A DNA stretch of 64,000 nucleotides, from NCBI GenBank assembly GCA_016841525.1, contig JAENYZ010000004.1:310001-374000 (forward strand), read 5' to 3'. Numbering within the stretch: position 1 is the first letter of the stretch; each line of letters begins with the position of its first letter. This DNA is from Anaerolineaceae bacterium. GTDB lineage: Bacteria; Chloroflexota; Anaerolineae; Anaerolineales; Anaerolineaceae. Position numbers and translations under genes: made by a program. Under the pieces are notes generated by a model. It made no database searches and had not been told where the DNA came from. It saw only the letters and a list, made by a program, of their open reading frames with translations. Shown piece by piece: positions 1 to 64,000 of the stretch.

Positions 1-981
1 TCGTAATAATTCCCATGACTCTCCACCCCGAATATCTCTCGAAGGCAAATAACTCTCATTCACTTCCAGAGCCTTTTCCCCATCCCATCCGCCAATCACA
101 TAAATTTTTCCGCCGGCTTCAGCCGCCCCGGCATATGCTCTTGCGGTAGGCATCGGTGTCACCTCATCCCATTGATCATCCTGGGGGTCATAACGCAGCG
201 CAGTATCCAGCACTTTCTCGCCATCCCAACCGCCAAAGAGATATATTTGCCCTTCGAAATCAGCCAGGGCATAGCCGCTCACCTTTATCGGCAACAACGC
301 TTTCTGTTCCCAGGTGTCTCTTCGTGGGTCGTACACTTCCAGGATGTCCGTCGGCTGACCATCAGCCAATCTGCCACCCGGGACATAGATCTTCTCGCCA
401 ACCAAAACGCCTTTGACATCCGCTACCGGTGTCGGCTTGTCGCTGAGCACTTCCCAGCGATCATCATCGGTGATATACCGAAAAACACCGCCGCTGACGC
501 CCTCCGGCCCCTCCCCGGCAATGGCGTAGATATCCCCATCATAAGCCGCCGCAGCCATGCTGGATCGCGGCTCTGGCAGCGGTGCCAGTTCTTGCCAGCG
601 GTCAGGAACTTCGGTAATAAGCCCGGCATTGGATATTCGTTGTGGGAACAAAAGATCCCACCCAAAAGCGATTATAACCAGTAAGACCAATCCAATAATG
701 CTAACAAATGTCCAGGGGATTTTCTGAACGACAGTCACGGTTTGAACTTGTACCGAATCCCCATTGGCTCCAGGCACATCAACAATGCCGTGTTCAATAC
801 CGTACAGCGTGGCTTCTGTCCGTGAGGAAACATCGATCTTTTCAAAGATGTTTCTCATATGGACTTTCACCGTATTCGGGCTGATAGTCAGAGCCTGTGC
901 TATTTCACGGTTCGTCAAACCTGTTGCAGCAAGCTGTAATATTTCTATCTCACGATCACTTAATTGATTAATATCAGACAT
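1..981 (-). CDS. LuxR/GerE-type HTH + transmembrane segment + Kelch-repeat protein (truncated at left edge)
   Basis: Manual reverse-strand translation from ATG at 981: MSDINQLSDREIEILQLAATGLTNREIAQALTISPNTVKVHMRNIFEKIDVSSRTEATLYGIEHG...; TM WTFVSIIGLVLLVIIAFGW; then Kelch-like blades (IYAIAGEGP, IYVPGGR, IYLFGGWDG, IYVIGGWDG). Open through position 1, so missing from the ORF track. Confidence 0.85.
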   Translation of the reverse strand, partial: MSDINQLSDREIEILQLAATGLTNREIAQALTISPNTVKVHMRNIFEKIDVSSRTEATLYGIEHGIVDVPGANGDSVQVQTVTVVQKIPWTFVSIIGLVLLVIIAFGWDLLFPQRISNAGLITEVPDRWQELAPLPEPRSSMAAAAYDGDIYAIAGEGPEGVSGGVFRYITDDDRWEVLSDKPTPVADVKGVLVGEKIYVPGGRLADGQPTDILEVYDPRRDTWEQKALLPIKVSGYALADFEGQIYLFGGWDGEKVLDTALRYDPQDDQWDEVTPMPTARAYAGAAEAGGKIYVIGGWDGEKALEVNESYLPSRDIRGGESWELLR

Positions 982-1012
982 ATTTCTTTCATATAAGTAC
1001 AATATTGTGTCA

Positions 1013-1041
1013 ATTATACTGGCTTACTTATGAATTCATAA
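1013..1041 (-). promoter_or_regulatory. Candidate promoter of the LuxR-TM-Kelch gene, overlapped by a 14-bp palindrome
   Basis: Reverse strand TTATGA-N17-TATAAT; perfect palindrome TTATGAATTCATAA at 1028-1041 covers the -35. Confidence 0.4.
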
Positions 1042-1355
1042 TGGAATACGTCTTTATAAAAATATCGATCATGAAGAGTTTGCTTACTACAAAACAAAAT
1101 TGTTTTTAAGTCAACTATAAAAATTCATTTTTCCATGTTAAGTTAACTGAATAAATACAGAAAAATTATCTTTTTCAACGATTGTGACAGATTCTTAATT
1201 CAGTAATAGTAAAGTATACCTTTGGAAATGCGTTCTCTCGAAAAGGATACTTCGTAAAATATCGAGGCTTGCGAAAGCATGTATTTTTATCCTGTGGACT
1301 ATTCAAATAAAAACATTAGCCCAATCACCAATTACAGCTTAGCATATAAAAACTT

Positions 1356-3389
1356 TTAATTATCAGAAAAAATCTGCATAAATATATATTGGTAAGGCCA
1401 CTCAAAACCATTAGTGAACATGATGTGTTCCTGGGTGGCTTGATGTCCAGACTTATCATAAGCGGTTATTGATACAACAATAAGCTGGTTTGGCAGCACA
1501 TTTAATCTATACGATGTTGTCGAAGCAGGCAGGTTACCAGCCCGCACCTGGAAATCACCATCGTTCACTTTTACAGACAACGAGTAATGGTCAATGCCAG
1601 ACATATTATCCCCGGCTGACCAGGTAATATTGACCGCATCCGTCATGATAGGCGAAGTCACAGGGTTTATTTCTAACCAGGGTGCAGTTCGATCGACTAC
1701 CCCGATAAACATTATGCCCCCACCCTTGTTCCCGGCAGAATCCGTTGCCAATGAAAATATGATGTAATTATTTGCTTCCGCCCAATTAGTTGTTGAAATC
1801 GGCACTCGCCAGAAATCTTGAGTATAGGTATCCTTACCCAAATAAACCCGGTCATCGGTGAATAAATTCTGGCCTAAGAACCAAAATTCAACAGAAGAGA
1901 TTGGGCTACCGCTGCTGCCCGGCGTCGCACTGACGCTGACCGTCCCCTCCTCAGGTAAATAGCGGCTCGTAAATGTAATATCCGGATTTTTACTGCAATT
2001 TATATTCTTAAACACCTCACGTCGTCCCAAAATGCTCGATTGGTTGCCTTCGTAATCCCAAAGGCGAATGGCGATGTCAAAATAACCATCAGGAACATTT
2101 GTATTGCAAAAGTCAACGTTTGTTGTAAAGCTCGTCCCGCCAGGTCCTTCGCCGATCGTAACCCAGCTGCCATTGTAGTCAGCCAGCACCTCCACTTTGG
2201 TGACTGCCACATCATCCCTGCCCCAACCTGTCACCGTCAAAGTTTGGTTTGTAAGATAGGTGTTTGCTGCCGGCGTTGTCAAACCGCCTGTAGGTGGATT
2301 GGCAGGCGCATTTCCTGAAATATAATAGGTCCTTCCCTCGCCGCCGTAAGTTTCAGCTTCGTAGGCCAACCGCGGCCGACCGCCCCTGGTGACCGGGTCC
2401 CAATTGATATCCACATCTCTGAATGTAATATCCTCTGCAACCCCCCAATAGGATTGCATGCTGTATGAAAAATAACGCGTGTTTTCAGTCACCACCATAA
2501 AGTGAACATGATGCCCTGAGCTGTAGCCTGTATCGTCAACATTAGCGATATACTGCCCCTGGGTGACAGGTGTACCGACTTTTTTGAGTCCGGCTGGCAC
2601 GCTGCCCTGTGCGATGTGCAGGTAGATCTGGTAGGTCCAGGGAGTTGTGGATTTATCCTGGATGGTGATGCTGTTTGTACAGGTTGAATCACCATTTGCG
2701 CAGGTATCCCGCCAGTGGAACACAGAACCACCCTTTGCGGCAACCATTGGGAACATTGTGCCATCCGCAAAATCAAAAGCATGGGTGCAGTAATAAATGG
2801 GATAGCAGGAGGTGTGACCCACTGACCAGGTTAGCCGCTTTTCTAAACCCTTTGCCCAGGGCAAATAATAACCGCCATAAACGGTGCCGGATTTTGGTAA
2901 AGCTTCTTGTTCGCCTGATAGGATATCACCATTTAAAAGGCTTTTTTCTGCATATTGAAATGTCTTAAAAGTTGCTTCAAAGTTTGGTTCATCTTCTAAC
3001 AAAATCCGCCATTCACCCAGTTCATTCTGCTCAGCCACAGCCAATTCTGGTTCTCTACCTAAGAATTCCCCGGTTTCCGGGTCTATAGGCGCTAGCCATA
3101 CAATCGCCATCTTTCCATCATCCTGGATTTGGATGTGGTCAATCTTATAGGTTGACTCTTTCCATCGCCCGGTGCTGTTTTCTAATGCCTGTTCTATCGC
3201 CGCTTCCAGGTCTTTCCCAACCTCAACATCAGGTGGGGGTGATTCTTGATCACTGGATGACGGGGTTTCTGTATTTATTGCCTGGCTCAGTGCAGGACCA
3301 TTTTTTGGAATGTCAATTAATAAAACGGCGCCCAAAACAACACAAAGGATAACCAGAAGGACAATACCAAATTTTAGTGTTTTACTCAT
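1356..3389 (-). CDS. M23-family (LytM-like) peptidase with signal/TM anchor and C-terminal Ig/FN3-like region
   Basis: ORF 1356..3404; N-terminal TM (LKFGIVLLVILCVVLGAVLLIDI); HAFDFADGT...GYSSGHHVHFMV resembles M23 HxxxD...HxH. The downstream ATG at 3389 has a GGAG 5' of it. Confidence 0.7.
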   Translation of the reverse strand: MSKTLKFGIVLLVILCVVLGAVLLIDIPKNGPALSQAINTETPSSSDQESPPPDVEVGKDLEAAIEQALENSTGRWKESTYKIDHIQIQDDGKMAIVWLAPIDPETGEFLGREPELAVAEQNELGEWRILLEDEPNFEATFKTFQYAEKSLLNGDILSGEQEALPKSGTVYGGYYLPWAKGLEKRLTWSVGHTSCYPIYYCTHAFDFADGTMFPMVAAKGGSVFHWRDTCANGDSTCTNSITIQDKSTTPWTYQIYLHIAQGSVPAGLKKVGTPVTQGQYIANVDDTGYSSGHHVHFMVVTENTRYFSYSMQSYWGVAEDITFRDVDINWDPVTRGGRPRLAYEAETYGGEGRTYYISGNAPANPPTGGLTTPAANTYLTNQTLTVTGWGRDDVAVTKVEVLADYNGSWVTIGEGPGGTSFTTNVDFCNTNVPDGYFDIAIRLWDYEGNQSSILGRREVFKNINCSKNPDITFTSRYLPEEGTVSVSATPGSSGSPISSVEFWFLGQNLFTDDRVYLGKDTYTQDFWRVPISTTNWAEANNYIIFSLATDSAGNKGGGIMFIGVVDRTAPWLEINPVTSPIMTDAVNITWSAGDNMSGIDHYSLSVKVNDGDFQVRAGNLPASTTSYRLNVLPNQLIVVSITAYDKSGHQATQEHIMFTNGFEWPYQYIFMQIFSDN

Positions 3390-3631
3390 AAGAAGTTTCT
3401 CCATAGCTATCGCGGTCTCAAAACATAATTGCTTTGGTCTCGCGCGTTTGCTTTTTTGTCTGTTCTATGACTTGCAAGGTTTATACCAATATCATGATAA
3501 GGAAATAAAAATTCATTCTCAGGATATAAAACTCAAAACCAAAAGGAAGCTTTTCTTCATATGTTAAACTTTCATGATAAGGATAATTAATTAGAGATAC
3601 ATAGTCACTAAAACCCGAGCCAAAAAAGCAC

Positions 3632-3660
3632 TTGCACACAGTCTAAAAATGTGATAAGAT
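3632..3660 (+). promoter_or_regulatory. Candidate sigma-70 promoter upstream of greA
   Basis: TTGCAC-N17-TAAGAT. Confidence 0.45.
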
Positions 3661-3788
3661 ATCTGCCTACAAGAGACAATCACTATTTTCAAGAAAGCAC
3701 TTTTTCTCGAAGATAGCGAGTTTTTTTTATTTTACAAAGGGGAATAAATTTAGCCCCAAGGACCACAGACTTACTGGAAGGAAGTCTT

Positions 3789-4250
3789 ATGCCCAGTTCA
3801 TATTTAACACGTGAGGGTTTTGAAAGGCTACAAAAAGAGCTTGATCACCTCAGAACCGAAAAACGCATTGAAGTCGCAGACCGACTGCGCGAAGCCTTAG
3901 AAGATGGCGAACTGATTGAAAACGCTGAATTAGAAGCAGCCAAGAATGAGCAATCCTTTGTCGAAGGGCGCATTAAGGAACTTGAAATCCTGCTTTCTAA
4001 CGCACACCTGATTGAAGAGACCAACAATACCGATTCAATCCAGGTTGGCTCCAAGGTCAAGGTGCAGGAAGAAGGGTATGACCCAGAGGAATATGTGATT
4101 GTCGGTGCTGCTGAAGCAGACCCGCGCCTTGGTCGTATTTCCAACGAGTCCCCTCTGGGTAAAGCGTTGCTTAATAAAAAAGCTGGTGATAAAGTTAAGG
4201 TCGAAGCCCCGGGCGGAGAGTTTGAGATAGAAATTCTCTCAATTGGTTGA
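3789..4250 (+). CDS. greA: Transcription elongation factor GreA
   Basis: 153 aa; LTREGFERLQKELDHLRTEKRIEVADRLREALEDGELIENAELEAAKNEQSFVEGRIKELE is GreA coiled coil; C-terminal SPLGKALLNKKAGDKVKVEAPGGEFEIEI. Confidence 0.95.
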   Translation: MPSSYLTREGFERLQKELDHLRTEKRIEVADRLREALEDGELIENAELEAAKNEQSFVEGRIKELEILLSNAHLIEETNNTDSIQVGSKVKVQEEGYDPEEYVIVGAAEADPRLGRISNESPLGKALLNKKAGDKVKVEAPGGEFEIEILSIG

Positions 4251-4270
4251 CCTGACACCCCGTCAATTAT

Positions 4271-4304
4271 GCCCCGCCCGTCTCAAATGGTCGGGGCTTT
4301 TATT
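4271..4304 (+). terminator. Rho-independent terminator between greA and lysS
   Basis: GCCCCG...CGGGGC stem followed by TTTTATTTT. Confidence 0.7.
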
Positions 4305-4328
4305 TTAAATTTCATTGAGGAAGGTATC

Positions 4329-5858
4329 ATGCTTGAAGAATCATTTTCAGAACTTGAATTGACCCGTCTTGAAAAATTGCGCGCCATGGAAGAGAAGGGG
4401 ATGGATCCCTTCCCTACCCGCGCTGAACAAACCCACACCAGCAAACAAGCCATCGAAGCTTTTTCTAAAGCGGAAACCGAAGGGGTCGACACCCCCATTC
4501 AGGTAACATTGGCAGGCCGCATCCGAGCCCTGCGTCCCATGGGAAAAATTGCTTTTGCACACATTGACGATCGCGATGGTCGAGTTCAGCTTTTTTTCCG
4601 AATCAATGATTTAGGCGAAGAGAAAATGGAAATGCTGAGTGATTACTTCGATCTTGGCGATTTCATTCAAGCCAGCGGTTATATGTTCCGCACACGTCGG
4701 GGTGAGGTTTCCCTTTATGTAGAAGATTTCAAGATGCTTGCCAAAGCCTTACGCCCTTTGCCTGCAGCAAAAGATGAGGTTGTTGATGGTGAGGTCCTAC
4801 GGCATGCCAAACTCAGCGATCCCGAAACGCGTTACCGTCAGCGTTATGTTGACCTTGCTGTCAACCCGGATGTCCAGGAAATTTTCAAAATCCGTGCAGC
4901 GACCCTGCGATCTTTACGCGATTATCTTGACAGCCACGATTTTATCGAGGTTGAAACACCCATTCTCCAGCCAATTTACGGCGGTGCAGCAGCCCAACCC
5001 TTTACCACCCATCACAACCAGCTTCACCAGGACCTGTACTTGCGCATTTCCTTCGAGCTTTACCTGAAGCGGCTCCTTGTTGGCGGCTTAGAACGTGTTT
5101 ATGAAATTGGCCGTGATTTTAGAAACGAAGGTGTTTCTTATAAGCATAACCCCGAATTCACACAGCTTGAGTTTTATTGGGCGTATGCAGATTACCAGGA
5201 AGTCATGCAATTCACCGAAGAGATGATCGCCTTCGCCGCTAAGCAGGTCCTTGGGAGTACAATAATCACTTTTGACAATCAGGAAATTGACCTTTCCCCT
5301 CCCTGGCGACGGGTTGAACTCAGGCAGGGAATCCTGGATGCAACCGGTATCGATATCGATCTGCACCCCGATGCGCAGTCCCTAGAAGCCGCAATGAAAG
5401 CAAAAAATCTCAATCCCAAACCCGGGTCAACGCGTGGAAAATTGATCGACAGCATCATCGGGGACTTCCTTGAGCCAAACGCTATCCAACCAACCTTCAT
5501 CTATAATTACCCGAGGGATATTTCGCCACTGGCGAAGAGCAAGCCTGGGGACCCGGGCACCGTCGAGCGTTTTGAAGGCTTTGTAGGCGGTATGGAGTTG
5601 TGTAACGCCTTTTCAGAGCTAAATGACCCGCTTGACCAGGAGCAGCGCTTTTTAGAGATGGGCCGTGCTTATGCGGATGATGATGAGGAACAACATCCAA
5701 TGGATGATGATTATTTAAATGCCCTCAGCTACGGCATGCCCCCGGCGGGCGGATTTGGCATTGGCGTTGACCGCCTGATGATGCTTTTCAGCGGGCGCAG
5801 GAGCATTCGAGAGGTCATTTTGTTCCCCCACCTCCGAAGTTTATCCCAGGATGAATAA
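4329..5858 (+). CDS. lysS: Lysine--tRNA ligase (class II)
   Basis: ORF 4269..5858; ATG 4329 preceded by GAGGAAGG. Class II motifs YRQRYVDL, FIEVETPILQPIYGGAAAQPF, RISFELYLKRLLVGGLERVYEIGRDFRNEG, GGFGIGVDRLMML. Confidence 0.96.
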   Translation: MLEESFSELELTRLEKLRAMEEKGMDPFPTRAEQTHTSKQAIEAFSKAETEGVDTPIQVTLAGRIRALRPMGKIAFAHIDDRDGRVQLFFRINDLGEEKMEMLSDYFDLGDFIQASGYMFRTRRGEVSLYVEDFKMLAKALRPLPAAKDEVVDGEVLRHAKLSDPETRYRQRYVDLAVNPDVQEIFKIRAATLRSLRDYLDSHDFIEVETPILQPIYGGAAAQPFTTHHNQLHQDLYLRISFELYLKRLLVGGLERVYEIGRDFRNEGVSYKHNPEFTQLEFYWAYADYQEVMQFTEEMIAFAAKQVLGSTIITFDNQEIDLSPPWRRVELRQGILDATGIDIDLHPDAQSLEAAMKAKNLNPKPGSTRGKLIDSIIGDFLEPNAIQPTFIYNYPRDISPLAKSKPGDPGTVERFEGFVGGMELCNAFSELNDPLDQEQRFLEMGRAYADDDEEQHPMDDDYLNALSYGMPPAGGFGIGVDRLMMLFSGRRSIREVILFPHLRSLSQDE

Positions 5859-5922
5859 ATCCTGATAAAATAGAAATGCTGCAGCAGTATCATTCATCGT
5901 AAAGTGATCGAAACGGGCTTAA

Positions 5923-6531
5923 ATGGACGAACAGGCACTTATCCAGGACGCACTTGAAGGTAAGCTAAATGCCTTCAACAGCCTTGTATTACATTACCAG
6001 GATATGGCCTATAACGTTGCGTATCGCATCATGGGCGAACATGGTGCTGCTGATGATGCCGCCCAGGAAGCCTTTATCTCAGCCTATCAGAAACTCGACC
6101 AATACCGCGGCGGTTCTTTCAAAGCCTGGCTGCTGCGGATAGTCACCAATGCCTGTTATGACGAGCTTCGCCGCAGGCAGCGACAGCCTGTAACCCCCCT
6201 CAAACCCGAATTAGATGATGGCGAAACCCTTGAAAATCCCTATTGGATTGAAGATGATTCGCCGTCTCCTGAAGAAGAATTTGAGGAATCAGAATTGCAA
6301 GAGGCAATCCAGCACTGCATCAATAATCTTGATAAAAAATTTAAAACCATTCTTGTTTTGGTGGATGTTGAAGGTCTGGATTACGACACAGCATCCGAAA
6401 TTATTGGCAGGCCTTTAGGTACTGTCAAAAGCCGTTTAGCGCGTGCGCGCGAGCGAGTTCAGGAATGTTTGCAGGGATTTCGGGAACTTTTACCCGATCT
6501 CTTTCGTCTAAGTAGTGAGGAAAAAAGATGA
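5923..6531 (+). CDS. ECF-subfamily RNA polymerase sigma factor
   Basis: Sigma-70 region 2 (NVAYRIMGEHGAADDAAQEAFISAYQKLDQYRGGSFKAWLLRIVTNACYDELRRRQR) and region 4 (GLDYDTASEIIGRPLGTVKSRLARARERVQE). Confidence 0.93.
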   Translation: MDEQALIQDALEGKLNAFNSLVLHYQDMAYNVAYRIMGEHGAADDAAQEAFISAYQKLDQYRGGSFKAWLLRIVTNACYDELRRRQRQPVTPLKPELDDGETLENPYWIEDDSPSPEEEFEESELQEAIQHCINNLDKKFKTILVLVDVEGLDYDTASEIIGRPLGTVKSRLARARERVQECLQGFRELLPDLFRLSSEEKR

Positions 6532-7355
6532 AAAAAGAGAGAGATCGGATCGAAGAATTAAATATGCTTTCAGCATATCTGGACAATGCTTTGGAAGCAG
6601 AAGAACTTGAAAAGCTTAAGTCGCGCCTGGAGCAAGACCAGGGCTTACGCCAGAAACTTGAAAATCTTCGCCAGACCAAGGTGTTAATCAGCCGCCTTGA
6701 TCGGTTAAACGCACCCCGTAATTACACACTCACACCGGACATGGTCAAAGTGCGCAGACGGAAATCGAAACCATTATTTTCAACATTAAGATTAGCATCC
6801 TCATTTGCAGCTATTTTACTCGTTGCCTTGTTTGGTGTTCAGGCATTGCTTGGGGGTGGATTCCTCCCATCAGCCATGACAGCTGAAGCACCTATGATGG
6901 AGGCTGCCCGTGTGGAAGATGAAAGCACACCCGAACCGCTGATCCTTTGGGCACAACCGGGTGTTGGCGGTGCGGTCCCTGATGGTTATGGCGGCGGTAG
7001 TGCAGAAAGTTTGCCTGAAGAAAGCTTTATCCTTGAACAGCCTTCGGAAGAGGAAGAGATTGCACCTAAAGATCAACCTGTAGAGCAGCCCGAAACTCTG
7101 CCTGAAGCGGAGCTTGCACCCCAGGAGCCAGAAGAAATTGAAAGTTACGCCGCTGAAGAAGACCTTGAAGGAGCATCCCCGGTGTTAGGAATCAACACTG
7201 AACAGGGCGGCGAGGTGCTGGACCGCAGCGAACCTGCTTCTGCTGATCAGAAAGCTGCCGTGGACTGGACACAAGTGATCCAGTGGGCACAGGTTGGCCT
7301 GGCGGTGATTGCAGTGGGCGGAGGTGTGACCTTGTGGATTTTACGGAAAATTTAG
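6528..7355 (+). CDS. Probable membrane anti-sigma factor
   Basis: 4-bp ATGA overlap with the ECF sigma gene; N-terminal LSAYLDNALEAEELEKLKSRLEQDQGLRQKLENLRQTK resembles anti-sigma ASD-like regions; TM segments and Glu/Pro-rich linker. Confidence 0.75.
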   Translation: MKKERDRIEELNMLSAYLDNALEAEELEKLKSRLEQDQGLRQKLENLRQTKVLISRLDRLNAPRNYTLTPDMVKVRRRKSKPLFSTLRLASSFAAILLVALFGVQALLGGGFLPSAMTAEAPMMEAARVEDESTPEPLILWAQPGVGGAVPDGYGGGSAESLPEESFILEQPSEEEEIAPKDQPVEQPETLPEAELAPQEPEEIESYAAEEDLEGASPVLGINTEQGGEVLDRSEPASADQKAAVDWTQVIQWAQVGLAVIAVGGGVTLWILRKI

Positions 7356-7500
7356 AAACAAAATTAGAACTCCCCCCCCCTGAAGGGAAAGAGAAAGCTT
7401 TGCATTCTTAATTTAATGAGCAAACATTCACAGACTAAATGTTAGCTTTCCTTTGGCTTTTTCTGAACGGTGAGACTCCCCTTCACAGATTCCCCTGTGT

Positions 7501-7529
7501 TTGACATTACCCCACCCTCGCAGTATAAT
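7501..7529 (+). promoter_or_regulatory. Consensus sigma-70 promoter (TTGACA-N17-TATAAT)
   Basis: TTGACA 7501-7506, 17-bp spacer, TATAAT 7524-7529, 42 bp before the ATG at 7571. Confidence 0.85.
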
Positions 7530-7570
7530 CACACTTCGTGAAATTTGTAATTTAATGGGAGAAGAGCGCC

Positions 7571-8314
7571 ATGGAACAAGAAAAAGAATTTAATACTAAG
7601 GAGCGCTATACGGGGACGGTGCTAAAAAACACTTTGCAGGGAGCTTTGGTCGATATCGGTAGTCAAAAACCTGCATTTATCCACATTTCGCAAGCTGTTA
7701 AAGACGGCGATCCAAAGAAACAGATCAATAGTATTGATGAGGTTTTAGAGGTAGGTCAGAAATTGGATTTTTGGGTCAAACGAGTTCGCAAGGATCGTAT
7801 TGAATTGACCATGAAAGAGCCGCTTGCCCTCGAATGGCGAGAGATTAAACCAGACATGACCGTCAAAGGTAAAGTTGTCCGATTAGAGACATTCGGTGCC
7901 TTTGTAGAGATTGGTGCAGAACGACCTGGCCTGATCCACATCAGCGAGCTGGCACACAGTTATGTGCGCACACCCGGTGAAGTGGTTCGTGAAGGTGACG
8001 AAGTGGAAGCAAAAGTTCTTGAGGTCAACCGACGCAAGAAACAAATCAAGTTGAGCATCAAAGCACTACAGGTACTGCCTGAGAATCTTCAAATGCCAGA
8101 ACCCCCGGCAAGCAAGAAACAGCAAGAAGAGGAAGAGCCAAAAGAACCTGATTTGACGGCTATGGAAATCGCCTTGCGATCTGCAATGGAAAAATCTGAA
8201 GGCAACCAGAAGGAATCTGCAGCGAAGAAATCGCGGAAGAAACAAGGTTCTACTTCTGAGCAGGATGAGATACTCTCCCGTACACTGGAGAATAAAGTTG
8301 GTGAAGAATCCTGA
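7571..8314 (+). CDS. S1 RNA-binding domain protein (two S1 domains)
   Basis: S1 motifs GTVLKNTLQGALVDIGSQKPAFIHISQ and GKVVRLETFGAFVEIGAERPGLIHISELAHSYVRTPGEVVREGDEVEAKVLEVN. Confidence 0.88.
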   Translation: MEQEKEFNTKERYTGTVLKNTLQGALVDIGSQKPAFIHISQAVKDGDPKKQINSIDEVLEVGQKLDFWVKRVRKDRIELTMKEPLALEWREIKPDMTVKGKVVRLETFGAFVEIGAERPGLIHISELAHSYVRTPGEVVREGDEVEAKVLEVNRRKKQIKLSIKALQVLPENLQMPEPPASKKQQEEEEPKEPDLTAMEIALRSAMEKSEGNQKESAAKKSRKKQGSTSEQDEILSRTLENKVGEES

Positions 8315-8368
8315 TAATTCAGGTTCATCCTTTGAGATGAACGCAAAAACAGGACGAAAATGAACAAC

Positions 8369-8404
8369 AAGGGAGGTGCCGAACCATCGGCCCTCCCTTT
8401 ATCT
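8369..8404 (+). terminator. Rho-independent terminator downstream of the S1 gene
   Basis: AAGGGAGG tgccgaaccatcggc CCTCCCTTT followed by a T-rich tract. Confidence 0.65.
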
Positions 8405-8479
8405 TTTAATTCAATGGTATCCTAAAGAGAATACTAAAATGGGACGATCAGGGGTTTCACCCAGCGCGTTGGAGGGCTG

Positions 8480-10117
8480 ATGAATACAAAATACATTTTT
8501 ATTACAGGTGGCGTCCTCAGTTCTGTTGGCAAAGGCGTCACAGCTGCTGCAACAGGCCGGCTCTTAAAAGCGCGGGGGTTCAATGTTGCCGTTCAAAAAT
8601 TGGACCCCTATATCAATGTTGATCCCGGAACAATGAGCCCTTATCAACACGGTGAGGTCTTTGTCCTTGACGACGGCGCTGAAACGGACCTTGACCTTGG
8701 ACACTACGAACGTTTTATCGATATCCGGCTTAATAAAGTATGCAACGTCACTACTGGACAGGTTTATGCAGAAGTAATCAGCTGTGAGCGGCGTGGGGAT
8801 TATTTGGGCGGCACGATCCAGGTTATCCCCCATATCACCAACGAGATCAAGCGCAGGGTGCGCATGGTCAGCAAAGCGACCGGCGCTGAAATTGTGCTGG
8901 TTGAAGTCGGCGGTACCGTCGGTGATATCGAAAGTCAACCCTTCCTTGAAGCCATCCGGCAAATGCGGTTAGACCTCGGCAGGGAAAACACAGCTTATAT
9001 CCACCTCACCTGGCTGCCCCATATCGGTGCTACCGGTGAACTAAAAACTAAACCGACGCAGCATTCCGTTCGAGAATTACGCTCAACGGGCATCATTCCT
9101 GATATTATCGTTACACGTTCTGACTACCCAATTACAGAAGGAATGCAAGAAAAAATTGCATTGTTTTGTGATGTTGAAGAAAAAGCCGTCATCCCAATGG
9201 TGACCACACCCATTCTTTATGAAATTCCACTTCTATTGGAAGAAACACCCATCGCTGAATTGATCCTGAAAAGTCTTAATTTAGAAGCCAGGAAAACCCC
9301 CAATTGGGATGAGTGGCGCTCCCTCATAGCAGAAGTGCGCCGTCCAAAACCCAGGATCAAAGTCGCCATCGTTGGTAAATATGTTGAACTTCACGATGCC
9401 TACATGAGTGTCAGGGAAGCCCTGAAACACGCCGCCCTTGCAAATGGTGTGGAAATCGATATCTCCTGGATCCACTCTACAGATCTCGAAAAAGACCAGG
9501 GGTGGGAAATCCTAAAGCAAGCGGACGGGGTCGTCGTTCCGGGCGGATTCGGCAGTCGCGGTATCGAAGGCAAAATTAAAGCAGCAAAATACGCCCGTGA
9601 AAACAAGATCCCTTATCTGGGCTTATGCCTGGGCATGCAGGTGATGGTGATCGAGTTTGCCAGGAATGTCCTGAAGAAGGGTTTAGCAAATTCATCCGAA
9701 TTTGACCGCTCAACACCGGATCCCTTTATTGACCTGATGCCTGAACAACATGACGTCACAGAAAAAGGCGGCACGATGCGGCTTGGTTTGTATCCTTGCA
9801 AGCTGATTCCGGGGACGAAAGCCAGTAACGCCTATCAAACCGACCTGGTAGAAGAGCGCCATCGCCATCGGTTTGAGCTGAACAATGACTTTCGACCTGA
9901 TCTTGAAGCTGCCGGGATGATTTGCTCTGGAGTCTCGCCAGATAATCGCCTGGTGGAAATCACAGAAATCCAGGACCACCCCTTTATGTTAGGGACACAA
10001 TTTCATCCTGAATTCCTATCTCGTCCAAATCGTGCCCACCCAATATTTTCTGCATTTATCAAATCAATCTGTAATAAATTGAATATTCATCAAAACCAAT
10101 CAAATAATGTAAAATGA
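8480..10117 (+). CDS. pyrG: CTP synthase
   Basis: KYIFITGGVLSSVGKGVTAAATGRLLKARG, QKLDPYINVDPGTMSPYQHGEVFVLDDGAETDLDLGHYERF, C-terminal GATase PYLGLCLGMQ. Confidence 0.98.
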   Translation: MNTKYIFITGGVLSSVGKGVTAAATGRLLKARGFNVAVQKLDPYINVDPGTMSPYQHGEVFVLDDGAETDLDLGHYERFIDIRLNKVCNVTTGQVYAEVISCERRGDYLGGTIQVIPHITNEIKRRVRMVSKATGAEIVLVEVGGTVGDIESQPFLEAIRQMRLDLGRENTAYIHLTWLPHIGATGELKTKPTQHSVRELRSTGIIPDIIVTRSDYPITEGMQEKIALFCDVEEKAVIPMVTTPILYEIPLLLEETPIAELILKSLNLEARKTPNWDEWRSLIAEVRRPKPRIKVAIVGKYVELHDAYMSVREALKHAALANGVEIDISWIHSTDLEKDQGWEILKQADGVVVPGGFGSRGIEGKIKAAKYARENKIPYLGLCLGMQVMVIEFARNVLKKGLANSSEFDRSTPDPFIDLMPEQHDVTEKGGTMRLGLYPCKLIPGTKASNAYQTDLVEERHRHRFELNNDFRPDLEAAGMICSGVSPDNRLVEITEIQDHPFMLGTQFHPEFLSRPNRAHPIFSAFIKSICNKLNIHQNQSNNVK

Positions 10118-10130
10118 ACGAGGATAAATC

Positions 10131-10667
10131 ATGAAAAAGCAAACACGACTTTGGATAACTCTAATATTTTTCATTCTCGTATTGACGGCTTGCCAATCCG
10201 AAGAGGAACAACCAGCAGGCGGGACCATCTACCTGCCGCAGTCTTCATCAGGAGATATTACTGAACCCGAAAAAAGCGAAGCGATTGACCAGGAAGATGA
10301 TGCCTACCCGATCCAAACTGAGGTGTTTACAGAATATGAGGTCGCTTACCCCGTATCAACAGAAGACCTCAAATTATTGGATAGAAGCTGGTATCTCTAT
10401 GCCTACCGGGAAGATGGTGCGGATATGGAACTCGCAAACAAATCATTAACCTTCTCCGGCAATCGGTATGCGCTGACCACCGATGAAGGCACAATTACGG
10501 GTTCATGGACTGCTCGCATCGAATCGCCAGATCCAATCCTCGTCCTTGACTCTGGAAACTCGGAAACCTTATTCTATCAAATCATCTTACTGAATGAGAC
10601 CTCCCTCAATTTGCGAACTGTTCAGGATCAAATCCAAATCGAAGAATACTACATGCCTGTGGATTAG
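10131..10667 (+). CDS. Putative lipoprotein, META/lipocalin-like
   Basis: Signal with lipobox LTAC (LIFFILVLTACQSEEEQ); LLDRSWYLYAYREDGADMELANKSLTFSGNRYALTTDEGTITGSW. Confidence 0.65.
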   Translation: MKKQTRLWITLIFFILVLTACQSEEEQPAGGTIYLPQSSSGDITEPEKSEAIDQEDDAYPIQTEVFTEYEVAYPVSTEDLKLLDRSWYLYAYREDGADMELANKSLTFSGNRYALTTDEGTITGSWTARIESPDPILVLDSGNSETLFYQIILLNETSLNLRTVQDQIQIEEYYMPVD

Positions 10668-10673
10668 CAATAA

Positions 10674-12008
<1,335 letters not shown>

Positions 12009-12039
12009 ACAAATCTTTTCATACAAAATCCAGTAAATC

Positions 12040-12067
12040 ATTGGGACATTGCTAGCAATGTCCCAAT
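12040..12067. terminator. 28-bp perfect palindrome / hairpin downstream of eno
   Basis: ATTGGGACATTGCTAGCAATGTCCCAAT is self-complementary over all 28 bp; followed by TTCGTT rather than a long T-run. Confidence 0.6.
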
Positions 12068-12102
12068 TTCGTTAAACAACATTTTTCCATTAGAATTATT
12101 TC

Positions 12103-12786
12103 ATGACTGATTCTTTCAAAACCCACAATAACAAACTAATAACCTGCCGTAAATGTCCCCGCCTGGTTAAATGGCGCGAAGAAGTTGCCCTAACAAAACG
12201 GAAAGCTTACCAGGATCAAACCTATTGGGGAAAGCCAGTACCTGGATTTGGAGATCCTGATGCGAGAATTATGATCGTCGGGTTGGCACCTGGCGCGCAC
12301 GGCTCCAACCGAACCGGACGTATGTTCACCGGTGATGCCAGCGGGGATTTTCTCTATCCTGCATTGCACCGGGCTGGTTTTGCCAACCAGGATGCTGCAG
12401 ATCACATCGGGGATGGGCTTGCGCTCAAGGATATATTTATCACCGCGATTTGCCGATGTGTGCCGCCCAATAACCGACCTTACGCTGCTGAAATAAAAAA
12501 TTGCCTGCCCTGGCTGGAAAAAGAGGTTGAGCTTCTGAAAAATTTACAGGGCTATGTCGCCCTGGGAAAAATCGCTTTCGACGGCATTCTCAGGATGTAC
12601 AAAATGCAAAAAATTGACCTGCCAAAGATGGATTTTGGCCATAACACGTTCTACGATTTGGGGCAGGGTTTACCCTGGCTGCTGTCCTCTTATCACCCAA
12701 GCCAACAAAACACCCTCACAGGACGCCTAACCAAGGATATGTTTGATGAGATTTGGGCAAGGGCGAAGGAGGGAATTAGTTATTAG
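12103..12786 (+). CDS. Uracil-DNA glycosylase, family 5 (UDGb)-like
   Basis: CRKCPRLVKWREEV, PVPGFGDPDARIMIVGLAPGAHGSNRTGRMFTGDASGDFLYPALHRAGF, SSYHPSQQNTLTGRLT; Cys pattern fits a 4Fe-4S UDG. Confidence 0.88.
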   Translation: MTDSFKTHNNKLITCRKCPRLVKWREEVALTKRKAYQDQTYWGKPVPGFGDPDARIMIVGLAPGAHGSNRTGRMFTGDASGDFLYPALHRAGFANQDAADHIGDGLALKDIFITAICRCVPPNNRPYAAEIKNCLPWLEKEVELLKNLQGYVALGKIAFDGILRMYKMQKIDLPKMDFGHNTFYDLGQGLPWLLSSYHPSQQNTLTGRLTKDMFDEIWARAKEGISY

Positions 12787-12809
12787 GAAATCAGGTATTA
12801 GGAAATTAG
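12774..12809 (+). repeat. Heptamer-phased array A1 (TATTAGG orientation)
   Basis: aattagt tattagg aaatcag gtattag gaaatta g; overlaps the 3' end of the UDG gene. Confidence 0.7.
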
Positions 12810-12874
12810 CATAATGTAAAATTGGCTCTGAATAGTATATATACGACACAGGTATAGATGAATGCATATTCAAC

Positions 12875-12929
12875 GCCTAATAACCAGTACCTAGTACCCA
12901 GTACCCAATGCCCAGTACCAGTACCTGAC
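12875..12929 (+). repeat. Heptamer-phased array A2 (CCTAATA/CCAGTAC orientation, inverted relative to A1)
   Basis: gcctaataaccagtacctagtacccagtacccaatgcccagtaccagtacctgac; 7-nt periodicity, ends 17 bp before the ABC-F ATG. Confidence 0.75.
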
Positions 12930-12946
12930 AATTATCCACTACGCCC

Positions 12947-14596
12947 ATGATCAAACTACGTTTAGATAAAGTCACTTTTTCTTATCCCTCAAAATCCGTC
13001 CTTCGGGAGGCATCCTGTGCCATCAACGACGGCTGTTATGGTGTAATTGGACCCAACGGCAGTGGAAAAACCACTCTATTGAAACTGCTTCTTGGAAAAG
13101 AAAAACCTGATTCCGGTTTTATCCATCGAGAAAAAGGCTTGAATATCGCTTACATGCCGCAGGAAATTGACCTGGACCCGAACGAATTGGCATTTGACAG
13201 CGTCAAACAAGGCGCAAGAGAGGTCCTGGCGCTGGAAAGAAAATTGTCCCATATTGAGACATTATTTGCAAAACCTGAATACTACGCCAATGATAAACGG
13301 CTTGCACAATTAATTGATCAACAAGCTCATGCGCTTGATACATACAATCAATTAGGTGGACCCGGATTGGATGGCAGGATCAGAGCTTTGCTGACTTCAA
13401 TTGGTTTCCAACCATATGAGATAAATTTGCCAGTAAGTAAGCTGAGCGGCGGGCAGAAGAAACTTGTGGGGTTAGCCCGCATCATTATCAGTCGACCGGA
13501 TGTTCTCTTATTGGACGAACCGGATAATCACCTTGATCTTGACAGCAAGACATTATTGCAAAAGCTAATTGAAGATTTTCCAGGCAGTGTGCTGATTGTC
13601 TCCCATGATCGTTACTTTTTAGATATGGTCGTGGATGAAATTGTTGAGGTGGATAATGGGCAGATTACACAATTTAAGGGATCATATTCAGAGTATATCT
13701 TCGAAAAAAAGCGCCAATTGGAAAAACAGGCACAGACCTTCCAAACTCAGCAAAAGGAGATCACCCGCCTGGAACAGGCAGCTAAACGTTTATTGATGTG
13801 GGGAAAAGTTTATGACAATGCCAAGTTTTACAAGCGGGGGAAGAATATTCTGAACCGCATTGAACGGATGGATAAAATTGACAAACCCGAATTGGAAAAG
13901 GACAGGATAGAGATCCAATTAGGTGGATGGCGTGGGAGTCAAAAAGTATTGGAAATAAACAGCCTTAACAAAAGTTTCTCAGATAGCCAGGGCACTCACC
14001 ATGTTTTGAGAAATATTGATTTACTGCTGCGTTATGGGGACAGAATTGGCATGATTGGGGCAAATGGTGTGGGTAAATCCTTACTGATCCGGTTGATTTT
14101 AGGCGATATTAAGGCAGAAAATGGTACGGTTTACATCGGTCCAAGTGTAAAAACTGGTTATTACGCCCAGGAATTTGAGACCCTGGATCCAAAATTGACC
14201 TTGTTAGAGACTATCTGCAAGGGAGGTAATTTTTCGGAGAACAGAGGGGTCGCGTTCTTGAAGAAATTTCTCTTCACATATGAGCAACGCGATATGTGTG
14301 TGGATGATCTCTCAGGTGGTGAACGTGCCAGGCTGCAAATAGCATTGATCACCCTTTCTGGAGCAAACTTCCTTCTGCTCGATGAACCCACCAATCACCT
14401 GGACATTCCCTCATGTGAAGTGCTGGAAGACGCTTTATTGGATTTTGATGGTACGATTTTTGCAGTATCCCATGATCGCTACTTCTTAGATAGAATCGCA
14501 AACCAGATCGTTGAACTTCATGGCAATGGCACGCAAGACTATTCAGGAAATTATTCAGATTATGAACAACAGAAGAGAATCTCTGAGAAGAGATAA
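12947..14596 (+). CDS. ABC-F family ATPase (duplicated ATP-binding domains)
   Basis: Walker A GPNGSGKTTLLKLLLG and GANGVGKSLLIRLILG; signatures LSGGQKKLVGLARI and LSGGERARLQIALI; no TM segments. Confidence 0.92.
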   Translation: MIKLRLDKVTFSYPSKSVLREASCAINDGCYGVIGPNGSGKTTLLKLLLGKEKPDSGFIHREKGLNIAYMPQEIDLDPNELAFDSVKQGAREVLALERKLSHIETLFAKPEYYANDKRLAQLIDQQAHALDTYNQLGGPGLDGRIRALLTSIGFQPYEINLPVSKLSGGQKKLVGLARIIISRPDVLLLDEPDNHLDLDSKTLLQKLIEDFPGSVLIVSHDRYFLDMVVDEIVEVDNGQITQFKGSYSEYIFEKKRQLEKQAQTFQTQQKEITRLEQAAKRLLMWGKVYDNAKFYKRGKNILNRIERMDKIDKPELEKDRIEIQLGGWRGSQKVLEINSLNKSFSDSQGTHHVLRNIDLLLRYGDRIGMIGANGVGKSLLIRLILGDIKAENGTVYIGPSVKTGYYAQEFETLDPKLTLLETICKGGNFSENRGVAFLKKFLFTYEQRDMCVDDLSGGERARLQIALITLSGANFLLLDEPTNHLDIPSCEVLEDALLDFDGTIFAVSHDRYFLDRIANQIVELHGNGTQDYSGNYSDYEQQKRISEKR

Positions 14597-14676
14597 TACA
14601 TGAACTACTAAGATCAAGTTGAGATAAATTATCTTAAATTTCGAGCTCAATAAATCTCAAAGCTAATTCCAGACCC

Positions 14677-14711
14677 CCCAATTCCTAATTCCCAATATCC
14701 AATCCCTATCC
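14677..14711 (+). repeat. Heptamer-phased array D (CCTAATT/CCCAATA)
   Basis: cccaatt cctaatt cccaata tccaatc cctatcc. Confidence 0.65.
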
Positions 14712-14734
14712 GCCAGTTACCATTATTAAATGTT

Positions 14735-14763
14735 GAGCGCCAGGGACGCCGACCCTGGCGCTC
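14735..14763. terminator. Strong hairpin between convergent genes
   Basis: GAGCGCCAGGG acgccga CCCTGGCGCTC, perfect 11-bp stem; no obvious T-run. Confidence 0.5.
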
Positions 14764-14938
14764 ATCAGAAGGAGAAGAAAAGTGTCTTAGCTAATATATT
14801 CTATCAAATCTATACCGAGATAACTTGACGATTACCCTACGATAACCCTACGCCAGCCCATTAATATGACTTTTTTCGCGTAGCACTATTATTAAAATCA
14901 CCTAAATTTCAGATAATCAAGTAGCTGAGTTCACGATT

Positions 14939-16171
14939 TTACTCATAGCGCAAGGCTTCAACGGGCGCCAGTGAGGCTGCCCTATTTGCCGGATAGTAGC
15001 CAAAGAATATTCCCACGGCTGCAGAGAATAAGGTCGCCAATAAAACTGAGTTTGCAGTGACAATGATTTCTAACGGCGTGCCGGACCGCGTGGCAATCTG
15101 ACTGACCACCAATGCGATAGCCCACCCAAGCGCAATGCCGAGCAAACCGCCGATCATGCTCAATAAAACCGATTCAGTCAGAAATTGCAGAAGGATGTCC
15201 TTTTTCCTTGCACCCAGGGCTTTTCGCAAGCCAATCTCACGGGTGCGTTCTGTTACGGACACCAGCATAATATTCATGATGCCAATACCGCCCACAAGCA
15301 AAGATATTGCGCCAATACCACCCAGGAAAATGGTTAAAACATTGGTGATGGAAGCGGCGACAGCAAGAAAGTCCTGTTGATTGAGGATCCTGAAATCATT
15401 CGGACTGCGCGGGGGTATGCGATGCGTTGAACGCAGAACCTCGGTTATTTGTTGAATCGCCTGGTCTGCATCTTCAGCCTGGGCAACCGATACAAGGATA
15501 AATTGAACGGCATTCGGTGAATCGCCGTGCGGCAGACGGGTTTGGGCTGTGGATAGGGGAATATACACATTGTTATCCGGGTTGTTAAATGCACTGCCGC
15601 CCTTGGCTTCCGTCACACCAATCACTCTGAAGGGATACCCGCCAATCCTGACAGCACTGCCAATGATTCCCGAGCTTCTTCCAAGTAAATTTTGCGCTAT
15701 TTCGGGGCCTAACACAACCACAGCACTGCGTCCTTCAACCTGGGCTTCAGAGATAAAATCGCCTTCAGCCATTGTGATGTTCTGGACAAATTGATAATCT
15801 GGCGTAACGCCTGAAATAGATGTTTCCCGCCCCTCTGCGCCAAATGAAATCTCACTGCCCCCGCTGATAACGGGTGCAACATAAGCAACTTCCGGTGCTC
15901 GACGGGAGTTTGCCAGAGCTTCTGCATCCTGCAATGTCAGGTCCTTAGGATTGGTGACGTCGTCTGAATCATTGCCGCTCAAAATATAAATTACATTTGT
16001 ACCGATGCTCTCAATTTCCCCGGTGATTGAGTCCCCTGCGCTTTCACCAATAGAAAGCAGGGCGATCACGGAAGCCACGCCAATGACGATACCCAAAATC
16101 GTCAGCAGCGAGCGCAATTTATTCGCATTTAAACTCTGCAGTGCCTCTTTGAGGTTCAACAGGATGTTCAC
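14939..16171 (-). CDS. ABC transporter permease, MacB/FtsX type
   Basis: N-terminal [28 protein letters not shown]-terminal FtsX TM region with [28 protein letters not shown]. Confidence 0.93.
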
Positions 16172-16869
16172 GAACGCACCTCCTGACCTTCGATCGCACC
16201 ATCTCGCAAGTGAATAATTCGTTCTGCGATAGCTGCAACCTCCGGATCATGGGTCACGATCAACAAGGTTGTCCCCTGGGTTTTGTTCAAATCCAGCAGT
16301 AATTTCATAATTTCATCCCCGGATTTCGTATCCAGGTTGCCCGTCGGCTCATCAGCAAGGATGATGGCTGGCTCATTGACCAGCGCCCGGGCAATGGCGA
16401 CGCGCTGCTGCTGACCACCTGAAAGTTCGTTCGGTTGGTGATAGATCCGATCACCAAGTCCTACGGCTTCAAGGGCTTTCTGAGCCCGAGCTTTGCGATC
16501 ACCATTGATACCAGCATATCTCAGCGGCAATTCCACGTTAGCAAGCGCCGTTGCGCGCGCCAGCAGGTTGAATTTTTGAAACACAAAGCCTATTTTCCTG
16601 TTTCGCACCAATGCCAACTGATCATCATCCAAAGAGGATACCAGCTCGCCTTCCAGGTAGTAATCACCAGAAGAAGGGATATCCAAACAGCCGATCATAT
16701 TCATCAACGTGGACTTTCCTGATCCCGAAGGGCCCATGATCGCCAGAACTTCACCGCGATCCACCGAAAAGCTAACACCCCTCAAGGCATGAACCTGGAT
16801 CTCCCCCATTTGATAAACCTTAGCCAGGTTTTCTATTCGTATAACCTTTTCATCCGCTGACATGCTCAT
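16168..16869 (-). CDS. ABC transporter ATP-binding protein, MacB/LolD type
   Basis: Walker [48 protein letters not shown]; overlaps the permease by 4 bp. Confidence 0.95.
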
Positions 16870-16871
16870 CC

Positions 16872-18269
16872 TTAATTCCCAAATCCGCCAAATCCGCCTT
16901 GCGGGGGTCCGCCAAAGGGCATCTCCCCGGTGATCTCTTCAGGGGGATTCAACACGATCAATTCACCTTCATCAATATCGGCTTCAATGACTTCGCTGTA
17001 AAAATCTGAATAACTGCCCAATAAAACCCTTACAGCCTCATAAGACCCATTTCGTCGTACGTACACGTGTTCCTGCCCATCAATGCTCACAATGGCATCG
17101 TTTGGTACAACAAAAACATCCTCTTTTTCATCTACAACAATATTTACAGCAGCGGTCATACCAGGCTTAATGCGATCATCAGCATCCAGCATTTCTATCC
17201 TGACATCATACTCAACCACACCCTGCACAGCATTACCCACCGGTGAAATTTCAACCACTTTGCCTTCAAAGGAGTCCTCAAAATACGCATCAAAGACTAA
17301 CTGAGAAAGCTGACCAAGCTGTACAAAGGGGATATCCACTTCCGAAATCTGGACAACAATAAATAATTGTGAAAGGTTATCAATTTGAACAGCCTGCATC
17401 CCTGGTTGAACAACATCACCGTGTTTGGCTTTGAGAACCGTCACAATGCCGTCAAAGGATGCGTCAATCAGGGGGCTATCCAAACGTGACTGCGCCATGG
17501 ACAGCTGCGTTTCCAATATTGTCACCTGGTCAGGATCGGGTCCATCCTCGAGCAAATCAACACGTTCCTGCAGTTTGGCAGCCCGTGCTTCAGCCAGCTC
17601 GACCTCTAATTCTGCTTCTGCAATCTCGCGTTCTGTAAAATCTGCTAAACAATAATCCAGGTTTGCCTGGGCTGTGTTGACGGCGCGTAAAGTGTCTGAG
17701 TTCTGTCTGAATTTATAAATCTGCTCTGCATCATCCAGTTCATCCTCTAATTCCTCAATGCGTTCATCCGTACAACGCTGATAATTCATGATCTTCCGTT
17801 CACTTTCCAGATCTTCCAGAGCTTCTTGCGCATTCGATAGATCCAATCGTGTCTGTGCGAGATCGGACTGCCAGTTGTCATAAAGATCATCCAATGCATT
17901 CTGGGTATTGATCAAATCAATTTCAGCCTGCAAGATATCCACAGATAATGAATCTGGCGAAAGAGACATCAGCAATTGACCTTCCTCGACGCTTTCACCA
18001 ACTGAGACCAATACATCCCCTACAATCCCACTTGCAGACCAGGATAAAACAGCCGTTTGAACCGGTTCTACTGTGCCTGTCCCATAGATGTTGGCATTCA
18101 ATGTCTGCCGCTGATAGGGCTCCGTTTCAATATTGGCTAGGATCTGGTCCATATTTTGCCGATTTTGCCAGACCCGCCAACCGATAAATGCGCCTGCAAT
18201 CAGTAAAATAGCAATGACAACCCACCATACTTTAAAATTCTTTTTCTTTTTATTTTGTGTTTCTGCCAC
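16872..18269 (-). CDS. Efflux periplasmic-adaptor-like (HlyD/MacA) subunit
   Basis: TM anchor [57 protein letters not shown]; coiled coil; [27 protein letters not shown]. Confidence 0.9.
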
Positions 18270-18639
18270 GTATTTCCTCCACGTATTAAACGATCATTCC
18301 AAATGATCTTATCACTTAGAAATGGCTTTTACTAACTTTTGTGCAAGGTCTGAACCCCATGTTTCCATTTTTAGGCTAAATCAATCAGATAATTGGTCTT
18401 GCACACAATCAAATAATTATACTGAGCGGGTGTTAGATTTGTAATAACAAAATTAATTTAAAGGCTCAAATTTCAGCTGTGATTAATCATAAATTTATAG
18501 GGGTTTTACTCGGATATAATATAGAAACAATTCATTGATGAACAGAAATCTGTATAATATGGACAATTTTGGTAGATTTTTTACAGAACTTTATTTATAA
18601 TAGGGAAAAAACCCATCCTGAATATTCATCGGAGGAAGT

Positions 18640-19665
18640 ATGGCTCGTAAAACGCTTGGTTACGTTCCACTAATTTGGGAATGCGCCTATTGCCAGACGC
18701 AGAATCCCGGCCCCATCAAAACATGCACAAGCTGCGGTGCGCCGCAGCCAGATGATGTTGCCTTTTTACAGGTGGATGAAAATAAATTTAACTTTATCAA
18801 AGATGAAGCCCTGATCAGGATGGCTCAAGCAGGGCCGGATATTCACTGCCCCTACTGCGGTACACGAAACCCGGCAGGTGCGGAAGTTTGCAGCAACTGC
18901 GGTGGGGAAATTAATATCCCGGGCAAAGTCGTTCGAGAAACCGGCAAAGAGGTCAGGACGGTCGCGGAACACACGGAAGAACTTCAATCTGCCCCGGTTG
19001 CAAGGCCTGCAATACCAACAGCAAGTACCAGGAAAAAACCAAACCGGTTAATCACCATCCTTTTAGCCCTGGGTGGGCTTGCAATCGTAGCGGGATGCAT
19101 CATTTTCTTAGTCATGATGCTCAAAACCGATTCCATCCAGGCGACTGTCACTGATGTTCGCTGGGAGCGCAGTATTGCAATTGAAGCTTTTACGGAAGTT
19201 TCCCGAAGCGATTGGTGGGATCAGATCCCGGATATTGCTGAGATCCAATCCTGCAGCCAGAGATACCGCTATACATCGGAAATTCCTGAAGCCAACGCTA
19301 CTGAGGTTTGCAGCGAAGCCGTTGTCGAAGACACCGGCACCGGTATCGGGGAGGTTGTCCAGGAATGCGTCTATGAAGTGTATGATGATTATTGTGACTA
19401 CACGGTCATGGACTGGGTTGTTTTAAACACTGTTGTAGAGACTGGTGAAAACTTAAATCCGTCCTGGCCTGAGCCCAATTTGAGTGCAGACCAGCAGTTG
19501 GGTGCTGCGACGGAGACATACACCATTCTCTTCTCCGGGGACGGGGAGCGATATACCTACACCACTACCGATGTCGACACTTTCTTGATGGCTCAACCTG
19601 GCAGCGAATGGGAGCTGACCGTCAATCAATTAGGTGCAGTACAGTCGATTGAACCATCCTATTAG
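18640..19665 (+). CDS. Double zinc-ribbon membrane protein
   Basis: WECAYCQTQNPGPIKTCTSCGAPQPDD and IHCPYCGTRNPAGAEVCSNCGGEI; one TM (LITILLALGGLAIVAGCIIFLVMML). Confidence 0.75.
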   Translation: MARKTLGYVPLIWECAYCQTQNPGPIKTCTSCGAPQPDDVAFLQVDENKFNFIKDEALIRMAQAGPDIHCPYCGTRNPAGAEVCSNCGGEINIPGKVVRETGKEVRTVAEHTEELQSAPVARPAIPTASTRKKPNRLITILLALGGLAIVAGCIIFLVMMLKTDSIQATVTDVRWERSIAIEAFTEVSRSDWWDQIPDIAEIQSCSQRYRYTSEIPEANATEVCSEAVVEDTGTGIGEVVQECVYEVYDDYCDYTVMDWVVLNTVVETGENLNPSWPEPNLSADQQLGAATETYTILFSGDGERYTYTTTDVDTFLMAQPGSEWELTVNQLGAVQSIEPSY

Positions 19666-19731
19666 CAGCCTATACGACTACAAATCAATAAGGATAAATG
19701 CCCGAAGACTCAAATAAATTTGGAGGGAAGA

Positions 19732-20280
19732 ATGGAATTGTTTGAATACGCAAAGGTCGGGGAACCTGCACCTTATTTTGAAATGTTGAGCACCAAAAAT
19801 TTAGAAACCCTGGAAGAAACCATTTCCCTTGAGGACTACCGGGGTCAGTGGCTGGTGCTTTTCTTCTATCCCCATGATTTCAGCATCGTCTGTCCCACAG
19901 AAATACTTGCACTCTCTAATCGCTATGAAGAATTCAAGGCGGTCAATGCGGAAATAATCGGCGTATCAACGGACTCAGTTTATTCACATCGAGCCTGGCT
20001 GCAAACCCCACAAGAAGAAAATGGTATCCAGGGTACAAAATACATCCTGGCGTCTGACCGGACTCACGAGGTCTCAGAATCCTATGGGGTGCTGGTAGAA
20101 GAAGAAGGTATTGCCTTGCGAGGATTGTTCATCATCGATCCCGAAGGGATTTTGCAATACGCCGTGGTACACAATATGGATATTGGCCGCAGTGTTGACG
20201 AAACCCTGCGCGTTTTAGAAGCTTTACAGGCTGGTGGTTTATGCGGCGCAAATTGGGAGCCTGGCGAGGATTTGCTTTAG
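19732..20280 (+). CDS. Peroxiredoxin (AhpC/Prx1-like)
   Basis: FFYPHDFSIVCPTEILALSNRYEEF (peroxidatic Cys) and GGLCGANWEPGEDLL (resolving Cys). ATG at 19732 after GGAGGGAAG preferred over the TTG at 19720 used in the track. Confidence 0.93.
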   Translation: MELFEYAKVGEPAPYFEMLSTKNLETLEETISLEDYRGQWLVLFFYPHDFSIVCPTEILALSNRYEEFKAVNAEIIGVSTDSVYSHRAWLQTPQEENGIQGTKYILASDRTHEVSESYGVLVEEEGIALRGLFIIDPEGILQYAVVHNMDIGRSVDETLRVLEALQAGGLCGANWEPGEDLL

Positions 20281-20293
20281 AAAGGAGCGTGCC

Positions 20294-20737
20294 ATGTCCC
20301 TACACCTGAATGCACCCATACCCTCTCTGGGAGGAGCAACGCAGTGGATCAATGCTGAACCTGACTTTGCTGAAATTAAGGGCAAACCTGTATTAATCTA
20401 TTTTTGGGCAGTAAGCTGCCAGGTATGCCATGCAAATATGTCCAAACTACAGTCCTGGCGGGAGGAATGCGTTCCGAGCGGTTTAAAAATGATCTCAATC
20501 CACTGCCCGAGGATGAAAACCGACACCGATATCGCTAAAGTAAAAGCGGCGGTTGAGAAATTCAGGATTGTCGAGCCCTGCGCGGTTGACAATATGCACA
20601 AAATCAAGAAAGCATTTGAAAATGAGATCTGGCCGGCATATTTTCTTTTTGATAAAGATGGCAAATTGAAACGCCGGACAGCGGGTAACAATGGCATAGC
20701 CATGCTTGTGCCGCTTTTAAAGGATATGGTTGAATAG
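20294..20737 (+). CDS. Thioredoxin/TlpA-like redox protein
   Basis: VLIYFWAVSCQVCHANMSKLQSWREEC (CxxC); LFDKDGKLKRRTAG; ATG 20294 after GAAAGGAGCG, 13 bp after the peroxiredoxin. Confidence 0.85.
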   Translation: MSLHLNAPIPSLGGATQWINAEPDFAEIKGKPVLIYFWAVSCQVCHANMSKLQSWREECVPSGLKMISIHCPRMKTDTDIAKVKAAVEKFRIVEPCAVDNMHKIKKAFENEIWPAYFLFDKDGKLKRRTAGNNGIAMLVPLLKDMVE

Positions 20738-20743
20738 GGAGAA

Positions 20744-20779
20744 AGGTACTCGGTACTCGGTACTTGGTACTTGGTATTA
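20744..20779 (+). repeat. Heptamer-phased array E (GGTACTC/GGTACTT)
   Basis: ggtactc ggtactc ggtactt ggtactt ggtatta. Confidence 0.75.
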
Positions 20780-20857
20780 AGTGACCTGTTTTATTCGATT
20801 AGGTAGGGGCGGGTCTCTTTGCACGCCCTAAAAAATCTTCTCTGGTAAAATCATGCA

Positions 20858-22375
20858 ATGAATAAAAATCCCGTAATGCGGATTGAATCTAAAACTTTAA
20901 GTTGGGTGATAGGCGGATTGGGGTTGCTCTTTTTGCTTGCCAGCCTGCTCATCACCTTCGTTGAATACCGACGATTTCAATCTCAGGAAAGCTCCTTTCC
21001 AAAGGGCAGCCAGATTGCTGGTGTGCCTGTTGGGGGCTTAAATTCGCAAACGGCGGCTGCCCGGGTTGAGAATTATTACCGCATACCCCTGGTCCTTGAG
21101 ATTCAAGATGGGACGGTTCAAGTTAAACCGGAGGATCTTGGTTTCAGCATGGACGCCGCCAGCCTGGTTGATGATGCTTTGCTTGAGGTTGAAGGACAGC
21201 GTTTTTGGGCGCACCTCTGGAATCGCTCAGCCGCCATGCCAGTGGATCTGCCCCTAGCCGCGTCGGTGGACGATGCACAGATCAGAGGTTACCTCCTTCA
21301 GCAAATCCTTCCTCGATACATCCAGCATAGTAGACCTGTCACCCCCATCCCCGGGACGACCAATTTTGAACCCGGTCAAGCCGGGCAAGCGCTGGACACT
21401 CAAAAGGCACTTGAAGAAATTCGCGGGGCATTATTCACACCTGATGTCCACCAGGTTACTTTAGAAATTTCCGAAGATGTGCTCCCATCACCCCCTGAAG
21501 GCATGCTGGAAGCTTTTATGAAGCACAACATCAATTGGATCGGTTTCGATGCCCTATCCGAAGTTTACCTGGCGTCGATGGGTTCAGACCTGGAATCCCA
21601 TTTTGCTGTGCAGGGAGGGGATGACGTCCAAGCCGATGTTGCCTTTACTGCTGCCAGCACCATCAAAATCCCGATTATGATCTCGGTATTGCGCCGGACA
21701 GCGGACCCAACACCGGAAGGTGTGACGTCATTGCTGGAGCGCATGATCGTTTACTCTGAAAACCCACCCGCAGATACCCTCATGTCAACCTATATCGACG
21801 CGGTACGTGGACCTTTGATGGTCAGCGAGGATATGGCTGCATTGGGCCTGGAAAACACCTTCCTGGCGGGCTACTTCTACCTGGGTGCGCCCCTGCTGGA
21901 TCGTTTTGAGACCCCGGCAAACACGCGCACGGATATTTACCTCGACCCTGACATTTACAGCCAAACGGTTGCGTCAGAAATTGGGCAGCTTCTAAAAGGG
22001 GTTTACGATTGTGCCCAGGATGGGGACGGCTTATTGGTTGAGACCTTCCCGGGGGAAATCACCCAGGGTGAATGTCAATTGATGATCGATATTCTATCAG
22101 GCAATCGAATTGGTTTGTTGATCGAAGCCGGCTTGCCGCCGGAAGCTATCGCAGCTCATAAACATGGATGGGCACAGGAGCTGGACGGCTTACTGCACTC
22201 AATGAGCGATGCCGCCATCATTTTCACACCGGGTGAAGATATGGTATTGAACATCTTCATTTACGACCCGGATCGGCTTGACTTTGACCAGGGCAATCGA
22301 TTGATCGCACGGCTCTCACAAACAGTTTATAATTTCTTTAACCTTGAAAACCAGGCGTATTGGTGGTTTGATTAG
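20858..22375 (+). CDS. Class-A beta-lactamase-like serine hydrolase with N-terminal peptidoglycan-binding-like domain
   Basis: TM anchor; FTAASTIKIPIMISVL (SxxK); AHKHGWA near the C-terminus (KTG-like position); SQIAGVPVGGLNSQTAAARVENYYRIPLVLEI resembles PG_binding_4/VanW N-regions. Confidence 0.78.
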   Translation: MNKNPVMRIESKTLSWVIGGLGLLFLLASLLITFVEYRRFQSQESSFPKGSQIAGVPVGGLNSQTAAARVENYYRIPLVLEIQDGTVQVKPEDLGFSMDAASLVDDALLEVEGQRFWAHLWNRSAAMPVDLPLAASVDDAQIRGYLLQQILPRYIQHSRPVTPIPGTTNFEPGQAGQALDTQKALEEIRGALFTPDVHQVTLEISEDVLPSPPEGMLEAFMKHNINWIGFDALSEVYLASMGSDLESHFAVQGGDDVQADVAFTAASTIKIPIMISVLRRTADPTPEGVTSLLERMIVYSENPPADTLMSTYIDAVRGPLMVSEDMAALGLENTFLAGYFYLGAPLLDRFETPANTRTDIYLDPDIYSQTVASEIGQLLKGVYDCAQDGDGLLVETFPGEITQGECQLMIDILSGNRIGLLIEAGLPPEAIAAHKHGWAQELDGLLHSMSDAAIIFTPGEDMVLNIFIYDPDRLDFDQGNRLIARLSQTVYNFFNLENQAYWWFD

Positions 22376-22378
22376 ATC

Positions 22379-25036
22379 ATGAAAGTCATACTGACTCACG
22401 AACAAGCAGATATGGATGCCCTGGCGTCGCAATTAGGCGCCTGGCTGCTGTGGCCGGATGCAGTGCCGCTGTTGCCGCATAACATCAACCGTAATGGAAA
22501 ACGCTTTGTCAAAACGTTTTCGTCTGACCTGCCTTATGTTGATTTCAAAAACCTGCCGCGCGAGCCAGTTGATACCATCATCCTGGTTGACACCCAATCC
22601 ATGATCACCCTCAAAGGGATGAGCAATGATACAAAGGTGCTTGTATATGACCACCATCCCAGGCGTGAGGACCTTGACCCGGATTGGGAAACCCATTTTA
22701 CTAATGCCGGGTCGAACACCAGCCAGATGGTAGCGATGATCAGGGAAAAAGAGATAGTCTTAAGCCCCATCCAGGCGACCACTCTGGCATTGGGCTTATA
22801 TGAGGACACCGGATCTTTCACCTACGATTCCACAACAGCAGACGACCTGGAAGCAGCGGGGTTCTGCATTCGCCATGGGGCGGATTTGGACATCGTCAGC
22901 GAATTCCTTTATCCGCCGCTTTCAGCAGATCAGCGCCGTCTCTATGAACGACTTTTAAAAAATATCGACACTTATCAAATAGAGGATCAAACCATCCTGG
23001 CTGTCAAAGCAGATGCCATGGATGTACAGGATGAGATCTCGAGCGTGGCTCATAAGATGCGCGATGTGCTCAACCCGGACGCACTCTTGCTGCTTGTCTC
23101 CACAACCCAGGGGATCCGCCTGGTGGCGCGGTCAACCAGTGACCAGGTGGACGTTTCTGCCATTGCCGAAGCGATGGGCGGCGGCGGGCATAAACGGGCT
23201 GCATCAGCTTTGATTCGCCCTGAGTCACACCTGGAAGGTGAAGATTTGCAGCATTTTTTGGAGCTTCAATACCAGGTAATGATTGAAAGTCTCAAAGACC
23301 ACGTCAAACCGGCTGTTGCCGTCAGAGGGCTGATGTCCAAAGACCCGCTGCTTCTGGCACCGGATACGCCTGTTCGTGAAGCGCACCGCTTGATGCAGCG
23401 CTACGGCTATGAAGGTTACCCTGTTGTCTCCGAGGGTCAGGTGGTGGGTTTGCTCAACCGGCGCGAAGTTGATCGTGCCATCAGTCACGGCTTAGATATG
23501 ACAGTCGACAGCCTGATGACCGCCGGGGACGTCACCATCAGCACCGATGCATCCTTGGAGGAATTGCAGGCTTTGATGGGCATTAGCGGCTGGGGACAAA
23601 TCCCGGTCACATCACCCCAAACCGGAGAGATTGTTGGGATTGTGACCCGCACCGACCTTTTGAAAACGCTGTCACCCAAACATGAACATCCCTCGCAAGA
23701 GGACGTGGCTGAAATGCTGGCAAAAGCCGTTCCCACGGCACGTTTGGCGCTTCTGCGCGCGCTTGCAAATGAAGCTGACAAGGTCAACCTGCCCATCTTT
23801 GTGGTGGGCGGCTTTGTGCGCGATCTCCTGCTGGGGCGTCCCAGTTTGGATTTTGACATTGTCGTTGAAGGGGATGCCATTTTCTTCGCAAACCGCCTGG
23901 TAGAGCGCTACGGGGGGCGTGTGATCACCCATCAGCGATTTGGAACAGCAAAATGGACTATTGACAGCATCAATCAGACAATCATTGACCGTTTGGATCT
24001 GACCGGCGAAGTGGACCCTGAAAATCTGCCCGATTCCCTGGACCTGATCACAGCCAGGACAGAATTTTATGAACAGCCGGCAGCCCTGCCGACGGTTGAG
24101 AGCAGCAGCATTAAAATGGACCTGCACCGCAGGGATTTCACCATCAACACCCTGGCATTGCGGCTCGATGGAGAACATTTCGGAAAAATCCATGATTATT
24201 GGGGTGGCTTGGATGATTTGCGCAAAGGTCACATCCGCGTCCTGCATGCCCTATCCTTTGTGGACGATGCTACACGTCTTCTGCGAGCGGTGCGTTTTGA
24301 GCAGCGGTTTGATTTTCAAATCGAGCCGCGCACCCTGGCATTGATGGAAGAAAGCCTGCCCTTATTGAATAAGCTGACCGGTGCCCGAATCCGGCACGAG
24401 ATCAACCTGATCCTGGCAGAACCGAAAGCCCCCCAAATGCTATCGCGATTGAATGACCTGGGCATCCTGCATGCCATTCACCCTGCTTTACCCTGGGACC
24501 GATCGCTGGAACAAAATTTACAGCACCTGGATACAGAAAATATTGATCCTGTTTGGGCACTGCCTGAACATTCAGATCATCTTGATATTCGCCAAACCTT
24601 AAGCTATTTAATCTGGCTGGGGCACCTGCCGCAGATGATATTACGCTCAATCACCTCTCGACTGCGCTTCAAGAGTGATCTGAAGCGCTTCTTGATCGCA
24701 ACCAGCAAGCTGATCAGGACGCTGCCCAACCTGACGGATTCTTCACCAAGCGCTGCGGTTCACGAGCTTGAAGGCGCACCGCGTTTGGCGATCTATGCGG
24801 TTTACCTGATCAATGCTGACCCTGAATTGCGGGCGCTTCTGCGCATGTATATCACAAAATGGATCGACGTTGAACCAGTTACCACGGGAAATGACCTGCG
24901 AGAGATGGGATTGAAACCTTCACCAGCTTATGGTCAAATTCTGACTGCCTTGCGGGATGCCTGGCTGGATGGCGAAATTAACTCCGCAGCACAAGAAAAA
25001 CAGCTGCTGAAAGAATTACTTTCCGAGATTGATTAA
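22379..25036 (+). CDS. DHH phosphoesterase-CBS-tRNA nucleotidyltransferase fusion (CCA/A-adding type)
   Basis: DHH motifs (HEQADMDALAS, YDHHPRR, GGGGHKRAAS), CBS pair (VRGLMSKDPLLLAPDTPVREAHRLM...; VDSLMTAGDVTIS...), NTase head FVVGGFVRDLLLGRPSLDFDIVVEGDA and DLHRRDFTINTLAL. Confidence 0.92.
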   Translation: MKVILTHEQADMDALASQLGAWLLWPDAVPLLPHNINRNGKRFVKTFSSDLPYVDFKNLPREPVDTIILVDTQSMITLKGMSNDTKVLVYDHHPRREDLDPDWETHFTNAGSNTSQMVAMIREKEIVLSPIQATTLALGLYEDTGSFTYDSTTADDLEAAGFCIRHGADLDIVSEFLYPPLSADQRRLYERLLKNIDTYQIEDQTILAVKADAMDVQDEISSVAHKMRDVLNPDALLLLVSTTQGIRLVARSTSDQVDVSAIAEAMGGGGHKRAASALIRPESHLEGEDLQHFLELQYQVMIESLKDHVKPAVAVRGLMSKDPLLLAPDTPVREAHRLMQRYGYEGYPVVSEGQVVGLLNRREVDRAISHGLDMTVDSLMTAGDVTISTDASLEELQALMGISGWGQIPVTSPQTGEIVGIVTRTDLLKTLSPKHEHPSQEDVAEMLAKAVPTARLALLRALANEADKVNLPIFVVGGFVRDLLLGRPSLDFDIVVEGDAIFFANRLVERYGGRVITHQRFGTAKWTIDSINQTIIDRLDLTGEVDPENLPDSLDLITARTEFYEQPAALPTVESSSIKMDLHRRDFTINTLALRLDGEHFGKIHDYWGGLDDLRKGHIRVLHALSFVDDATRLLRAVRFEQRFDFQIEPRTLALMEESLPLLNKLTGARIRHEINLILAEPKAPQMLSRLNDLGILHAIHPALPWDRSLEQNLQHLDTENIDPVWALPEHSDHLDIRQTLSYLIWLGHLPQMILRSITSRLRFKSDLKRFLIATSKLIRTLPNLTDSSPSAAVHELEGAPRLAIYAVYLINADPELRALLRMYITKWIDVEPVTTGNDLREMGLKPSPAYGQILTALRDAWLDGEINSAAQEKQLLKELLSEID

Positions 25037-25059
25037 GGCCCTGCCTGCCTGTAATAAAC

Positions 25060-25599
25060 ATGATGGTTGACGCATCGCATTTGAAAAATGATACTTATTT
25101 GGGGGATTTGATAATTCGTCAGGTTGTGAAAGACGACTTGCCAGCCTTGGAATGGGATGGGGAATTTACGCAATTCCGGCGCATGTATGCCAGCCTGTAC
25201 CGTGATACCCAAACTGGTCGAGCAGTAATGTGGATGATCGAAACAGAAAAAGGGGACATGATCGGTCAGGCCTTTGTGATACTGCGAAGCGGCGAACTTT
25301 CAGCGGCAGATGGCGAAAGGCGCGCTTACATTTTCTCATTCCGTGTAAAACCAGCTTATCGCAACCAGGGAGTGGGGACCTTTTTGCTGGAATTTATCCA
25401 TGAGGATTTACGTCGGCGGGGATTTGTATTTGTGACCCTCAACGTTGCCAAGGATAACCCCAATGCAATCCGTTTATACCGGCGCCTTGGTTATAAAGTA
25501 ATCAGCTCACATGCGGGCAAGTGGTCCTACACCGATCATGAAGGCACCACCCACCATGTGGATGAGCCCGCCTGGCGCATGATGAAGCGGATTGGGTGA
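25060..25599 (+). CDS. GNAT-family N-acetyltransferase
   Basis: YIFSFRVKPAYRNQGVGTFLLEFIHEDLRRRGFVFVTLNVAKDNPNAIRLYRRLGYKV. Confidence 0.92.
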   Translation: MMVDASHLKNDTYLGDLIIRQVVKDDLPALEWDGEFTQFRRMYASLYRDTQTGRAVMWMIETEKGDMIGQAFVILRSGELSAADGERRAYIFSFRVKPAYRNQGVGTFLLEFIHEDLRRRGFVFVTLNVAKDNPNAIRLYRRLGYKVISSHAGKWSYTDHEGTTHHVDEPAWRMMKRIG

Positions 25600-25606
25600 G
25601 CAGGGA

Positions 25607-25660
25607 CCAGGCAATCAGGTATTAGGCAATTAGTATCAGGCGATTAGTTACAAGGTAATA
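25607..25660 (+). repeat. Heptamer-phased array B1 (TATTAGG orientation)
   Basis: ccaggcaatcaggtattaggcaattagtatcaggcgattagttacaaggtaata; 7-nt phased. Confidence 0.75.
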
Positions 25661-25740
25661 AAATTTTATAATCTGTCCTGAATTTCTTATCTTTTTTATT
25701 GTATACCGGTAAACATATTTCAGGACGACACACGACACAC

Positions 25741-25789
25741 TAATACCCATTACCTAGTACCCAATTCCTGGTACCCATTCACAATCCCA
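25741..25789 (+). repeat. Heptamer-phased array B2 (CCTAATA/CCTAGTA orientation, inverted relative to B1)
   Basis: taatacccattacctagtacccaattcctggtacccattcacaatccca; abuts the SARP stop codon. Confidence 0.75.
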
Positions 25790-28700
25790 AGGTACTTGCA
25801 TAAGGGAGGATAACTTCAACCACATCCTCGACAGACTCATCGTTATAAAAATAGTGGGTTTGGGGGTCTGGTAAATCGCTCATCCAAAGATCAGCCTGTT
25901 GAAGGAACGCTTGTGGTGTTTTCGGGTGGGATTTTAAATAAGAGAATAATGCCTGGCCTATTTGATCTTTCCCCTCGATGATGAAAACACAGGCAAGCCC
26001 AAGCAGGGCATACAGACTGACCGGGATCATTTTAACTTTCATAGACATATCAATCGATTCAACAAATTTTTCTTTGGCTGTTCCAGTGTGTTTTAAACCA
26101 AGGTGAGCAAATCCCATTCTGCATAAGGACGTACAAATACCCCAGGAATGTCCAAGTGAAATAAAAATATCATAACCCTGCTGCGCAAATTGTACAGATT
26201 CCTCGAATTGTCCCAAGAAAAATGCACTGATACTCATACGGCTGTAGCAATAAGCCGTTCCAGATTGGTAGCCTAATTGTTTGAATGTTTGAAGGCCTTC
26301 TTGTTGATGTCTTAATGCCTTTACATGCTGTCCCAAACTATCCTCAGCGAGGCCCATTTTACTCACTGCAAAGGCAACACCCCAAAGCGTATCACTTCTC
26401 TTATATATCTCGTAAGATTTTTCCAGGGTTGCCAAACCCTGTTCATATTCGCCTTTGAGAAAATAGGCATGTCCTAACCAAAACAAATATGTTGGCCAGA
26501 AAATACAGTCCGTTTCTCTGCCCAATAACACAGCTTCTTCCAACAAGCGCATTGATTCATCGACCTCACCTCGAAAAGAAGCGACGACTCCTAAATTATG
26601 AAGACAAATTGAAAGTGGTTTCCTCATTTCTGGATTATGTAATATAGGAAGACATTCGTTGGATATTCTCTGAGCCTCCTCGATATTTCCCAGGTTGACA
26701 AGCCAAAATGCCTGGAACAATCGCAGATTGAGCAAAATTTCATCTATTTCAATATTTTGCTTATTGCTTTCGCACAAAAACTTGCGTCTTGTGCTTTCTA
26801 ATTGCTGCAAGAATAAAACACCCTCATGCCATCCATATACCGTGAAAAAAGCCAGACTTGCTGTAAGAACCTTCATGAATTCTATTTTCTGCAGTTTATT
26901 GCAAGCAAGCAGCAATGCAGCTTCAAAATTGATCAAGAAGGGTTTTATTTTGTCCCTGGCACGCATCATGCCAGCGCCCAGGAGCGCTTCTTGCTGCTGG
27001 CTCATTAGTTCAACATAATAGTGACAAAACCTGTCAATTGTTTCCTGAAATAAATTCCTCTGTCGTGTTAATTTCTCGGATGCAAATTGATGGGCAAGTG
27101 CATGCATAAAAAAGTGTCCGGATGGATTACGTTTAAGCAGAGAACGATCAATCAGCCGACTTAATTGGCTCAGGTCTGATTCTAAAATGTTTTGAGCAGC
27201 CTGCAGATCAAATTCACCATGAAAGACAGCCATTTTGCTGAAGATCAATTTGTCTTTCTCACTAAGACCTTGCCAGGTATGGTCAAAAATAATCCGCAAG
27301 CTATGGTGTTTCTCTGGTATGTCCTGTTTGTTTGTGGTCAAGAAATCAAGACTTTTTTGAATTTCCTGAACAATTTCAGAAGGTTGGAGCAGATCACTCC
27401 AGGCAGCTGCCATCTCGATTCCCAAAGGCATCCCATCAACAAACTCGCAGATTTGGTACACGGCTGATTTCTGCTGATCATCAAAATTTATTGCCCGGCT
27501 GTTTGATTGCTGAGCTCTGGCAATAAAGAGCTTTACTGCATCAGGTTGACCATCGAAAAAAATTCCACCCGAGGAATAATAAGCTAATCCTTCCAGGTGA
27601 AAAATCCACTCAGATTTTAGGCTAAGGCTTTCGCGGGAATTTACGATAAGTTTAACTTTCGGTGCAAATTTAAGCAGTTCAACCAGGAATTCGGCGATGC
27701 TTACGAGGTGTTCAAAGCTATCTAGAACGAGTAAGCATGAACGATTAAAGAGAAATTCGAATACTTGTGATTTTGTGCCAACAGCGTTGATCACAACATC
27801 AATTGTTAATTCAAGCGATTTGGCAATTGCAAGAATTAGGTGATCTATGGATGGGCAAGTTTCAACTGGTACAAAGAAAACACCATCAGAAAAATATCTG
27901 GCACATTTGCGGGCTGCTTCGATGGACAGCCTTGTCTTCCCAATACCACCCTGTCCGATTATTGTAATCAAACGACAATCTGGTTTTCTAATGAGCCTTA
28001 TGAGCTCTTGAATTTCTTGTTCCCTGCCAATAAAACTGGTTTGTGGCGCAGGAAGCCTAATTTTTCTAATTAATGCCCCCTTTTCCACGGTATCACCCTG
28101 CATAATTTTTTCGTAGATTTTCCTGGTTTCATCAGAGGGTTTCAAATTCAATTCATTCTGCAAAATATCAGCATAAAACTGATAATGTGACAAAGCTGCA
28201 GGCCTATTCCCTGTAATAGCATACAGCAGGATGGTTTGCTGGTGGGCCTCTTCATTAATCGGGTCCAATTGTAAAATTTCCCTGGCGTATCGGTCTGCAT
28301 TAAAATAATCATCATTAACGATCGCATCCTGGAGGGCGCCCTGGAGGGCTTCAAGCAATTGGTTGTTTATGAGTGCTGCTTTATTTCGCACCCAATCTTC
28401 AAATTGTACGCTATCTTTTATACTGAAACCTTCCAGAAACTCTCCTTTGTAGATATCAAGTGCTTCATCCACTTTCGCATACGCTAATTTCCTCTGTAAT
28501 TCAGCGAAATCAAGCTGAATTTTAGAGAATTCGACGATACTCACAGTGTCCCTGGTTATATCAACATAATCCCCAATGTGTTTACGTAATTTGGAAAGCT
28601 CAACACGTAGGCTTCGACAAGCTTCTTCCTGAGGGCTCTCAGGCCAAAATATAGCAGCTAAAACACTTCGCTGCTGAACACGTCCTTCAATCAGCAGATA

Positions 28701-28796
28701 GACTAACAATGCTTGCGCTTTATGGGAATTGAGAGTCTTTATATCATGACCATCAACACCTATTGAAAAACCGCCCAAAGTTTTGATTTCTAACAT
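25779..28796 (-). CDS. SARP/BTAD-type transcriptional activator with NB-ARC-like ATPase and TPR region (AfsR-like)
   Basis: N-terminal LEIKTLGGFSIGVDGHDI...RSLRVELSKLRKHIGDYVDI, BTAD region, P-loop TIIGQGGIGKTRLSIEAA, C-terminal TPR-like repeats. Confidence 0.9.
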   Translation of the reverse strand: MLEIKTLGGFSIGVDGHDIKTLNSHKAQALLVYLLIEGRVQQRSVLAAIFWPESPQEEACRSLRVELSKLRKHIGDYVDITRDTVSIVEFSKIQLDFAELQRKLAYAKVDEALDIYKGEFLEGFSIKDSVQFEDWVRNKAALINNQLLEALQGALQDAIVNDDYFNADRYAREILQLDPINEEAHQQTILLYAITGNRPAALSHYQFYADILQNELNLKPSDETRKIYEKIMQGDTVEKGALIRKIRLPAPQTSFIGREQEIQELIRLIRKPDCRLITIIGQGGIGKTRLSIEAARKCARYFSDGVFFVPVETCPSIDHLILAIAKSLELTIDVVINAVGTKSQVFEFLFNRSCLLVLDSFEHLVSIAEFLVELLKFAPKVKLIVNSRESLSLKSEWIFHLEGLAYYSSGGIFFDGQPDAVKLFIARAQQSNSRAINFDDQQKSAVYQICEFVDGMPLGIEMAAAWSDLLQPSEIVQEIQKSLDFLTTNKQDIPEKHHSLRIIFDHTWQGLSEKDKLIFSKMAVFHGEFDLQAAQNILESDLSQLSRLIDRSLLKRNPSGHFFMHALAHQFASEKLTRQRNLFQETIDRFCHYYVELMSQQQEALLGAGMMRARDKIKPFLINFEAALLLACNKLQKIEFMKVLTASLAFFTVYGWHEGVLFLQQLESTRRKFLCESNKQNIEIDEILLNLRLFQAFWLVNLGNIEEAQRISNECLPILHNPEMRKPLSICLHNLGVVASFRGEVDESMRLLEEAVLLGRETDCIFWPTYLFWLGHAYFLKGEYEQGLATLEKSYEIYKRSDTLWGVAFAVSKMGLAEDSLGQHVKALRHQQEGLQTFKQLGYQSGTAYCYSRMSISAFFLGQFEESVQFAQQGYDIFISLGHSWGICTSLCRMGFAHLGLKHTGTAKEKFVESIDMSMKVKMIPVSLYALLGLACVFIIEGKDQIGQALFSYLKSHPKTPQAFLQQADLWMSDLPDPQTHYFYNDESVEDVVEVILPYASTLGL

Positions 28797-28896
28797 TCTT
28801 CCTCACATGCGACTACATCTAAATCGGCCTTTACGATGTGAGCTATGTTGATTTTAATCAAACAATGATAATCAAATCTTAGATTTGTCGTTATTT

Positions 28897-28914
28897 AACG
28901 AATAATTAGCGAAT
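28897..28914 (+). promoter_or_regulatory. Candidate SARP-type heptamer direct repeat
   Basis: AACGAAT-aatt-AGCGAAT, 11-bp phasing, between the SARP gene and the small ORFs. Confidence 0.3.
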
Positions 28915-28977
28915 ATTTGATGTTCTTTTCTTATTATATAAGAAACAGGCAGAAAATAATAACAGGAGTTTAGTGAA

Positions 28978-29136
28978 ATGTCACCCAGGTTAAAAATTTT
29001 TATTTTCAATCAATCTGTGCTTGCTTTTCTGATCATTTCTTATGCCTGTTTCAGCTTTATTTTAGGCAAGATAATCATAAAAAATGAAACAAAAAACAAT
29101 CTGCTGCGTCCAAGTATCAATATTAAAGAGTTATGA
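28978..29136 (+). CDS. Small hydrophobic protein, 52 aa (below the ORF-track cutoff)
   Basis: AACAGGAGtttagtgaAATG; MSPRLKIFIFNQSVLAFLIISYACFSFILGKIIIKNETKNNLLRPSINIKEL-stop; one TM predicted by eye. Confidence 0.5.
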   Translation: MSPRLKIFIFNQSVLAFLIISYACFSFILGKIIIKNETKNNLLRPSINIKEL

Positions 29137-29151
29137 AAGGAGATGTATTAT

Positions 29152-29250
29152 GTGAAAGATATTTCACCCGCAGGTACTGGGTCCAACAGTCATCTCCATT
29201 TTGGTGAGTTTGCAAAACTTACCATAGAAAGAACACAGAAATTGGTTTAG
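29152..29250 (+). CDS. Possible small ORF, 32 aa, GTG start
   Basis: AAAGGAGatgtattatGTG; MKDISPAGTGSNSHLHFGEFAKLTIERTQKLV-stop. The overlapping ATG is followed immediately by TGA. Confidence 0.25.
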   Translation: MKDISPAGTGSNSHLHFGEFAKLTIERTQKLV

Positions 29251-29371
29251 CAAAATGATATTAAATACATGAAGTTGACAGATCGCCAGTTTTACCTGAA
29301 CCATCAGGTCAATAAAAAGACAGGCTGTTAATTTCAATAGGTTAAGTTAAAAAAAATAAAAGAGGACAATT

Positions 29372-29755
29372 ATGAAATTTAAAACAATGATGGTCATCAA
29401 AGCAGTTGTTTGTTTGGTGATGGGTTCATGGCTGATGTTCTTTTACAATAGTATTGCGAACTTGCTTGGCGCATTTTCATTGACCAACGCTTTATCGTTG
29501 TTCCATGCCCAGGAGTATGCTGGTGCAATGTTTGGGATCATGCTCATTACATGGTTTGGAAGAAATGCAGTGGAATCTGATCTGAGACGTGGGATCATTT
29601 GGGGACTGACCATATATGATGCAATTGGCTTTGTAATCTCAGTGATCGCAACCCTCAATGGTTTGTTTAACTTCCTCGGATGGTCTATTGCTGCACTTTA
29701 CCTGTTCCTGACATTGGGCTTTGGATACTTCCTTATCAAACCGCCAAAACCTTAG
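29372..29755 (+). CDS. Hypothetical small integral membrane protein (about 4 TM)
   Basis: 127-aa ORF, strongly hydrophobic, AGAGGACA upstream of the ATG. Confidence 0.75.
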   Translation: MKFKTMMVIKAVVCLVMGSWLMFFYNSIANLLGAFSLTNALSLFHAQEYAGAMFGIMLITWFGRNAVESDLRRGIIWGLTIYDAIGFVISVIATLNGLFNFLGWSIAALYLFLTLGFGYFLIKPPKP

Positions 29756-29799
29756 GCAAAAGGCTGAATAAAATTTCCAAACAGGGGATATATCTACAT

Positions 29800-29830
29800 C
29801 AGCAATCCCTCTTTAAGGGGGGGATTGCTG
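29800..29830. terminator. Hairpin downstream of the membrane-protein gene
   Basis: CAGCAATCCC tctttaagggg GGGATTGCTG, 10-bp stem. Confidence 0.5.
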
Positions 29831-29903
29831 ATTCTTGCAGCAGTAAACAACTTGATGAATCCAATCAGATCCTCCCTCGATGGGGAAGTTCACCGATCCA
29901 AAA

Positions 29904-29939
29904 CCAAGGTATTAGGAAACCAGGTATCAGATGATTGGG
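29904..29939 (+). repeat. Heptamer-phased array C1 (TATTAGG orientation)
   Basis: ccaaggtattaggaaaccaggtatcagatgattggg. Confidence 0.65.
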
Positions 29940-30004
29940 TTTTCATCATTTGCGTACTTCGGATTTTCCAGTGCTAATGTGAAATTTTGATTTAAATCCT
30001 AAAA

Positions 30005-30057
30005 CCTAATACCTGATAACTAATTCCAAGTATCCAATACCTAATAACTGATTTCCC
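30005..30057 (+). repeat. Heptamer-phased array C2 (CCTAATA orientation, inverted relative to C1)
   Basis: cctaata cctgata actaatt ccaagta tccaata cctaata actgatt tccc. Confidence 0.8.
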
Positions 30058-30082
30058 ACTCACTATTTACTTAAATGAACAA

Positions 30083-30155
<73 letters not shown>

Positions 30156-30266
30156 ATTTGAAAAGTCATTATAGCACATTAAAAATGAAAATTTAAGCAA
30201 ATTTTGCCAAAATTAGTGCGTATTCTTCGAAGATTATCAGAATAAAATTAATGTTCTTCCCAATAA

Positions 30267-30295
30267 TTGACTTTGCTCCATGCGGGTGCTACAAT
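30267..30295 (+). promoter_or_regulatory. Strong sigma-70 promoter
   Basis: TTGACT-N17-TACAAT. Confidence 0.7.
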
Positions 30296-30301
30296 CCCAT
30301 A

Positions 30302-30420
30302 CTGAAGTTTGAAAGGTTTTCGGCCGATTTCGGCCACTGGTAAGATTTTGGAATTATTGACTGATTTTATAGACAGCAGTATTTCGCCCTGACTGGCCAG
30401 AAAGCCGCAGGGCGTTTTTA
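30302..30420 (+). ncRNA. Candidate small RNA or rnj leader/attenuator (about 115-120 nt)
   Basis: Starts about 7 nt after the -10 TACAAT and ends at an intrinsic terminator; repeated TTTCGGCC elements within. Confidence 0.4.
30385..30420 (+). terminator. Rho-independent terminator upstream of rnj
   Basis: CGCCCTG actggccagaaagccg CAGGGCG TTTTT. Confidence 0.75.
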
Positions 30421-30542
30421 ATTAATAAACCGATCGCATTTCAGATTAAATTGACTTTCAATGGGAATAACCCATTTAAGAATTTTGAAATTAATTAACT
30501 ATAAATTATTAGTGTACATAGGAGTACAAAAGGAAATATAGA

Positions 30543-32189
30543 ATGAGTGACAAAAAAATATTAAGAATTATCCCAATCGGGGGCTTAGGCGAAGTTGGGA
30601 AGAATATGACCCTGTATGAGTATAAGAACGATATCTTGATCGTTGATGCAGGCATTATGTTCCCAGAAAACGACATGATCGGTATTGACTACATCATCCC
30701 CGATTTCGAACATTATCTAAAAGACAAAAAGGACAAGGTGCGCGGCATCATCTTTACGCATGGTCATGAGGACCACATTGGTGCGATCCACCATTTGCTG
30801 GAACACATCAATGCACCAATTTACGCAACACCCCTTACCCGCGGCTTGATTGAGGTCAAACTCAACCGTTATGGCTTGTCCGGTAAAGCGGACTTACGAA
30901 CGATTAATGCGGGCGACCAGGTTCAAATCGGGTCTTTCCATGTGGACTTTTTCCACGTATGCCATTCCATCCCGGATGGAGTCGGCTTGGGAATTGACTC
31001 CCCGGCAGGGCTCGTGGTGCATACCGGCGATTATAAATTTGATAACACACCGGTAGACAACCGCCCAACAGATTACGGCAAATTAGCGGAGCTTTCAGAG
31101 CGCGGTGTAATGGCTTTAATCTCCGATTCCACCAATGCCACAGAGCCAGGTTGGACCCCATCAGAACGGATCATTGACGATGGTTTTGACCAGGTCTTTG
31201 AAAATGCTGAAGGCCGTGTACTGGTTGCCACCTTTGCCTCTTTGATCTCACGTATGCAGCAGGTTGTGAACGCAGCAGAAAGACACGGGAGGAAAATTGC
31301 CTTCACTGGCAGGAGCATGGTGGACAATATGAAAATGGCTCGCGAGCTGGGCTATGTTGATTTCCCAGAGCGGATGGTGGTATCCCTTGAAAAATCCCTT
31401 TCAATGCCTGACAACCAGGTTGCGATCATGGCTACGGGCTCACAGGGCGAACCCAGGTCGATTATGGGGCGCCTGGCACGTGGGACCAACCGCAAGTTTG
31501 ATGTGCGCGAAGGCGATACAATTGTGTTCTCCTCATATCCCATCCCCGGGAATGAAGAACCCGTGTACGAAACCATCAATCAGCTTTTCCGCAAGGGTGC
31601 AAATGTGATTTACGAATCTATTGCACCAGTACACGTTTCCGGACACGCCAGCCAGGAAGAAATCAAGCTTTTGTATCATATCGTCAGGCCTAAATATGCA
31701 ATTCCTGGACACGGCGAACTGCGCATGTTGAAACAGCACGCAAAGCTCGCTGAAGAAGCAGGTATTCCAAAAGAGAATATTGCTGTCGTTGAGAATGGGC
31801 AAATCATTGAATTTGTTGATGGTGAAATGCGGCTTGGGGAGCGAATCCCTGGAGACTATATCTTCGTGGACGGCACAGGCGTTGGGGATGTTGACCGCAG
31901 CATCGTCGGCGAACGTGAATCCCTTGGACGTGACGGCGTTCTGGTTGTCAATGTAAGCGTTGACAGGAATAACGGTCAATTAATTGGCAATCCAGAAGTT
32001 CTTTCACGCGGTTTCATGCTGCCTGAAGAAATGGACGAAATGATGGGTGAACTTCAAAAACGGGTAAGACAAGCTGTTCAGAACAGCAATGGCAATCTGG
32101 AAAGGGATATCCTTCGATCGCTTAAATCCTACCTGTACCAGGAGATCAACCGTAATCCATTCATTTTTGTGATGATCAACCAGAATTAA
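30543..32189 (+). CDS. rnj: Ribonuclease J (metallo-beta-lactamase/beta-CASP)
   Basis: IPIGGLGEVGKNMTLYEY, IFTHGHEDHIGAIHHLL, DSTNATEPGWTPSE, MATGSQGEPRSIMGRLARG, HVSGHASQEEIKLLYHIVRPKYAIPGHGELRML. Confidence 0.96.
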   Translation: MSDKKILRIIPIGGLGEVGKNMTLYEYKNDILIVDAGIMFPENDMIGIDYIIPDFEHYLKDKKDKVRGIIFTHGHEDHIGAIHHLLEHINAPIYATPLTRGLIEVKLNRYGLSGKADLRTINAGDQVQIGSFHVDFFHVCHSIPDGVGLGIDSPAGLVVHTGDYKFDNTPVDNRPTDYGKLAELSERGVMALISDSTNATEPGWTPSERIIDDGFDQVFENAEGRVLVATFASLISRMQQVVNAAERHGRKIAFTGRSMVDNMKMARELGYVDFPERMVVSLEKSLSMPDNQVAIMATGSQGEPRSIMGRLARGTNRKFDVREGDTIVFSSYPIPGNEEPVYETINQLFRKGANVIYESIAPVHVSGHASQEEIKLLYHIVRPKYAIPGHGELRMLKQHAKLAEEAGIPKENIAVVENGQIIEFVDGEMRLGERIPGDYIFVDGTGVGDVDRSIVGERESLGRDGVLVVNVSVDRNNGQLIGNPEVLSRGFMLPEEMDEMMGELQKRVRQAVQNSNGNLERDILRSLKSYLYQEINRNPFIFVMINQN

Positions 32190-32207
32190 ACAAGCGAAAC
32201 AAAATTT

Positions 32208-32238
32208 AAGCGAAGTGGTCAGACACTTCGCTTTTTTG
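32208..32238 (+). terminator. Rho-independent terminator downstream of rnj
   Basis: GCGAAGTG gtcaga CACTTCGC TTTTTT. Confidence 0.85.
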
Positions 32239-32429
32239 TTTAAAAATTCCAAAAAAGATTGTATCAGAAATATTAAATTCTATTATTGCCAGATATGGCG
32301 TTACCTCGGTCATTCAACAATCAAAACTTGGGGAAATCAAGTGCAATTTTTAACATTCTTAAAAAACGTTGGTTTTTAAGGCTAAGCCCTTTGCTCAAAT
32401 TTTCTGCATGCTATAATACATTATGCAAA

Positions 32430-32463
32430 TGCGTCCTGTCACTAATAATAGGGCGCAATTTTT
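32430..32463 (+). promoter_or_regulatory. Terminator-like hairpin in the dnaE leader
   Basis: TGCGTCCT gtcactaataat AGGGCGCA ATTTTT (one G-T pair), directly after a TATAAT at 32412-32417 and before the dnaE ATG. Confidence 0.45.
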
Positions 32464-32490
32464 AACCGGTACACGAAAAAAATTATCAAT

Positions 32491-35400
32491 ATGTCATTTG
32501 TTCATCTTCACGTCCACTCAACCTATTCCATCTTAGATGGTTTTAGCAAGATTAAACCACTGGTTGCGCGCGCTAAAGAATTGGGCATGCCTGCAGTGGC
32601 TTTGACAGATCACGGCACCATGTTTGGTACAGTGGAATTCTTTAATGCAGCAGTGGCTGCCGGGATTAAGCCAATTATCGGTCTGGAGACCTATCTGGCA
32701 CCTCGAAAAATGACAGATCGTGAGCCGCACCGCGATAAACGAGCAGCGCATTTGCTCCTCCTGGCAGAGAACATGACCGGTTATCAAAATCTGTTAAAGA
32801 TCGCCTCAGCATCACAGCTTGAAGGCTTTTATTATCGCCCAAGGATCGACCTTGACTTTCTCAAGCAGCACAACGAAGGCTTGATTGCGACATCAGGCTG
32901 TCTTTCCGGGCAAATTCCACGCGCACTCTATAATAATGACCAGGAGCGAGCAGAGAAATATCTACGCTGGTACCTGGATGTTTTCGGGCGGGACCGATTC
33001 TTTATTGAGCTGCAGTCACATAACATCAAAGGCATGGCACAGCTCAATCAGCGCCTGGTCAACCTTGGCAAGGACCATAATGTTCAGTTTGTGGCTTCCA
33101 ATGATGTGCATTACATCAACAAAGAGGATGCCAGGCTCCAGGATATCCTATTGGCGATCCAAACGGGCAGCCTCCTGGCAGACCCGGATCGCATGCGCAT
33201 GGATGATGACAGTTATTACCTGCGCACGCCTGAGGAGATGCAATCTCTGTTCGGCAGCATACCAGGGGCTATTGAAAATTCCTTAAAGATTGCAGAAAGA
33301 TGCAATGTTGATCTGACCCCAACAGGGTATCATTTGCCCTTGTTCACCGTACCGCAGGAATTTACAACACAATCCTACTTGCGGCATCTTTGTGAAGCAG
33401 GTTTAGAGCGCATTTACGGCGAAAGCGTAAAGGAAGCACAAATCCAGGAACGCCTTGATTATGAGCTGGATGTTATCCATGACATGGGATTTGACGCTTA
33501 CTTCCTGATTGTTTGGGATTTATGCCAGCACGCAAAGGAGCGGGGCATTTGGTACAACGCTCGCGGTTCAGCCGCCGGCTCACTGGTGGCTTATGCCCTG
33601 GATATCAACCTGATTGACCCCCTTGAACACGATTTATTGTTTGAGCGTTTCCTTCAAAAGGGACGTGTTAACATGCCTGATATTGACCTGGACTTCCAGG
33701 ATGACCGCCGGGCAGAAATGATGCAGTATTGTGCAGAAAAATACGGTGAGGATAAGGTCGCCCAGATCATCACCTTTGGCACGATGGGCGCTCGCGCTGC
33801 CATACGGGATGTAGGTAGGGTAATGGATATCCCAATAGCGGAGGTGGACCGAGTTGCGAAGCTGATTCCGGCAATACCAGGAAGACCCGTCACCATTGCA
33901 GAAGTGCTGGCTGAGTCAGAAGAACTTCAGCAAATGTATAATTCTGCACCTTATTATCGAGAATTGATCGATACAGCCAGCAAAATGGAAGGCACCGTTC
34001 GGAATGCCGGTACCCATGCGGCGGGAGTGATCATTACCGATAAACCCATCGTTGAATATACACCCCTGCATCGCCCCACAAACCAATCCGATGACAACCC
34101 GGTCAACACAGTCACACAGTATGAAATGGCAATTGTTGATCACCTTGGCTTGCTCAAAGTGGACTTCTTGGGCTTGACAACATTAACCGTCATGTCCCGT
34201 GCCTGTGACCTGATTAAAGCAAGACACGGCAAAGAATATGATTTACGCTCGATCCCCATCGATGACCCGGCAGTTTTTGACTTTATCAGCCAGGGGCATA
34301 CCACCGGCATGTTCCAGCTGGAAGGCACGGGGATGACCCGTTACATCACTGAGATGAAACCGCGTGAGCTGGCACATGTGATCGCCATGATCGCACTCTA
34401 CCGCCCCGGCCCAATGCAATTCATCCCGGACTACATCGATTGTTTGCATAAGAAGAAGAAACCTAAATATCCTCATCCCTTACTGGAACCCATTTTCAAA
34501 GACACCTTTGGCATCCCAATTTACCAGGAGCAGATCATGCAGGCTGCGATGCAGCTGGCTGGGTATGAGGCAAGCGAAGCGGATAGCTTACGAAAAGCGA
34601 TTGCCAAGAAAAAAGAAAAAGCATTACAGGAACACCGAACGAAATTCATCGAAGGCGCAAAAGCCCACAGCCAGGTGAAAGAGAAGGATGCCGCCTTAAT
34701 TTTTGACGACTGGGAAGAATTTGCCCGTTACGGCTTCAATAAAAGCCACGCAGCAGATTATGGTGTCATTGCCGTCCAGACGGGATATCTAAAATACCAC
34801 TATCCCGTTGAATACATGACGGCTTTACTCTCCGCCTGGAAGAACGACACCGACAAGGTTGCAACCTATGTAGCAGATTGTCGATCTCTGGGCATTGAGG
34901 TATTACCGCCGGATGTCAACAAGAGTGGCTATGATTTCAGCATCGAGGACCGCGAAGATAAGCCCCCTGCTATTCGGTTTGGCATGGGCGCCGTCAAGAA
35001 TGTGGGAGAAAATCCGGTCAGTCTGATCCTTGAAGCACGCCAGGAGGGACCTTTCGCAGATCTCACCGATTTTGCACACCGGGTGGACCTGCAGCAAGTG
35101 GGCAGGCGAGCTCTGGAATGTTTGATCAAGGTTGGCAGTTTGGATCGCTTTGGCCCACGCCTTGTGCTGCTTCAGGAATTGGAAAGAATTATTGCCGTCA
35201 GCAGCAGCTTCTTCCGTGCTAAAGAAGCCGGGCAAATGATGTTATTTGATGCTTCAGATGCCATCAATGACAGCATCATTCTGCCCCCCACAGCTTATAC
35301 CGATAAACGTGAAGAGCTTAACTGGGAACGCGAATTAATCGGGCTTTATGTTTCTGATCATCCCCTCAGCCCATACCAGAAGATACTCAAAGAAAAAGTA

Positions 35401-36351
35401 ACCCACTTTTCCCACCAACTTGCAGAGACTGCCGACAAAGAGAAGGTGGTTGTTGCTGGAATGGTCGATCACTATCGCCAACACATGACCAAAAAGGGCA
35501 ATCACATGGGTTTTGTGACCCTGGAAGATCTTTATGGCAGGGTTGACCTGGTCATTTTCCCCAGCGTTTGGGAGCAGGTTTACCACCTGGTTGAGATCGA
35601 TAAAGTCCTTCAAGCTGAAGGGCGTATTGATGCCTCACGGGGTGACCCAAAGGTGATTGTTGATACATTAAAACGCGTCACGCAGGAGGAGCTGCGTTCT
35701 GGCAGCAGTGGATTCGGAAAGAAAAATGAAGAAACACCTCTCACAACAGATGAAGATGAATTATTGGAGGATTTTCTCCCGGATTTACCTTTTGATGAAG
35801 ATCTTACCGATGCCTTTGAACCTGAGGATCCTGGGGATTCTGAAGATGAACTATCAGAAAAAGACGAAGATCCTGAGAATATAACCTTAATAGAATCACA
35901 GCCAGAAGATAATCCTGAACCACCAATTAACGATGATCAAGCACCAGTCGATGGCAAGGGACTTGAACCGTCTGAGACCAGGGATTTGTCCGAACAAAGG
36001 CCAGGGTTCTCTACACCTAAACGACAAAATCTGAGAGGTGCTTACCACCTGTACAGTCCATCGCTTGCAAAGGCAGAGCCTTTGCCACACCCGGATCAAA
36101 AACCACGCTGCATCTACATCACCCTGAATTCATGCGGTGACAAGAATACGGATGTACGTCGATTACGCTTGTTGCACGACATTCTGGTCTCACGCCCAGG
36201 CAGGGATGCCTTTGCCTTCCGAGTGTGTGAAAATGGCTGTAAATACGAGATCGACTTTCCAAATGTCACAACGGGCTTAACCGAGCCTTTGATCCAGAAG
36301 TTGGAGGGATTAATGGGGGCGAACAATATTCAAATCACCCAGTTGACCTGA
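32491..36351 (+). CDS. dnaE: DNA polymerase III subunit alpha
   Basis: PHP domain FVHLHVHSTYSILDGFSKIKPLVARAKELGMPAVALTDHGTMFG; WYNARGSAAGSLVAYAL; VNMPDIDLDFQDDRR; GTVRNAGTHAAGVII; YQEQIMQAAMQLAGY. Confidence 0.97.
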   Translation: MSFVHLHVHSTYSILDGFSKIKPLVARAKELGMPAVALTDHGTMFGTVEFFNAAVAAGIKPIIGLETYLAPRKMTDREPHRDKRAAHLLLLAENMTGYQNLLKIASASQLEGFYYRPRIDLDFLKQHNEGLIATSGCLSGQIPRALYNNDQERAEKYLRWYLDVFGRDRFFIELQSHNIKGMAQLNQRLVNLGKDHNVQFVASNDVHYINKEDARLQDILLAIQTGSLLADPDRMRMDDDSYYLRTPEEMQSLFGSIPGAIENSLKIAERCNVDLTPTGYHLPLFTVPQEFTTQSYLRHLCEAGLERIYGESVKEAQIQERLDYELDVIHDMGFDAYFLIVWDLCQHAKERGIWYNARGSAAGSLVAYALDINLIDPLEHDLLFERFLQKGRVNMPDIDLDFQDDRRAEMMQYCAEKYGEDKVAQIITFGTMGARAAIRDVGRVMDIPIAEVDRVAKLIPAIPGRPVTIAEVLAESEELQQMYNSAPYYRELIDTASKMEGTVRNAGTHAAGVIITDKPIVEYTPLHRPTNQSDDNPVNTVTQYEMAIVDHLGLLKVDFLGLTTLTVMSRACDLIKARHGKEYDLRSIPIDDPAVFDFISQGHTTGMFQLEGTGMTRYITEMKPRELAHVIAMIALYRPGPMQFIPDYIDCLHKKKKPKYPHPLLEPIFKDTFGIPIYQEQIMQAAMQLAGYEASEADSLRKAIAKKKEKALQEHRTKFIEGAKAHSQVKEKDAALIFDDWEEFARYGFNKSHAADYGVIAVQTGYLKYHYPVEYMTALLSAWKNDTDKVATYVADCRSLGIEVLPPDVNKSGYDFSIEDREDKPPAIRFGMGAVKNVGENPVSLILEARQEGPFADLTDFAHRVDLQQVGRRALECLIKVGSLDRFGPRLVLLQELERIIAVSSSFFRAKEAGQMMLFDASDAINDSIILPPTAYTDKREELNWERELIGLYVSDHPLSPYQKILKEKVTHFSHQLAETADKEKVVVAGMVDHYRQHMTKKGNHMGFVTLEDLYGRVDLVIFPSVWEQVYHLVEIDKVLQAEGRIDASRGDPKVIVDTLKRVTQEELRSGSSGFGKKNEETPLTTDEDELLEDFLPDLPFDEDLTDAFEPEDPGDSEDELSEKDEDPENITLIESQPEDNPEPPINDDQAPVDGKGLEPSETRDLSEQRPGFSTPKRQNLRGAYHLYSPSLAKAEPLPHPDQKPRCIYITLNSCGDKNTDVRRLRLLHDILVSRPGRDAFAFRVCENGCKYEIDFPNVTTGLTEPLIQKLEGLMGANNIQITQLT

Positions 36352-36488
36352 GCGATTGCACATCCGGTCAATTTCTTTGACAATCAGCATAAAATTAAGC
36401 TCATAAAAGGATATTTTGCATTGATTAACAAAATGCATGCTCATTCGGGTAAAATCTGAAGTATCGAATCAACTTTGAATGGAAACTT

Positions 36489-37028
36489 ATGTCACGTATA
36501 CATATGGATATAAACCCGGTTTCTCATATTACCGTGGATGCCATTGGGCAGCCCGGCGAGCGTGTGTTTTATCTCCAGGGAGAGAATCCTGACCAGGTGG
36601 TCACATTGCTGGTCGAAAAATTTCAGATTCAAACACTCGCCCTGGCTGTTGAAAACATCATGTCGGAGCTTCGTGAGAAATCACCCGATTTACCCGAGGC
36701 ATCGCCGGACTATGTGGAAGAGAATATGACTCTTGCGCCGCCATTAGACCCATTATTCCGGGTTGGCGAATTAAGCTTGGGGTATGACCCTTCCCAGGAT
36801 TTGCTGATCTTGATCGCCAAAAAAGTGCCCCTGGAGATATCAGATTTGGATCCAGACCAATTAAGCGAGGTTCGGTTCTGGTGTACCCGATCGCAGTTGT
36901 GGGCTATGGCTCGCTGGTCCATCGAACTTGCCAGCCGAGGGCGCCCGGTTTGGCCGTCAACTGGTGAGCCCATTCTTCCTCCCGGGGAATTTTCACCCAA
37001 AAATAACGGCCACAAAACCACCCCCTGA
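36489..37028 (+). CDS. DUF3090 family protein
   Basis: MDINPVSHITVDAIGQPGERVFYLQGENPDQVVTLLVEKFQIQTLA; VRFWCTRSQLWAMARWSIELASRGRPVWPSTGEPI. Confidence 0.85.
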   Translation: MSRIHMDINPVSHITVDAIGQPGERVFYLQGENPDQVVTLLVEKFQIQTLALAVENIMSELREKSPDLPEASPDYVEENMTLAPPLDPLFRVGELSLGYDPSQDLLILIAKKVPLEISDLDPDQLSEVRFWCTRSQLWAMARWSIELASRGRPVWPSTGEPILPPGEFSPKNNGHKTTP

Positions 37029-37039
37029 AAGAAAAAAGC

Positions 37040-37762
37040 ATGGACAAAGATTTAACCCTTGCCGCCCTGCGTGAGGGAGAAATGCGCCTTGAAGGGCAGT
37101 TTGTTTATGGTTCAAACTATACCTTCCTGGCAATCTGTACCTTTGCAGAACTGAAAATCAAGGCGGTTTATAAACCAATGCAGGGGGAACGACCGCTGTG
37201 GGATTTTCCACCAAATACATTGGCGCGGCGTGAGGCGGCTGCCTACAACCTCAGTGAGGCATTAGGATGGAACCTCGTACCGCCAACCGTTTTTCGATTG
37301 AGAGGGGCACCCATGGGTCCTGGTTCGGTTCAATATTTTATTGATCATGACCCAAACAAGCATTACTTGACATTTGAGCAAAAGGAAAAAGAACCATTCC
37401 AAAAGGCGGCGGCATTTGACCTGATCATCAATAACGCCGATCGCAAAGGGGGGCATTTTTTATTGGACGACCAAGGAAAACTATGGCTGATTGATCACGG
37501 CATCAGCTTTCATGTAGAAGATAAACTGCGAACCGTTCTTTGGGACTACGCAGGTCAGGAAATTCCACAAAAGATCTTGGAAGATGTTCATGCAATAATC
37601 CGCTCCTTATCCCCAGAAAATAAATTGTATCAAACCTTGCAGCCGCATTTACTGGCGCAAGAGATTCAAGCGCTCAAAACTAGGTCTGAGGAACTTGTAA
37701 AAAACGGCGTTTTCCCTTTGCCGCCTGAAGAACGGCGAGCCTATCCCTGGCCCTTGGTATAA
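37040..37762 (+). CDS. SCO1664 family protein (PI3/4-kinase-like fold)
   Basis: GEMRLEGQFVYGSNYTFLAICTF...KAVYKPMQGERPLWDFPPNTLARREAAAYNLSEALGW; DLIINNADRKGGHFLLDDQGKLWLIDHGISFH. Confidence 0.85.
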   Translation: MDKDLTLAALREGEMRLEGQFVYGSNYTFLAICTFAELKIKAVYKPMQGERPLWDFPPNTLARREAAAYNLSEALGWNLVPPTVFRLRGAPMGPGSVQYFIDHDPNKHYLTFEQKEKEPFQKAAAFDLIINNADRKGGHFLLDDQGKLWLIDHGISFHVEDKLRTVLWDYAGQEIPQKILEDVHAIIRSLSPENKLYQTLQPHLLAQEIQALKTRSEELVKNGVFPLPPEERRAYPWPLV

Positions 37763-37773
37763 TTGGTGAACGC

Positions 37774-39051
37774 ATGAATAATAAAACACAAAACAATTTC
37801 ATTTTGCATAATGCATCGCAGCTCCTCACCCTGGCGGGTGGTCCCCAGCGTGGGAATCGTTTAGGGGAATTGAGCATCCTTGAAAATACAGCTGTTGCAG
37901 TCAGGGATGGCGTCATCATCGCCATTGGTGAATTTTGGGATTTACAAAGAGACTTTCCTTCCTTTTCAAAACTTGATGCTGAGGGGTATGTGGTGATGCC
38001 CGGATTTGTAGACCCCCATACGCACATGGTATGGGCGGGGGATCGAGCCGGTGAATTTGACCTGCGATTGCAAGGTAAATCCTACATGGAGATCTTGAAT
38101 GCAGGTGGGGGGATCATATCGACCGTTCGGGCAACGAGGGAAGCATCTCTTGAAGACCTCATCAACCAGACCCGAAGGCGTGCCCAACTGGCATTTTCTC
38201 ACGGCACGACAACCATGGAAGTAAAAACTGGGTATGGCCTAACCTTCGAATCCGAGCTTAAACAACTTCAAGCAGTTCTCAATCTCAATGAAGAAGGTCC
38301 CTTAGAACTCCTCCCCACCTTCATGGGAGCGCATGCGGTGCCGCCAGAATATAAGGGAAGAACTGACGCATATGTTTCACTGGTCTGCGATGAAATGATC
38401 CCAGCCCTTTACCAATGGTTGCAGGACCATTATCCACAGCGTGCACTGCCCTTTGTAGATGTATTTTGCGAAAAGAGGGTTTTTGACCTGGATCAGTCTC
38501 GCCGAATTTTAATGACAGCAAAGAAATTCGGGTTCCCTTTGAAGATCCACGTCGATGAATTTGAAAGCTTGGGTGGGGCACAATTGGCTGCAGAATTGGG
38601 CGCTGTTTCAGCGGATCACCTTGTAAAAACGCTGCCTGAGGATATTGAAGCCCTTTCAAAATCAAACACGGTGGCGGTTTCGCTGCCCGGCACCCCTTTT
38701 GGGTTGAACGAAGATGATTACACACCTGCAAAAGCACTCATCGAAAAAGATGCAATTTTGGCACTGGCGACGGATATCAACCCTGGGACAAGCTGGTGTG
38801 AATCAATGCAGTTCATCCTTGCCTTAGCCTGCCGGAAATTAAATCTGACGCCTGCCCAGGTGATCGCTGCCGGGACGATCAATGCTGCAGCAGCATTAGG
38901 TCAGCAGCAACAGATTGGCTCAATTGAGATTGGTAAGCAAGCTGACCTGCTCATATTAGACGTGGATGACTATCGGCATCTTGGGTACCGTTTCGGCATC
39001 AATCTTGTATCCACTGTTATTAAGCAGGGCATTGTTTACTCGGTTAAGTGA
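37774..39051 (+). CDS. hutI: Imidazolonepropionase
   Basis: MPGFVDPHTHMVWAGDRAGEFDLRLQGKSYMEILNAGGGI; LPTFMGAHAVPPEYKGR; VHADEF-like IHVDEFESLGGAQLAAELGAVSADHL; amidohydrolase C-terminus. Confidence 0.92.
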   Translation: MNNKTQNNFILHNASQLLTLAGGPQRGNRLGELSILENTAVAVRDGVIIAIGEFWDLQRDFPSFSKLDAEGYVVMPGFVDPHTHMVWAGDRAGEFDLRLQGKSYMEILNAGGGIISTVRATREASLEDLINQTRRRAQLAFSHGTTTMEVKTGYGLTFESELKQLQAVLNLNEEGPLELLPTFMGAHAVPPEYKGRTDAYVSLVCDEMIPALYQWLQDHYPQRALPFVDVFCEKRVFDLDQSRRILMTAKKFGFPLKIHVDEFESLGGAQLAAELGAVSADHLVKTLPEDIEALSKSNTVAVSLPGTPFGLNEDDYTPAKALIEKDAILALATDINPGTSWCESMQFILALACRKLNLTPAQVIAAGTINAAAALGQQQQIGSIEIGKQADLLILDVDDYRHLGYRFGINLVSTVIKQGIVYSVK

Positions 39052-39087
39052 ACATGCCTGGATTAATCCTTTAACAGATATGGATCA

Positions 39088-39303
39088 ATGATGACTGAAA
39101 TGGTAAATAACATTTTTACAATTATTGCTGCAGGTTTGATTCTGCTTGCAGGGGTATTTATTTTGAGATTTGTGGTCAGGCTTGCATGGAAGTTTGTGCG
39201 GACTGCCTTGATTATTTTGTCTGTAATTATCATTGCGGGTTACTTTTTTGGAATTTTTGATATTGCCATTCATGAGATTGGCATAGAAGGATTACTCCCC
39301 TAA
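39088..39303 (+). CDS. Small membrane protein (71 aa)
   Basis: Two hydrophobic segments; stop directly followed by the next ATG (39304). Confidence 0.6.
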   Translation: MMTEMVNNIFTIIAAGLILLAGVFILRFVVRLAWKFVRTALIILSVIIIAGYFFGIFDIAIHEIGIEGLLP

Positions 39304-39951
39304 ATGGAAAAACTCACCATAGAAGAAGCACGGGGCTGGTACCAGGATGCAGATCCAGTCCATGATTTTGATCATGTCTTGCGTGTCTATCGCGTTGCGA
39401 CGCGAATCGCCAATGCTGAGGGCGCTGATTTGGGAATTGTACAGGCTGCGGCATTGCTGCATGATTCACAGGGGAGTGCACCGGGCACATCAGGCAATGC
39501 CCGGGCAGAGCATCATATTGCTTCAGCAGAATTTGCCAATGAGGTACTGAGATCAAAGGGATGGCCTGAAGAAAAGATTAAAGCAGTTCAATATTGTATT
39601 CGGGCACACAGATTCCGGGGAAAAGAAGACAAACCAGAAACCCTGGAGGCAAAAGTTCTTTTTGATGCCGACAAACTGGATGTTTTAGGCGCAATTGGCG
39701 CTGCAAGAACGGTGGCATATGCCGCCCTGGATAACCAGCCAGTTTATACTGAACCTTCCCAGCAGTTTATTTCAACAGGCGTCAAAGCAGCAGGTGAACC
39801 CCACTCTTCCTACCATGAGTTCTTATTTAAATTGCGCCATGTCAAGGATCGTATGTTTACAAAAACAGGTAAAAGCCTGGCTGAAGCCCGTCATGCTTAC
39901 CTGGTTGAATTTTTTACCCAGCTTACCGCTGAAGTGCGCGGCGAGCGATGA
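39304..39951 (+). CDS. HD-domain phosphohydrolase
   Basis: HDFDHVLRVYRVATRIANAEGADLGIVQAAALLHDSQG...; FDADKLDVLGAIGAART. Confidence 0.88.
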   Translation: MEKLTIEEARGWYQDADPVHDFDHVLRVYRVATRIANAEGADLGIVQAAALLHDSQGSAPGTSGNARAEHHIASAEFANEVLRSKGWPEEKIKAVQYCIRAHRFRGKEDKPETLEAKVLFDADKLDVLGAIGAARTVAYAALDNQPVYTEPSQQFISTGVKAAGEPHSSYHEFLFKLRHVKDRMFTKTGKSLAEARHAYLVEFFTQLTAEVRGER

Positions 39952-40051
39952 ACAAACAAAGCTGCTGACTTTGAGCTACAATAGTCCATAAGCATAAAAA
40001 TAGTTATACTTAGGGTGTGCACAGGAAAGCTGACCACAGGAGTTCTGTTGG

Positions 40052-41206
40052 ATGAAAATTTGCTTTGTTCATGAGTACTTAATCGATTATGGGGGAGCTG
40101 AGCAAGTCCTTAAAGGACTTCTGGAAATCTGGCCGAATTCCCCAATCTTTACACTGATTTTTAATCCAGATGGGAACTGCAAGGAGATCATCCAATCAAC
40201 CGAAGTTATCGGATCATTCCTCAATAAAATGCCCTTTGCCAAACGCAAACACCGGGCATATCTTCCCTTGATGCCCCTGGCAATCGAACAACTGGACCTA
40301 TCGGGTTATGATGTGGTCATATCAGCCAGCCACGCCATCGCCAAAGGGGTCATCACCAGCCCTGACCAATTGCACATCGGTTATATCCATACCCCCATTC
40401 GATATGCATGGGATATGCAGAAGCCCTATTTAGAGCATGCTGGGCTGGATAGAGGTTTGAAAAGTTTTTTCACCCGTGCATTATTGCATTACCTCCGAAT
40501 TTGGGACATGCGGACGGTGGCGGGGGTGGACCATTACATTGCAAACTCGAAATTCATCGCCCGCCGAATAAAAAAATTATACAAACGGGAGGCAGAGGTC
40601 ATTTATCCCCCTGTAGATATCAGCAGGTTCAACGTCAGGTCGGAAAAGGAAGACTTTTATGCAACCATATCCCGCCTGGTCTCATACAAAAAAGTAGACC
40701 TGATCGTGCGTGCGTTTAACCAAATGCCGGAGAAAAAACTGGTTGTTGTCGGTGATGGTCCTGAGCTGAAATCCCTGAAGGAGATTGCTTCCGATAATAT
40801 TACTTTTTTAGGTTTTCAAGATGACAGCGTCGTAGAAGATATCTTGCAGCGAGCCAGGGCTTTTGTCTATGCAGCAGAGGAAGACTTTGGTATTGTCCCT
40901 GTTGAGGCACAGGCTTGCGGCACCCCGGTGATCGCCTATGGCAAAGGCGGCGCCCTGGAGACCGTTGTCCCTGGAAAAACCGGCTTCTTTTTCTCTGAAC
41001 AAAACCCGGAAGGGATCATTCACGCTGTTAACGCTTTCGAAAAATCTCCGCATCTTGATCCATGGACAATCCGGAAAAATGCAGAAAAATTCAGCAAAGC
41101 ACGATTCAAAGACCAAATGGAAGCCTTTGTTGAAGAGAAAGCAGCTCAATTTTTTAGCCAGATCAACAAACAGGATAGGGAGATCAATGGCAAAAAATCA
41201 AAATAG
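40052..41206 (+). CDS. Glycosyltransferase family 4/1 (GT-B)
   Basis: KICFVHEYLIDYGGAEQVLKGLLEIWP; C-terminal FVYAAEEDFGIVPVEAQACGTPVIAYGKGGALETVVPGKTGFFF. Confidence 0.92.
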   Translation: MKICFVHEYLIDYGGAEQVLKGLLEIWPNSPIFTLIFNPDGNCKEIIQSTEVIGSFLNKMPFAKRKHRAYLPLMPLAIEQLDLSGYDVVISASHAIAKGVITSPDQLHIGYIHTPIRYAWDMQKPYLEHAGLDRGLKSFFTRALLHYLRIWDMRTVAGVDHYIANSKFIARRIKKLYKREAEVIYPPVDISRFNVRSEKEDFYATISRLVSYKKVDLIVRAFNQMPEKKLVVVGDGPELKSLKEIASDNITFLGFQDDSVVEDILQRARAFVYAAEEDFGIVPVEAQACGTPVIAYGKGGALETVVPGKTGFFFSEQNPEGIIHAVNAFEKSPHLDPWTIRKNAEKFSKARFKDQMEAFVEEKAAQFFSQINKQDREINGKKSK

Positions 41207-42629
41207 TAGAATTCGAACCGCCCTTTTGGAGAATCGAAGCAGTGTTGTAAATGCATCGTTAATCCTGGTTGATATTTTTACCCTCAGCCTGGCAGTCTTA
41301 TTCTCGGCGCTGATTCGAATGCTGCTCGTGCCAATCATGGGTGGCGCAATTAATTGGCCCCTGATCTTCAAAGGGCTAGGTTTTTACGTCCTCTTTGCTA
41401 TCTTGCTGGCATGGATCAATGGGCTCTACCCGGGATTTGGCCTTGCTGCTGTCCATGAAATGCAGAAGGTATTGTATGTGGTCAGCCTTGCCTCCGTCTT
41501 TTTAGGCGTGTTTCTATTTTTACAGCAATTAGGAATGGCGTATTCCCGATTTGTCTTCTTGCTGACATGGTTCTTATCCGCCTTATTGATGATGTTAGGG
41601 CGGTTTGGTTTGCGAAATCGATTGTCCCGATTTGTCTGGTGGGGCATCCCAATGGTCATTGTTGGCTCGCCGGCAAATGCTGAACCGGTCATTGAACAAT
41701 TGATCCAAAATCGGCGCCTTGGCTTCAGACCGGTGTCCTATTACGACCCTCAGTTCAACCAAACAGAACCACTGGTAGGCGTCCCTGTGATCAAATCAAA
41801 GACTGCACTAACACGCATGGTGGGGGATTCGAGCGTCCAGCATGTTGTTTTCACTGACCCCGTTGATGATGTTCAAACATTCAATTTTCAATGGATGCGG
41901 GATGTGTTCCCCAATATCTTATTTGTGCTCAACACCGCCCCCTTTGGTTCATTGTGGGTTCGCACCGTTGATTTGCACGGCACCCTCGCGATCGAAACCA
42001 ATTACCACTTGCTCAACAAGCGGGAAACGGTCATCAAGCGCATCCTTGATATGTTCCTCACCATATTGATGCTTTTGTTTACCTGGCCCATATTTATCAT
42101 TCTGGCTTTGCTTGTCCGTTTTGATTCAAAAGGTCCGATCCTGTATACACAAAAACGATTGGGACAGCATGGTAAAACCTTTGACAGCTTTAAATTCAGG
42201 ACAATGTATAACAATGCTGACACAAAATTGGACGAATTGCTGGAAAGCGATCCCGAAGCCAGGCAAGAGTATGCTGAATATCATAAATTAGTCAATGACC
42301 CCCGGGTAACCCCCGTGGGGAAGGTTCTGCGTCGTTACAGTCTGGACGAACTGCCACAATTAATCAACGTCGTTAAAGGGGATATGAACCTGATCGGTCC
42401 CCGCAGCTACTTGCCGCGGGAACTGCCAACCATGGGGGATTATGCAAAGATCATTTTGAAAGTCAAGCCCGGTCTCACCGGCTGGTGGCAGGTGATGGGT
42501 AGAAATGCCACCTCCTTTAAAGAACGCTTGCGGCTGGATGAATACTATATCAGCAATTGGTCGATTTGGCTGGATATTTACATCATCATAAAAACCATTT
42601 GGGTCTTAATTACCGGTCAGGGCTTATAA
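41187..42629 (+). CDS. Undecaprenyl-phosphate sugar phosphotransferase (WcaJ/ExoY-like)
   Basis: N-terminal TM helices; C-terminal KRILDMFLTILMLLFTWPIFIILALLVRFDSKGPILYTQKRLGQHGKTFDSFKFRTMY...LRRYSLDELPQLINVVKGDMNLIGPRSYLPRE. ATG 41187 (within ORF 40938..) overlaps the upstream GT by 20 bp. Confidence 0.93.
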   Translation: MAKNQNSRIRTALLENRSSVVNASLILVDIFTLSLAVLFSALIRMLLVPIMGGAINWPLIFKGLGFYVLFAILLAWINGLYPGFGLAAVHEMQKVLYVVSLASVFLGVFLFLQQLGMAYSRFVFLLTWFLSALLMMLGRFGLRNRLSRFVWWGIPMVIVGSPANAEPVIEQLIQNRRLGFRPVSYYDPQFNQTEPLVGVPVIKSKTALTRMVGDSSVQHVVFTDPVDDVQTFNFQWMRDVFPNILFVLNTAPFGSLWVRTVDLHGTLAIETNYHLLNKRETVIKRILDMFLTILMLLFTWPIFIILALLVRFDSKGPILYTQKRLGQHGKTFDSFKFRTMYNNADTKLDELLESDPEARQEYAEYHKLVNDPRVTPVGKVLRRYSLDELPQLINVVKGDMNLIGPRSYLPRELPTMGDYAKIILKVKPGLTGWWQVMGRNATSFKERLRLDEYYISNWSIWLDIYIIIKTIWVLITGQGL

Positions 42630-42740
42630 GCTAAACCAGCTTTATGTTTTCACGCCTGCATCCATATGACAGGTAAAAATAAGGTAAAATTCTCCCAACA
42701 TTTACGACATTGGTGAAACTTCAGAAAAAGGATATCCACA

Positions 42741-44015
42741 GTGAAATTTGATTCCTTATGCGTAATCGGAATGGGTTATATTGGCTTGCCTACGGCGAGC
42801 ATTTTCGCCAGTCATGGCATTCATGTCACCGGCATGGACATCAACGCGGACATCATTGACGGCCTGCATGCCGGCAAATTACACATTTTCGAACCCGGAT
42901 TGCGCGGGTTGGTGATGGATGCCCTTTCCAGCGGCAGCCTGGAAATTTCTTCGGAAGTTCGCCCAGCGGATGCCTTTATCATTGCTGTCCCCACGCCGTT
43001 CTACGAGGATAAACGAGCCGACTTGCGAGCTGTAATCTCAGCAGCAGAATCGATTGTGCCCCACCTGAGAAAAGGAAACCTGGTAATACTGGAATCGACC
43101 TCTCCCCCACGCACAACGGTGGATATCGTCGCCCCGATCCTTGAGAAAAGCGGCTTGAAGTCTGGCATAGATTTTAAGCTGGCTTATTCCCCCGAGCGTG
43201 TCTTGCCAGGACGGATTTTGCGAGAACTGGTGGATAATGCACGTGTGATAGGGGGCATCGATCGACCTTCTGCAGAAGCAGGCCGGGATTTGTATCGCAA
43301 AATTGTCAAGGGTGATATCATCCTGACCGATGCAACCACGGCAGAGATGATCAAACTGATGGAAAATACGTCTCGTGATATTAACATCGCCATTGCCAAT
43401 GAATTTTCTCGGCTGGCACAAAAATTCGATGTGGATATTTGGGAAGCAATTGAGATTGCCAATTTGCACCCACGGGTTGAAATCCTGCGACCGGGCGTGG
43501 GCGTTGGCGGTCACTGCATCAGCGTTGATCCCTGGTTTTTAGTGGAAGCGGCACCTGAAACAGCACAATTGATCAAAACAGCAAGGGGAATCAATGATGA
43601 ACAACCTGCCTTTGTTGCTGGACTGATTGAAGAGGCTGCAGATGGCCTGGTAGGAAAGAAAGTCGCCTTTTTAGGGCTGGCATTTAAACCCAATGTTGAT
43701 GATATCCGTGAGAGCCCGGCTGTCCACCTGGCTCATCATTTGCAAACCCGGGGAGCTGTCGTTGATGCTTATGAGCCCTTCAAGGAGAATGCCGGATTAA
43801 CTGGCATCCACCAGGTGACCAATTTAGAGGATGCATTGCAGGATGCTGACATAATTGTTTTGGCTGTTGGACACGAGCAGTTCAAAGATCTTGACCCTCA
43901 TCTCATATATGAAAAAACAAAAGCCAACCTGGTCTTTGATGCCGTGAACAGCTGGGATAAGGCAGCCTGGGAAAATGCTGGATTCCAATTCATGGGCTTG
44001 GCAAGAAAATATTGA
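42741..44015 (+). CDS. wecC: UDP-N-acetyl-D-mannosamine dehydrogenase-type nucleotide-sugar dehydrogenase
   Basis: VIGMGYIGLPTASIFASHG; VGVGGHCISVDPWFLVEAAPE; LGLAFKPNVDDIRESPAVHLAHHL. Confidence 0.9.
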   Translation: MKFDSLCVIGMGYIGLPTASIFASHGIHVTGMDINADIIDGLHAGKLHIFEPGLRGLVMDALSSGSLEISSEVRPADAFIIAVPTPFYEDKRADLRAVISAAESIVPHLRKGNLVILESTSPPRTTVDIVAPILEKSGLKSGIDFKLAYSPERVLPGRILRELVDNARVIGGIDRPSAEAGRDLYRKIVKGDIILTDATTAEMIKLMENTSRDINIAIANEFSRLAQKFDVDIWEAIEIANLHPRVEILRPGVGVGGHCISVDPWFLVEAAPETAQLIKTARGINDEQPAFVAGLIEEAADGLVGKKVAFLGLAFKPNVDDIRESPAVHLAHHLQTRGAVVDAYEPFKENAGLTGIHQVTNLEDALQDADIIVLAVGHEQFKDLDPHLIYEKTKANLVFDAVNSWDKAAWENAGFQFMGLARKY

Positions 44016-44105
44016 GTGATACTTCGGATAAATAAATTTTTGCCATATGGTTAATACAGATTATTAACCAATATTTTAGAAGAACAAGCAAGAAAGGGGT
44101 GTTTT

Positions 44106-44876
44106 ATGTTAGGCGCAATGATCGGGGATATTGTCGGTTCTGTTTACGAATGGAACAACATCAAGACTGAAGATTTTGAATTTTTCAAGGATACGTGTTT
44201 CTTTACAGATGATACCGTTTTGACCGCAGCCACGGCGAAGGTTTTGATGACGGGGATCAACTATGTGGAAGCTTACCAGGATTTCTCGAGGCGATACCCG
44301 GGGCGTGGTTATGGGGGCAATTTCAGCCATTGGATTCACGCTGAAAACCCAAGCCCCTATAACAGCTGGGGGAATGGGTCGGCAATGCGAGTCAGCCCGG
44401 TTGGTTTTACCTTCGACACTGTTGAAGAAGTGCTGGCAGAGGCGGAACGAAGTGCTGTTGTCACGCATGATCACCCAGAGGGCATTAAGGGCGCCCAGGC
44501 GACAGCCCTTGCTGTTTTGCTCAGCCGCCAGAGTGCTTCACGGGAGGATATCCGGCGAGAGATAAGTCTTCGATTTGGATATGATTTGGAGCGCACGTTG
44601 GATGAGATCCGCCCGGGATATCGGTTTGATGTCTCCTGCCAGGGCTCTGTCCCGGAGGCAATCATTGCATTCTTAGAATCCGAGGATTATGAAGATGCCA
44701 TCCGCAAGGCGATTTCCATCGGCGGCGACAGCGATACAATTGCCTGCATCACTGGAGGGATCGCCGAAGCCTTTTACGGCGGCATCCCAGAGGCGATTGC
44801 CTCACAAGCGCGGATCTACTTGTCGGATGAGATCATCGAGATCATTAATGCCTTTTATAAACGGCATAAGGGATAA
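44106..44876 (+). CDS. ADP-ribosylglycohydrolase family protein
   Basis: MLGAMIGDIVGSVYEWNN...FFTDDTVLTAATAKVL; GGDSDTIACITGGIAEAFYGG. Confidence 0.92.
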   Translation: MLGAMIGDIVGSVYEWNNIKTEDFEFFKDTCFFTDDTVLTAATAKVLMTGINYVEAYQDFSRRYPGRGYGGNFSHWIHAENPSPYNSWGNGSAMRVSPVGFTFDTVEEVLAEAERSAVVTHDHPEGIKGAQATALAVLLSRQSASREDIRREISLRFGYDLERTLDEIRPGYRFDVSCQGSVPEAIIAFLESEDYEDAIRKAISIGGDSDTIACITGGIAEAFYGGIPEAIASQARIYLSDEIIEIINAFYKRHKG

Positions 44877-45065
44877 TGTCCTGTAAACACTTAAAAATCG
44901 GGGGGGGGTAATATGAAGTTTTAGTAAGTCTGATTTGTAATATGGCAAATAAAGGGTTATTGATATTGTCCTACAGATAGATTACCAACCGTACATGTTG
45001 GATAGAATGTTAGAATAGTACTACCGTATGGAATTTCTCTAAAAACTGGTAAGGAGATAAGGAAC

Positions 45066-45896
45066 ATGAGTAAAAATCAAGCTGATTATATCAAACTTCC
45101 AGTCAAAGGCAGCCTTGGACTTACTTACATTCTCACATTGTTGATCACCGTGTTAATGACAGCAGCCTCGATTATCGGGTTGGCTTACCGCGAGATAATC
45201 TATCCGAGCGCCGAATTGCTCGAAGGGTTGATGCCTAATGACGTAATCAATCTGGTTGTGGGTGTTCCGATTCTGCTCATTTCGATATGGCTAGCGCGGA
45301 GCGGCAAGCTGATTGGCCTTCTACTGTGGCCTGGAGCGCTGGTATACACATTCTACAACTACCTTGCCTATGTCTTCGTCTTACCGCTCAATCTTATCTA
45401 TTTGTTGGGATTGATTTTAGTCACTTTGTGCGCCTACACATTGTTCACTTTGATCGCCTGTATCGATGCGTCCGCGGTGCAGGAAAAGCTTGCCGGGAAA
45501 GTACGCGAACGCCTAGCCGGGGGAATCATTGCTGTATTTGGTATCATCTTTGCAGGGCGGGTGATCGTGTTGGTGTCTGGAGCGCTGTTCAATCAGACTC
45601 CAATCGACTCGATAGACCTCGCCGTGATGGTTTCTGATTTCATGATCGCACCTGCAATGGTAATCGGTGGGGTGCTGCTTTGGCAGCACAAGCCTCTGGG
45701 ATTTGCTGCCGGGTTAGGTTTACTGTTCCAGGCCAGCATGCTGTTCATTGGTTTGATCGCTTTTATGCTGATCCAGCCGTCCCTGACTAATACCCCCTTC
45801 AATCTGACCGATACTCTGGTGGTGGCGGTAATGGGGATGGTTTGTTTCGTACCTTTTGTTTTTTTTGTAAGGGGCGTGACATCATCATCTAAATAA
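45066..45896 (+). CDS. Hypothetical multi-TM membrane protein
   Basis: 276 aa, about 6-7 hydrophobic helices, AAGGAGATAAGGAAC upstream of the ATG. Confidence 0.75.
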   Translation: MSKNQADYIKLPVKGSLGLTYILTLLITVLMTAASIIGLAYREIIYPSAELLEGLMPNDVINLVVGVPILLISIWLARSGKLIGLLLWPGALVYTFYNYLAYVFVLPLNLIYLLGLILVTLCAYTLFTLIACIDASAVQEKLAGKVRERLAGGIIAVFGIIFAGRVIVLVSGALFNQTPIDSIDLAVMVSDFMIAPAMVIGGVLLWQHKPLGFAAGLGLLFQASMLFIGLIAFMLIQPSLTNTPFNLTDTLVVAVMGMVCFVPFVFFVRGVTSSSK

Positions 45897-46201
45897 CCAG
45901 TGGCTCACATGAATGACATTGATCCATTTGAGTTTAAATATCACTTGATATCTGGACATCATTCGGGTGGTATAGGCCAGCTATCTGAAGTTTACAACCA
46001 CGGGTGCTAGGCCACAAAACCTGCTCCCGCTTTTACCAATGGTGCTGGTGTAGCGAACTTTTGTGTGCGCAGAGCTCTTCCTGCGCACCAAAACCTGGCA
46101 CAATTCCCAAAATAAATTCTCAAAGTACGATCCCTGATCAAATACTTTCAAAACAAAATTTTCCGATCTGGTGCGCACATTACAGGTTTCAATCGAGATC
46201 G

Positions 46202-46234
46202 CCACGTCGTCGTGGTCACCCCTCCTCGCGAGGA
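46202..46234. repeat. Tandem small palindromes, REP-like
   Basis: CCACG-TCGT-CGTGG (46202-46215) followed by perfect palindrome TCCTCGCGAGGA (46223-46234), 8 bp past the hydrogenase large-subunit stop. Confidence 0.45.
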
Positions 46235-46241
46235 CATAATT

Positions 46242-47555
46242 TTATTGCGTTGCACAGGCAATACAGGGATCAAAGGCGCGCACCACCCTGCCCACAGCCT
46301 TTTCAAGTTCCAGGTTGATCCCACTCGGGGACACATACCGATCACCAGCCACCATCAACGCTCGTTCAATTGCCAGCATATTGTGCACCGTGGGGATAAT
46401 GAACTCTGCATCTTCAATTAATCCATCCTTGACGGTGTAATGGTGCACCAAGGGGCCGCGAGGTGCTTCTACAAGACCGTACCCCTCGCCATCTTTCGGC
46501 TTATAAGGTACATCGGTATCCTCATAGTCCAGATCATTGGATAAGATCTCAATTGCGCGTTCAAAGGCATAGACCATCTCAATCCCCCGACACAAATCAA
46601 ACAAGAGAATGGGGTGCGCTGGTTTGCCAAAGGTCTTTGTTAATCGATCCAGGTAATTATCTGCACAAGGTGTACCCATTGATAGCGCCAGGTTCATCCG
46701 GGCAAGACTGTTCGCACGAAGTACCTGCCCCTTGTAGCTGGATTGACCCGAATAACTGTATTCCGTTTCCTGGTAATCCAGGTACTCCCGGATTAAATGC
46801 GGTGGGAAGCTCGCCCTTTCTGAACCATCCGGGCCGAGAACACGGATCGTGTCGCTGTTCAACTGAGGTCGGGTTCTGCCTGTGGAAGCAATGTAAAAAG
46901 CTGGCTGGTCATCGCCCCAAGTGCCAATACGCTCGCGCATCGCCAATGACATTTCCCAGTATTCATCAAATAAGGTACAGGCGATTGGCAGCATTTCCTT
47001 GACCTCGGAAAGCATTTTTTCCGCATCTTCCTTTTTGATCCCGCTGGTTATCCCGCCAATGATTGCTTTGACAGGATGGATGAACTGCCCACCTGCCAGG
47101 GTGATCAGCTTTGTGCCAATTTGCCGGACTTTCAAAGCCCGTTGGGCAAGGCTGAGCTGCTGCTCCGGATCTGCTTCGCTTTCATCCATGTGAAATATAC
47201 TGCTTGCACCAACACGGTCTGGCATGGTGAAGATAAACAAGGAGGTTGCCTGGTTCTGAATCAATTGACCGAGCAATAACAATTCCCTGATTTCCTTAGC
47301 CAACTCAGGCGGTTCCACTTCGAAAATGTCCTCAAGGGCTTTAACCGATGCAACGTGATGAGCGGTGGAGCACACACCGCAGATGCGAGGCACAATCACC
47401 GGCATTTGTTCCGCAGGGGTGCCTTGCATAAAGTATCGAAAACCACGCATTTCAATCGCCTGGAATTGGGCAGAAATAACTTTGCCATCCTCAACTTCCA
47501 TTTCAACCCGGGCGTGTCCTTCAATCCTGCTGAGGGGGAAACGTAAAGTAGTCAT
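46242..47555 (-). CDS. [NiFe]-hydrogenase large subunit (group 3-like), no C-terminal extension
   Basis: L1 motif RICGVCSTAHHVASVKALED; L2 motif DPCIACATQ followed directly by TAA. Confidence 0.9.
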   Translation of the reverse strand: MTTLRFPLSRIEGHARVEMEVEDGKVISAQFQAIEMRGFRYFMQGTPAEQMPVIVPRICGVCSTAHHVASVKALEDIFEVEPPELAKEIRELLLLGQLIQNQATSLFIFTMPDRVGASSIFHMDESEADPEQQLSLAQRALKVRQIGTKLITLAGGQFIHPVKAIIGGITSGIKKEDAEKMLSEVKEMLPIACTLFDEYWEMSLAMRERIGTWGDDQPAFYIASTGRTRPQLNSDTIRVLGPDGSERASFPPHLIREYLDYQETEYSYSGQSSYKGQVLRANSLARMNLALSMGTPCADNYLDRLTKTFGKPAHPILLFDLCRGIEMVYAFERAIEILSNDLDYEDTDVPYKPKDGEGYGLVEAPRGPLVHHYTVKDGLIEDAEFIIPTVHNMLAIERALMVAGDRYVSPSGINLELEKAVGRVVRAFDPCIACATQ

Positions 47556-48427
47556 TAAAGCACCTTCTCTTTCGATCTTGCTGGACCGCCATTGCCCATG
47601 TAGTCCGCAAACTGGAAAAGGAATAATGAGAGCTGCGGTGAGTGCAGGGCATCATAGATTTCCTGGGGTGGAATATCCGTCAGCCTCTCAAAAACTTGCT
47701 GCACCCTGTCAAACCAGACCGAGGATTCCTTTTCAATATACGCATCAGAAGGACCCCGGCAGCCCACGCAGGGATGACCAGGCCGGGTGCAAATTGCCCG
47801 GCAGCCCCCGCGTGTGGAGGAACCAACGCATAAGTAACCCTGGTTGATCAGGCAAATATCTGGCAGAACCTCCCCCTGCTGAAAGCCCAATAGGTGTTTG
47901 GGACGCATATCTTTGAGCTTTTTCCGCCCACATTCCTGGCACACAATGCTGCTTGCTTGAAAATTCTCAGGACCAGTCAACGCACCCATAAAGAGTTCTG
48001 GTGTCGGCGGGCATCCGGGAAGGTACAGGTCCACATCAACAAAGGCATCAATCGGTCTGCTTTTGGGTAAGAGGTGCGGCAGGTGATGGCGATTTGCCTG
48101 CGCCATAAACATTTCCCGCACTTCATCACGATCACCCAAATTTGCAACACCGCCAGAAATGGCACATGTTCCCACGGCAATGACCCTGTCTACAATCTTA
48201 ACGGCACGCCGCAGGTTATAAACATCTTCATCGTTTCGAACGCCGCCGCTCACCAGGAGGATCTCTGTATCCTCAGGGACGGTATGGGTTGAGACAACCA
48301 GGGGCATATACACCAGTTGATATTTCTCAACCCATTCGTTGGCGTTCAGCAGTGAAACTTCGCAGCCAGCACATCCGGAAAGCTGCAGCACGGCGAAGCG
48401 TGGTAGGCTTTGGTTTATTAGGCTCAT
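47555..48427 (-). CDS. [NiFe]-hydrogenase small subunit
   Basis: LQLSGCAGCEVSLLN; VGTCAISGGVANLGDRDEV; DLYLPGCPPTPELFMGAL; C-terminal Cys-rich cluster region GYLCVGSSTRGGCRAICTRPGHPCVGCRGPSD. ATG 48427 (within ORF ..48463) preceded by AAAGGACC. Confidence 0.92.
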   Translation of the reverse strand: MSLINQSLPRFAVLQLSGCAGCEVSLLNANEWVEKYQLVYMPLVVSTHTVPEDTEILLVSGGVRNDEDVYNLRRAVKIVDRVIAVGTCAISGGVANLGDRDEVREMFMAQANRHHLPHLLPKSRPIDAFVDVDLYLPGCPPTPELFMGALTGPENFQASSIVCQECGRKKLKDMRPKHLLGFQQGEVLPDICLINQGYLCVGSSTRGGCRAICTRPGHPCVGCRGPSDAYIEKESSVWFDRVQQVFERLTDIPPQEIYDALHSPQLSLFLFQFADYMGNGGPARSKEKVL

Positions 48428-48473
48428 AGGGCGGTCCTTTCTGCTTTCAATCGATTGAACCACAAATATCCTT

Positions 48474-48487
48474 GCTCAATATTGAGC
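48474..48487. promoter_or_regulatory. 14-bp perfect palindrome in the divergent hydrogenase/IMPase intergenic region
   Basis: GCTCAATATTGAGC. Confidence 0.4.
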
Positions 48488-48636
48488 GATGATGGGTAAT
48501 TTACGAACACTTTAATTTTACATCAATATCTGATTGGATTTTTTGTGATTTATTAACAAAGGACACAAGCCACAGCGTGTGTTACAATGAAACGTCACAT
48601 ATGGAAAATATCACAAAAAAAGGAAACTTTTCGGAT

Positions 48637-49434
48637 ATGAAGCCCACATTAGCATTTATCAAAGAACTGGCATTGCAGGCAGGGGATATCCTCCAGAATT
48701 ATGTCAGAGAAGACCTGGATGTCAGGCATAAAAGCCGAACAGATTTGGTAACAAACGCAGACCATGCTGCAGAAAAGCTGATCATCGGTGCAATCAAAAA
48801 AGCGTTCCCGAATCACGCGATCAACGCTGAAGAATCAGGTGAGTGGGAAGGTGCAGCGGAGCATCAATGGTATATTGACCCTTTAGATGGCACCCTCAAT
48901 TATGCCCACGGCGTGCCAATATACTGCATATCCATCGGCTATGCTTACCAGGGGAAAATGCATTTAGGTGTCATATATGATCCAACGCGTGACGAAATGT
49001 TCGCTGCTGAACGCTGCAAAGGCGCTACCTTAAACGATCAACCAATGCATGTCTCGGAGCAAACGGATTTGATCAATTCTATGCTCGTAACAGGTTTTCC
49101 CAATGAAATCTGGGGAGCACCCGATGATAACACTGATAATTTCTTTCGCTTTTCACAATTAGCCCAAACCGTTCGACGTTTAGGTTCAGCTGCTCTGGAC
49201 GGGGCTTATGTCGCGGCAGGCAGGCTGGATGGTTTTTGGGAGAATGAGGTGAACGAATGGGATGTGGCAGCCGGCGCCCTGCTGGTTGAAGAAGCGGGCG
49301 GCGTTGTGACAAATATTTACGGTGACAAGGATTACCTCAAAAAGCCGGTAACGATTCTTTCTGCAAACCCGGTCATCCATGCCAAAATGCTGGATGTGCT
49401 GGCGGAAGTTCGCAAGAAAAGAAATTATAACTGA
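48637..49434 (+). CDS. Inositol monophosphatase family protein
   Basis: DLVTNADHAAEKLIIGAIKKAFPNHAINAEESGEWEG; WYIDPLDGTLNYAHGVPIYCISIGY; WDVAAGALLVEEAGGVVTN. ATG 48637 after AAAGGAAAC; ORF opens at 48577. Confidence 0.93.
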   Translation: MKPTLAFIKELALQAGDILQNYVREDLDVRHKSRTDLVTNADHAAEKLIIGAIKKAFPNHAINAEESGEWEGAAEHQWYIDPLDGTLNYAHGVPIYCISIGYAYQGKMHLGVIYDPTRDEMFAAERCKGATLNDQPMHVSEQTDLINSMLVTGFPNEIWGAPDDNTDNFFRFSQLAQTVRRLGSAALDGAYVAAGRLDGFWENEVNEWDVAAGALLVEEAGGVVTNIYGDKDYLKKPVTILSANPVIHAKMLDVLAEVRKKRNYN

Positions 49435-49451
49435 TTTGGATATTTAAAACT

Positions 49452-49492
49452 AAAAACTGCTGGTGAGTTTCTGAACTCATCAGCAGTTTTTT
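49452..49492. terminator. Bidirectional-type intrinsic terminator
   Basis: AAAAACTGCTGgTGAGTT tctg AACTCAtCAGCAGTTTTTT between convergent genes. Confidence 0.85.
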
Positions 49493-49508
49493 AGTTTAAT
49501 TGAGAAGA

Positions 49509-49712
49509 TCAGGATTTTTTACGAGTTGAAATGCCGAAAGGCATATAAAGTGGGCAGACCCCAACCAGGCTTGTAACCAGGAAAATTGCTGCCAAAACAC
49601 CCAGGATGATTGCCCATGTGCCGCTGATCACGTTTGTAAAATACAGAACGGCAATCAAAGCTGCCAGTGCGAGACGGATAATTTTATCGGTAGTTCCCAT
49701 ATTCTTCTTCAT
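49509..49712 (-). CDS. DUF2892 (YgaP-type inner membrane) protein
   Basis: NMGTTDKIIRLALAALIAVLYFTNVISGTWAIILGVLAAIFLVTSLVGVCPLYMPFGIST. Confidence 0.88.
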   Translation of the reverse strand: MKKNMGTTDKIIRLALAALIAVLYFTNVISGTWAIILGVLAAIFLVTSLVGVCPLYMPFGISTRKKS

Positions 49713-49853
49713 TTTTTACTCCTTTATATTTGTTGACTTTCTTATTTAGATGTAAATTTTAATGTTTTGGTTACATCCTTGTCAATTTTCAAAAACATGC
49801 GAAATTTCGAAAAACTTTGATAAAATTAAGATCATTCGCAGTGAGGTTCTATA

Positions 49854-52265
49854 ATGCAGCCATCCTCGCCAGTTGAACCTAAAAAATATTCCCCTTTTGA
49901 AGGTTTTATTCCCTTTCTTTGGTTGTCCCTTGCCTGTGCTGGCGGGATTGTCTTTGCCAATCTCACAGCTTTGCCAATTCTGGTCTGGATTTCAGGTTTT
50001 GTAATTTGCCTTAGCGCCTGGGTATTGGCTTGCAAGCTTCCAATGCGATTGGTCTTTACACATCGATTAAGGCATTGGACAGGTGCAAATCAAAAACTGC
50101 CTACAGTATTGCTTCCAATCATTTTTTTCGTAGGGGGATGGCGTTTTACAGCCGAACAACCTACGCAAACACTTTTGAGCAGCTCATTTTATAATGGCAG
50201 AGGTGTTGTCCAGATTGTTGGCCTGGTTATCCAAGCACCAGACCTTCGCGATACACATACAAATTTGACCATTGAAGTTGAATCACTTCAGCCCCTCTCG
50301 CCATCTCCTGATACCTTTAATCCTGAATCGGTCTCAGGCAGGGTCCTGCTGCAAGTCCCTTCCAATCGTGATTGGGCGTACGGTGATCGCTTGCGGGTAA
50401 CCGGGGAATTGACACTTCCCTATGAAAGCAGCAATTTCTCATATCGCGAATACCTTGCAGTAAAAGGCATCCATTCCATGATGGCTTATGCCCGTGTCAA
50501 TTGGGTTGAACCTGGTCAGGGCAAACCCATTCTCGCCCATATCTTTGGCTTTCGGCAAAAGAGTTATGAGGTATTGCACGAAATTTTCCCCGCGCCAGAG
50601 TCAGAACTATTGTCAGGGATCTTATTAGGCAGGGATAAGGGAATCGCTCAGGACCTGCAGCACGCCTTTCAATTAACAGGTATGACCCATATCATTGCCA
50701 TTTCTGGATTTAATATCACCATTTTAGCCGGCTTGTTTTCAAGCATCTTCACCCGTATTTTTGGTCATAAAATTGGCACCCTGGGGGCGATTTTCGGCAT
50801 CTCGGCGTATACCATTTTAGTAGGCGCAGAAGCAGCAGTCGTCAGGGCTGCAATCATTGGCACCCTGGGTGTGTTAGGCGGTATGTTTGGCCGGCGGCAG
50901 AACGGTTTGAACAGCCTTGGCCTGGCGGCATTGGGAATGGCTTTGTTCGATCCAAACATTCTTTGGGATGTTGGCTTTCAACTTTCAGTTGCTGCGACCC
51001 TGGGTTTGATATTGTATGCCCAGCCCATGGAAGAACGGTTTATTAAATTCGCCTCCCAATGGCTGTCGGAGGAACAGGCTAAAACAATTGCTGGCCCGGT
51101 GAGCGAGATCTTCTTGTTTACACTTGCAGCCCAATTAATGACACTGCCGATCATCGCCTACCACTTTGGTGAAGTCTCCTGGTTAGCTTTGATTGCTAAC
51201 CCGCTGGTTTTGCCGCCCCAATCGCTGGTCATGCTGCTGGGCGGATTGGCGTTGTTGGCAGGACTAGCTTTGCCTTTATTCGGGAAAATCATTGGGGCTT
51301 TAGCCCTGCCCTTTGTGCGTTACACAATTCGGATGGTTACGTTGGTTGCGAAATTTCCGGGTGCCGATCTTAAATTGCCTAATTTTCATGTCTTGTGGCT
51401 CGTGATTTTTTATGGTTTTTTGTTCATCCTGACCTTGTTCCCAATTGAGAAGCGAAGAAACCTCTTCCGCAAAGCTTTTTCTCCCGATATAGGGCTGTTA
51501 GTCTTATCAGCAAGTGTGATTTTTATTTGGAATCATGCCTTATCGCGCCCTGATGGGAAATTGCACCTGACATTATTAGACCATGAAGGGACACTTTTTA
51601 TCCAAACACCGGATGGCAAGACCTTATTAATCGGCGGCGGTCCCAGCCCTTCCTCACTGAATCAAAGCCTGGGTCAATTGCTTCCCCCCGGTGAAAAGCA
51701 TCTCGATGCCTTGATCCTTGCCAGCATCGCCCGCGATGACAACAACGCGCTGACAGGCGCATTAAAAATGTATTCACCCGACATCGTTTTATGGGGACCG
51801 GCAGCAGATTCTAACCAAACAACGGCAGCGGTTTACACTTTATTAGCTGATAAGAACATTCCAATCATAGATATGGAAACCGGGCAGAAATTGAACCTTG
51901 GGTCGGGAATTGAACTCAGTGTTTTATGGGTTGAAGAACGCGGTGCTGTATTATTTCTAACCTGGAATAATTTCAGCGCATACCTGCCAGCGGGGAAGAT
52001 TGAAAAATCGAGATTTTCCTTGCCTGAAGCACCGGATGTCGTGCTCTTGGAAGATGGTTTTAAGGCAGAAGCTAAATCCCTGGAAAAGATAACCGGATGG
52101 TCACCTGCGGTGATTCTGATACCCCTTGAGGAATCAGATTTACCTTTGTTGGGTGAGCATGAGCTTTTATCCTTGCTGGCAAACTTTCCAATTGTCACCA
52201 CCCTTGACCATCCCTGGGTGCGCGTTTCAACGGATGGCGAGCAGCTTTGGGTAAGTGGGAAATAA
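49854..52265 (+). CDS. comEC: ComEC/Rec2 family DNA-internalization protein
   Basis: Competence domain GRDKGIAQDLQHAFQLTGMTHIIAISGFNITILAGLFSSIF; GAEAAVVRAAIIGTLGVLGGMFGRRQNGLNSLGLAALGMALFDPNILWDVGFQLSVAATLGLI; C-terminal metallo-beta-lactamase-like remnant. Confidence 0.92.
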   Translation: MQPSSPVEPKKYSPFEGFIPFLWLSLACAGGIVFANLTALPILVWISGFVICLSAWVLACKLPMRLVFTHRLRHWTGANQKLPTVLLPIIFFVGGWRFTAEQPTQTLLSSSFYNGRGVVQIVGLVIQAPDLRDTHTNLTIEVESLQPLSPSPDTFNPESVSGRVLLQVPSNRDWAYGDRLRVTGELTLPYESSNFSYREYLAVKGIHSMMAYARVNWVEPGQGKPILAHIFGFRQKSYEVLHEIFPAPESELLSGILLGRDKGIAQDLQHAFQLTGMTHIIAISGFNITILAGLFSSIFTRIFGHKIGTLGAIFGISAYTILVGAEAAVVRAAIIGTLGVLGGMFGRRQNGLNSLGLAALGMALFDPNILWDVGFQLSVAATLGLILYAQPMEERFIKFASQWLSEEQAKTIAGPVSEIFLFTLAAQLMTLPIIAYHFGEVSWLALIANPLVLPPQSLVMLLGGLALLAGLALPLFGKIIGALALPFVRYTIRMVTLVAKFPGADLKLPNFHVLWLVIFYGFLFILTLFPIEKRRNLFRKAFSPDIGLLVLSASVIFIWNHALSRPDGKLHLTLLDHEGTLFIQTPDGKTLLIGGGPSPSSLNQSLGQLLPPGEKHLDALILASIARDDNNALTGALKMYSPDIVLWGPAADSNQTTAAVYTLLADKNIPIIDMETGQKLNLGSGIELSVLWVEERGAVLFLTWNNFSAYLPAGKIEKSRFSLPEAPDVVLLEDGFKAEAKSLEKITGWSPAVILIPLEESDLPLLGEHELLSLLANFPIVTTLDHPWVRVSTDGEQLWVSGK

Positions 52266-52386
52266 TAGGCTTTTGTGTTAAGACAAGAAAAAAGCTTGTA
52301 CGTAAGGGCTTAATCTCATACAATCAATACACAGAAAAAGAGAATTACCAGAGTCCTTTTCAAAACCAATAGAGAGGATGTCACTT

Positions 52387-53322
52387 ATGGCTAGCAGATT
52401 ACCGCATCCCTATGTTTTTTCAAAACAAATCGTCCAGGCAAATCAATTTGGTTCACCGATTGTAGCACTGGAATCGACAGTAATTACCCATGGATTGCCC
52501 AGGCCGGACAATTTACAGCTTGCCGTGGACATGGAAAACATTGTGCGTGAACACGGCGCGACGCCTGCCACGATTGCTATTTTAGACGGGGAGATTCATA
52601 TCGGCTTATCGGAAGAAGAGCTGAGCACCCTGGCAAACCGGGAGGATACAAGAAAAATCAGCGTGCGAGATCTTGGAATTGCACTTGCTACCGGTTTAAG
52701 CGGTGGAACGACTGTTGCCAGCACCTTATTTGTGTCAGCTCTGGCAAACATCAAAGTCTTCGCGACGGGCGGTATCGGCGGCGTCCATCGTGGTGCGCCA
52801 TTTGATATTTCTGCCGATCTAACCCAGCTGGGCAAATCACCGGTTCTTGTGGTGTGCGCCGGCGCAAAAGCAATCCTTGATTTGCCAGCAACAAGAGAGG
52901 TTCTCGAAACCCAGGGTGTTCCCGTCATTGGTTATCAAACCGATGAATTTCCTGCTTTTTACACCCGCAGCAGCGGCCTGGGGGTTGATGCCAGGGTGGA
53001 CACTCCAGAAGAAGCTGCAAAAATTGCCATTGAATCCTGGGAAGCCGGTATCACATCGGCAATCCTGCTGGTAGTCCCGCCGCCCGAGGAAAGTGCATTA
53101 TCACCTGATGAGATGGAATCAGCCATTCAAACAGCCTTATATGAGGCTGAAAGCGCAGCACTACACGGCGCTGAGACCACACCATTTTTACTGAAAAGAG
53201 TGAGCGAATTGACGGGCGGTGAAAGCTTACGCGCAAACCTGGCTTTGCTCAAGAACAACGCCAGGATTGCTGCCCAGGTGTCAGGAGCAATGGGTAGGGT
53301 CGAAAAAGCCGGTCCTTTTTAG
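52387..53322 (+). CDS. psuG: Pseudouridine-5'-phosphate glycosidase
   Basis: GSPIVALESTVITHGLPRPDNLQLAVDMENIVREHGATPATIAILDG; FATGGIGGVHRGA; GVPVIGYQTDEFPAFYTRSSG. Confidence 0.95.
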   Translation: MASRLPHPYVFSKQIVQANQFGSPIVALESTVITHGLPRPDNLQLAVDMENIVREHGATPATIAILDGEIHIGLSEEELSTLANREDTRKISVRDLGIALATGLSGGTTVASTLFVSALANIKVFATGGIGGVHRGAPFDISADLTQLGKSPVLVVCAGAKAILDLPATREVLETQGVPVIGYQTDEFPAFYTRSSGLGVDARVDTPEEAAKIAIESWEAGITSAILLVVPPPEESALSPDEMESAIQTALYEAESAALHGAETTPFLLKRVSELTGGESLRANLALLKNNARIAAQVSGAMGRVEKAGPF

Positions 53323-53325
53323 CGA

Positions 53326-54243
53326 TTAATCCGTCGGGGTAACCCGCGGGGTGCGCGTCTGTGTCGGGGTGAGGGTGATGGTGGGCGTCAGGGTTGGCTG
53401 ACGCGTATGCGTTGATGTTGGGGGTTGTGTTTGGCTGGGTGTCAGCGAGGGCGTTGCCGTTAAGGTCGGTGTTAATGTAATGGTTGGCGTTGGCGGCTCA
53501 CCGGTCACTGTGAAGTAGCCGGAAACCATCCATTCTGACCCAATAAAAATCTGAACCTCATACATGCCCGCCAGCCATTGATCGCTGTCGGGCGCCCAAT
53601 CCGTATACCCATAGCCCCCAGTGCCGCCTTCCCAGGGTGCGGTCTCATAATAAACAAGCTCACCCTCTCGATACCACAAAGCGCTCCATTGAACGCCGTT
53701 TGACATATTGTTATAGCTGAATGTCCCATAAAGCTGTCCCACGGGATTTTCGAATTCAATAGCGGGATCAATCGGTTGAAATGCTTCATCGATCTGCTGT
53801 GAGAATTGAATAAAGCTGAACACTGCATCCGGGTTGGGCGTCACTTCACCTTCAAAATCTGCTTCAACTTCAGAAGGTAAACTTGGTGTGCTGGTTATGG
53901 AGGGCGTATCGGTGATTGTTGGCGTCAGCGTTATGGTGGGCGTCAGGGTGATGGTAGGCGTCAGGGTAATGGTAGGAGTTTGCGTCGCCGTTGGCGATGG
54001 TGAAATAAAATTGTAAACAAGGGGTTCCGAGTAATTCAAAATGATCCAGGACAGCGGGATCAACAGAACGGCAGCCAGCAGCAATCGCCAACCTCGAACC
54101 ATACGATCGTGGCGTTTGCGGTAAAATGGGATTTGACGGCCTTTCAGGATATTGTTTATCCCAAAGATCAGGGTTAGCAAGGCTGCAACGCCTGTAATGA
54201 TTGTAGCAGTCAAGACCGTTGAGCGAATGTCAATTTGAAGCAT
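53326..54243 (-). CDS. Membrane-anchored protein with TPTIT-rich low-complexity linkers
   Basis: N-terminal TM segments; PTATQTPTITLTPTITLTPTITLTPTITDTPSITSTPS and PTPTITLTPTLTATPSLTPSQTQ tracts. Confidence 0.75.
   Translation of the reverse strand: MLQIDIRSTVLTATIITGVAALLTLIFGINNILKGRQIPFYRKRHDRMVRGWRLLLAAVLLIPLSWIILNYSEPLVYNFISPSPTATQTPTITLTPTITLTPTITLTPTITDTPSITSTPSLPSEVEADFEGEVTPNPDAVFSFIQFSQQIDEAFQPIDPAIEFENPVGQLYGTFSYNNMSNGVQWSALWYREGELVYYETAPWEGGTGGYGYTDWAPDSDQWLAGMYEVQIFIGSEWMVSGYFTVTGEPPTPTITLTPTLTATPSLTPSQTQPPTSTHTRQPTLTPTITLTPTQTRTPRVTPTD
53899..54000. repeat. 18-bp tandem repeat within the TP-rich coding region
   Basis: ggcgtcagcgttatggtg / ggcgtcagggtgatggta / ggcgtcagggtaatggta, encoding TPTITL units. 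Confidence 0.75.
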
Positions 54244-54350
54244 AAACTGGCTTTCCGTCGTTGATTTCGAATTATAGCCTATTTTATTGCTTACAATAAG
54301 TAAAATATGGGATAAAATAAATTAATCAAAAATTTAATATTAGAGATGCC

Positions 54351-56453
54351 ATGCCCCTTGAAAACGGTTATCGCCTAAATCAACGTTACAAAATAATTGA
54401 CATCCTCGGGCAGGGCGGCATGGGGGCTGTTTATCGAGCTGTCGATGAAAACCTGGATGTCACAGTTGCTATCAAAGAAAATGCGTTTTTCTCTGAAGAT
54501 TATGCGCGCCAGTTCCAAAGGGAAGCAAAAGTATTAGCATCTTTACGGCACCCCAACCTACCGCGGGTTTTTGATTATTTCGTAATAGCTCAACAAGGGC
54601 AGTACCTAGTAATGGATTACATAGAGGGGGATGACCTTCGCCAGTGGATGAACAAAGAAGGGGTAATTCCTGAAATTGATGTCATTCAAATTGGGATCGA
54701 AATATGTAATGCCCTGATTTATTTACACTCCAGAACGCCGCCGATAACCCATCGAGATATTAAACCCGGCAACATCAAAATCACGCCTGAGGGGGAGGTC
54801 ATCCTGGTTGATTTTGGCTTGGTGAAAATCAATTACGACAAGGAATTGACCACAACGGCTGCCCGGGCAATGACCCCGGGTTATTCCCCACCAGAACAAT
54901 ATGGGGATACGCCTACAGATCACAGATCCGACATCTTCTCCTTGGGCGCAACGCTTTATGCAGCATTAGCGGGCTACCTTCCTGAAGACAGCCTGTCGAG
55001 GACAACCGGCAAAGCAGACTTAACACCGATTAGAGATTACAACCCCGATGTCTCTGAAGCACTTGAAATGGTGATAGAAAAAGCCCTGGCACTTCGTTAC
55101 CAGGACCGCTGGCAAACAGCAGAAGACTTTAAGCAAGCCCTTTTGGACGTCAAAGAATCAATCCCAAGAGAGGCGTGGCATAGTGACCATGTGATTCTCT
55201 TTAAAGCACCCACAACTTCAGATAATGGTCCCAATTTATCAGAATACAGCGGCAAAATTCAAGGGAACAATTTATCCCGACCCCAAAAGCGATGGTTTAA
55301 ACGTTTGGATCCGGTATGGATATTTTTCGCGAGTTTGCTTGCTGTAATGCTGTTGCTTTTAGGTGCTTCGGCAATATGGCCGCAGAATTTCAGGGCGATT
55401 TGGGGTATGAACAGCACTCCTACCCGCGCAAGAACCCTGTCAGTGATTGGGGATAAAACGTCGGTGAACCCATCTGAGACGATGATGGCGGTAGAAACAG
55501 CCCAAACACCCGAGATAACAGCGACGTTAATTGAGTCCCTCCCGGATGAGACAACACCGACGCCAACCAAGACCCCTACTGGCGGGGGCGCAGGTATGAT
55601 CGCCTATGTTTCTGAGCGAACAGGCTTACCTCAAATATGGCTTTTGGATACCCTGACGGGGGCGACACAGCAGCTTACCCGTCTTGATGAAGGAGCCTGC
55701 CAGCCGGATTGGTCCCCTGGTGGTGATGCAATCGTATTCTCATCACCCTGTTCAGGAAAGCGAACACGGCATGCGGGTGCAAGTTTATTTATCCTTGATC
55801 TTAAAGAAAATGCCCTGACACAATTGACGAAATCACTCGAAGGTGATTTTGATCCAGCATGGTCTCCTGCAGGAGATTGGATCGCCTACACCTCGTTATT
55901 GAATGGGCAGCTTCAATTATTCAAGATCAATATTTTTGATCAGTCGGTTGTCAAGCTGTCAGATGGTACTTATAACGAATTTGACCCTGCCTGGTCAAAG
56001 GGAGGTGGACAAATCGCTTTTGTTCGCACACGTGGGGCTGATCAGATTTGGATAATGAGTGCAGATGGTAAGGACCCGATACAATTTTCATTGTCCGGCG
56101 TCATTGATAACAGCCACCCCAGCTGGTATCCCCAGGAAGGGCTGATGCTTTTCAGCCAGGTGCTCGGAGCAGGCAGTCCCTCGAAAAAATTGTTTGGCAT
56201 GCGGCTTGATGATATCGGTAAGCATGAGGAATATCCAATTACACCAGCAAATCAGACAGATTATGTGCCGTTAATGGACAATGTGACCGTCTCTCCTGAT
56301 GGGATATGGCTTGCCTTTGATTATTGGTATTACGATGTACTTTCGGATATCTATATTATGAAGTTCCCGGGCGTAGACTTGCGCCAGCTAACGACCGATC
56401 CTGCTTTAGATTATGAGCCGGCATGGCGTCCACTGCCGCCAGCCAGTAATTAA
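54351..56453 (+). CDS. Ser/Thr protein kinase with TM and C-terminal TolB-like beta-propeller
   Basis: ILGQGGMGAVYRAVDENLDVTVAIKE, ITHRDIKPGNIKITPEGEVILVDFGLVK, TPGYSPPEQY; TM; PDWSPGGDAIVFSS, PAWSPAGDWIAYTS, PAWSKGGGQIAFV repeats. Confidence 0.93.
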   Translation: MPLENGYRLNQRYKIIDILGQGGMGAVYRAVDENLDVTVAIKENAFFSEDYARQFQREAKVLASLRHPNLPRVFDYFVIAQQGQYLVMDYIEGDDLRQWMNKEGVIPEIDVIQIGIEICNALIYLHSRTPPITHRDIKPGNIKITPEGEVILVDFGLVKINYDKELTTTAARAMTPGYSPPEQYGDTPTDHRSDIFSLGATLYAALAGYLPEDSLSRTTGKADLTPIRDYNPDVSEALEMVIEKALALRYQDRWQTAEDFKQALLDVKESIPREAWHSDHVILFKAPTTSDNGPNLSEYSGKIQGNNLSRPQKRWFKRLDPVWIFFASLLAVMLLLLGASAIWPQNFRAIWGMNSTPTRARTLSVIGDKTSVNPSETMMAVETAQTPEITATLIESLPDETTPTPTKTPTGGGAGMIAYVSERTGLPQIWLLDTLTGATQQLTRLDEGACQPDWSPGGDAIVFSSPCSGKRTRHAGASLFILDLKENALTQLTKSLEGDFDPAWSPAGDWIAYTSLLNGQLQLFKINIFDQSVVKLSDGTYNEFDPAWSKGGGQIAFVRTRGADQIWIMSADGKDPIQFSLSGVIDNSHPSWYPQEGLMLFSQVLGAGSPSKKLFGMRLDDIGKHEEYPITPANQTDYVPLMDNVTVSPDGIWLAFDYWYYDVLSDIYIMKFPGVDLRQLTTDPALDYEPAWRPLPPASN

Positions 56454-56487
56454 TATTTGAAACTCAATTAAAGTTTCACGCTTCCTA

Positions 56488-58464
56488 TTATTCTTTCAAA
56501 CACCCTTGAAGCCACATAAACTGAAAAGGTTCCAATTCCAGTTCTTCAATCGATGAGGTTGTTATGCCTGAAACAATATCTTTCAATATGATCTTCTCTT
56601 TGAAAAGATTCAGCTTTTTTAAGGATAGGCTTTGGGAAAAATCACTGAAATTATTCAAGAACAAGATTTGTTGGTCATGATCTTTGTGAATATATCCAAA
56701 TACATGGGGATTGCCGGTGTATATAAAATCAGGCAATTTCTCACTAATGATGGAGAGTGACTTTCTCAAATGAATCAATTTCTGAAAACCCTGGTAAATT
56801 CTTCCAGGAATGCTTTCTTCTTCGCCCCGTTTTGCATAGCGTTCTAAGTCAGCTTCAGTGCGATGAACCCAACGGCTGTCATCTGTTTTTGCAGGATCAT
56901 CTTGATAGCTGTAGTCATTCAGGGTGCCAACTTCATCGCCTAAATAGATCAGTGGAATGCCGCCAATTGACAATATAATGCTGTGAATCAGCAAAATCCT
57001 TCGGATGGCAAGATCGACCTCAACTTGAGTTTCTTCTTCAAGCGCCTTTTCAAGCCCCGCAAGTGAAGCAGTTGTTCCCGATATGCGTGCATCTTTGGTT
57101 TTTATATTTTCTTGGAAGGGCAAACCCCGGGCAAAACTGCCCTCAAAGCGACCGGTATAAAATGCATTCAAGAATTGACGATGGTCAAAGGCATTCACCC
57201 ACAAATCTGCGGCATCCTCATCTGAAAATGTCCAGCCGATATCATCGTGGCAGCGGACGTAATTCACCCAGGCGCAGCCATCGGGGATCTCAAAGCGTTT
57301 CTTCATCGAATACAACAGGAGGTTGACCTCTCTGGTTGCAAGGGTATTCCACAGCAAAGCCATCAAAAGCGGATTATAGGACAGCTGGCATTCATCCGGA
57401 TGGATATATTTAGCTACCTCATCAGGATGGACAATTGCCTCAGATTTGAACAACAAAGCTGGCGATGCAATGCGAGCAATCAGGTTATAGGCCTGAATGA
57501 TGCTGTGGGCTTGCGGCAGGTTCTCACAACTGGTCCCCATTTCTTTCCAGATAAAGGCAACCGCGTCAAGGCGCAGCACTTCCACACCCTGGTTTGCCAA
57601 AAACAGCATCTCCCCTGCCATCTGGTTGAAGACCTCTGGGTTGGCATAATTTAAATCCCATTGATTGGAATGAAAAGTGGTCCAAACCCATTGACCGATA
57701 TCATAAAAATAAGTGAATGCCCCGGGATGTTCTTCTGGAAATATCTCTCGCAGGGTTTTTTCGTAAGCATTTGGTATTGTGCGTTCGGGGAATATCCGGT
57801 AATAATTCTGATAACGCTGCTCTCCTGCACGTGCTTTTAATGCCCACTCATGCTCATTTGACGTGTGATTAAAGACGAAATCTATGACAAGGCTGATCCC
57901 TTCTTCCCGGAGTTCTCCTGCCAGTAACCTGAGGTCTTCCATCGTGCCTAATTTTGGGTCCACTTCTCGATAACTGCTGATGGCATACCCCCCGTCATTT
58001 TCACCTTCAGGAGATTTGAACAGAGGCATTAAATGAAGATAGGTCAAACCAAGCTCTTTGAAGTATGGAATTTTATTTCGGATCCCTGATAAATCTCCCG
58101 CGAAAAGATCGACATAGCATACGCCGCCGAGCATGCGGTGATCCTGAAACCAATTCGGTTGTCCCTCACGCAAAGCGTCCAGTTTTTTTAGGTCACCAGG
58201 TCGATCTATCCAGGCTTTTGTGATTTCAGTTAACAAGGATTCAAAATAAAAGAAGAAATCATATCGTTGACCATATAGATCCACAAGAATCGAAAAGAGC
58301 GATGGGAAATGTGTTTGAATCCGACGGATATATAACTTCCATGCTTCTGGATGTGATTTTCGAAAAGTAGAAAAACGATCATTCAACCGGGGAATCAATC
58401 GTTCAAGTGATTTTTTGGATTCTAATTCAATATCAAAATCAGGTTGATTGGGCTTATCAAGCAT
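56488..58464 (-). CDS. GH13 family amylosucrase-like enzyme
   Basis: YVDLFAGDLSGIRNKIPYFKELGLTYLHLMPLFKSPEGENDGGYAISSYREVDPKLGTMEDL; ISLVIDFVFNHTSNEHEWA; GVEVLRLDAVAFIWKEMGTSCENLPQAH; YVRCHDDIGW. Confidence 0.9.
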   Translation of the reverse strand: MLDKPNQPDFDIELESKKSLERLIPRLNDRFSTFRKSHPEAWKLYIRRIQTHFPSLFSILVDLYGQRYDFFFYFESLLTEITKAWIDRPGDLKKLDALREGQPNWFQDHRMLGGVCYVDLFAGDLSGIRNKIPYFKELGLTYLHLMPLFKSPEGENDGGYAISSYREVDPKLGTMEDLRLLAGELREEGISLVIDFVFNHTSNEHEWALKARAGEQRYQNYYRIFPERTIPNAYEKTLREIFPEEHPGAFTYFYDIGQWVWTTFHSNQWDLNYANPEVFNQMAGEMLFLANQGVEVLRLDAVAFIWKEMGTSCENLPQAHSIIQAYNLIARIASPALLFKSEAIVHPDEVAKYIHPDECQLSYNPLLMALLWNTLATREVNLLLYSMKKRFEIPDGCAWVNYVRCHDDIGWTFSDEDAADLWVNAFDHRQFLNAFYTGRFEGSFARGLPFQENIKTKDARISGTTASLAGLEKALEEETQVEVDLAIRRILLIHSIILSIGGIPLIYLGDEVGTLNDYSYQDDPAKTDDSRWVHRTEADLERYAKRGEEESIPGRIYQGFQKLIHLRKSLSIISEKLPDFIYTGNPHVFGYIHKDHDQQILFLNNFSDFSQSLSLKKLNLFKEKIILKDIVSGITTSSIEELELEPFQFMWLQGCLKE

Positions 58465-58498
58465 AATTTCTTCCTTTTTTGATAAAAATCAAATCAAT

Positions 58499-59476
58499 TT
58501 AAGACCATTGGATATCGATATTTCTTGATTTGAGAAATGCACGTACTTCCTTTGTGGTTGGCAGGGCTGGGATTGCCCCAAGCTGGGTTGTTGTGAGGGC
58601 ACCAACAGCATTAGCATACAGGCAGACCTTGCTCAAAATAGATTCGTTGACTAATGCTTCCGGATGTTCACTCAGTCCTTTTAATAAACCAGCGACAAAT
58701 CCATCGCCAGCGCCGGTCGTATCAATGGCTTTTGCGCTGATCCCCTCAACTAAGCCCTTAAAACCTGGCGTGTAATATCGGCAGCCTACTTTTCCCAGGG
58801 TGACTACCAATAGTTGTAGATTTTCATGCCACAGGGTGTTCACCGCTTCGTCAATGTCATCCATCCCTGTCAGGAAGGTCAACTCATCTTCGCTGACTTT
58901 GATCAAATCCACTTTTCCCCATACGCTGAGCATCCCATCCTTTGCAGCAGATGGATCAGGCCAGAGAGCAAGGCGCAAGTTGGGATCATAGGAGATCAGC
59001 ACACCGTTTTCACGAGCAGACCCCAGGGCAGCCAGGGTTGCGCTCCTGGAGGGTTCAGATATCAATGAGATCGAGCCAAAGTGAAATATTTTTGCATGTT
59101 TGATGAGGGTGTAGTCAACCTCATCAGGCCGGTACAGCATATCGGCACTGGGATGTCGGTAGAACATAAATTCACGCTCGCCATCAGCCTTCAATGAAAC
59201 AAAAGCAAGGGCTGTGCGCGCCTCGTGCGAAAAGACCAAACCCTGAGTGTTGACACCTAAATCACTTAGCGTCTTTTCCAGGAATTCTCCAAAAGGATCA
59301 TCGCCCACCTTCCCAAGGAAAGCACATGAGATCCCTAGCTTAGCCAGGCCGGCTGCAACATTTGCCGGGGCACCGCCAGGCGCTTTTTTAAATGCCGGCG
59401 CTTCAATCAGCGACACGTTTGAAGTGGTTGGAACAAAATCAATCAGTAACTCACCGAGAGTGACAATATCTGCCAT
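58499..59476 (-). CDS. PfkB-family sugar kinase (fructokinase-like)
   Basis: APGGAPANVAAGLAKLGISCAFLGKVGDDPFGEFL; AIDTTGAGDGFVAGLLKGL. Confidence 0.92.
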   Translation of the reverse strand: MADIVTLGELLIDFVPTTSNVSLIEAPAFKKAPGGAPANVAAGLAKLGISCAFLGKVGDDPFGEFLEKTLSDLGVNTQGLVFSHEARTALAFVSLKADGEREFMFYRHPSADMLYRPDEVDYTLIKHAKIFHFGSISLISEPSRSATLAALGSARENGVLISYDPNLRLALWPDPSAAKDGMLSVWGKVDLIKVSEDELTFLTGMDDIDEAVNTLWHENLQLLVVTLGKVGCRYYTPGFKGLVEGISAKAIDTTGAGDGFVAGLLKGLSEHPEALVNESILSKVCLYANAVGALTTTQLGAIPALPTTKEVRAFLKSRNIDIQWS

Positions 59477-59598
59477 TTGATTACCTCTCCTTTATTTCTT
59501 ATTATATCAACAGCACCCACAAAATTTTTCGAACTTTTCTCTTCAAAATTTTCTCGAATGTTCCTTTTACGGTCCTGATCAAAGTTTTAAGTCATTTT

Positions 59599-60612
59599 TT
59601 ATGTTGATTGACGTTCAATAATTTTCAAAGGCAGACGTACATGGCGCAGCGGGCGATCAGGGTCCTTAATCCTTGATAACAAGATTTCGACGGCGAGGCG
59701 GCCGGACTCTTCCAGGGATTGTCGGATGGTGGATAGCCCAACATAACCAGCGATGTCCAGGTCGTCAAAGCCCAGGACTGCCAAATCCTCCGGGACTCGC
59801 AACCCCAAAGCCCGGGCTTTATTAACCACACCTAAGGCTTGCAAGTCAGTTGCAGCAAAGATTGCTGTTGGATGATTTTTCTGCTTCAAGATCGGTTCGA
59901 TCTTCTCTTCCGCGTTTTGTACATCATATTCTGCTTTACAGATAAATTCTGAAGGCAGATATAAATTCCTCTCTCGGAGCGCTTTTTGAAAACCCTGCAA
60001 GCGCTGCGTAATCGGGAGAATTGTATATTCCCGCAGCTCTGAAGTATCACCAATGAATCCAAAACTTTGATGTCCTTTATCAGCCAGGTAATTTCCTGCC
60101 ATTTCACCACCTGCAAGGTCATCAATTTCGACGGTGTTCAGGTCAGGCCGTGGGAATTCAATTAATACGGTTTCAAGGTCATGCTGCTTCAACTTATTCG
60201 CAGATTGATCGTTGACCTTCAATGAAAGTAAGATCAAGCCGTCCAGATGCGCCGTTAATGGCAAGGTCGCCAAGTAATGGTTGAGATGCTCGATTGATTC
60301 AACGGCAAAAATTGTCAATTCATAGGGTGTTGAAAGCAAGCCCTCAGCAATACCTCTAAGGCGTTGAACAAAGGCTGGTGCTGTGAAAAACGGGGTCAAT
60401 ACGCCGATGCGGGAGAAACCCTTCATCGCTCGCGCACGTGCCTCGGCTTTAGGGACAAAACCCAACCGATCAATGGCATCTTGAATGCGTTCCCGTGTGG
60501 GATCACTAACATGTGAACTTGCATTGATCACCCGGGAGACAGTCGAAATGCTGACGCCTGCCGCCTTAGCAACATCATAAATGGTGGGAGGGCGATTATC
60601 TTTTTGGCTCAT
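59599..60612 (-). CDS. LacI-family transcriptional regulator
   Basis: [47 protein letters not shown]; LacI sensor domain. ORF opens at 60624; MSQKDN start at 60612. Confidence 0.93.
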
Positions 60613-60635
60613 AAATTGGATCAATTCTATTTATT

Positions 60636-60662
60636 GGAACTGCTTTCACGGAAGTGCTTTCA
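60636..60662 (+). promoter_or_regulatory. Tandem candidate LacI-family operator half-sites
   Basis: ggaActgctttca and ggaAgtgctttca, 14 bp apart, immediately upstream of the LacI gene. Confidence 0.3.
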
Positions 60663-60729
60663 TGCTCATATTAACATATTATTTTTTAGGAGTCAAACAA
60701 AAATGCGCCTGGCTTCTTCTGCTGTTATT

Positions 60730-60758
60730 TTGAGCAAGTTTGACCCTTCGCGTATAAT
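60730..60758 (+). promoter_or_regulatory. Candidate sigma-70 promoter of the aldo/keto reductase gene
   Basis: TTGAGC-N17-TATAAT. Confidence 0.5.
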
Positions 60759-60822
60759 TGATGTAACGAATAGGGGATCAATGCATCATATAAATAAAAA
60801 AAGGAAATATCAAGGAGGAATT

Positions 60823-61791
60823 ATGGAATATCGACATTTAGGTAGAGCAGGCGTGAAAGTATCAGAGCTTTCACTTGGTGCCTGGGTAACTTATGGAAAC
60901 CAGTTTGGCGTTCAAGAAGCCAAGGAGATCATGGCAGCAGCTTTCAACGCAGGTGTCAATTTCTTTGACAATGCAGAGGCTTATGCCAACGGCCAGGCTG
61001 AGCTTATCATGGGAAAAGCCCTCAAAGAATTGGGCTGGGCACGCAAGGATTATCTAATTTCAACAAAGATTTTCTGGGGCGGCGAAGGTCCAAATGATCG
61101 CGGCCTTTCCTATAAACACATCGTGGAAGGGGTAAATAACGCTCTCAAACGTTTGCAGCTGGATTATGTGGATTTTGTATATGCACATCGCCCTGACCCC
61201 GAAACACCAATTGAAGAAACTGTATTTGCTTTCAACCATGTAATTCAGCAGGGCAAGGCATTTTACTGGGGTACTTCGGAGTGGTCTGCTGCTGAAATAA
61301 TGCGGGCGACGGATTTTGCAAGGCGTAATAATTTGCGTCCGCCTTCCATGGAACAGCCCCAATACAATATGTTCCACAGGCGTCGTTTTGAAGAAGAATA
61401 CGCACCACTATATAAAGAGCTTGGTTATGGTACAACAACCTGGAGCCCCCTGTACGGCGGCATGCTGACCGGGAAATACAATGAAGGCAAGATACCTGAG
61501 GGCAGTCGTGCAAACCTGAGTGATTTTGAATGGATGAAGAAACGGGTTCAGGATGAGAAAAAGCTGGAAGTTACCCGAGAACTCGCAAAAGTTGCTGAAG
61601 ATTTAGGCGTATCCATGGCACAAATGTCACTGGCATGGGTTTTGAAGAACCCCAATGTGAGCACAGTGATTACCGGTGCCAGCAAGGTTTCCCAGGTGGA
61701 AGAAAATATGAAAGCCGTTGAGACCAAAGAAAAATTAACCGATGATGTCATGGAACGCATTGAGAATATCATCCGTGTTATCGAAGACTGA
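60823..61791 (+). CDS. Aldo/keto reductase, Kv-beta-like
   Basis: [74 protein letters not shown] 60823 after CAAGGAGGAATT (ORF opens at 60604). Confidence 0.93.
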
Positions 61792-61811
61792 AGTTTTGAA
61801 TATGTAATGAT

Positions 61812-61843
61812 AAAGGGCTGCTGATAACGGCAGCCCTTTTCTT
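61812..61843 (+). terminator. Rho-independent terminator downstream of the AKR gene
   Basis: AAAGGGCTGC tgataacg GCAGCCCTTT TCTT. Confidence 0.8.
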
Positions 61844-61920
61844 GTTAAACTTTTATTCAAAGCCAAATCGGGTTAAAATGAATTGAAAGCATCCACTCTA
61901 TATAATAAAGGACTGCTCCT

Positions 61921-64000
61921 ATGCCCCCAGTTTTATATCTTCTTGACGGTCACGGTCTTGCTTACAGAGCTTACTACGCGCTAACAGCCGGCGGCACTCG
62001 CACCAATGCTTTTCAGACAAGCAGCGGTGAACCAACAGCTGGCGTTTATGGTTTTACCAGCATCCTGCTGCGCATCTTTGAACAGGAAAATCCAGATTAC
62101 CTGGCGGTGGTATTTGATAAGGGAAAAACCTTTCGCCATGAGCTTTTTGATGACTATAAAGGCACGCGCGCAAAAATGCCGGATGATCTTCGTACCCAGG
62201 TGGAGCGCATGCGTGAAATCGTCGATGCATTCAATATCCCCCGTTTAGAAATGGAAAATTATGAGGCTGATGACGTTCTCGGCAGCGTGGCACGTTGGGC
62301 TGCAGAAGAAAAAGGTTTGGGAGTGAAGATCATCACCGGGGATAAGGACTTATTACAATTGGTTACGGATCGGGTGGTGGTTAACCTGGCAGGCAGCAAG
62401 CTCTCGGATGCAAAGGACTACTTCCCTGAGGACGTGAAAAAGAAACTCGGCGTTTTACCTGAAAAAGTGGTGGATTTTAAAGCCCTGTGCGGTGACACCT
62501 CCGACAATATTCCCGGCGTCAAAGGGGTCGGCGAAAAGACGGCTGTTAAGCTGCTTGATGAATACGGCGATCTGGACGGCATCTTCGAACACATCGATGA
62601 GATATCCGGCCGGGCAAAATCCGCGCTTGGGGGAAGTAAAGAAGTCGCTTACCTCAGCCAAAAACTGTCCCGTATTGTGACAGACCTGAAAGTAGATCTT
62701 AATCTTGAACAGGCACGCATTGACCGATTTAATCCCAAAGCAGTGGAAGACCTGTTCAGAGAATTAGAATTCCGAACGTTGACAGACCAGCTCAACAAAC
62801 TCGTGGGCAAGATGAAACCAATTATGCCAGAAGGTGAAGAACAAATGGATTTATTCCCTCAAAGTATCGAGTCTGCGTCATCCTTTGAAGCAGCAGGAGA
62901 AATAGGTACAACAATTGTTGATACCCCGGAGGCTCTTTCGGAACTCATAAAAACCTTGAAAGATGCGGACATGATTGCTTTTGACACCGAAACCACGGAT
63001 ACTGACGTGATGCGGGCAAAACTGGTCGGGATCTCACTGGCTGTGAAGCCTGATCACGGCTACTACATTCCTGTCGGACACAAAGAAGGCAAACAACTGC
63101 CGCTCAAGGACGTCTTTGAAGCCCTTTCAGGGGTAATGACAGATCCTGAGATTGGAAAAGCAGGTCATAACCTTAAATACGACTACCTGGTCTTAAAACG
63201 AGCCGGTTTGATCGTTTCACCGCTTACATTTGACACCATGATTGCAGAGTGGTTGATCAACCCTGCATCACGCAACCTGGGATTAAAAAACCTGGCATGG
63301 GTGCGCCTGGGATATGAAATGACCCAAATTGAAGCATTGATTGGCAAAGGGAGCAGCCAAAAGACGATGGATAAAGTGTCCATCGTCGATGCTGCCAGCT
63401 ATGCCGCAGCAGATGCGGCAATTTGTCTGCGCTTGATCCCTGAGTTGAGAAATGATTTGGAAGAACAAAAAGCTGAAGAGCTCTTCAAAACCATGGAGAT
63501 GCCCCTTATTCCTGTTTTAGCTGCTATGGAAGAAGCGGGCATTAAGCTGGACCAGGCATTCTTTGAAAACTTTTCGCATGAATTGGAAGAAAGCCTGGGC
63601 ACAATTGAGGATAAGATCCAGACTGCCGTCGGTTACGAATTCAACCTGAATTCAACGCAGCAGCTATCCCAGGCATTATTTCAAGACCTGGGATTAACAC
63701 CCCCGGATCGGGCACGAAAAACATCCTCAGGTTACTATTCCACGGCTGCCTCCGTTTTAGAGGCAATGAAGGGGCAGCACCCGGTGATCGATTGGATGCT
63801 TGAGTATCGGGAGCTCGAAAAACTTCGGTCAACTTATGTCGATTCACTGCCGCTGCAAATCAACCCGGAAACGGGGCGAGTCCACACTTCCTTCAACCAA
63901 ACTGGCACGGTAACAGGACGTATTGCTTCCTCTGATCCTAACTTGCAGAATATCCCCACCCGAACAGAAATTGGGCGACGCGTACGCAATGGATTCATTG
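61921..64000 (+). CDS. polA: DNA polymerase I (truncated at right edge)
   Basis: Manual translation from ATG 61921: MPPVLYLLDGHGLAYRAYYAL...GVYGFTSILLRIFEQENPDYLAVVFDKGKTFRHELFDDYKGTRAKMPDDL; GDTSDNIPGVKGVGEKTA; 3'-5' exo-like FDTETTDTDVMRAKLVGISLAV; polymerase region TGTVTGRIASSDPNLQNIPTRTEIGRRVR. No stop before 64000, so missing from the track. Confidence 0.97.
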   Translation, partial: MPPVLYLLDGHGLAYRAYYALTAGGTRTNAFQTSSGEPTAGVYGFTSILLRIFEQENPDYLAVVFDKGKTFRHELFDDYKGTRAKMPDDLRTQVERMREIVDAFNIPRLEMENYEADDVLGSVARWAAEEKGLGVKIITGDKDLLQLVTDRVVVNLAGSKLSDAKDYFPEDVKKKLGVLPEKVVDFKALCGDTSDNIPGVKGVGEKTAVKLLDEYGDLDGIFEHIDEISGRAKSALGGSKEVAYLSQKLSRIVTDLKVDLNLEQARIDRFNPKAVEDLFRELEFRTLTDQLNKLVGKMKPIMPEGEEQMDLFPQSIESASSFEAAGEIGTTIVDTPEALSELIKTLKDADMIAFDTETTDTDVMRAKLVGISLAVKPDHGYYIPVGHKEGKQLPLKDVFEALSGVMTDPEIGKAGHNLKYDYLVLKRAGLIVSPLTFDTMIAEWLINPASRNLGLKNLAWVRLGYEMTQIEALIGKGSSQKTMDKVSIVDAASYAAADAAICLRLIPELRNDLEEQKAEELFKTMEMPLIPVLAAMEEAGIKLDQAFFENFSHELEESLGTIEDKIQTAVGYEFNLNSTQQLSQALFQDLGLTPPDRARKTSSGYYSTAASVLEAMKGQHPVIDWMLEYRELEKLRSTYVDSLPLQINPETGRVHTSFNQTGTVTGRIASSDPNLQNIPTRTEIGRRVRNGFI

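Follow-up and report, generated by a model that had tools for sequence, protein, structure and literature searches.

The locus considered here lies in a 64-kb window, meaning the whole stretch of DNA that was analysed, from a Brevefilum-like member of Anaerolineaceae. The question it raises is whether a [NiFe]-hydrogenase large subunit that ends directly at its L2 motif, with Gln in the place of the terminal His, can be a genuine enzyme. Published hydrogenases that naturally have no C-terminal extension belong only to groups 2b, 2d, 4c, 4e and 4g (PMC7294309, PMC12134894), and no report of an extensionless group 3 hydrogenase was found in the open-access literature. An earlier note on this DNA had claimed that the large subunit stops right after DPCIACATQ and that its last residue is Gln (caa) rather than His, and reading of the strand together with the open reading frame confirmed both statements (Table 1). 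The minus strand from 46271 to 46242 is GAT CCC TGT ATT GCC TGT GCA ACG CAA TAA, and on the plus strand the TTA corresponding to the stop abuts the TTG (46245-46247) that corresponds to the CAA codon of Gln437.

Table 1. Positions of the hydrogenase features within the window.
Feature	Position	Strand	Remarks
[NiFe]-hydrogenase large subunit, natively without C-terminal extension	46242..47555	-	ORF, 437 aa
Stop codon TAA, immediately 3' of the L2 motif	46242..46244	-	Orthologues: same position with TAA, TAG or TGA
L2 motif DPCIACATQ; active-site Cys431 and Cys434; terminal Gln437 replaces His	46245..46271	-	
L1 motif RICGVC; active-site Cys59 and Cys62	47370..47387	-	Invariant
Arg40 where the metal-ligand Glu is expected (RGFE to RGFR), 19 residues before Cys59	47436..47438	-	
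Small subunit, MvhG/VhuG-like, about 290 aa	47555..48427	-	From ATG 48427; starts in the clade lie near here

The protein pair and its extensionless end

The large subunit matches PF00374 (E 7e-35), and its best sequence match in the PDB is MvhA (5odc_F, E 7e-67). The same chain was the best fold match of an AlphaFold2 model (pLDDT 88.5, pTM 0.90), the leading matches being MvhA, the HydABCSL large subunit and HoxH, at a TM-score of about 0.9. Both the RxCGxC (L1) and the DPCxxC (L2) motifs are present, the four NiFe-ligand cysteines (59, 62, 431 and 434) are invariant in the clade, and Glu12, Asp113 and Arg366 are invariant as well. A small subunit (PF01058) is encoded upstream, its stop codon sharing one base with the large-subunit start (taATG) and its longest frame beginning at GTG 48463. 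Twelve of its cysteines are invariant in 17 loci, as expected for three FeS clusters.

The earlier note had itself named the risk that a sequencing error or local frameshift conceals the His and an extension, and had proposed a check of the read at 46240-46260. Orthologues from independent assemblies, the isolate Longilinea arvoryzae KOME-1 included, repeat the end with CAG-TAA, CAG-TAG or CAA-TAA, and they share it with various stop codons and with unrelated sequence beyond. An error of this kind is thus ruled out by the orthologue ends and is left with a negligible chance.

Homologues were collected from the genome contigs of close relatives, from a phylum sample of 400 genomes and from a class sample of 396 genomes, all from Chloroflexota. 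Twenty-nine different sequences from the class Anaerolineae (57-98% identical) had a readable C-terminus, and all of them stop at the motif, 17 with CATH, 8 with CATQ, 3 with CATK and 1 with CATQH. The CATQ end was found in Brevefilum, Longilinea and other Anaerolineaceae, including the window, the CATK end in a sister genus and the CATH end in other families. The codons at the end vary (CAA/CAG, AAG, CAC/CAT), as do the stops and the sequence after them, which argues that the end is kept by selection and is not a shared error. The comparison of Chloroflexota C-termini proposed in the earlier note therefore came out in favour of its view that the extension is naturally absent: the same end runs through the whole orthologous clade, and an extension is seen in the next-nearest homologues in the phylum sample (31-35% identity), where 13 of 13 run about 25 residues or more beyond the His. 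The CATQH-stop end, in locus L054 (G696:C102), is a one-residue change at an otherwise fixed end.

The extensionless sequences form a monophyletic clade (100/100). A quick tree was also made, its references being HoxH, a Rhodococcus enzyme (3b, judging from the genes around it), Vhu-type sequences and members of groups 1 and 4. There the clade is a separate long branch in group 3 (SH-aLRT 100), next to but outside the clade of 3c and 3d type (SH-aLRT 90). Fold and profile place the large subunit in group 3 too, as does the tree, which holds no group 2 reference. Extensions are present in the group 1 outgroups and in the other group 3 branches and absent in a group-4-like outgroup. Since the former carry them, the simpler reading would be that the extension was lost rather than never gained, the tree alone leaving the direction unproven. 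As judged from the sequences, the absence of the extension dates far back and spans the clade, and the change of His to Gln or Lys came later, in one family.

Among known systems, the 3c enzymes MvhAG and VhuAG are the most similar in several respects. The best NCBIfam models are VhuA (243 bits) and VhuG (147 bits), the best PDB matches by sequence and by fold are to MvhAG (5odc), and the cysteine pattern of the small subunit is equal. However, the scores are far under the VhuA and VhuG cut-offs (800 and 450), identity is about 28-34%, and the pair in the window is without an adjacent MvhD or HdrABC and without an extension, and stands on a separate branch, FlpD being encoded elsewhere in the genome. 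With the 3d HoxH/HoxY and HydABCSL-type enzymes it shares the group 3 fold (7t2r and 5xfa, TM 0.90-0.91). An enzyme of this bidirectional HoxH/HydABCSL type is also encoded in the window's genome, on contig C4; unlike the enzyme in the window, the HoxH type has an extension, a HoxW-like protease alongside, a small subunit of about 180 aa and adjacent diaphorase genes. The H2 sensors of groups 2b and 2d, CooH (4c), Ech (4e) and 4g likewise end at the L2 motif and use the Hyp machinery (PMC7294309, PMC12134894), but they belong to other phylogenetic groups and have kinase or membrane partners. In contrast to the group 4 enzymes Ech and CooH, the enzyme in the window has neither a PF00346 match nor a membrane partner. 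A third large-subunit-like protein of the genome (L020:8868-10082; minus strand of G000:C5, about 953 kb) is group-4/Nuo-like and lies in a membrane-subunit operon. It also has no extension and ends with DLCIACADR-stop, DPC having become DLC.

Maturation and the C-terminal metal site

An extensionless large subunit is known to be able to mature in one engineered case, the membrane-bound hydrogenase of Ralstonia eutropha, in which pre-processed HoxG still gave active enzyme; this was an artificial deletion with suboptimal maturation and with the His kept (PMC7294309). When HoxH and HybC were shortened in the corresponding way the enzyme was inactive, and group 3d HoxH with its peptide deleted was without nickel (PMC7294309). 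A natural group 3 lineage that has no peptide, sometimes in genomes without a protease, contrasts with this nickel-free HoxH, and its comparison with extended group 3 relatives can reveal what has to change for the peptide to become unnecessary.

The absence of hyp and protease genes nearby, as described in the earlier note, holds for the window but not for the genome (3.2 Mb, 97% complete). There hypE, D, C, F, B and A lie on contig C4, whereas the window is on C1, and the only HypD and the only TIGR00072 matches are both on C4. The search for endopeptidases thus returned a single protease of 165 aa (L019:9914-10411; TIGR00072 60 bits, cut-off 47), which adjoins a canonical large subunit with an extension. 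The TIGR00072 cut-off was used as the protease test instead of PF01750, because the latter misses the genome's own protease. The Pfam HycI model (PF01750) does not see this protein even at E 1, and surveys based on Pfam alone will overlook such proteases in Anaerolineae.

Nineteen genomes bearing the enzyme were compared. In 14 there is another non-Nuo-like large subunit, with the extension seen directly in 12 of these, and each of the 14 also encodes a protease above the cut-off. The remaining five (G349, G136, G735, G601 and G583) have no second large subunit, and none has an intact protease above the cut-off (14/14 vs 0/5; Fisher P 8.6e-5, kinship uncorrected). HypD was found in 18 of the 19, including all five protease-less genomes, and in three of these hypA to hypF lie in one stretch. 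The genomes without a protease are drafts, with 90-99% completeness and up to 8% contamination; in G349 the C-terminus of the large subunit lies off the contig, and a diverged protease may lie under HMM detection. Given five genomes with HypD yet without an intact protease, the Hyp machinery probably matures the enzyme with no proteolytic step, which supports the suggestion of the earlier note that it may mature without a protease. In G136 (C10, 96251-96713; L155, L158), a 99% complete genome whose sole [NiFe] large subunit is extensionless, the gene for a maturation protease is broken by a frameshift, which may mark a relic or an error.

In the proposed scheme, HypCDEF would deliver Fe(CN)2CO and HypAB nickel, and the closing step would be made, in place of proteolysis, by an already final C-terminus that folds over the cofactor and by docking of the small subunit.

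An ion in FrhA is coordinated by His386 at the C-terminus together with Glu44, which lies 19 residues before Cys63, the first L1 cysteine (PMC3591093), and other large-subunit structures show a Mg2+ in contact with the last His (PMC3940037). Every extended sequence compared, 3b, 3d and group 1 included, has Glu at the aligned position, and this Glu is kept in 14 of the 16 clade members that end with His or QH. The two exceptions end with His and have Arg (L047) or Thr (L049). Position 40 is Arg in all CATQ members with a readable N-terminal part and Ser in all CATK members, so that Glu40 and His437 are jointly lost in 9 of 9 Anaerolineaceae rows, a linked loss that is absent from the earlier note. 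The His was lost a single time, on the Anaerolineaceae branch (100/99), where Gln probably came first and Lys is nested within. Coupling between the two losses is suggestive; it is not statistically independent, since there was one His-loss event and two His-ending sequences have no Glu.

Because the Glu ligand was lost along with the His, Anaerolineaceae probably no longer have the Mg site. There the Glu/His pair, which normally binds the C-terminal Mg2+ (or Fe) beside the active site, became Arg/Gln in Brevefilum and Longilinea and Ser/Lys in the sister genus, and it is likely that the metal site decayed and gave way to a side-chain arrangement. In this arrangement the cation of Arg40 or Lys437 may take the place of Mg2+. 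Residues 434-437 of the AlphaFold2 model have pLDDT <50, so the replacement arrangement is not visible and no geometric claim is made. The Anaerolineaceae members offer a natural test of the role of the C-terminal Mg2+.

Function and rival explanations

Only the small and large subunit genes are conserved together, and their flanks differ among loci. No conserved kinase, flavoprotein, Hdr or membrane subunit was found in the flanks of about 20 loci, and in the loci read the co-directional neighbours were unrelated, with no sensor kinase or cyclase module nearby. A lone conserved pair without such neighbours makes a sensor role unlikely; a catalytic role is expected, with a partner encoded elsewhere. 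We consider it probable, on the evidence of sequence comparison, that the two subunits form a genuine group 3 [NiFe]-hydrogenase, which stands alone, is probably active and belongs to a lineage that dispensed with the C-terminal maturation peptide. The electrons of H2 evolution or uptake would pass through a soluble carrier of single electrons or through an FeS/flavin partner encoded elsewhere. The fuller proposal, of an undescribed group 3 lineage that combines the stand-alone pair, protease-free maturation and, in one family, replacement of the near-universal C-terminal Mg2+ site (Glu and terminal His) by Arg/Gln or Ser/Lys while still catalytic, is advanced tentatively, at somewhat under even chances. 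An enzyme made from two genes with no need of a protease would be simpler to produce in a heterologous host.

The earlier note also suggested that the enzyme may be regulatory, that is, an H2-sensing hydrogenase of the HupUV/HoxBC type which signals through a kinase and is natively without the extension. The missing extension, as in groups 2b and 2d (PMC7294309), and the lack of an obvious catalytic redox partner gene alongside would fit such a sensor. The large subunit nevertheless branches inside group 3, with VhuA and VhuG as the best models, no conserved PAS/kinase or regulator gene is adjacent in about 20 loci, and several genomes have no further [NiFe] enzyme, so that among [NiFe] hydrogenases a sensor would have nothing there to regulate. 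This part of the earlier note is not supported, and a sensor is very unlikely. It is also improbable, though not quite to that degree, that the protein is degenerating or inactive, or a scaffold like HoxV or HupK, with a C-terminus truncated by mutation. Loss of both the terminal His and the metal-ligand Glu in the window's family could be read in this way, but the four Cys ligands and the outer-sphere residues are invariant, as are the 12 FeS cysteines of the partner, 29 sequences share the position of the stop, and the small-large pair is retained despite changing flanks.

A refinement of the preferred reading, of a catalytic stand-alone pair, would have it dock as an MvhAG-type module on an HdrA-FlpD (MvhD) unit encoded elsewhere and take part in flavin-based bifurcation. 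The best sequence matches, MvhA and MvhG, agree with this, and FlpD genes were found in 24 of 27 carriers of the hydrogenase vs 214 of 369 non-carriers (Fisher P 0.001, kinship uncorrected). Yet three carriers have no FlpD match, most non-carriers have FlpD, FlpD was never adjacent to the hydrogenase in the loci read, and the enrichment may stem from shared ancestry. The refinement is rated as rather unlikely. In Anaerolineaceae FlpD lies within an aldehyde-oxidoreductase/Hdr-like operon (L189 and L190; gene names from sequence), and for this reason the enrichment is taken only as a lead. The operon (L189:3241-13025 and L190:5889-15666) reads as an aldehyde oxidoreductase with HdrA-FlpD, HdrBC-like and FeS/FAD subunits, and operons of this type might provide the hydrogenase with a redox partner encoded apart from it. 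In the small subunits, the MvhG match is followed by a conserved tail of ~40 residues (SPQLSLFLFQFxDY...KEKVL; in the window, 47555-47700), which is perhaps a partner-docking surface.
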